From an uncultured Verrucomicrobiota bacterium (GTDB taxonomy: Bacteria > Verrucomicrobiota > Verrucomicrobiia > Verrucomicrobiales > Akkermansiaceae), in assembly GCA_937867415.1 (NCBI GenBank), contig CALMKO010000025.1, positions 1-32,788 of the forward strand: 32,788 nt of DNA, in the 5' to 3' direction. Of this stretch, positions 1 through 32,788 are shown one piece after another. The notes beneath the pieces were generated by a model. It was not told the origin of the DNA. It was given only the letters and a program-made list of their open reading frames with translations, and searched no databases. A program made the position numbers and the translations under genes. Within the stretch, counting starts at the first letter, position 1. Each line of letters opens with the position of its first letter.

Positions 1-93
1 AAGACGGGAGCAAGGAAGCTGCGAGGGGCGGCAGCGGCGTTGGCCGGGGTGATCTGGAGCGCGCGGGATCTACGGAGGGGGATTGAAGATTGA
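1..93 (+). CDS. Possible C-terminal tail of a gene entering from the left edge (partial)
   Basis: Frame 1 is open from the first base to a TGA at 91-93. It reads as a 30-residue tail with an Ala/Leu-rich stretch, then a basic/acidic end (WSARDLRRGIED). It would converge on pbpC, whose stop lies 48 bases further on. I cannot assign a family from so short a piece. It may be a chance open frame, since 30 codons without a stop are common at this G+C. The gap behind it holds a perfect 10-base tandem repeat (GATCGGGGCT twice, 117-136) and no other clear signal. Confidence 0.3.
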   Translation, partial: KTGARKLRGAAAALAGVIWSARDLRRGIED

Positions 94-140
94 AGCGAGA
101 TGGTGCGGTGGCTTTTGATCGGGGCTGATCGGGGCTGTTT

Positions 141-2423
141 CTAGAGTGACTTGACTTCGATGTTGAGAGTCTCAGTGACTCCGGTGCTCGGGTCCGTGGC
201 AGTTAGAATGTGCTTGCCGATGGTGAGGTGGATGATTGGTTCGGGGCTTGCCGGCTCGATCCGAAGGGTTGGGGATTCCCAGCGAGTTTTTCCAGGAAGA
301 TTGGTCACCGGGCGCAAGCGTTCGCTACCTGAGGGGATTTCCGGGTCGAGCAGGAAAACAGTCCGATTCGCAGGGCTGATGATACGAAGCTTTTCGGCAG
401 CGGCCGTGGTGGAACTCAGCGCTAAGTCATTGCGGCGATTATTGTAGTGGCTGGCAAACCATTCTCCGTAGGTAGGATCCAACAGGGCCTTGCCGGTCGC
501 GTCGTAATCGGCACCTGTGGCGTTGAGGGGGATGCGTCCAGCCGGAGAAATGTCATCGAGTGCGTGCAGTTGGTGAGACCCTGGAGGGATGGATTTTCCG
601 TTGCGGGTGTCGATGGTGATCCTTTGCAACTCTGCTGGCCTGTCGAACCAGATTGGCCTTTGATCGCGATGCAGGCGGAGCATGGTACGATGAAAAACAG
701 GGCCTGCGCCCGTGAGACCGGAGATGCCTTTCATGGGTTGTTGTTCGAAGTTTCCAGCCCAGACACCGACGGTGAAATCCGGAGTGTAACCGATGCACCA
801 ATTGTCATGAAAGTCGGAGGAGGTGCCAGTTTTCACCGCGCAACGGAATGGAAGGTCGAGAGGGCCGCCGGGTTGAAAAGATGGTGCGCGGACCGTGCTG
901 TCTGATAGAACATCCGCTACCAAATAGGCGTATAATGAGTTGAAAACTTGCGGGAGAGCCTCATGGCTGGTTCTCGGAAACAGAACCGCCGGGGAATGCA
1001 AGCCGAGGCGGGCGAGTGTGGCGTAGGCGTTGGTCAACTCCAACAAGCGAACGGGGGCATTGCCAAGGGTGAGGCCAAGTCCATAGATTGAGCTGTCGGA
1101 GCCGAGGGTGGTCAGTCCAAGTGTTTGGAGTAATTCGTGCAGGGGTTGAGGGCCGCCGAGGGCATTGAGTTCGCGCAGCGCGGGGACATTCAGCGAGCAG
1201 GCAAGGGCTGTTCGCAGGGTGACGGGGCCGCGGTAGGTCCTATCGTAATTCTCAGGTAAATCCAGTCCCTGAGGAGTCCGAAAGGGCGTAGGAACATCCG
1301 CGATGATGGATGCGGGAATGCGATGGTTCTTTTCCATGGCTAACAGATAGGTAAAGGGCTTGAGCGTGGAACCGGGCGAGCGGGGCACAAGCGCGCCATT
1401 GATTTGGCCGCCTCGTGGGTCGTTCCAGTCGGCAGAGGAAACGAGGGCCAGGATTTCGCCGGTGGGGTTATGAATCGCAACCACGGCGGCATGGCGTAGG
1501 TTTGCATCTTTCAATTTGGCCGTTTCCTCGCGGACGATTTTTTCCACGTCTTGTTGGATGGAGAGGTCGAGGGTCGTTTGAATTTTCCCGGTGAGCGGGT
1601 TGGCGGTAGTTTGTCGTGCCAACCATGGGGCAGGTTGGGAATCCGGGAGCGGGCGGATGGTGATTGATTCGGTCATTGCGGCGGCGATCCGCGGATGGAT
1701 TGGTGGTCCGGTATTTGCGAGACGGGTGAGGACGGTGTTGCGGCGGGCAAGCGCGCGTTGTGGATGTTTGATCGGATTCAAGCGCGATGGTGCCTGGGGT
1801 AGTCCTGCCAGCAGTGCACACTCGGCGAGCGATAGATCCGCGAGGGGTTTCTGAAAATAGAAACGCGCGGCTTCGGCCGCACCAGTACGAAGGTTGCCGT
1901 AGTCGAGGCGGTTGAGATAGATTGTTAGAATCGTGTCCTTGGTCCATGTCATTTCCAGACGGCGGGCCGCGAGTGCCTCGTAGATCTTGGTGATCGGCCT
2001 GCGTTGCGCTGGCGGGGACGAGATTTTAACGAGTTGCTGGGTGATGGTGGAGGCACCAGAGATGATCCGCCGGTTGAAGAGAAGGTCCTTGGTCGCGCGG
2101 GCGGTGGCGAGGAGATCGATTCCGCCATGCGAGTAGAACCGCTTGTCTTCTGCGGCGAGCGTGCAGCGGATCAGGTCGGCAGGAAATGCTCCGAGAGTCT
2201 GAGGGTTCGAGCGGGTGGAATCCGGCAGGGTCAGGTGCACGATGGGTCTTGCATAACGGTCCAGAAGGACCGGTGAGCCGGCCGGGCTGTCTGTTAGCCC
2301 AGGTGGCAGGGATACGAAAAATGGACTCACAAACCAAACGAGCATCCAAGCCAGGACGGCGGTGCCGAGAAGGCGGATGGTTCGGCGCGGCCATTTTGAT
2401 TTGCCCTGCAAGGTCTGGATCAT
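141..2423 (-). CDS. pbpC: Penicillin-binding protein 1C (bifunctional peptidoglycan glycosyltransferase/transpeptidase)
   Basis: This is a class A penicillin-binding protein that polymerises lipid II and cross-links peptidoglycan on the periplasmic side of the inner membrane. With the start at 2423 it has 760 residues, close to E. coli PbpC (770). A basic N-terminus is followed by a membrane anchor at about 17-38. The GT51 domain (about 75-245) has the catalytic Glu in AAEDKRFYSHG (E92). The transpeptidase domain has SxxK as STLK (S352/K355), SxN as SLN (410-412) and KTGTS (531-535). The last 90 residues match the BiPBP_C domain that separates PbpC from PBP1a/1b. The open frame extends 52 codons upstream, but that extension runs into the divergent gene at 2500 and has no anchor-like features, so the start at 2423 is preferred. 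No alpha-2-macroglobulin partner gene is visible next to it. Confidence 0.93.
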   Translation of the reverse strand: MIQTLQGKSKWPRRTIRLLGTAVLAWMLVWFVSPFFVSLPPGLTDSPAGSPVLLDRYARPIVHLTLPDSTRSNPQTLGAFPADLIRCTLAAEDKRFYSHGGIDLLATARATKDLLFNRRIISGASTITQQLVKISSPPAQRRPITKIYEALAARRLEMTWTKDTILTIYLNRLDYGNLRTGAAEAARFYFQKPLADLSLAECALLAGLPQAPSRLNPIKHPQRALARRNTVLTRLANTGPPIHPRIAAAMTESITIRPLPDSQPAPWLARQTTANPLTGKIQTTLDLSIQQDVEKIVREETAKLKDANLRHAAVVAIHNPTGEILALVSSADWNDPRGGQINGALVPRSPGSTLKPFTYLLAMEKNHRIPASIIADVPTPFRTPQGLDLPENYDRTYRGPVTLRTALACSLNVPALRELNALGGPQPLHELLQTLGLTTLGSDSSIYGLGLTLGNAPVRLLELTNAYATLARLGLHSPAVLFPRTSHEALPQVFNSLYAYLVADVLSDSTVRAPSFQPGGPLDLPFRCAVKTGTSSDFHDNWCIGYTPDFTVGVWAGNFEQQPMKGISGLTGAGPVFHRTMLRLHRDQRPIWFDRPAELQRITIDTRNGKSIPPGSHQLHALDDISPAGRIPLNATGADYDATGKALLDPTYGEWFASHYNNRRNDLALSSTTAAAEKLRIISPANRTVFLLDPEIPSGSERLRPVTNLPGKTRWESPTLRIEPASPEPIIHLTIGKHILTATDPSTGVTETLNIEVKSL

Positions 2424-2499
2424 GAGCGGACCCGGGGGGAAAAACAAATTGAAAAATTCAATTGGAAAAGCCGAGTGCTTTCGCTCGTATCCGCGGTGT

Positions 2500-2919
2500 A
2501 TGAAAAAACAATTGATGCTTTTAGGTTGTGCGATGGGCTTGCTGTTGTTTCCAGCGACAGCGGAAAGTGAGAAATCCACGGTATTGCACGATCAGATGGA
2601 GGCCATGAACGATGCGTTCAAGGCGTTTCGCCGCGAAACGGATCCTGTGAAGGGGGCTGCCCAAGCCCGTGAGGCGCAGGTCGCGACGATCAAAAGTGCT
2701 GCCGAAGTTCCGGAGTTGGTGAAGGCGATGCCGGAAGGCCCTGAGAAGGCGAAGGCGCAGGTGGAGTATCGCAAAATGATGGCGAAGTTGTTGGTGGCGC
2801 TTTGCGAGGTGGAAGAGGCATTTCTCAACGGGAAAGTCGAAGATGTGGCGAAGATCGTGGATACCTTGAAGGAGATGAAAAAGGCCGGCCATGACAAGTT
2901 CATGGAGGAGGATGAATAA
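2500..2919 (+). CDS. Secreted cytochrome b562-like four-helix protein
   Basis: This 139-residue protein has a clean signal peptide (MKK, hydrophobic core, likely cleavage after ATA at 21). The mature part is charged and helical and resembles soluble cytochrome b562, a periplasmic electron carrier binding non-covalent b haem. The sequence around DQMEAMNDAF lines up with the start of mature E. coli b562 (DNMETLND), placing M33 at the axial Met. The C-terminal KAGHDKF places H131 at the axial His. FLNGKVEDV matches the start of helix 4 of the family. There is no CxxCH, so it is not a c-type cytochrome. It stands alone, divergent from pbpC with 76 bases between, and convergent with uvrC 20 bases downstream. 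Electron partners are not evident nearby. Family assignment is from recognition of the motifs. Haem binding is inferred. Confidence 0.78.
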   Translation: MKKQLMLLGCAMGLLLFPATAESEKSTVLHDQMEAMNDAFKAFRRETDPVKGAAQAREAQVATIKSAAEVPELVKAMPEGPEKAKAQVEYRKMMAKLLVALCEVEEAFLNGKVEDVAKIVDTLKEMKKAGHDKFMEEDE

Positions 2920-2939
2920 GCGGGGCTGAAGTCTGCGGA

Positions 2940-4499
2940 TCAATCGTTCCGCTGCAGGAACTCGATCACTGCGGTGGCGAGTTTTTGGGAAATACCGGGG
3001 AGTTTCGAAAGCTCTCCGGCATTTGCCTTCTTGAGTCGTGCGACACTGCCGAAGTTTTCCAAGAGGATTTTCTTTTTCGCTTCTGAGACACCGGGGCAGT
3101 CATCGAGCAGGCTTTCTTTCATCCTGCGGCGGTAAAGAAGGGCGTTGTAGCCGTTGGCGAAGCGGTGGGCTTCGTCGCGGATGCGCTGGAGGAGTTTCAG
3201 CGCGCCGCGGTCGTGCGGGATGCGGATGGATTCGCTGCGGCCGGGAATGAAGACTTCCTCGTGCTGCTTGGCGAGGCCTACGACGGGCAGATCATGAAGG
3301 CCGAGGGCTTTGAGCTCCCGAACCGCCATGGAAAGTTGGCCTTTCCCTCCATCGACAATGACGAGGTCTGGCAGCACGATTTTTGCTTTGCCTTCGCGAG
3401 CGAGGCGGCGTTGGGAGTCGATGAGGCTTTCTTGGGAAAACTCGGCATCGCTGGGGTTGGCGGCGCGGTTTTCGATGAGGATGCGTGAGTAGCGGCGGCG
3501 GATGACTTCCGCCATGGAGGCGAAGTCATCCTGCCCCTCGACGGTGCGGATGCGGTAGCGGCGGTAGTTTTGGTTGTCCGGCTTGCCATCGGTGAAGCGG
3601 ACCATGGAGGCGACGATGTGATTTGAGGAGACGTTCGAGATATCGAAGCATTCCATCACTCGTGGTGGTCCGGCGAGGTGGAGTTCCTCACCCAGCTCGG
3701 CAAGGTCTTCGACGGGTTTGACGGTGGTCTGCACTCCCCGGCCACGGGCGAATTGACGGGTGGGGCTGAGGGTTTTTTCGACATTCTGAAGGATGTCCCG
3801 GAGCGAGGCCGCCTTTTCGAAGTCGAGGGCCTCAGCGGCGGTGGTCATTTCCGCGCGAAGGGTATCGAGGATCTCGCGGCGGCCTTTCCCCTCGAGGATC
3901 CGGCAGGCTTCTTCGATTTTTGCAAGGTAGGTCTCGCGGTTGATGCGTCCGATGCATGGTGCGGAGCAGTTGCGGATGATGTCGGCGTTGCAGTGTTTGT
4001 AATCGGCTTCAGTGGGATCATCCGGGCGGCAAACGCGCAGGCCGAAGCTGCGGTTGAGCCACTCCAGTGTGCTATGGAGGGCGCTGGAGTGGGGAAAAGG
4101 GCCGAAGTAGCGTGAGCCATCGTCTTTTTTCATCCGGGTGGCGCGGAAGCGTGGCCATGTATCCGCAAGGCGGATCTTGACGAGGAAGAAGCGTTTGTCA
4201 TCCCGGAAGGCGACGTTGTAGCGCGGACGGTAGTCCTTGATGAGCTTGCCCTCTAGCAAAAGCGACTCTTCTTCGTTGCGGACCGTGTGGAACTCGAAAT
4301 CATGGATCGAATCGATGAGGGCGCGGGTCTTGATATTGGACCGCATTTTCTGGGAGGCCATGAAGTAAGATGATACGCGGCGCTTCAGATCACGAGCCTT
4401 GCCGACGTAGATGATCGACCCCAGGCGGTCTTTCATCAGGTAAACCCCGGGTTGGTGGGGTAAGTCGCGGAGCTTGGCTTTCAAATCAGGTGCGGACAT
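2940..4499 (-). CDS. uvrC: Excinuclease ABC subunit C
   Basis: UvrC makes both incisions in UvrABC nucleotide excision repair. Starting at 4499 it has 519 residues, at the short end for the family. Domains in order: GIY-YIG nuclease (GVY at 18-20, YVG at 31-33, catalytic Glu near 83); a four-Cys cluster (C157, C170, C178, C182) in the position of the Fe-S ligands reported for E. coli UvrC; a UVR segment (about 207-243) for UvrB contact; the RNase H-like 5' nuclease with D286 (FDIS), D383 (VDGGKGQL) and H445 (DEAHRF); and a C-terminal tandem helix-hairpin-helix (about 462-516). In-frame ATGs at 4523 and 4532 are alternative starts that would add 8 or 11 residues. None of the three has a Shine-Dalgarno sequence. 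The gene is divergent from the Exb operon. Confidence 0.93.
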   Translation of the reverse strand: MSAPDLKAKLRDLPHQPGVYLMKDRLGSIIYVGKARDLKRRVSSYFMASQKMRSNIKTRALIDSIHDFEFHTVRNEEESLLLEGKLIKDYRPRYNVAFRDDKRFFLVKIRLADTWPRFRATRMKKDDGSRYFGPFPHSSALHSTLEWLNRSFGLRVCRPDDPTEADYKHCNADIIRNCSAPCIGRINRETYLAKIEEACRILEGKGRREILDTLRAEMTTAAEALDFEKAASLRDILQNVEKTLSPTRQFARGRGVQTTVKPVEDLAELGEELHLAGPPRVMECFDISNVSSNHIVASMVRFTDGKPDNQNYRRYRIRTVEGQDDFASMAEVIRRRYSRILIENRAANPSDAEFSQESLIDSQRRLAREGKAKIVLPDLVIVDGGKGQLSMAVRELKALGLHDLPVVGLAKQHEEVFIPGRSESIRIPHDRGALKLLQRIRDEAHRFANGYNALLYRRRMKESLLDDCPGVSEAKKKILLENFGSVARLKKANAGELSKLPGISQKLATAVIEFLQRND

Positions 4500-4640
4500 C
4501 ACAAGGAATTCGGAGTGCGCCATGGTAATCATCGCTTGAGTTTGTAAAAGCAAATGATTCGTTCCCGGGCGACGGTGTTTCGCGGATCTTAACCACTGCC
4601 GTGATCCGAGAAAAGCCAAGAAAGAATGGGCGATTCTAGC

Positions 4641-4669
4641 TTGACAGCAAAGCAAGTGGGGTCTCCTCT
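4641..4669 (+). promoter_or_regulatory. Candidate promoter of the TPR/Exb operon
   Basis: A perfect TTGACA lies at 4641-4646 in the uvrC/TPR divergent gap. The hexamer 17 bases downstream (TCCTCT, 4664-4669) is a poor -10, so the call rests mainly on the -35 match and its position 39 bases before the ATG. Confidence 0.3.
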
Positions 4670-4684
4670 TTCCAACACGTTCGT

Positions 4685-7612
4685 ATGCCTGTTAACCCTC
4701 AAGTTTTTCCTGTGAAAGTTTGCGCCCTTGCGGTTCTCTGCCTGATCGGACCGATGTCGGTGTCCCGGTTGGATGCGCAGGAGACGCCGGGGGCACCCGC
4801 CGCGCCCATGTCGCCAGCGGCGCTAAACCGGCTTTTCACGGATGCTGAGGCGGCATTTTCTGCTAAAGACTACACGACGGCGGCGTCCAAAATCGAGGAA
4901 CTCCTCAAGGCCCTGGGCGGTAACCAGAATGCCCCGCTCGAATTGCTTCATTTCAATCTCGGGCTCGCGAATTTGCTCGGTGGGAAAGCGCCCGAAGCCG
5001 AAGCCGGTTTTACGGACTGCTTGAAAAAATTCCCCAAGGGCGAGTATGCAAGCCGCTGTTATCTTGGCATCGGGCGTGCCGCTATCATGCAGGGGACTGA
5101 GGAGAAAAAAGCACGCGCGATCGAAGCCCTGAAAATGGCCGCGCAGGATCCGACCTATCGGTCTGAGGCGGGACTCTCGCTCGGAGAGGTTTACATGGAT
5201 GTCGGAAAGCGCGAGGAGGCGTTGGTTGTTTTCAAGAGCCTCATGGGGTCAGACGTTCGCTCTCCTCAGCAGACCACGGCTGCGGTTCAGGTGATTGGGT
5301 TGATCGCCGACAATGGAAAAATCGAGGATCTGATTGCCTATTTGGATCGGCTGAGCAACCAAGCAGGCGTTCGCGATGCCATTGCTTGGTATGCCAATCA
5401 GGTGATTGCACGCGGCGACGAGTTGGTCGGATCTCAGTCCTACGAAGCAGCTCTTGCGATTTACCGCACGGTTCCGCCACGCAGCCAGATCATGGATGTC
5501 CAGACCATCGCTCTCGAGTCCCAACGGAAAGACCTCAAAATCTTGGAAAACCGGGTTAACTTGGAGAAGGATAAGCCGATCGAGCAGCGCTCGAGTGCTT
5601 CTTCGCTGGTGGGAAGCCTCAAACCTGCCATCGACTTGGCGGAGGTCGCTCTCACTGCGGTTCGCGACCGCCCCGATCTTGATGCCGCCCTGTTGATGCG
5701 GCGCGGCCGATGCCTCTACTACATGGATCGTTTTGAAGAGGCGCTTGTCTGTTTCCGCATGATCCGGAACAAGTTTTCCACTTCGTCGGATGCAAAAGCC
5801 GCCGCGTTCGCCGAGATTGTCATTCTTAACAAGCTCAAGGACATCCCCAAAATCAAGGAGCTTTGTGATGACTATCTGAAAAAGTATCCTGACGCAGAGA
5901 ACGTCGAGCAAGTCGCAACTCTCGCTGGAGAAGTGCTTGTCCAGAGTGGAAACTGGGCGGAGGTCGGAAAGTTCTACCAGAGCCTTGAATCCAAGTTCCC
6001 CACATCGGAAGCGTTGGACCGCTACACGTTTTTCCAAGGCCTGTCTTTGTTCCAAGACGGCAATTTCAAGGACTCGAACCCGATCTTCCTCAAATTCCTC
6101 AAGAATTTCCCCAACAGCCCCTTGGTAGAGAATTCGATGTACTATCTCGCCATGTCTTACTTCCTCACCAACGATTACAAGAAGACTCTTGCCGCCTGTA
6201 AGGAATACCTCTCGAAGTTCCCGGACGGACGCTATGCGGGTGACATGCGCTATCGGCTCTCGTTCATTGATTTCAACGATAAGGAAGAAGACCAGACAGA
6301 CAAGATCGTCCGTGATTTGACCGCATTCCTCGCCAAGAATCCCGAGGATGGTTCGGCGGGTTCCATGTATTGCCTGCTTGCCGACACCTACAAAAAGAAA
6401 ACTTCTGACAAGCCTGACGAACTCGCCAAGTTCCAGCAAAAAGCACTCGAAGCATACCGCAACGCCGTCTGGTCCGACAGTCCGGATGACGTGATCCAAT
6501 ACGCCTTGGATAACGCCACCACCCTCCTCTCGGGCAACAAGGACTGGGCCGGCATCGCCGCCTTACACGGAGAGTTCCTTCAAAGAAAGCCAGACAGCGC
6601 CCTCTCCCTGGTTTCCGCCTCATGGGTCGCCAAAATGAAGACCCGCGAGGGCAAAGGGGCCGAAGCGGCCGAAATGCTGGCGAATGCCCTCAAATCTCGC
6701 ATCGCAAACCCGACCGCTGAGCAGGTCGAGTTCCTCATCGATGAATTGGTAAAAACCATCGTTCCACGTAAAAAGGCCGCTGAAGTCGACAAGGAGGCCT
6801 TGGACAAGCAGCTTCAGGACATCCTCAACAAGGCGATCGCCGGTCAGGAAAACGCCACCACCAACGCACGTCTTTATTACGCCCGCGCTCGCCTTGCTCA
6901 ACTGTTGAAGGATCCCATCTCATCAAACCGGCACCTCACAGGGATCGCCAAGCTCAATGCGAAGGACCCTTCAGTGCTAAGTCCGGCACTGCTCGCAGCT
7001 TCCGGAGACATCCTCCTCAACCTGGGGGACTTGGACGACGCGGAAGGCATGTTCAAGCGTCTGAGCGAGCGCTATCGAGACGGGATGTTTGCCGATGCAG
7101 GACCCGTGGGCCTCGGGTATATCGCCCTGAAGCGCAAACAGTATGCCGAGGCGCTCAAGATTTTTGTGGAAGCCGCTGAAAACAACCCCGGAACTTCCCG
7201 ATTCAAGGAGGCAACGGTCGGACAACTCGAAGCTTTGGTAGAGCTGGGCCAACTTGATGAGGCCCAGAAACTCGCCACCGCGACCGCGGGTGATAAGACC
7301 TTCCGCGGTGAATTCGCCGGCAAGGCGCTGTTGCTTCAGGGGAGAATCTTCCGTGCTCGCGCCAAAAAAGCCGAGACTCCTGAAGCCAAGTTGGATTTCT
7401 ACAAACAAGCTCACGGCACTTACAACCGGGTGTTCACCGCTTACAAAAGCACGCCGGACGTCTGTGCCGAGGGCGCGTGGCAAGCCTACGAAACCCTGCT
7501 TGAAATGGGGAATAGCGAACTTGCCGAGGAAACCCTCAAGACGCTCGTCGCCGATCCCAAACTCAAAAATACCGAACGTGCCAAGAAAGCAGCGGAAAAG
7601 GTAGGCCAATGA
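4685..7612 (+). CDS. Large secreted TPR-repeat protein, first gene of the Exb operon
   Basis: This 975-residue protein has an N-terminal signal peptide (basic VKVC, hydrophobic ALAVLCLIGP, likely cleavage near LDAQ at 29-32). Almost all the rest is helical tetratricopeptide-like repeats, with recurring patterns such as FNLGLANL, YLAMSYF, KFPDGRYA and FLKNFPNSP, similar to the TPRs of BamD/YbgF-type envelope proteins. No catalytic domain is apparent. It probably acts in the periplasm or at the outer membrane as a scaffold. The next gene starts within its stop codon (ATGA, 7609-7612), so the two are likely translationally coupled. A start at GTG 4712 is possible and would still leave a signal peptide. 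Its role in a proton-driven complex is inferred from the ExbB/ExbD genes behind it. Confidence 0.85.
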   Translation: MPVNPQVFPVKVCALAVLCLIGPMSVSRLDAQETPGAPAAPMSPAALNRLFTDAEAAFSAKDYTTAASKIEELLKALGGNQNAPLELLHFNLGLANLLGGKAPEAEAGFTDCLKKFPKGEYASRCYLGIGRAAIMQGTEEKKARAIEALKMAAQDPTYRSEAGLSLGEVYMDVGKREEALVVFKSLMGSDVRSPQQTTAAVQVIGLIADNGKIEDLIAYLDRLSNQAGVRDAIAWYANQVIARGDELVGSQSYEAALAIYRTVPPRSQIMDVQTIALESQRKDLKILENRVNLEKDKPIEQRSSASSLVGSLKPAIDLAEVALTAVRDRPDLDAALLMRRGRCLYYMDRFEEALVCFRMIRNKFSTSSDAKAAAFAEIVILNKLKDIPKIKELCDDYLKKYPDAENVEQVATLAGEVLVQSGNWAEVGKFYQSLESKFPTSEALDRYTFFQGLSLFQDGNFKDSNPIFLKFLKNFPNSPLVENSMYYLAMSYFLTNDYKKTLAACKEYLSKFPDGRYAGDMRYRLSFIDFNDKEEDQTDKIVRDLTAFLAKNPEDGSAGSMYCLLADTYKKKTSDKPDELAKFQQKALEAYRNAVWSDSPDDVIQYALDNATTLLSGNKDWAGIAALHGEFLQRKPDSALSLVSASWVAKMKTREGKGAEAAEMLANALKSRIANPTAEQVEFLIDELVKTIVPRKKAAEVDKEALDKQLQDILNKAIAGQENATTNARLYYARARLAQLLKDPISSNRHLTGIAKLNAKDPSVLSPALLAASGDILLNLGDLDDAEGMFKRLSERYRDGMFADAGPVGLGYIALKRKQYAEALKIFVEAAENNPGTSRFKEATVGQLEALVELGQLDEAQKLATATAGDKTFRGEFAGKALLLQGRIFRARAKKAETPEAKLDFYKQAHGTYNRVFTAYKSTPDVCAEGAWQAYETLLEMGNSELAEETLKTLVADPKLKNTERAKKAAEKVGQ

Positions 7613-8505
7613 ACTTCTCCAATCGCATGACGCTTTTCAAAACACCACTTCGCTTTGCCGGTTTTCTCTTCTCGGCCCTGTTGCCTGCTATCGGTCAACT
7701 CGCTGCCGCAGAGCCCATCAACATCGTGTTTCAAAACGGCCGTTCGGTTCCTCTCAATGCCGTGGCTCTCCAGGGCGACAAGCTGACCATCATCGCAGCA
7801 GCGCCGGGTTTCAATGTGGGCCAAGCCTTTCCTTTTGCCTCCGCAGACCATATCTACGGCACCAAACCTCCCGAGATCAACCAAGCCGTCGCACTGATCC
7901 TCACGGACAAGCCCGCTGACGCGCTCAAGCTGGTCGAGCCCATCGTGGCGGAGCAAAGAATCACCGCTAAAATCCCCGGAAACTTCTGGTTAGAAGCAGC
8001 GAGGGCCTCCCTCATCGCCTACGCCTTGACTGGCAACAATGCCAAATGCGTGGAAATCGGTAAAGCTGTCTCCGATGCGACCCCAGCGCAGGGAATCGAT
8101 CCATTTGTCTCTCTTGGCAAAGCCATCATGCTGCCTGAAACCACCCCGGTATCCGACCGCGCGCTCGCCTTCAGTGATCTTACCACGGATAACCTGGCCT
8201 CCGACATCTGCGCGTATGCGAGTTTTTTCCGGGCACGGCTCCTGAAGAGTGCCAAACGCAATAGCGATGCGGCTCAGGCAAGCAAGCAGGACGCCGAGGT
8301 CCTTGAGGCGTTCCTCACCGCACCCTGTGCCTATCCCGCCGGCTGCATGATTGTGAACGCCGCTTCAGAAATTCAAGCCTCCAGCTACCTGGTCACCCTC
8401 GGTCGGCGGGAGGAGGCTGTCGCGCTCCTGAATTCTGCCATCCGCCAGGCGGCCGGAACAGTGTTGATTCCGGATGCAAATAAGCGACTTGAAAGTATCA
8501 AATAA
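7609..8505 (+). CDS. Secreted protein of unknown function in the Exb operon
   Basis: This is a 298-residue protein that I do not recognise as a named family. Residues 1 to about 34 form a signal peptide (SALLPAIGQLAAAEP). A short beta-rich segment follows (about 36-85; NIVFQNGRSVPL, DKLTIIAA), then helical repeats resembling degenerate TPRs (about 90-295; ADALKLVEPIV, REEAVALLNSAI). Three cysteines are present in the mature part. Its start overlaps the stop of the preceding TPR gene by four bases, and the next gene, exbB, begins 42 bases after its stop. This tight arrangement suggests it works with the large TPR protein in the periplasm. Confidence 0.8.
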   Translation: MNFSNRMTLFKTPLRFAGFLFSALLPAIGQLAAAEPINIVFQNGRSVPLNAVALQGDKLTIIAAAPGFNVGQAFPFASADHIYGTKPPEINQAVALILTDKPADALKLVEPIVAEQRITAKIPGNFWLEAARASLIAYALTGNNAKCVEIGKAVSDATPAQGIDPFVSLGKAIMLPETTPVSDRALAFSDLTTDNLASDICAYASFFRARLLKSAKRNSDAAQASKQDAEVLEAFLTAPCAYPAGCMIVNAASEIQASSYLVTLGRREEAVALLNSAIRQAAGTVLIPDANKRLESIK

Positions 8506-8546
8506 CCACTCACATTCCCCAACAAGAACCTCATTCCACGAAATTT

Positions 8547-9317
8547 ATGAAAAACACGATCCAAAAAGCGATTTGCGCAGTCCTCTTCTTCATGCCCCTG
8601 GCCGCTTTTGGTGCGGAAAACGTCAAGAAAACGACCATGCTCGACACCTACAACGAAGGTGGCTGGGTCATGCACATTCTGCTCGTTTTCTCGATCGCGA
8701 TGGTGTGGCTCGTGATCGATGTCTGGATGCGCACCGGGGTCAAGAAAATGACTCCCCCTGAGGACGTCACACTCGCCCAGGAACTGTTCCGTGCCGGGGA
8801 CTACGTCGCCGCTTACCAAGCCATGAAAGGCAGCTTCAGCCCGTTTGCGGAAGTGATGCGCGCCGGCCTTGGCTCCGTGGGCTATGGCAAGGACGCCACC
8901 GAGGAAGCCATCTATAACACCGTGGAAAAAACCAGCTCCACTCTTCAAACTCGGATCAACTACCTCTCCGTCATCGGGGTCTGTGCGCCGATGATCGGGT
9001 TGCTCGGAACCGTTGCAGGTATGAAGGGCGCATTCGGAAGCTTGGGCGGCGGCGGCCTTTCCAGCGGTGTCAATGAACTTGCCGGACACATCGGTCACGT
9101 GCTCGTCGCCACGGCTGCGGGTCTCTTGGTCGCCATCCCCGCATTCATGGCCTTCTACTTCCTTCGTAACAAACTCCAAGGCGCCATCCATCACCTTCAT
9201 GAAGTGACCGAACACCTTTTCCGGAATGCCCCTTACGATTATCTGAAAGATGCCGACGTCGGCCAAGAGGAAACCTACGCCGCGCTTCCCAACTGGGTTC
9301 AGGCTCCGGAGGGCTAA
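8547..9317 (+). CDS. exbB: ExbB/TolQ/MotA-family proton channel subunit (first copy)
   Basis: This is the inner-membrane stator/channel subunit that with ExbD converts the proton-motive force into mechanical work. The 256 residues comprise a signal-peptide-like N-terminus (1-22, PLAAFGAEN), TM1 (about 41-61), a cytoplasmic loop, TM2 (138-160, with the conserved GLLGTVAGM) and TM3 (184-206, VLVATAAGLLVAIPA). The two pore threonines of the family are present (T155, T189). The TM3 glutamate five residues before the second threonine (Glu in E. coli TolQ/ExbB) is replaced here by His184. A Gly-rich stretch (LGGGGLSSG) lies between TM2 and TM3. The stop overlaps the next exbD start by one base (TAATG). 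Confidence 0.92.
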   Translation: MKNTIQKAICAVLFFMPLAAFGAENVKKTTMLDTYNEGGWVMHILLVFSIAMVWLVIDVWMRTGVKKMTPPEDVTLAQELFRAGDYVAAYQAMKGSFSPFAEVMRAGLGSVGYGKDATEEAIYNTVEKTSSTLQTRINYLSVIGVCAPMIGLLGTVAGMKGAFGSLGGGGLSSGVNELAGHIGHVLVATAAGLLVAIPAFMAFYFLRNKLQGAIHHLHEVTEHLFRNAPYDYLKDADVGQEETYAALPNWVQAPEG

Positions 9318-9796
9318 TGCCGATCTGTATACCGTTTACTCCAACCCTTTTCGAATCGAACGTTATGGCCAGTGCAGGTAGTGGTGATGGGGAACCCGAG
9401 TTCCAGATTGCTCCGATGATCGACGTGTTGCTGGTGCTGCTCGTGTTCTTCGTGGTGATTACTTCCGCCCAGGTTCTCAAGGTTGACGCGCTTTTGACTC
9501 TTCCCACCTCTCCCAATGCAAAGCCCCGTGAATCGGAAATGGCCAAGCATGAGATGGCGGTCAATCTCCGCCACGATGCCCAAACCAACAAGGGAGTGCT
9601 CGTCTTGGATGACCGCATCATCGACAACTGGCAGGATGCCATCCCTATTCTGAAGGACAGCCTTTCAAGAGACGCCAAACTTCGCGTCGTCGTCCGGGGG
9701 GATGCGAAAGTCCCAGCGGGTGAAATCCAGCGCGTCATGGACCTGATCGGGCAGGCAGGTATCGCGGACATCGCCTTCGCAGCTTCTAACAAGTAA
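9317..9796 (+). CDS. exbD: ExbD/TolR-family subunit (first copy)
   Basis: This 159-residue bitopic protein has a short cytoplasmic N-terminus and one membrane helix beginning with FQIAPMIDVLLVLLVFF. It carries the proton-binding aspartate of the family (D36), and a periplasmic domain follows with the usual pattern ending in DLIGQAGIADIAFA. The ATG overlaps the exbB stop (TAATG) and has GGAGG at 9308-9312, the only good Shine-Dalgarno sequence seen in the window. An internal ATG at 9365 (MASAGSGDG) would give 143 residues and a more typical N-terminus, so the true start is open. It pairs with the ExbB directly upstream. Confidence 0.9.
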   Translation: MPICIPFTPTLFESNVMASAGSGDGEPEFQIAPMIDVLLVLLVFFVVITSAQVLKVDALLTLPTSPNAKPRESEMAKHEMAVNLRHDAQTNKGVLVLDDRIIDNWQDAIPILKDSLSRDAKLRVVVRGDAKVPAGEIQRVMDLIGQAGIADIAFAASNK

Positions 9797-9802
9797 ATAA
9801 TT

Positions 9803-10261
9803 GTGACGAAAAAACACAAAAAACGCCGCAAAAGTTCTGCCGAGGTGAATCTCGGCTTCCAGATCGCACCGATGATCGACGTGGTCTTCGTGATCCTCTT
9901 GTTCTTCATCGCCCAGGCTAGTAACATCCAAGTGGAAAACGCCCACGTAACCAAGCTCCCTGGAAGCGTTGAGGCCGTAGGAGCGGTGGACCTCCCCGAC
10001 GAGATCGCCATCCGTATCGAAGAGGACGGCCAGGTTTACCTCAATGACGATCCTCTGGACGCTCCAGAGGCAAAGGCGCTCCCCGAGCTGGCAAGCAGTT
10101 TGAATAGTTTGCGTGAGGCAAGCGACGCATCGAAGTCGAAAGTCCTGGTAACGATTTACGCAAACGAACTTGCGCTTTACTCCAGAGTGATCGACGTTCT
10201 CGACGCCTTGAGTCGCGCGAAAATCACCGATGTTACTTTCCAGGCGGGCAGCAATGAGTGA
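9803..10261 (+). CDS. exbD: ExbD/TolR-family subunit (second copy)
   Basis: This 152-residue protein starts at GTG 9803, six bases after the first exbD. A strongly basic N-terminus (TKKHKKRRK) precedes the membrane helix FQIAPMIDVVFVILLFF with the family aspartate at D26. The periplasmic part ends with VIDVLDALSRAKITDVTFQ. Apart from the shared QIAPMIDV box it differs from the first copy in both tails, so the two are not a recent duplication. One ExbB followed by two ExbD genes resembles the AglR-AglQ-AglS set of Myxococcus gliding motility. This suggests a heteromeric ExbD pair inside one ExbB ring. Confidence 0.9.
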   Translation: MTKKHKKRRKSSAEVNLGFQIAPMIDVVFVILLFFIAQASNIQVENAHVTKLPGSVEAVGAVDLPDEIAIRIEEDGQVYLNDDPLDAPEAKALPELASSLNSLREASDASKSKVLVTIYANELALYSRVIDVLDALSRAKITDVTFQAGSNE

Positions 10262-10316
10262 TCCTCTGCCGCCATCCACCCATTCAGTTCCCATAATCCT
10301 CTAATCCACCACTTCC

Positions 10317-11864
10317 ATGCAGCTATACGATGAAGAAGGTAACCTCATCCGAGTCGAGGAGGCCAAGCCCTCTTGGTGGCAGGAGTTGGGCGCTGGTTCG
10401 CTTACCATCGCCGCAGCCTTCCATGCGATTCTATTGCTTGTAGGTGCATTCTGGGTTTTCAAAATTTACCAAGAGCCTGAGAAGAAGGTCGACTTCATGC
10501 CTCCCGGCGGTGGTGGCGGCGAACGCGGAGCCGAGCACCAAATTCAAAAAAAGCGTGCCCAGATTACGCCCACCACGAACGTCAAACGTGTCTTCGCAGA
10601 AGGCGCTACAGCTTCTTATGCCATCCCGGAGCAGGGTGATAGCTTCGGTGAGATGTCTACGCTCAGCTCTCTGAGCGGCGGTGGCATGTCCGGCGGCCTG
10701 GGGGGCGGCGGCGCAGGAAGTGGCTTCGGCAAGGGAGCCGGCCTCGGCGGTGGCGGACTCGGAATGGGCGCTGGCGTTGGCAAGCTCTTCGGGCTGATCC
10801 CCGAGAACATGCGGAAACGCTGCTCAAAGGAAGACCGCCTCGAACGACTTAAGGAAAGTGGCGGCACGCCAGCCTGCGATGAGGCTGTGACCCGTGGCCT
10901 GCGCTGGCTCAAATCAAAACAAAATTCAGACGGTTCCTGGGGTGGGTCGAACAAACCTGCCATGACCGGACTTGTCCTGCTCGCCTACTTTGGCCACTGC
11001 GAAACTCCCGCATCCGAGGAATTCGGTGATTCCTGCATGAAGGGCATTGTCTATCTCGCCAACTTCGGCATGAAAAACGAAGGCAAACTGGCAAGCAACT
11101 TCACTCAGAACGGATGGTGCTACGAACATGGAATCGCCACCTACGCCCTGGGCGAGGCTCTTACCTTCTGTAAAGAACTGAAACTCGAAATTCCCGGTCT
11201 GGTCGAAGTGACTGAAAAAGCCGGCCAATTCATCATCGACAACCAAAACAAAAATGGAGGCTGGGCCTATCTTTTTGCAACTGAGGGTGGGCATACCGAC
11301 TCATCCGTGGTCGGCTGGCAGCTGCAAGCTCTCAAAGCATGCAGCCACACAGGTATCAAATACAAGGGGATCTCCAGCAGCGTGAACAAGGGCCTTGACT
11401 ACCTCAGCGAGTTACAAGGCGAAGATGGTGGCTTTGGTTATAACGGGCGCGGCAGACCGTCAGGAGGCGGCACCTATTGTTCACTCACCGGCGTGGGAGT
11501 CCTTTGTTTCCAAATGTGGGGTAAGGGAAGCGCATCCGAAGTGCGCAAAGGGGTGAAGTACATTCGTGAAAATAGCAAGTTAGACTGGTCCACGGATGAC
11601 TCCGATCTTTACGCCCATTATTATGAATCCCAAGCCATGATGCAGGCCGGCGGGGATGAGTGGAAACACTACAACGAACTCTTCAGGGACCAGCTCCTCA
11701 ACAACCAGAACCCGGACGGTTCTTGGAAAGCGCCCAAATACACAGGCCACGGACAAGGGGGAAATGAACTCTACCGCAATACCCTCTGCATCCTCATGTT
11801 GGAAGTATATTATCGCTTCCTCAACACGGGTGGAGGCCAACGTGGCGGGCGGCCAGGCATCTAG
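10317..11864 (+). CDS. TonB-like membrane-anchored protein with a periplasmic squalene-cyclase-type alpha/alpha toroid
   Basis: The 515 residues comprise a short cytoplasmic N-terminus (1-27), one membrane helix (28-48, SLTIAAAFHAILLLVGAFW), a low-complexity linker with Gly-rich blocks (63-67 and 120-155), and a helical-repeat domain (about 175-505). The domain belongs to the prenyltransferase/squalene oxidase repeat superfamily. Repeats show as QNSDGSWGG (202-210), QNKNGGWAY (290-298), LQGEDGGFGY (356-365) and QNPDGSW (454-460). No terpene-cyclase DxDD motif is seen, so a binding or scaffold role seems more likely than cyclisation. Topology and position behind exbB-exbD-exbD mimic TonB or TolA. 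The domain has many Cys (for example C179, C218, C230, C258). No ligand can be predicted. Confidence 0.85.
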   Translation: MQLYDEEGNLIRVEEAKPSWWQELGAGSLTIAAAFHAILLLVGAFWVFKIYQEPEKKVDFMPPGGGGGERGAEHQIQKKRAQITPTTNVKRVFAEGATASYAIPEQGDSFGEMSTLSSLSGGGMSGGLGGGGAGSGFGKGAGLGGGGLGMGAGVGKLFGLIPENMRKRCSKEDRLERLKESGGTPACDEAVTRGLRWLKSKQNSDGSWGGSNKPAMTGLVLLAYFGHCETPASEEFGDSCMKGIVYLANFGMKNEGKLASNFTQNGWCYEHGIATYALGEALTFCKELKLEIPGLVEVTEKAGQFIIDNQNKNGGWAYLFATEGGHTDSSVVGWQLQALKACSHTGIKYKGISSSVNKGLDYLSELQGEDGGFGYNGRGRPSGGGTYCSLTGVGVLCFQMWGKGSASEVRKGVKYIRENSKLDWSTDDSDLYAHYYESQAMMQAGGDEWKHYNELFRDQLLNNQNPDGSWKAPKYTGHGQGGNELYRNTLCILMLEVYYRFLNTGGGQRGGRPGI

Positions 11865-11949
11865 CGCTCTTTCCCGATCCGGGATATTTCAATCGCCGGC
11901 GGACCGTGCTTGCGTTCGCCGCTTGCTCCGTTACACTCCACGGACGTCC

Positions 11950-12792
11950 ATGAAGTGCTGCCATCTCTCAGTCACGGTTTTTTTCCTTGCCGGACTCCTT
12001 GCCAACGCCGCCCCAGAAGCTCCCGCAAAGTTGCCTACGGAACTGAACTTTCTTGAAATCCTGCTCAAGGGAGGCGTCATGATGTATCCACTCGGCTTGA
12101 TGTCGATTTTTACCGTTCTGTTGATTTTGATATTCCTCCTGACCATCCGCCGGAATGCCATCGTCAGCGATCGCTTCATGACCAGCGTGGATACGCTTGT
12201 GAGAAAACGTGACTTGCTCGCGCTCAACTCTTTGAGTCACCGCCGCAACGAGTGTATGGCCCGGATCACCCAGAAAACCCTGGATTTCATCTCTGCCAAC
12301 CCAAATACCTCTTTTGACAATGTGCGTGATGTGGCGCAGGCGGAGGGTTCCCACCAGGCCAACATGTTGACATCGCGAATCTCCTACCTCGCCGACATCG
12401 GTGGCATCGCGCCGATGGTAGGTCTGTTGGGAACGGTGATCGGGATGGTCAAGGCCTTCTTGGAAATTTCCGCCGGTGAGGGCACCGGAGTAAGGCAGAT
12501 GGGCTTGGCGGAAGGCGTCTCAGAGGCCCTCATCGCCACCGCGGGCGGACTTGCGATCAGCATTCCTGCCTTGGTGTTCTACTCGATTTTCCGTGGCCGA
12601 GTTCAAAAATACACCTCTGAACTGGAAGCCGCCGCCACTCATTTCATTGCCATCCTCCAGATGCAGTTCGACCGGTCTACCACTTCGGCGCCACAACCCT
12701 ACGCCCAACCCTCACTTCGCCCGCGGGAAGATTATGCCATGCCTGTCGCTTCGCCACTTGTTGGCGAGCGGCCCGATGTTCATGGAATTTAA
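11950..12792 (+). CDS. exbB: ExbB/TolQ/MotA-family proton channel subunit (second copy)
   Basis: The start at ATG 11950 gives 280 residues and a signal-peptide-like N-terminus (VTVFFLAGLLANAAPEA). The frame is open further upstream but that part overlaps the toroid gene and looks non-coding. TM1 lies at about 43-65, TM2 at about 144-170 (IAPMVGLLGTVIGM) and TM3 at about 183-205. TM3 reads GVSEALIATAGGLAISIPA, almost the TolQ consensus, with both the glutamate and the threonine five residues later. The C-terminal 35 residues are Pro-rich (TSAPQPYAQPSLRP). The 85-base gap from the toroid gene holds a weak promoter-like pair (TTGCGT 11910-11915, TACACT 11932-11937), so this half might also be transcribed separately. 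It likely pairs with the exbD 11 bases downstream. Confidence 0.92.
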   Translation: MKCCHLSVTVFFLAGLLANAAPEAPAKLPTELNFLEILLKGGVMMYPLGLMSIFTVLLILIFLLTIRRNAIVSDRFMTSVDTLVRKRDLLALNSLSHRRNECMARITQKTLDFISANPNTSFDNVRDVAQAEGSHQANMLTSRISYLADIGGIAPMVGLLGTVIGMVKAFLEISAGEGTGVRQMGLAEGVSEALIATAGGLAISIPALVFYSIFRGRVQKYTSELEAAATHFIAILQMQFDRSTTSAPQPYAQPSLRPREDYAMPVASPLVGERPDVHGI

Positions 12793-12803
12793 GTGAAACG
12801 CGC

Positions 12804-13226
12804 ATGAAATTCACCACCCGTCAGCCACCGCCAGTCTCCATTCAGTTGGCGCCGATGATTGATATCCTCCTGCTCCTGCTCTGCTTCTTCATCATCAGTT
12901 GGCAATATAGCAAGTCGGAAACAGAGCTCAAAGTGGCTGTTCCAACCGCTCAGGAAGGGGCCGAGCCCAACGACCGCCAACGCGGTGAAATCATCATCAA
13001 TGTGCTCGCGGACGGAGTCATCCGCGTCGAGGGCCTGGCCGTCGACCGCCCGCAACTCTTGGAAAAACTCTCTGCAATCGCCAAACAGTATAAGAATCAA
13101 CCCGTTCGCATCCGCGGTGATGGAGGCGTTGCCTACCAGCGCATCGTCGAGGTCATCGATACCTGCCAAAAGGCCGGAATCTGGAACATCTCCTTCGCCA
13201 CCCAGCGCCCGGAACCCGCCAAGTGA
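12804..13226 (+). CDS. exbD: ExbD/TolR-family subunit (third copy)
   Basis: This 140-residue bitopic protein has the helix IQLAPMIDILLLLLCFFII carrying the family aspartate (D20). Its periplasmic domain ends in VIDTCQKAGIWNISFAT, the ExbD/TolR fold signature. It lies 11 bases after the second exbB, and its last codons overlap the next gene by GTGA (13223-13226). It therefore forms an exbB-exbD pair separate from the upstream exbB-exbD-exbD set. Both tails differ from the first two ExbD proteins. Confidence 0.92.
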   Translation: MKFTTRQPPPVSIQLAPMIDILLLLLCFFIISWQYSKSETELKVAVPTAQEGAEPNDRQRGEIIINVLADGVIRVEGLAVDRPQLLEKLSAIAKQYKNQPVRIRGDGGVAYQRIVEVIDTCQKAGIWNISFATQRPEPAK

Positions 13227-15646
13227 TTGGCTTGGCAAACGCCTCAAACCGCACCAAGCTCTTCCTCCTCTTGAAAAGCACCATCGCTTCCATCTTCCTG
13301 CTCGCCAGCCCCGTAATCGCGCAGATTCCGCGGGCCGAGGCTGTGGACCCAACTCTCGGAGTCGATGCCGCAAACGACTTCTTCATGCGTGGCAAAAATC
13401 TCTACGACAGCGCCCAAGCCAGCGTGGATCAAGCCAGCAGGATCGACTATTTCCAGCGTGCCGGGCAAATCTTCGCAGACTACCTGAACCATTTCCCAAA
13501 TCATCCCAACGCCGAGATGGCATGGTGGTATCTTGGAAACAGTTATTACCAGTCCGGCCAGATCGACGAAGGAAAACGCTGCTTCAGCACCTTGCTCAAC
13601 CGCTATGGTAAAGGCAAGTGGGCGGCGGCGGCGGCTTACACCCTGGCTGCGGACTACTATAACAAGTCGGAGTATGCATTTGCCGCTCCCATGTTTGAGC
13701 GCTTTGCGGCGAATGCGGCCAAACCCGAAGAACGTCCCCGCGGAAACTACCTCGCCGGAAATTGTTATCGACTGCTCGGCCGCGATCGGGAAGCCATCGC
13801 ATCCTTCCGGAGAGTCATCGAGGATCCCGCTGGTGGCCTGTTCGCGCCACAGGCCAAGGTCGCCCTCGGTCACCTCACGCTCAAGGCAGGCAAACTTACC
13901 GAAGCACTTGCCATTTTCGAAGAGGTAGTCGCCGCTCCCTATCTGCCAAAAATTCGTGGGGAGGCCGCGCTACATGCGGCTCTCACCAGCACCAAGCTGG
14001 ATCAAACCGATCTTTCCGAAAAATACCTGCGTTTGATCCTGAGCACCCCGGGGATGGAAGACTTCCGCCCGGACGCCCAAACCGCATTGATGGGCAACCA
14101 CTTCGCCAAAAAGGAATACCGCGAAGTCATCGATATCTTCCGCCGCAGCTCCGTGAAAGGGGAAGGGGAAAAAGAAGCAACCCGACTCATGATCGCCGCC
14201 CGGGCCTACATGCGGCTCAAGCTCCCCACGGAAGGCCTCCAACTCTTCCGCGATGTCGAGAAGCTGGTCAAGCCGGAGTCCGACATGGCCTTCCAAGCAT
14301 CCTACTACCGGCTCCTGTGCTTCTTCCAAATCGAAGGCCGCCACCTGCCGGACCAGGTCGACGCCTTCCTCCAGCTCTATCAAAAATCACGCAAGGATGA
14401 TCCCCGCATCCACACCGCCCTGATGATGAAGGCTGAAACCCTGTTCTCCAATAAAATGATTACCGAGGCGGCTCAGGTGTATAATGAAATCAACGCCACC
14501 GTGCTCACGGAAGAAAACCGCCAGAACCTCCTGTTTCAGCGCGGCTGGTGTCTATCAGAAGCAGGCGATGCCCAAGGGGCGGTGCGTTCGCTGGGGGAAT
14601 TCATCACCCAGTATCCTCAAGACTCGCGGGTCCCCTCGGCCATCGCCAAGCGTGCGAGCGCCTACGCTGCAAGCGCGGAACCGGCCAAGGCGATTGCGGA
14701 CTTTGATCTCCTCATCAACAACTCCAAGACCCCTGCGGATTTGTCCGGATTCGCATGGCTGGAGTCGGCACGTCTGCGCCGCTCGGAAAACAATGTTCCC
14801 GACATGATGACTCGTTATCAAGGGCTTCTTAAAAATGTCAAAACACTCAGCGACGGCTTGCAGGCAGAGGCCAACTACTGGATCGGCTGGGGCCTGGTGA
14901 AAACCAATCTTGCCAAAGACTCACCACCCTACCTCGAAAAAGCCCGTGAACTCAACCCCGACGGATACCGCAAACACGCCGGCCTGCTCCTCGTGCTCGG
15001 CTACTTCGCCTCACAAAACCCTTCAAGCCTCGCTGCGGAAATCAATCTCGCCATCAAGGGCGGATACGCCGCAGATATCCCGGACCAGACGATCCAATGG
15101 TCTGCCATGCAGTCCTACAACGCCGGGGATTTCCAATCGGCCGCGAAGTTTCTCACCCGAGTCTCCAACCCCGAAGAACCCCGCGAGACCCCCAAGGAAG
15201 TCTGGCGCTACCTCGCCAAGTCGCGGCTGAAAATCGGCGATGCGGAAGCTGCGCTCACCGCCGTGAACCACCTGCTCGCCGTCGAAGAAGATCTCGGTTG
15301 GAAAGCCGATGGTTTGTTAGACCGTGGTCGCGCCCTGCTGATGCTCGACCGCCCCGCAGAAGCTCGCAAGGCTTCCGATGAAGCACTTGCCCTCCGCCCC
15401 CAAGGCCACACCAGCGCCGGCTTGAACATCCTCATCGGCGACCTTGAACTCAAGGCGGGCGATCCTAGAACCGCTGCCGGGAAATACCAGGTCGTCGTCC
15501 AGTTCCACGACGACAAGGAACTCAACCCCCTCGCCCTTTCAAAACTCGTTCAAGCGCTGCAACAGCAAGGTGACCTGACCGAAGCCGCAAAATACACCGA
15601 AAAACTCCAAGCCGAATTCCCGGGTTGGAAACCACCCGGACCCTAA
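13223..15646 (+). CDS. Large secreted TPR-repeat protein, last gene of the Exb operon
   Basis: This 807-residue protein starts at GTG 13223 inside the stop of exbD (GTGA overlap). The signal peptide covers 1 to about 34 (LLLKSTIASIFLLASPVIAQ, cleavage near VIA-Q). The mature protein is helical TPR repeats over its whole length, of the kind found in BamD and CpoB/YbgF envelope proteins (FADYLNHFPNHP, WWYLGNSYY, FITQYPQDSRVPSAIAKRAS). In E. coli the tol-pal cluster also ends with a TPR protein (CpoB/YbgF), so a comparable accessory role is plausible, but this protein is about three times larger. With the TPR gene at 4685 it brackets the ExbB/ExbD genes. speA begins 23 bases later. Confidence 0.87.
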   Translation: MIGLANASNRTKLFLLLKSTIASIFLLASPVIAQIPRAEAVDPTLGVDAANDFFMRGKNLYDSAQASVDQASRIDYFQRAGQIFADYLNHFPNHPNAEMAWWYLGNSYYQSGQIDEGKRCFSTLLNRYGKGKWAAAAAYTLAADYYNKSEYAFAAPMFERFAANAAKPEERPRGNYLAGNCYRLLGRDREAIASFRRVIEDPAGGLFAPQAKVALGHLTLKAGKLTEALAIFEEVVAAPYLPKIRGEAALHAALTSTKLDQTDLSEKYLRLILSTPGMEDFRPDAQTALMGNHFAKKEYREVIDIFRRSSVKGEGEKEATRLMIAARAYMRLKLPTEGLQLFRDVEKLVKPESDMAFQASYYRLLCFFQIEGRHLPDQVDAFLQLYQKSRKDDPRIHTALMMKAETLFSNKMITEAAQVYNEINATVLTEENRQNLLFQRGWCLSEAGDAQGAVRSLGEFITQYPQDSRVPSAIAKRASAYAASAEPAKAIADFDLLINNSKTPADLSGFAWLESARLRRSENNVPDMMTRYQGLLKNVKTLSDGLQAEANYWIGWGLVKTNLAKDSPPYLEKARELNPDGYRKHAGLLLVLGYFASQNPSSLAAEINLAIKGGYAADIPDQTIQWSAMQSYNAGDFQSAAKFLTRVSNPEEPRETPKEVWRYLAKSRLKIGDAEAALTAVNHLLAVEEDLGWKADGLLDRGRALLMLDRPAEARKASDEALALRPQGHTSAGLNILIGDLELKAGDPRTAAGKYQVVVQFHDDKELNPLALSKLVQALQQQGDLTEAAKYTEKLQAEFPGWKPPGP

Positions 15647-15669
15647 ACCTTTTTTCCCACCGTTCATCC

Positions 15670-17622
15670 ATGACCCCGCCCGCCACCGCCGCCGCGCCTG
15701 CCAAATCCCCCAAGCGTAAACCCGAGACCGCTTGGACTTCTCAGAAATCCGCCGAACTCTACGGAGTAAACACCTGGGGCAGCGGATTCTTCGGCGTCAA
15801 TAAACAGGGCCACGTCACCGTCCGCCTTGAGGACGACAACGCCCAGGCAGAAGTCTCGCTCTACGAGGTGATCGACGGACTTCGCGACCGCGGCACCCAT
15901 CTGCCGGTCCTGCTCCGCTTCCGCGACCTTCTCCACTCGCGCATCACCGAGATCAACGAGTCCTTCAACAAGGCCATCAAGGACTCGAAATACCGGGGCG
16001 AATATCGCGGCGTCTATCCCATCAAGGTCAACCAACAGCGCCAGGTCATCGAGGAAATTGCCGAGTTTGGGAAAAAGTATCACTACGGCCTTGAAGCTGG
16101 ATCCAAGCCGGAACTCATCGCCGCTCTTGCCCACATGCATGATCCCGAGGCCTATCTGATTTGCAATGGCTACAAGGACGAGGAATTCATCGACCTCGCG
16201 CTCCACGCCCAGAAAATGGGCCTGCGGGTCATGTTGGTGTTGGAAATGCCAAGCGAGCTCGACCTCATCCTTGAGCGCTCGCGCAAAATCGGCGTCCTGC
16301 CAAACCTCGGCGTCCGCGTCCGGCTGTCCACCAAAGGCTCGGGACATTGGCAGGACAGCGCGGGTGATAAATCCGTCTTCGGCCTCAATGCCTCCCAAGT
16401 CATCGCCGTGGTGGATCGCCTCAAGGACTCCGGCTACATCGGATGCCTGAAAATGCTTCATTACCACCAGGGTTCACAAATCCCGAACATTGCCGCCATC
16501 CGCGAAGGAGCCACCGAGGCCGTCCGGATGTATTGCGACCTTGTCAAGGAAGGCGCCCCCATGGGCGTGCTCGACATCGGCGGTGGCATGGCCGTGGATT
16601 ACGACGGCTCACACACGAACTTCCACTCTTCCTGCAACTACTCCGTGGCGGAATACTGCACGGACATCGTGGAGGTGATTTCCCAAATCTGCGACAAGGC
16701 CGGAGTCACCCACCCGAACCTGATCTCCGAGTCCGGCCGGGCCGTCGTCGCCTATTACTCGGTGCTGGTCTTCAATATCCTGGACGTCACCAGCGCCCAA
16801 ACCAGCGAGGAAGCCCCGCCCATTCCTGAAAACGCTCCGCAGAACCTCATGAACATCATCGAGGTCAACAAGGTCATTCATAAGAAAAACCTTCAGGAGT
16901 GCTTCAATGACGCCATGTATTACCGCGACCAGATGCGCGCCCAGTTTTTCTACGGTGCCGCCACCTTGCGGGAGCGTGGCCTTGCGGAAGCATGGTTCTG
17001 GCACATCCTCACCCGAATCTCCAACCTCATCGCCGAGCTCGATGACATCCCCGAGGACCTCCGGGAACTTTCCTCGACCCTGGTGGATTTCTACTACGGT
17101 AACTTCAGCTTGTTCCAATCCCTGCCGGACTCCTGGGCCATCGACCAGGTCTTCCCCGTCATGCCCATCCACCGGCTTGATGAAAAACCCCGCCACCGCG
17201 CCGTGCTGGCGGATATCACCTGTGATTGCGACGGCAAGATCGACCGCTTCATCGACAAGGAGGACGTTGCCAAAATCCTCCCCTTGCACGACTTCAAGCA
17301 GGATGAGCCCTACTACCTCGCCGTCTTCCTCGTCGGAGCCTATCAGGAAACACTGGGAGATCTCCATAACCTGTTAGGCGATACCAATGTGGTCGGAGTG
17401 CACCTCGAGAATGGCAAAGCCGTTTACACCCATGAGGTGGAAGGTGATACGGTGGCGGATGTGCTCAGTTATGTGGAGTTCGACCCCAAGGAACTGGTCA
17501 GCCGCTTCCGCATCTTCGCGGAAAAGGCTGTCACCGAGGGCAGGATCTCCCCCAAAGAGCGCCGCGAGATCCTGGATCTCTTCCGCGAGGGTCTTGCCGG
17601 TTACACCTATTTCGAAAGCTGA
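15670..17622 (+). CDS. speA: Biosynthetic arginine decarboxylase
   Basis: This PLP enzyme of the alanine-racemase-like fold decarboxylates arginine to agmatine, the first step of one route to putrescine and longer polyamines. From ATG 15670 it has 650 residues, in the normal SpeA range (630-660). The PLP lysine lies in YPIKVNQQ (K119). Other family signatures are LKMLHYHQGSQIPN (around 265), the phosphate-binding loop GGGMAVDYDGS (around 305) and ISESGRAVVA. The open frame extends 15 codons upstream into the TPR gene, but ATG 15670 gives the natural N-terminus. It lies 23 bases after the Exb operon in the same direction and may be transcribed with it, although the function looks unrelated. 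No other polyamine gene is in the window. Confidence 0.93.
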   Translation: MTPPATAAAPAKSPKRKPETAWTSQKSAELYGVNTWGSGFFGVNKQGHVTVRLEDDNAQAEVSLYEVIDGLRDRGTHLPVLLRFRDLLHSRITEINESFNKAIKDSKYRGEYRGVYPIKVNQQRQVIEEIAEFGKKYHYGLEAGSKPELIAALAHMHDPEAYLICNGYKDEEFIDLALHAQKMGLRVMLVLEMPSELDLILERSRKIGVLPNLGVRVRLSTKGSGHWQDSAGDKSVFGLNASQVIAVVDRLKDSGYIGCLKMLHYHQGSQIPNIAAIREGATEAVRMYCDLVKEGAPMGVLDIGGGMAVDYDGSHTNFHSSCNYSVAEYCTDIVEVISQICDKAGVTHPNLISESGRAVVAYYSVLVFNILDVTSAQTSEEAPPIPENAPQNLMNIIEVNKVIHKKNLQECFNDAMYYRDQMRAQFFYGAATLRERGLAEAWFWHILTRISNLIAELDDIPEDLRELSSTLVDFYYGNFSLFQSLPDSWAIDQVFPVMPIHRLDEKPRHRAVLADITCDCDGKIDRFIDKEDVAKILPLHDFKQDEPYYLAVFLVGAYQETLGDLHNLLGDTNVVGVHLENGKAVYTHEVEGDTVADVLSYVEFDPKELVSRFRIFAEKAVTEGRISPKERREILDLFREGLAGYTYFES

Positions 17623-17658
17623 GTCCTCCCAGGACCCGGCCGGTTGGTTCTCCCGTCA

Positions 17659-17688
17659 CCATCCTTGTCGCTTCCGCGACAAGGATGG
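17659..17688. terminator. Perfect 13-bp hairpin between convergent speA and RND genes
   Basis: CCATCCTTGTCGC, a TTCC loop and the exact complement form a stem with no mismatch, 36 bases after the speA stop. There is no T-run on either side, so it is not a textbook intrinsic terminator. Its position between converging genes suggests a bidirectional transcription end or an RNA-stabilising structure. Confidence 0.5.
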
Positions 17689-17815
17689 AGGTTCTGCCGC
17701 GTGGTTTGATCCGCCTCAACCGTCACTGGCGGAACTCAGTGCGGAGAATCTGCGGCACTTTGCTCAAGCCGCAGCACTTGTAGAAGATGATGTCCGGAAA
17801 TCAGAGACCCACGAT

Positions 17816-20800
17816 TCACTCTGAAGCCTGCGGTTCCTCGGTCTTTTTCTTGTCGGAAAACTTCTGGACGAAGACATAACACACCGGAATGAGAAACAGG
17901 CCGATGAGCGTGGAAATGGTCATCCCGTAAACCACGCCGGTCCCCATGGTGCTGCGGGATGCAGCTCCCGAACCCGTCGCTAACATCAAGGGGACACAAC
18001 CGAGAATGAAGGCGAAGGAGGTCATCAGGATAGGGCGCAGGCGGAGTTTTGCAGCTTCCAAGGCGGCTTCCAAGGTGGGCATCCCCTCGTCGCGCTTCAT
18101 CTTTGCGAACTCGACGATGAGGATGGCATTCTTCGCTGCTAGGCCGATGAGCATCACCAGGCCGACCTGTGCATAGACGTTCATTTCATACTTGTTGAGA
18201 AGCAAGCCGACCATGGTTCCGAAAATCACCGTAGGCACTGAGAGGAGAACGGCGAAGGGTAGCGACCAGCTTTCATACTGCGCGGCAAGGAGCAGGAACA
18301 CGAAGATAATCGCCATGCCGAAGATCAGCCCCGCCTGGCCTTCGGATTTCTTTTCCTGAAGTGTCAGTCCTGACCACTCATAACCGACATTCGCCGGCAT
18401 GGTTGCCATGACTTCTTCCATCGCTTTGAGAGCTTGGGCGGAGCTGTAGCCGGGAGCGGGCGCGCCCATCATTTCTGCGGATAGGTAGAGGTTGAAGCGG
18501 GTGGCGAAGTTAGGGCCGGACATCTTGGTGATGTTCACCAAGGTGCTGAGCGGGACCATACCGCCGTTGCTGTTGCGCACATAGAATTTCCCGATGTCCT
18601 CCGGTTTGTTCGTGAACTCGGGCTCCGCCTGGAGGAAGACCTTGTAAACCCGGCCAAATTTCACGAAGTCGTTGACATACATCCCGCTGAGATAGGCCTG
18701 CAAGGTTTGGAAAACGCTGTCCACCGGAACGCCGAGCGTGCGGGCCTTTTCGCGGTCCATCTCCACCTTGACCTGCGGGGTGGCGGGGTTGAAGGTGGTG
18801 GTCACACGGCCGATTTCCGGACGTTTTGCGGCGGCCGCCTGCACCTGGCTGACCATGGTGGCGAGTTGCTCGACGTCGCCGCCGGAGCGGTCTTGGAGCT
18901 GCATGGTGAACCCGGAGACGTTGCCATAGCCAGGGAGTGGCGGTGGTCCAAAAGCGAAGATACGGGCGCTGGGGATGGTCGCAAACTTCTTGTTCCAGCG
19001 CGCGGCAATGGCCTTGGCATGAAGTTCGGGAGACTCGCGCTCTTTCCAGTCATCAAGGCCTACGAACATGAGCGCGGCGTTCGGGACGTTCAGGTTGTTC
19101 AGAATGTTCAAGCCGCCGATCGCGAGGGCGGAGCGCACGCCGGGGGTGTTGTTCACGACGTTCTCGACCTGCTTGAGCACCTCGTCAGAGCGCTGCAGGG
19201 AGGCTCCTTCCGGTAGCTCGATGGCCACGAACAGGTAGCCCTTGTCCTCGTCCGGGATGAATCCTCCGGGCACGATTTTTCCGAGGCCATAGATGCCGCC
19301 GCAGACGATGACGAGCAAAAGCATCGAGAAGGTGGCCTTGCGCGTCAGCCCGCCGACGATCCTGCCATAACGCTCGATGACCCAGTCGAAGAAGGCGTTG
19401 AACTTCTTGAAAAACCAGGCGATCGGGCCACGGCCGGGACTTGGCTTGCGAAGCAGTAATGCGGAAAGCGCAGGGCTGAGCGTGAGCGCATTGATCGCCG
19501 AGAAAATCACCGATACCGCGATGGTGATCGCAAACTGCTGATAGAGGCGCCCGGTCACGCCGCCCATGAAGGCCACCGGCACGAATACCGCGCAGAGAAT
19601 CAACGCGATGGCCACCACCGGTCCGGAGACCTCTTTCATCGCCTTGCGGGTCGCATCGACCGGCGAGAGCCCGTGCTCGATGTGGTGCTGCACCGCCTCG
19701 ACGACGACGATGGCGTCATCCACCACGATCCCGATCGCGAGGACGAGGCCGAACATGGTGAGGGTGTTCACGCTGAAGCCGAGCATCGGGAAGGCGATGA
19801 ACACCCCAAGCAGGGATACCGGCACGGTGAGCATGGGGATGATGGTCGCGCGGAAGCTTTGTAAGAAGATATACACCACGATGAGCACCAGAATGATCGC
19901 TTCAAAGAGTGTGTGGACGATGGACTCCATCGAGGCCTTGATCGGCAAGGTCGAGTCGAGGGTGATGCTATAGTCCATATCGGGCGGGAAGCGCAGTTTG
20001 GCTTCCTCCAGGATTTTTTTAACGTTGGCGGCGGTATCGAGGGCATTGGCCCCGGGTGCCAGATAGACGCCGAGTCCACCGGCGGGCGCGCCATCCAAGC
20101 GGGCGCGGAGGTCGTAGGTTTGCGCGCCAAGCTCGACACGTCCGACGTCTTTGATTTTCACCTGTTGGCCATCCGCGCTCGCACGGACGATGATTTCCTC
20201 GAATTCCTTCGGGTCCTTGAGAAGGCCCTGGGCACGGACGTTGAACTGGCTTTCCTGGCCTGCCGGTGCGGGTTCCGCACCGATTCTGCCGGCAGGGGAC
20301 TGGGCGTTTTGTTCCTTGATGGCGTTGGAAATATCGGTGGGCGCGATGCCCAGTGAGGCGAGTTTTCCAGGGTCCAGCCAGATCCGCATCGCGTAATCCT
20401 GAGCGGTGAAGTTTTTCACGTCGCCTACGCCACGGACCCGCTTGATCTGATCGACAAGGTTGATGTCGGCATAGTTTCCAAGAAACACGCCGTCGTAGGT
20501 GCCCTTTGGAGATGACAGGCCGATGGCTAACAGAATGTCCGGGCTGGAGCGGTTCGTGACCACGCCTTCGCGTTTCACGGCATCTGGCAACTGGGCCTCC
20601 GCCTGACCCACGCGATTCTGCGTGTTTACCTGCATGATGTCCACATCGGTGCCGACGTCGAAGGTGACGTTGAGGATCATCTTGCCGTCGTTCGAGTTGT
20701 AGGACTGCATGTAGAGCAGCTTGTCCACGCCGTTGACCTTGGACTCGATCGGTGTGGCCACGGATTCCATGACCGCCTCAGCGGCCGCGCCGCGGTAACT

Positions 20801-20941
20801 TGAAGTGACCTGGATCAGCGTGGGGCTGACATTTGGGTATTCCGAGATCGGCAGTCGGGAAAGTGAGATGAGCCCGACGATGCAGGTCACAATCGAGATG
20901 ACCATCGCCACGATGGGTCGGCGGATGAAGAATTCGGCCAT
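17816..20941 (-). CDS. RND multidrug efflux pump, AcrB/MexB (HAE1) type inner-membrane transporter
   Basis: The 1041 residues match the length of AcrB-type pumps, which export hydrophobic or amphiphilic compounds in exchange for protons. The start MAEFFIRRPIVAMVISI is typical of the family. The proton-relay aspartates are in TM4 (GIVVDDAIVVVE, D408/D409), and the relay lysine is in GLAAKNAILIVEFAK. PGGFIPDEDKGY opens the second porter half, and the FRATIIPMLTVPVSLLG segment follows TM2-3. Substrates cannot be read from the sequence. It lies six bases after the adaptor gene in one transcription unit. The final codons end at 17816, opposite a short open frame from the plus strand. No TolC-like channel gene is adjacent. 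Confidence 0.95.
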   Translation of the reverse strand: MAEFFIRRPIVAMVISIVTCIVGLISLSRLPISEYPNVSPTLIQVTSSYRGAAAEAVMESVATPIESKVNGVDKLLYMQSYNSNDGKMILNVTFDVGTDVDIMQVNTQNRVGQAEAQLPDAVKREGVVTNRSSPDILLAIGLSSPKGTYDGVFLGNYADINLVDQIKRVRGVGDVKNFTAQDYAMRIWLDPGKLASLGIAPTDISNAIKEQNAQSPAGRIGAEPAPAGQESQFNVRAQGLLKDPKEFEEIIVRASADGQQVKIKDVGRVELGAQTYDLRARLDGAPAGGLGVYLAPGANALDTAANVKKILEEAKLRFPPDMDYSITLDSTLPIKASMESIVHTLFEAIILVLIVVYIFLQSFRATIIPMLTVPVSLLGVFIAFPMLGFSVNTLTMFGLVLAIGIVVDDAIVVVEAVQHHIEHGLSPVDATRKAMKEVSGPVVAIALILCAVFVPVAFMGGVTGRLYQQFAITIAVSVIFSAINALTLSPALSALLLRKPSPGRGPIAWFFKKFNAFFDWVIERYGRIVGGLTRKATFSMLLLVIVCGGIYGLGKIVPGGFIPDEDKGYLFVAIELPEGASLQRSDEVLKQVENVVNNTPGVRSALAIGGLNILNNLNVPNAALMFVGLDDWKERESPELHAKAIAARWNKKFATIPSARIFAFGPPPLPGYGNVSGFTMQLQDRSGGDVEQLATMVSQVQAAAAKRPEIGRVTTTFNPATPQVKVEMDREKARTLGVPVDSVFQTLQAYLSGMYVNDFVKFGRVYKVFLQAEPEFTNKPEDIGKFYVRNSNGGMVPLSTLVNITKMSGPNFATRFNLYLSAEMMGAPAPGYSSAQALKAMEEVMATMPANVGYEWSGLTLQEKKSEGQAGLIFGMAIIFVFLLLAAQYESWSLPFAVLLSVPTVIFGTMVGLLLNKYEMNVYAQVGLVMLIGLAAKNAILIVEFAKMKRDEGMPTLEAALEAAKLRLRPILMTSFAFILGCVPLMLATGSGAASRSTMGTGVVYGMTISTLIGLFLIPVCYVFVQKFSDKKKTEEPQASE

Positions 20942-20947
20942 GATGGA

Positions 20948-22144
20948 TTATTTTTCGGATGGTTTACCCTGTGCGGCAGGTGCGGACTTCATGGCGGCCA
21001 ACTGGGTGGCGGTCATGGCGTTGACTGGCGCGCCTTGGCGGACTTTTTGCAGACCTTCGACGACGATCCGCTCGCCAGCTTTCAGGCCATCGAGAATGAT
21101 GACGTTTGATCCGTTGAGCTCACCCACTTTCACCGGGCGCTGGGTCGCCGTGTTCTCCGGGGTGATGATCCAGAGGAAATTCTTGCCCTGCAACTCGACA
21201 ACCGCACGCTGGGGAACCTCAACGCAGTTCTTGCGGGTGCCCAAGTCCACAATCACGCGAGCGAACATGCCGGGACGGAGGAGTTTTAATTTGTTAGGAA
21301 ACTCGGCCCGGACCCGCAGGGTGCCGGTCTTGGCGTCCACGGCGCGGTCGATGAAGACGAAACGTCCCTGATCGGAGTGTTGCACGCCGTCGGAATGAAT
21401 CAAGGTGAGCGGGAGGCTTGCGACGTCCCTGCCTTGTTCGCGGCTTCTGGTCTCGGCCCTGATGTATTCCGTTTCGCTGACATTGCCATAGAACCAGATG
21501 GGATCGAGGGTGGAAATGGTGGCTAACAAGGTGGGCTCGCCCTTGCCGACCAGTTCACCAATCGCGACCTGGGAGGCTCCGATCAGGCCGGTGATGGGTG
21601 CCTTGACCGTGCAGTAGCCAAGATCGAGTTGGGTAGATTCCACCCGGGCTTGGGCCGTGACGACTCCGGCCTCGCCGACATCCACCGACGCCAGGGCATT
21701 GTCCAGGTCCTGCTGGGGGATCGCCTTCCGCTGGGCAAGTGGGGTGAGCCGGTCCACATCTTTCTGATATTTGTTCAGCGCTGCCTTGGCTTCTCCAAGG
21801 GCACCGTTTGCGGCGGCAAGCTTCTCAAGAAATGGCTTTTGATCGAGCTCGAATAAAACATCTCCTTGTTTGACTTCGGAGCCTTCTTTGAAAGGCGCCT
21901 GATCCACGAACCCTTCCACGCGGGCGCGGATTTCGACATTCTGTGGGGAATCCAACTGACCGATCAGTGTCGAGGACAGGCGGACCTCGGAAGTGACGAT
22001 GTCCACCACCTCCACCACAGGTGGCGGTGGCGTGGCGATTTCGGGCTTCTTACACGCCCCAAGGCCCAAGCCGGCCACGATGAATATCCCAGTTCTGAAG
22101 GTAAAAAAATGGCGTTCGCGGTTGGTGGCTATTCGATGTTTCAT
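20948..22144 (-). CDS. RND efflux adaptor (membrane fusion) lipoprotein, AcrA/MexA type
   Basis: The start at 22144 (MKHRIATNRE) gives 398 residues; an ATG ten codons upstream is less likely. The signal peptide ends in a lipobox LGAC (C31), so the mature protein is probably lipid-anchored in the inner membrane. The family order follows: beta-barrel start (GQLDSPQNVEIRARVEGFV), first lipoyl half (FKEGSEVKQGDVLFELDQKPF), alpha-hairpin (about 108-170), second lipoyl half (LGYCTVKAPITGLIG), beta-barrel, and the C-terminal domain (GLKAGERIVVEGLQKVRQGAPV). It bridges the pump encoded directly downstream to an outer-membrane channel that must be encoded elsewhere. Confidence 0.93.
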   Translation of the reverse strand: MKHRIATNRERHFFTFRTGIFIVAGLGLGACKKPEIATPPPPVVEVVDIVTSEVRLSSTLIGQLDSPQNVEIRARVEGFVDQAPFKEGSEVKQGDVLFELDQKPFLEKLAAANGALGEAKAALNKYQKDVDRLTPLAQRKAIPQQDLDNALASVDVGEAGVVTAQARVESTQLDLGYCTVKAPITGLIGASQVAIGELVGKGEPTLLATISTLDPIWFYGNVSETEYIRAETRSREQGRDVASLPLTLIHSDGVQHSDQGRFVFIDRAVDAKTGTLRVRAEFPNKLKLLRPGMFARVIVDLGTRKNCVEVPQRAVVELQGKNFLWIITPENTATQRPVKVGELNGSNVIILDGLKAGERIVVEGLQKVRQGAPVNAMTATQLAAMKSAPAAQGKPSEK

Positions 22145-22460
22145 TTTCAAATTCGCTCGGTGATGGTGGTTCAAATGCAGCCGTGGTTAAATCCAGGCAA
22201 AGCGGCAACGGATGCCACAGCCGGGCTAGCTGGATAAGGAAATGCCGCCTACCGTCTTGGAATAGTGGAATGCCCCGGAAGTGTCAACTTGGACCTTTGG
22301 TCAACGTCTCACGGTTTTTCGCTGCGGGTTCCAGAAAAAATCCACTTGATGATCGATGGGGCGGGCTCAGCATTCAAGCAGCCCGGCCGGTGACGGGGTG
22401 GGAATCGCCAAATCGCAGCGATTCATCCTTGCGTGGAATATCAATCATCTAACATGCACC
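22145..22460. other. 316-bp divergent gap between the efflux operon and ackA
   Basis: No gene is supported here. The gap holds a promoter-like pair for the efflux operon and a GTCAAC direct repeat (22283-22288 and 22300-22305), with a spaced inverted repeat TTGGACC/GGTCAA at 22289-22304. Such an array overlapping a -35 could be an operator. I see no convincing -10/-35 pair for ackA in the remaining part. Confidence 0.4.
22259..22287 (-). promoter_or_regulatory. Candidate promoter of the RND efflux operon
   Basis: On the minus strand a perfect TTGACA (22287-22282) is followed after 17 bases by TATTCC (22264-22259), giving a leader of about 105 bases before the adaptor start. The -10 matches the consensus only in its first three bases. 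The -35 is embedded in the GTCAAC repeat described for this gap. Confidence 0.35.
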
Positions 22461-23678
22461 ATGGAAATCAATCTTCCCAACGCTGTGGAATGCCTCATCG
22501 TCATCAACTGTGGCAGCTCTTCGTTAAAGTTTGCGGTGTTTTCGCTCGCTGGGGAGACGGTGCTGCTCAAAGGGCTCGCCGAGAGGCTCGATCGTCCCGA
22601 TGCCGTTTTGACCCTCACGCGTGACGGGCGATCCGAGGTCCTGGCGATTCCCTGGGGATCGCATCATACCGCGCTTCAGAAATCCGTGGCGGAGCTGGGT
22701 GACTTGAAGCCCTGTGGGTTCGGACACCGCATCGTGCATGGGGGTGAAAGGTTTACCCGCTCCGCCTTGATTGATGAGCGGGTGTTTTCTGCGATCGAAG
22801 AATGCAGCAGCCTGGCTCCTTTGCATAATCCGGCGAACTTGATCGGTATTCGAGTGGCTCGCGAGCTTTTTCCGGATCTTCCGCAGGTCGCTGTTTTCGA
22901 CACCGCATTCCACCAGACTCTGCCGGCCAAGGCGTTTCTCTATGCGATTCCATTTCACTATTACGAGGATCTTCAAATCCGCCGCTATGGGTTCCATGGG
23001 ACCAGCCACCATTATGTGTCTCTGGAAGCAGCGGGAATCCTGGGTAAGCCGCCCCAGCACACGAGCTTGATCACCATCCATCTTGGAAACGGCTGCAGCG
23101 CCTGCGCGGTCAAGAACGGTGCCAGCGTGGACTCGACCATGGGACTCACCCCCGGTGAGGGCCTCGTCATGGGAACGCGCAGTGGTGATGTCGATCCGGC
23201 ATTGCACCAGTTTCTTCACGATCAAACCGGGATGCCCCTTGGCGAAATCACCACCATACTGAACTCACGCAGCGGCCTCCTCGGTCTCTCCGGACTCAGC
23301 AATGACATGAGGACCCTCTCTGACGCGGCACGCGCCGGCCACCCGCGTGCGAAGCTGGCCATCGAGGTGTTCTGTTACCGCCTTGCGAAATCCATTTGCG
23401 GGCTGATGGCTGGACTTGATTCGCTCGACGCGCTGGTGTTCACCGGCGGCATCGGGGAGAATTCCTCCGAGGTCCGCGCACTTACGGTCGCCCATCTGAA
23501 AATCCTTGGGGTCTCCTTGGATTGTGAAGACAATGCGAACCACGGAAAATCCAACCATGGATGGATCAGTGGACCTAACAGCCGTATTCCCTGCCTGGTC
23601 GTTCCCACCAACGAGGAACTCATGATCGCCCGCGAAGCGCTGTGTCTGATTTCCCTAACCGATCTTCCCCGGCCATGA
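22461..23678 (+). CDS. ackA: Acetate kinase
   Basis: Acetate kinase interconverts acetyl phosphate plus ADP with acetate plus ATP in the cytoplasm. From ATG 22461 it has 405 residues, the standard size. Catalytic and binding residues fall where the Methanosarcina enzyme has them: N16 (INCGSSS), R90 (GHRIVHGG), D147 (FDTAFH), H179 (YGFHGTSHHYV), R240 (MGTRSGD) and E385/E386 (PTNEELMIA). The phosphate loops HLGNGCS and FTGGIGENS are intact. The frame is open 35 codons further upstream, but that part is not conserved in character. Its stop overlaps the pta start by ATGA, so the two are co-translated and make the AckA-Pta pathway for substrate-level ATP formation or acetate activation. Confidence 0.96.
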   Translation: MEINLPNAVECLIVINCGSSSLKFAVFSLAGETVLLKGLAERLDRPDAVLTLTRDGRSEVLAIPWGSHHTALQKSVAELGDLKPCGFGHRIVHGGERFTRSALIDERVFSAIEECSSLAPLHNPANLIGIRVARELFPDLPQVAVFDTAFHQTLPAKAFLYAIPFHYYEDLQIRRYGFHGTSHHYVSLEAAGILGKPPQHTSLITIHLGNGCSACAVKNGASVDSTMGLTPGEGLVMGTRSGDVDPALHQFLHDQTGMPLGEITTILNSRSGLLGLSGLSNDMRTLSDAARAGHPRAKLAIEVFCYRLAKSICGLMAGLDSLDALVFTGGIGENSSEVRALTVAHLKILGVSLDCEDNANHGKSNHGWISGPNSRIPCLVVPTNEELMIAREALCLISLTDLPRP

Positions 23679-25858
23679 AACACACTTTTTTTCTCGCCGC
23701 ATCTGATAGCGGAGCCGGCCTCACCTCGGTCTGTCTGGGGGTCGTCCGTGCGCTTGATCGCCGTGGAATCCGTGTCGGCTTCTGCAAGCCCATCACCCAA
23801 TCCGATCTTGGCGGTGGCGAGCCGGACCCATCCGCCCTTTTCATCCGGACCACGATGGGGATCACCCCGCCCGAATCGATCCCCATCGAGGATGCGGATG
23901 ATGATGTGCGGGAGAACCACACGGGAGATCTCATGGAGCGGGTCGTCGAAAAAATCGCTGAAGCGGGCAAGGACGCGGATGTGGTCATCGTCGAGGGCTT
24001 GTTGCCCGCCCCGGGTCGCACTTTCAACAACCGGCTGAACCGGCTCATGGCCAGCAGTCTGGATGCGGAGGTCATCCTCGTCACGACTCTGGGCGACGAA
24101 TGCCCGCTGGAGTTCGAGCGAAAAGTGGAAACCCACGCCGCGCTCTACGGTGGCATTGAAAACCCCAAACTCATCGGCTGCATCATCAACAAGATCGGCA
24201 GGACCCTGGAAGAGCAAACGAGCGGAGTCGTGCCGGTCGTGGATTCCCCGGTTGACGGGAAAAGCGCAGAAGCCGGCTCGGAAGAGGACGTCACCGCTGC
24301 GGTGGACCGTCTCGTGGCTGGCTGCTCGCTTTTTAAAAGCGGTCAGTTTGAAATGCTCGGAGCCATCCCCTTGAACAGCAGGCTGAAGTCATTCCGCGTC
24401 TCGGATGTGGTCCGTCCTTTGAAAGCGGAGGTTGTCTCTGCCGGAGATATGCACCAGCGGCGGGTCCGGTCCATGGCGCTTTGCGCTCGCCCGGTATCGA
24501 GCATCCATCATGTCTTTTCTTCGGGAGCCTTGCTCATCATGCCGTCAGATCGGGAAGATGTCATTCTTGCCGCAGCGCTTGCTGCCGTCAATGGAGTGCC
24601 GCTTGCGGGTATTGTTCTAACAGGAGATTCGCCTCCCAATCCGAGTCTATGGAATCTCTGTCACCGCGCCCTTGAGACAGGCCTGCCTGTTCTCAAGGTG
24701 AAAACGGGGAGCTACCAAACCGTTCTCAATCTTTCCCAGTTGAGCCCCGAAGTTCCCTCGGATGATACCGAGCGGATGAACCTGGTGATGGACTTCATCG
24801 CCCGCCATATCTCCGCCGCGAAGCTGGAGAACCGCTGCAAGGTCGAGCTCGCCATCCGCATGTCTCCCGCGGCATTCCGGCATAAACTCGCATCCTGGGC
24901 GCGCAAGCTGGACCGGCGCATCATTCTCCCCGAGGGGGACGAGCCCCGCACCATCCAGGCCGCTGTCGCTTGTCACCAGCGCAAGATCGCCCGTTGTGTC
25001 TTGTTAGGAAATCCCGCTGAGATTCGCCGGATTGCAGCGACCCATGGCATCATTCTGCCGGATGAACTCGAGATTCTCGATGCCGCCGCCCAGCGTCAGC
25101 GCTACGTCGCGCCGCTCGTTGAAATGCGGAAACACAAAAACCTCAGCGAACATGACGCATTTGAAGCACTGGAAGATAACGTGATGCTGGGCACCGTGAT
25201 GCTGGCTCTGGGCGAGGTGGACGGATTGGTCTCCGGTGCCGTGCATTCATCCGCCAATACCATCCGGCCTGCGCTCCAACTCATCAAGACCCACCCGCAG
25301 GCAAGGGTCGTTTCCTCCGTGTTTTTCATGTGTCTGCCGGAACAGGTGCTGGTTTATGGGGATTGCGCGGTGAACCCCAACCCTGATGCAGAAGCCCTCG
25401 CAGACATCGCCATCCAGAGTGCTGAAACCGCCGAGCAGTTCGGCATACCGGCCCGCGTCGCCTTGATCAGCTACAGCACCGGCGAGTCAGGCAGTGGCGA
25501 GGATGTGGAAAAAGTGCGGCAGGCGGTGGCGATTGCCAAATCACTCCGCCCTGACCTTCTGCTCGATGGGCCGCTCCAATACGATGCAGCGGCCATCGCC
25601 GAGGTCGCCGCAACCAAGGCCCCGGATAGCCCGGTCGCCGGCAAGGCCACGATTTTTGTCTTTCCAGACCTCAACACCGGTAACACCACTTATAAGGCGG
25701 TCCAGCGCAGTGCCAACCTTGTGAGCATCGGGCCTGTGTTGCAAGGACTGCGCAAACCGGTCAATGATCTCTCACGCGGAGCCCTGGTGGATGACATCAT
25801 CTATACCATCGCCGTCACCGCCATCCAATCCGCCCGCGATCATTCGCAAGAACTCTAA
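23675..25858 (+). CDS. pta: Phosphate acetyltransferase (long, three-domain form)
   Basis: Pta interconverts acetyl-CoA plus phosphate with acetyl phosphate plus CoA. The start at ATG 23675, inside the ackA stop, gives 727 residues, like E. coli Pta (714). The N-terminal P-loop-NTPase-like domain (about 1-230) has SDSGAGLTSVCLGVVRAL, close to the E. coli counterpart. A DRTGG domain follows (about 250-370, including SSGALLIMPSDRED). The C-terminal catalytic PTA_PTB domain (about 400-722) has RRIILPEGDEPRT, GLVSGAVHSSANTIRP, SYSTGESGSGED and DLLLDGPLQYDAA. In enterobacteria the N-terminal part mediates allosteric control, and the same may hold here. No terminator hairpin is evident in the 60 bases before the convergent gene. 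Confidence 0.96.
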   Translation: MKHTFFLAASDSGAGLTSVCLGVVRALDRRGIRVGFCKPITQSDLGGGEPDPSALFIRTTMGITPPESIPIEDADDDVRENHTGDLMERVVEKIAEAGKDADVVIVEGLLPAPGRTFNNRLNRLMASSLDAEVILVTTLGDECPLEFERKVETHAALYGGIENPKLIGCIINKIGRTLEEQTSGVVPVVDSPVDGKSAEAGSEEDVTAAVDRLVAGCSLFKSGQFEMLGAIPLNSRLKSFRVSDVVRPLKAEVVSAGDMHQRRVRSMALCARPVSSIHHVFSSGALLIMPSDREDVILAAALAAVNGVPLAGIVLTGDSPPNPSLWNLCHRALETGLPVLKVKTGSYQTVLNLSQLSPEVPSDDTERMNLVMDFIARHISAAKLENRCKVELAIRMSPAAFRHKLASWARKLDRRIILPEGDEPRTIQAAVACHQRKIARCVLLGNPAEIRRIAATHGIILPDELEILDAAAQRQRYVAPLVEMRKHKNLSEHDAFEALEDNVMLGTVMLALGEVDGLVSGAVHSSANTIRPALQLIKTHPQARVVSSVFFMCLPEQVLVYGDCAVNPNPDAEALADIAIQSAETAEQFGIPARVALISYSTGESGSGEDVEKVRQAVAIAKSLRPDLLLDGPLQYDAAAIAEVAATKAPDSPVAGKATIFVFPDLNTGNTTYKAVQRSANLVSIGPVLQGLRKPVNDLSRGALVDDIIYTIAVTAIQSARDHSQEL

Positions 25859-25918
25859 GTGCCTCCATCCCCCGAAGCTAGCGGCTCGGAGAATGGTGCG
25901 AATCAGCGCATGTGGGAT

Positions 25919-28900
25919 TCACACCCCAAGAATGTCTCTCTCTCCGAGGTGGAACTCGGCGACAAATGGCAGGCTTTCTATTCTAACGGATTTGCCGCTG
26001 GATTCCATGCGGCAACGGCTTTCCGGACGGCACTCCACCGCGGTGATCCGCTTCCCTTCCGGCAACGGCGGAACAAGGGTGAGACCATCCGCTGGCAGGG
26101 TGTTCAGTTGGCTGATATCAACAAGGATGCTGTTCGTGCCGCGCGACCGGATCTTGAAGTCAAGAGGCCCGAAACGAGTTGGCAGCTTCCGGACGGAAAA
26201 TCCCCCAGTCTCCGAAATCCATGCCCAAGGCATGCCGGACGCGAGAACCAACTCCGCGCTTGCTTCACGTTCCGCCGCCACCATCGATGTCAGTGCTAGC
26301 AGATACTCCGCAGCGATCCAGGTGTGGGGAACGTCGCCAAGATGCCCCGGGGAGCGTGGATCCCGCCAAGTGATTTCCGGCCACTGGTTCCACTCGATCG
26401 GCCGGCGGTCTGAGAGAAAGAAATCGAGCAATTCGTTTGCGGTGTCACGTTTCCCAAGGCGGACGAAGGCACCGATGATTCTGATCTCGTAGGCGGTGTA
26501 GTTCGTCCATACCATTTCCCCACGGTGTTTGCGGTGGAAACCATCAAGGTAGGTAGCGAGCATCGCATCAAGCGGGGCGGCCGGCAGCGCGGTCGCGAAG
26601 TCCAGCATCGCAACAGCGTTGGATGTTGCGGTAGGATCAAAGTCTGCCCATTCGACAGATCCTGGAATGTATTCCAGGTTTTTCTCCAAGATGACTTTGT
26701 CAATGGAGCGCAGCAGGTCTTCTTGGAAGCGGACAGCTTCGGACCTCCAGCGGTTAGATGCGGATAGATCGCCTGCGGTTTCGGCGAGATCCGCAGCTGC
26801 TTCCAGCCCGCGGACTCCCCAGAAATCGTCCCAGTAAGAATGCACATGGTGGGCAAGGTAGCCTTCATGACTGGCGGATTCCGGGAGTAAGCCAAAACAG
26901 GCGGCTTGAGCACCCTTTCGGTAATCCTCAGTCATGCGTTCGGCGCGCAGCGCGGTCAGATAAGATGCGGCCTTGTGGACATGTGGCAGCATTTTCCCGA
27001 GGAATTCGGAGTCGCCTCCTTCTCGATAAACCTCGCGCACGCCCCATAAGAATTGACCGTGACTGTCATGCTCCACGAGCCAATCGACACCGTCGCGATC
27101 AACTACGCAGGGAATGAATCCGTCCTCGCGTTGGAAATCAGCATACCATGTGAGAAACTCATGCAGCGCGAATGGCAGCCCGGCCTTGGCAAGGGCTGCA
27201 CCCATGATCACGCAGTCCCTCACCCACGAGCGTGTGTAGCGGCGTGGGCCGGGCTGGATCGCGGGACCGTCGCGGTTGATCAGGATGTGACCGGCCGCCG
27301 TGCGAAAGGCATCAAACGCGGGCTGTGCGGATTTCGGAACCCGCCACTCCACGGTTCCAAGAGTCTTCCTCCACCGGGCAAGGGCCTTCGCTCTGCCGCT
27401 CGGCGTGGAGAGCCTGGCTTTTTCGAAATAGGGAACGGAGACGGTCACTTCCATCACTGACACGCCATGGGGTAAGCTCCATTCCATGACTGCGGAGGCG
27501 AGTCCACAGGGGTCATCGATCTCTTGGGATGGTGGAACCTCTCCTTGTGCCAAAGTCCACAGCACGCCACCCTCTTCAAAGGCCCCGGCACCGCTTGTAT
27601 CGGGATGCGGCTTGACGATGACTTGCCTGCCCTCAACCAGCACCCCGTTTTCTTTGCAAGTAAGCTGGTGAATGGGACTGCGTCCGCCAAGATTGCGGAA
27701 CGCCTGCCATGGTGGGTTCACTTGGAAGGGGCGCACGGAGACGATCAAGCGGGTTTCTAACTGCGGTTTATCACAAGTCAGCCGATAGGTCACATGGAGC
27801 GTCAGGTCGTCCGCGCCGCCGTCGACCCAAGGCAGGATTTCCAACACAAGGCCCTCGGTGTTCCAGACAACGGAGGGAACCGGTGCTCCTCCTTTCGCTA
27901 AACGGGCGGTGCACTTCACGTCCGCCCATGTGATGTTTTTCCCGGCTGTGATCACGAAGGGTTCCAGCGAGAACCCGGCCTCATCCACTTCGATAAGGCC
28001 TTCCTCGTTAATCAACGCCCGCCGCTTTCCCTCCGGTCCGCCCACGGGCGTCCAGTACGACTGCTCGCGCAGCCAGTAGCGGGGGAACCACCCGCGCGGG
28101 TAATCCGCCGCGACCGAATGCACGAATTCATTCGGCGTTCTGGAAAAGGAATCCTGCCGCATGGCCAAGGCGCAGAATGCGGCGCAGGCGCTGTTCGCAA
28201 ATGTGAAACGTAGATGGCGAGCCTGGGTGTCCGGTGTTGGAATGTGGGTCTTTGCGCCGAGCGCGGACGGGCAATGATGGACCAATGTCCATGATTTTCC
28301 ATCATCAGAACGCTCCACGACGAAGTTCCGTCCGGGCAGTGAGTCAGGCCAGGTGATGACCAAGCCCCCGAAGCGCAGTGATTTTCCAAAGTCAACCTGC
28401 CACTGCGGGGTTGGGTCTTCCGTAGCCGCCCGCCAGCCTGTATGGGAATCTTCGGAAAAAACGGCTCCCGGCGGGAAGCCGCTTTGATGACTTGATGCGC
28501 TGATCGAGCGAGGTTTCTGGAGCCCCTGGTCTTCAAAAAATGGAGCCATCAATTCCAACACTCCTTTGCCGCCGCTGCCAGCGACGATCGCGAATTCCAC
28601 CGAGCCGACAGCGGTCGGCGCGCCCCCGCCAGCGGGACCCCAGGCAAAAGGCAGGTCGCGCTCATGAAAACGGATGTCCGTCCATGACTCCGGCAACTCC
28701 ATGTTTTCGTGCAATCGCCGCCAGACATTGGTGTTCCCCGGATCCGCGACTTTGAACTCAAAGTGGTTGGGAAGTCCTTCACCACGTAGCGAAAAACCCA
28801 TTTCAAAAGTCCCTGGAAGAGTGAATGGAACTTCCCGGCGGATGACGATGAACCCGCCACCGCCGTGGAAGTCATAATTGAGCCGTAGGCCGGACGAGCC

Positions 28901-29005
28901 ATCCGCAGCATGGATCTGGCTGAGATGCCCCTCCGATTGGCCGGAGGCAAACACCTGCCATTGCGCTGGATCTCCGAAGAGTGAGAAGAACGGTTGAGTG
29001 GTCAC
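25919..29005 (-). CDS. Large cytoplasmic protein with discoidin-like and alpha/alpha-barrel glycosidase-like domains
   Basis: This is a 1028-residue protein. An N-terminal beta-sandwich (about 1-160) is followed by an F5/8-type (discoidin-like) domain (about 165-300; WQVDFGKSLRFGGLVITWPD, FVVERSDDGKSW), a beta-rich region (about 310-540), then an (alpha/alpha)6-type catalytic-like barrel (about 565-925). Barrel marks are YTRSWVRDCVIMGAAL (600-615), DFQREDGFIPCVVD, EHDSHGQFLWGV and SYWDDFWGVRGLE (733-745). These are typical of clan GH-L/GH-M-like glycosidases and of proteins named coagulation factor 5/8-type in Planctomycetes and Verrucomicrobia. No signal peptide is visible at the GTG start (29005), so an intracellular sugar substrate is likely if it is an enzyme. 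The exact GH family and the catalytic acid are not certain. It is convergent with pta. Confidence 0.75.
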   Translation of the reverse strand: MTTQPFFSLFGDPAQWQVFASGQSEGHLSQIHAADGSSGLRLNYDFHGGGGFIVIRREVPFTLPGTFEMGFSLRGEGLPNHFEFKVADPGNTNVWRRLHENMELPESWTDIRFHERDLPFAWGPAGGGAPTAVGSVEFAIVAGSGGKGVLELMAPFFEDQGLQKPRSISASSHQSGFPPGAVFSEDSHTGWRAATEDPTPQWQVDFGKSLRFGGLVITWPDSLPGRNFVVERSDDGKSWTLVHHCPSALGAKTHIPTPDTQARHLRFTFANSACAAFCALAMRQDSFSRTPNEFVHSVAADYPRGWFPRYWLREQSYWTPVGGPEGKRRALINEEGLIEVDEAGFSLEPFVITAGKNITWADVKCTARLAKGGAPVPSVVWNTEGLVLEILPWVDGGADDLTLHVTYRLTCDKPQLETRLIVSVRPFQVNPPWQAFRNLGGRSPIHQLTCKENGVLVEGRQVIVKPHPDTSGAGAFEEGGVLWTLAQGEVPPSQEIDDPCGLASAVMEWSLPHGVSVMEVTVSVPYFEKARLSTPSGRAKALARWRKTLGTVEWRVPKSAQPAFDAFRTAAGHILINRDGPAIQPGPRRYTRSWVRDCVIMGAALAKAGLPFALHEFLTWYADFQREDGFIPCVVDRDGVDWLVEHDSHGQFLWGVREVYREGGDSEFLGKMLPHVHKAASYLTALRAERMTEDYRKGAQAACFGLLPESASHEGYLAHHVHSYWDDFWGVRGLEAAADLAETAGDLSASNRWRSEAVRFQEDLLRSIDKVILEKNLEYIPGSVEWADFDPTATSNAVAMLDFATALPAAPLDAMLATYLDGFHRKHRGEMVWTNYTAYEIRIIGAFVRLGKRDTANELLDFFLSDRRPIEWNQWPEITWRDPRSPGHLGDVPHTWIAAEYLLALTSMVAAEREASAELVLASGMPWAWISETGGFSVRKLPTRFGPLDFKIRSRGTNSILVDISQLNTLPADGLTLVPPLPEGKRITAVECRPESRCRMESSGKSVRIESLPFVAEFHLGERDILGV

Positions 29006-29254
29006 AAATTTTGCGGATTCAACAACCTACCGAGCCTCCGTTTTGACGCCAGAACAAACTTCACACTCGCGTGACTGCGTTTCGCCGCGATCCGCGATCG
29101 GGTGATCGCTAATCTTCGAATGCGCTACCTAGGAACCGACCGACTGGCCCGTGCTTCCGCTGAAGCGAACTGCGACGAGGCGATGTAGGCCCCTTGCTAG
29201 CTTGGCGAAAGCCCCGGGTGATGGAAAATGGTCACGGCACGATTCCCCGAACCG
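29006..29254. other. 249-bp gap upstream of the glycosidase-like gene and downstream of rpiB-glyA
   Basis: No gene supported. A short direct repeat GCGATC appears around 29086-29099 and a weak 5-bp hairpin (GCTTC/GAAGC, 29153-29166) lies about 90 bases beyond the glyA stop. Neither is convincing as a terminator or operator. Confidence 0.3.
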
Positions 29255-30928
29255 TTACCAAGGCAGCGGAAACGCACGGTTGAATGCGAATACGCGCTCC
29301 CGGATGGCGTGGAGCCTTTCCGTGTTGGTGTGGTCGGCGAGAGCCTCGGCGATGAAATCCGCGACCTGCTCGACGTCCTTTTCCTTCAGGCCGCGGGTGG
29401 TGACGGCTGGCGTGCCGATGCGGATGCCGCTGGGCTTCATCGGGCTGCCGGTGTCGAAAGGAATTCCGTTCTTGTTGACGGTGATACCCGCTTCATCGAG
29501 GGCATGGGAGGCGTCGGTGCCATTCAGATTCTTGTTGCGGAGATCGACAAGCATGACGTGGTTGTCCGTGCCGCCTGAGCAGATGCGGAACCCATGATGC
29601 GTGAGGCGGGCGGCGATGGCCTGCGCGTTCCTGACGACTTGCGCGGAGTATTCCTTGAACTCAGGCTTGAGCGCCTCGCCAAAACATACTGCCTTGGCGG
29701 CAATCACATGCATCAACGGCCCACCCTGGATGCCCGGGAATACTTGGGAATCGATTTTCTTCGCAAATTCTTCCTTGCAAAGAATGATCCCGCCACGCGG
29801 GCCACGCAGCGATTTATGCGTGGTGGAGGTGACAAAATCAGCATGCGGAAATGGACTCGGATGGACCCCGGCGGCTACGAGGCCGGCGATGTGAGCCATG
29901 TCCACGAACAAATAAGAACCGATCTCGCGGGCAAGCTTGCCCATGCGCTCGAAGTCGATGATTCGTGAGTAAGCAGACGCTCCCACGGTGATCAGCGCGG
30001 GTTTCAGCTCACGGGCGGTTTTTTCCAATTCATCGTAGTTGATCCGCTCATCGTCCGGTGAAACCCCATAGTGGGTGACATCGTAAAAACGGCCGGAAAA
30101 GTTCGCCTTGTGACCATGAGTGAGGTGCCCACCGTGGGCGAGGTCCATGGTGAAGATTTTATCACCCGGCTTGAGCACGGAGAAATAAACAGCGGTGTTG
30201 GCTTGTGACCCGGAGTGGGGCTGCACATTGGCGTGCTCGGCTCCGAAAAGTTGCTTGGCGCGGTCGATCGCAAGCTGCTCGACTACATCCACATTCTCAC
30301 ACCCCCCATACCAACGCTTGCCCGGGTAGCCTTCCGCGTACTTGTTTGTGAGCAAGGACCCTTGAGCCTCCATGACCGCGGGCGAGGCGAAATTCTCCGA
30401 CGCGATCAGCTCGATGTTGTTCCGCTGGCGGCGCTCCTCAGCGGTGATCGCGGCGTATATCGCCGGATCCGTCTCTTGAATACGGCTGCCGGAGGATTTA
30501 CAGACCCGCCCCTCATGGCGCCCACCTGAAAAGGCTGTGGCGAGGAAGGCGTCCGCCATGGCGATGGCGGTGATCTCGTCGGTGAACAACCCACTCAGAC
30601 ACAACACATTGGAGTCATTGTGCTCACGGGTCGTGATGGTCTCCGCGACAGAACGCACATTCGCCGCACGCACATGGCGGTGGCGGTTCGCGGCGATGCA
30701 CATGCCCACGCCTGACGTGCAGGCAAGGATCCCGAAGTCATAAGTGCCGTCTCCAACCATACGCGCAACGGAATTCGCATAGTCTGCGTAATCCACCGAA
30801 TCATGGGTGTGGGTTCCCAAATCAAGAACCTCATGGCCGACAGCCTTGAGATGCTTGACGACTGCGTTCTTGAGATCGACAGCACCGTGATCGGCGCCGA
30901 TGGCAATGCGAAAGGTAGGATGGCTCAT
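29255..30928 (-). CDS. glyA: Fusion of ribose-5-phosphate isomerase B and serine hydroxymethyltransferase
   Basis: A single 557-residue frame encodes two complete enzymes. Residues 3-145 are RpiB (ribose 5-phosphate/ribulose 5-phosphate isomerase): D13/H14 in IGADHG, the catalytic Cys in [10 protein letters not shown] (C70) and H103 in REHNDSNVL. After a short linker (about 143-153), residues 154-557 are serine hydroxymethyltransferase, which makes glycine and 5,10-methylene-tetrahydrofolate. It has IELIASENF (172-180), [20 protein letters not shown] and the PLP lysine in [13 protein letters not shown] (K372). No ATG occurs near the junction until well inside the SHMT fold, so the SHMT part cannot simply be read as a separate gene with a normal N-terminus. 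The start at 30928 is preferred over one 11 codons upstream. The 75-base gap to the exonuclease gene allows co-transcription. Confidence 0.93.
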
Positions 30929-31003
30929 GGACAGGACGGGATTCAATGCTCGGATTGCCAACTTGCAAACCGCAAATTTCAGAGAAATTCGCCAAGCGTA
31001 ACC

Positions 31004-31627
31004 TCAGGTCCCTGCCGCCCCCTCGGCCGCTCCGTCCGGTGATGATTGATTTTCCAAGGCGTGGAAGACCATGATCGCCGCATAGGCATCATTTGCCGCA
31101 TAGACAAGCTGGCGCTCTGAAAGCTGCTTGGAGGCCCAGTTTGACGTGGTGACGGACTTCGATTTGAGCAGCTTTTGATTGAAAAGAATGGCGATGGCCG
31201 ACCTCGCCCCGACGGCATTCCGGTAGCCCAGCTTCTTGAACGAACGGTCAAGATCGACAATGGACTCCGGCCGCAGGCCGAAACGATTCGAAATCTGATG
31301 AAGGTCCCCACCCAAGCCGAAGCCGATCTTGGTGATGTGCGTGGCGCGGAGAAGTTCGATGATCACAGAATGGGTCTCCTCGATATGGGCAAGAAAAATA
31401 TAAGCCTTCTCAATGGTGGAAAACTGAAGAACGTGCGGCCCTTCCGACTTCTGGCCTTTGAAAAACGTCGGCTTCGACTCGGTGTCAAAGCCAACCCGAC
31501 CCGCACGCTCAAGCTCTCCAAACGCAACTGCCGCCTGGGCTTGATCACCCACCACCACGATTTGCTCGATTCCAAGGCCTTGAAACGGCTCCAACTCGGC
31601 GATTTCAGCTTTATGAGGTGGCTTCAT
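31004..31627 (-). CDS. DEDDy 3'-5' exonuclease domain protein (RNase D-like)
   Basis: This 207-residue protein consists almost entirely of one DnaQ-like exonuclease domain of the RNase D/WRN type. The metal-binding acids are D48 and E50 (VGFDTES), D108 (GFGLGGDLHQI) and D170, with the DEDDy tyrosine Y166 (VYAANDAYAA). SNWASKQLSERQLVYAANDAY is the usual RNase D-family ending. The HRDC domains of true RNase D are absent, so it could act on RNA or DNA ends; small DEDDy proteins of this type are common in bacteria. The last 15 residues (SSPDGAAEGAAGT) are low complexity. It lies in the same direction as the baeRF gene upstream and rpiB-glyA downstream. Confidence 0.85.
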   Translation of the reverse strand: MKPPHKAEIAELEPFQGLGIEQIVVVGDQAQAAVAFGELERAGRVGFDTESKPTFFKGQKSEGPHVLQFSTIEKAYIFLAHIEETHSVIIELLRATHITKIGFGLGGDLHQISNRFGLRPESIVDLDRSFKKLGYRNAVGARSAIAILFNQKLLKSKSVTTSNWASKQLSERQLVYAANDAYAAIMVFHALENQSSPDGAAEGAAGT

Positions 31628-31723
31628 GCATTTTAGACGCGCGGGAAATCATTTGCCTTATCCCCGGCGGGCGGTAGCCTAAATCTGCTAGATCAGGATT
31701 ACAAGCAATTGTTAGCTAATGAT

Positions 31724-32788
31724 CTAATTTTCTGATAGGCCCGCGGGCCGGTAACGCAGCAGGCAACCCACACCACCATGGGTCGCAAGAAGTTCATCTT
31801 TCTCACAGACTTCAATGGGAACATTCCGCAAGGTTGCCAGCCGGGTCAGCTCCTCACGGACCAAAACCGGTAACTCCTCTGAAATCACCAACTCGGCCGC
31901 GTGGCCACCAAGAATCGCTGCGCGAGAGTTCTCGACTCCCACGACGGCCAGGGCCCTGCGCCTCACCTGTTCATGCAAGCGCTCAACCGTGCTGCGGGAC
32001 TCGGCGCTCTCAACCTCGATGAACTTGTCAACAGCTTGACCTAACACCACGGAAAAATCTCCACCTGACGGCGTCTTCAGCAACTCACCAACCAAGAGGC
32101 TGGCGATCTGCTTGGGCAAGATCTCACGCAGGCCTGCCACGTGGCGCGGATTTCCAGCCAGGATCAGGTGATTGAGCCCGCGCTTGGCCATGAGGTGGGT
32201 GATGATGGTGACCTGATCTTGATGAAAGCGGCGGTCGCTCTCACGTTTCCTTTGATGGAAATGCTCACGACCCCACTCACGGCCAAGCCTCCCACCAAGA
32301 TCTGGCTTCTGCGTTAGAATTTCTTCACTGATCGCTCCCAGAGTGACTTCAAAAATCCGTGAGGCATCCTCCGTGGCAATCACCACAACAAAACGGTGAA
32401 AACGGTCTTTCAGTTGCACCAACGGAAAAATCAATGGCATGCTTGAGACATCGAAATGGAGCTCCAATGGCGCGCTGAATGGTAAAACTAATAAATACGG
32501 ACTCTCCCCCCCGCGGCTAAAAACAGCCACACTGCGGGTATCCTCGGGCCAATCCTGCTTGATCACACAATCCACATCATGGCGGGCATCATCAAATGAA
32601 CGACGCTGTTTTCCACTCAACGTGCTGCGCGCTGCCACGGCCCAATGCTGGAGCTTCGACCGTAATGAATCGGGAGGCTCCAGTAAATCAAGATAGGCGC
32701 TGATGATCGGATCATCGGTTTCCGGGAGAGCGACCAACTCGGCGATGCGGTTTCTCAGGGACTCGATCTCGTTAAGGACGGTGGGAGC
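31724..32788 (-). CDS. baeRF (Vms1/eRF1-like) family protein, N-terminus cut by the window edge
   Basis: The frame is open to the last base of the window, so at least 354 residues are visible and the true start lies outside. The N-terminal part (IESLRNRIAELVALPETDDPIISAYLDL, split here only for description) has the look of the short coiled helix and VSxYLD strand that open bacterial archaeo-eukaryotic release-factor-like proteins. A charged segment (HFHQRKRESDRRFHQ) precedes a Rossmann-like unit (HLILAGNPRHVAGLREILP) like eRF1 domain 2, and the end is like eRF1 domain 3 (GVGCLLRY). No GGQ is visible. The family is linked by comparative genomics to peptidyl-tRNA hydrolysis and ribosome rescue; function here is inferred. 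A TTG at 32737 would be an internal and unlikely start. Confidence 0.65.
   Translation of the reverse strand, partial: APTVLNEIESLRNRIAELVALPETDDPIISAYLDLLEPPDSLRSKLQHWAVAARSTLSGKQRRSFDDARHDVDCVIKQDWPEDTRSVAVFSRGGESPYLLVLPFSAPLELHFDVSSMPLIFPLVQLKDRFHRFVVVIATEDASRIFEVTLGAISEEILTQKPDLGGRLGREWGREHFHQRKRESDRRFHQDQVTIITHLMAKRGLNHLILAGNPRHVAGLREILPKQIASLLVGELLKTPSGGDFSVVLGQAVDKFIEVESAESRSTVERLHEQVRRRALAVVGVENSRAAILGGHAAELVISEELPVLVREELTRLATLRNVPIEVCEKDELLATHGGVGCLLRYRPAGLSEN

Follow-up and report, generated by a model that had tools for sequence, protein, structure and literature searches.

A candidate proton-motor cassette with a toroid-headed transducer and interchangeable heads on a common anchor in Verrucomicrobiota

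The nine co-directional genes found in an uncultured relative of Akkermansia make up two modules, not one machine. We consider it probable, at roughly two chances in three, that module 1 (TPR975, S298, ExbB1, ExbD1, ExbD2 and the toroid protein) encodes a proton-driven motor which drives a TonB/TolA-like transducer carrying a toroid head, with TPR975 and S298 as scaffolds, and that module 2 (ExbB2, ExbD3 and TPR807) is a separate motor. The toroid and PA14 heads and the swapping of heads are new here, and a version of the cassette with a vWA head is already known.

The nine-gene locus and its two modules

The window, that is the whole stretch of 32,788 nucleotides analysed, encodes nine open reading frames at 4685-15646, all on the plus strand. 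The locus opens with TPR975 (4685..7612), a large secreted protein with Pfam TPRs that keeps the same position in module-1 loci wherever the contig extends that far, and with the secreted protein S298 (7609..8505), described from its predicted structure. These are followed by the TolQ-like motor subunit ExbB1 (8547..9317; Pfam MotA_ExbB, 1.9e-23), the TolR-like subunits ExbD1 (9317..9796; Pfam ExbD, 4.5e-19) and ExbD2 (9803..10261, GTG start; 1.6e-19) and the toroid-headed transducer (10317..11864), which closes module 1 and was delineated by Pfam SQHop_cyclase_C (E 9.9e-11), the anchor alignment and a structure model. Module 2 consists of the TolQ-like ExbB2 (11950..12792; Pfam MotA_ExbB), the TolR-like ExbD3 (12804..13226; Pfam ExbD, 3.2e-29) and the secreted TPR protein TPR807 (13223..15646, GTG start), which scores 122.9 bits against the YbgF/CpoB model TIGR02795 (cut-off 90.1). 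Spacings within module 1 are -4 nt (TPR975/S298, ATGA), +41 nt (S298/ExbB1), -1 nt (ExbB1/ExbD1, TAATG), +6 nt (ExbD1/ExbD2) and +55 nt (ExbD2/toroid); the toroid gene and ExbB2 are 85 nt apart, and module 2 continues with +11 nt (ExbB2/ExbD3) and -4 nt (ExbD3/TPR807, GTGA). The ExbB2 frame is open from 11656, within the toroid gene, and the ATG at 11950, which gives a signal-like N terminus, is plausibly the likelier start.

The order and overlaps proposed in the initial annotation were borne out by the reading frames, the spacings and the Pfam scan, in which MotA_ExbB was matched in both ExbBs, ExbD in all three ExbDs and TPRs in both large proteins. The membrane aspartate that it ascribed to every ExbD was read in all three (PMIDVLLV, PMIDVVFV and PMIDILLL), and its statement that tonB, tolA, pal, tolB and receptor genes are absent from the cluster agrees with Pfam, by which TonB_C, TolA, TolB, Pal and receptor domains were not matched among the nine genes. 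Consensus promoters (5 found, 5.0 expected in shuffled sequence) and terminators (16 found, 15.9 expected) occurred at the shuffled level and hence lend no support to co-transcription. The locus is flanked on the left by uvrC and, beyond it, a penicillin-binding protein gene, and on the right by a tenth gene, the arginine decarboxylase gene speA (15670..17622, plus strand), which starts 23 nt after TPR807. Although speA lies downstream in all nine nine-gene loci (8 genomes, as L045 and L059 are the same contig), it is probably not part of the machine. Elsewhere in the window, a fused gene on the minus strand (29255-30961) encodes an RpiB/LacAB ribose/galactose isomerase domain followed by serine hydroxymethyltransferase.

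The view of the nine genes as a single machine was not upheld by their distribution, as most of the genomes searched have module 2 away from the toroid gene. TPR807 was found in 37 of 39 genomes and adjoins the toroid gene in seven of the 39 (G000, G001, G003, G009, G010, G011 and G013). In 18 of 20 further regions away from toroid genes it is accompanied by ExbB2 and ExbD3, which were not detected beside it at the cut-off used in L238 and L239. A divergent uvrC lies upstream of ExbB2 in 7 of 23 TPR807 loci without module 1 directly in front (the 20 fetched regions plus L188, L190 and L213; some other contigs are too short to tell); two of the seven are from presumed Akkermansia genomes and five from the window's genus. 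Among the nine-gene loci it stands divergent beside TPR975 in three of nine (the window, L060 and L062), was not found in the part of the upstream sequence covered for L045/L059, L058 and L061, and the contigs of L046 and L066 end there. Module 1 may have entered between uvrC and module 2, or else it may have been lost elsewhere, or the modules moved separately. In the nine-gene cluster L066 (G010), S298 and TPR807 are split across several frames, by decay or sequencing error.

Module 1 is itself conserved. Of 28 genomes, those among the 39 with a toroid copy fetched at length, 16 have a toroid gene preceded by ExbB and two or more ExbDs (17 of 29 with G013, which was merged with the identical copy L045), and TPR975 and S298 are also present in 13 of these 16; the toroid copies recovered from the remaining 12 are not preceded by motor genes. 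The gene-neighbourhood comparison recovered the module-1 order outside the source genome, also in another family of the order, at L085, L086 and L087 (genus g8) and, with S298 not matched, at L075 (genus g4), so that for module 1 the order is conserved in other genera. Toroid-headed cassettes beyond the 39 genomes occur in G215, G285 and G302, of the same family. The proposal of a dedicated motor with its own effector and scaffolds is thereby supported in the form of a motor set with a transducer and periplasmic scaffolds.

The transducer anchor and its heads

By its anatomy, with a His-bearing helix, a Gly-rich linker and a toroid head, the toroid protein looks like a transducer of the TonB/TolA type. 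The anchor region, common to PA14- and vWA-headed proteins (10347..10793, plus strand, alignment A1), comprises a membrane helix with His36, KVDFMPPGGGGG, an ITP..KRVFAEG motif and the Gly-rich linker, in which one proline (P94 of the aligned region) is invariant in 28/28 and where the structure model, viewed for a motor-box beta strand, is disordered. Residues 1-161 of the toroid protein recur on other proteins of the source genome, with a vWA head at C26 and PA14 heads at C127 (over the Pfam cut-off) and C31 (below it), and contig C447 bears a second TPR-ExbB-ExbD-ExbD cluster with a diverged anchor and a vWA-like product (by eye; no Pfam match). On C26, a second TPR975-like gene lies in fragments beside the vWA-headed anchor gene (L049:2955-5193), perhaps as a decayed cassette.

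An anchor match was found in 86 of the 288 genomes sampled from the phylum. The helix histidine is present in 80 of 91 counted anchors. Of the 35 called motor-linked, for which ExbB and ExbD had to precede the anchor gene on its own strand, 34 have it, as do 46 of the other 56. Fifteen of these 56 come from loci below 5 kb that possibly hide a motor. The 91 rows kept for the tree and this count came from 124 candidates, of which 11 were removed because the locus was truncated or a duplicate, 6 because no anchor was matched, 9 because the anchor scored below 30 bits and 7 because no head had been assigned; the copies at L063 (4750), L064 (14305) and L115 (complete in L217) sit immediately upstream of a cassette. 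As the histidine is missing by eye in the left-out low-scoring rows L078 (at 11038), L094 and L198-L200, and likewise at that place in L091 and L092, neither of which matched the anchor, the figure of 46/56 overstates conservation in unlinked copies.

Ten anchors without the histidine, whose heads are toroid, PA14 or vWA, cluster together in the anchor tree (support 80) and count against a driven transducer. A diverged ExbB-ExbD-ExbD-TPR cassette was found in seven genomes of the window's genus, and the six genomes taken as Akkermansia have it with the TPR gene (four) or as ExbB-ExbD-ExbD only (two). It was seen in six of the eight genomes of the His-less group, away from the transducer genes (the other two were not sampled there); in G150, it is separated from the two toroid transducers by about 700 kb. 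This would fit a motor and transducer that diverged together. The exception is the transducer at L073:8979-10634 (G018), which is toroid-headed and motor-linked yet without the histidine. G018 has the diverged cassette as well, and this transducer too speaks against the driven reading.

Toroid, PA14 and vWA-like heads all occur behind ExbB-ExbD-ExbD, in different genomes. Single heads are a toroid in the window, PA14 at L173 and L178 and a vWA-like head, assigned by eye, at L052, L177, L180 and L181; two heads in succession are vWA then PA14 (L174), two toroids (L168) and toroid then PA14 (L162 and L167). The vWA label was given by eye to L052, L175, L176, L177, L180 and L181, with a sub-threshold Pfam VWA match for L180 and none for L052, L176 and L177, the labels of L175 and L181 being by eye only. 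On the anchor tree, a quick and short one (133 columns) with 30 of 87 inner branches open, 23 head changes are needed against a minimum of 2, and anchors with different heads inside one genome are 20-93% identical (37 pairs, of which four reach at least 73%). Together these imply either that one anchor was joined to different heads many times or that some anchors are kept alike within a genome, and both fit a shared motor. At L174:8022-11238 (G050), tandem transducers with vWA and PA14 heads have anchors 93% identical, and the first also has a SAM domain. At L217:7424-14923 (G288), a vWA-headed transducer precedes TPR975, S298, ExbB and three ExbDs on one strand.

The arrangement suggests that these bacteria power several kinds of tool with one motor type. 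More tentatively, as an idea we hold at somewhat less than even odds, one type of proton motor may serve Verrucomicrobiota as a general drive for interchangeable periplasmic toroid, PA14 and vWA heads, in which the toroid would offer a cavity of enzyme fold to which mechanical load is applied, for instance to grip glycan polymers and draw them across the periplasm. If one anchor drives all three heads, force transduction in the envelope would be a modular platform.

The toroid head, its partners and competing explanations

The head is predicted to be an alpha/alpha-toroid spanning about residues 177-503 (10845..11825, plus strand), which follows a disordered linker in a model with an overall mean pLDDT of 62.1 built on an alignment of five sequences. 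The head model resembles squalene-hopene cyclase 8paj_A (Z 25.6, rmsd 2.8, 280 aligned) and also sugar epimerases and GH76 (Z 22.1-24.1), and it shares QW-like repeats with the cyclase. The DxDD motif is the defining catalytic motif of class II terpene cyclases, and it was found in none of 54 transducer toroids, which also differ from the cyclase in being joined to a membrane anchor. Twelve positions, C228, E229, Y269, H271, E280, D328, S330, W334, Y432, Y435, Y436 and Q439, are identical in 54/54 toroids, and several of the polar ones are also kept in six secreted relatives. Such an invariant polar set suggests that some ligand is probably bound in the cavity.

The prediction for S298 is a small beta domain at residues 36-83 and, from 88 to 298, a TPR-like solenoid, with a mean pLDDT of 72.7. 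The solenoid matches TPR folds with Z up to 13.6 (rmsd 4.2, 182 aligned), which for repeat folds may reflect only a common arrangement. No Pfam match over the cut-off was obtained for S298, and none of the TPR proteins matched by it in the VIA-align structure list gives it a function. A relation to DUF3450/TtpC was considered and rejected, as S298 has no DUF3450 match; a DUF3450 protein occurs at C208 of the source genome, together with an ExbB with a DUF3450-like N-terminal part.

From these parts we infer a mechanism in which a ring of ExbB1 and the ExbD1/ExbD2 pair would form a proton-driven motor in the inner membrane and exert force on the toroid protein. The transducer helix would dock on ExbB through the conserved histidine and the linker would meet ExbD, so placing the head in the periplasm, where TPR975 and S298 may act as scaffolds joining it to the load. 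Module 2 would work as an ExbB-ExbD-TPR motor of its own; a few genomes have it beside module 1, and most of those searched have it at another place. Our best guess for the load, from fold and ecology only, is a polymer or glycan complex of the periplasm or outer membrane that the toroid cavity would hold.

The competing explanations are partly compatible with the driven transducer, and not all of them are exclusive. Toroids of such fold are often enzymes, and this one might be no more than a periplasmic enzyme for which the anchor is only a membrane tether and which shares an operon with the motor by chance. The invariant polar residues, in part kept in secreted relatives, a fold common to sugar epimerases, GH76 and terpene cyclases, and the 12 of 28 genomes whose fetched toroids have no motor upstream, which also weigh against the driven transducer, would all suit such an enzyme. 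However, the histidine is kept in most counted copies without upstream motor genes (46/56, as above), and PA14 and vWA heads sit on the same anchor, and we regard this explanation as unlikely, with about one chance in five left to it in our estimation.

Somewhat less likely still is a Tol-Pal-like machine, in which the motor would help in holding or constricting the outer membrane and in coupling that membrane to synthesis of the wall, TPR807 being CpoB and the toroid protein replacing TolA. TPR807 and TPR975 both exceed the YbgF/CpoB cut-off, and the surroundings would suit a link to the wall: the PBP gene lies beyond uvrC in the window, and in G150 module 2 is flanked by uvrC and a transglycosylase gene, with no module 1 adjoining (L190:2751-9955). 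But TPR807 and TPR975 are also hit by BamD, PorW/SprE and further TPR models, so that the CpoB match is weak evidence; TolB, Pal and TolA domains were unmatched in the nine genes, and frequent exchange of heads is unlike a fixed division machine. TonB-type import, with the toroid in place of the TonB C-terminal domain, would accord with ExbB, ExbD, an anchor with a TonB/TolA-type histidine and six receptor Plug matches in the genome. The cluster, however, has no receptor gene, the toroid protein has no TonB_C, and contigs C50 and C208, both with ExbB and ExbD genes, supply the genome with ordinary TonB_C proteins, at least two in all; we consider import improbable, clearly the least likely of the three.

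Relation to known systems

Among the loads of ExbB/ExbD-type motors, TonB and TolA are the best known. The window set shares with the Ton system ExbB, ExbD with the membrane aspartate and the His-bearing anchor helix, but has two different ExbDs and neither TonB_C nor a receptor in the cluster. With Tol-Pal (TolQ-TolR-TolA-TolB-Pal-CpoB) it shares TolQ/TolR-like subunits and TPR proteins that match the CpoB model, whereas the TolA C-terminal domain, TolB and Pal are missing.

The initial annotation knew of no described function for this set, yet something like it is described, since the vWA version of the cassette appears in the main text of Williams-Jones et al. 2025 (PMC12204202). There, vWA-headed force transducers are reported from PVC and other bacteria; in the PVC group their genes follow TPR, tolQ-like and paired tolR-like genes. 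AF3 models dock these transducers through the same helix histidine, and their function is unknown by the paper's own account. Common to both cassettes, as far as that main text describes the vWA one, are the helix histidine, a disordered linker, a globular head other than TonB_C and, upstream of the transducer, TPR, tolQ-like and two different tolR-like genes. The window differs in that its head is an alpha/alpha toroid and not a vWA fold, and the present set adds PA14 heads, S298 and, in a few genomes, an adjoining second motor module. The words 'toroid', 'PA14' and 'squalene' do not occur in the main text of PMC12204202, and a literature search, largely at listing level, returned no description of a toroid- or PA14-headed transducer.

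Selfish glycan uptake has been reported in aquatic Akkermansiaceae (PMC13174399, available text), and if one anchor drives toroid, PA14 and vWA heads, these cassettes would be candidate motors for it. The same text describes the mucin locus MUL1 as resembling Sus and as without synteny in aquatic Akkermansiaceae; identity of the cassette with MUL1 of A. muciniphila was rejected, since MUL1 is not syntenic and motor cassettes are present in the window's genus. A loose parallel only is offered by Fibrobacter succinogenes, in which, according to the available text of PMC6851124, ExbB, two ExbD and a TonB-family protein were raised on cellulose.
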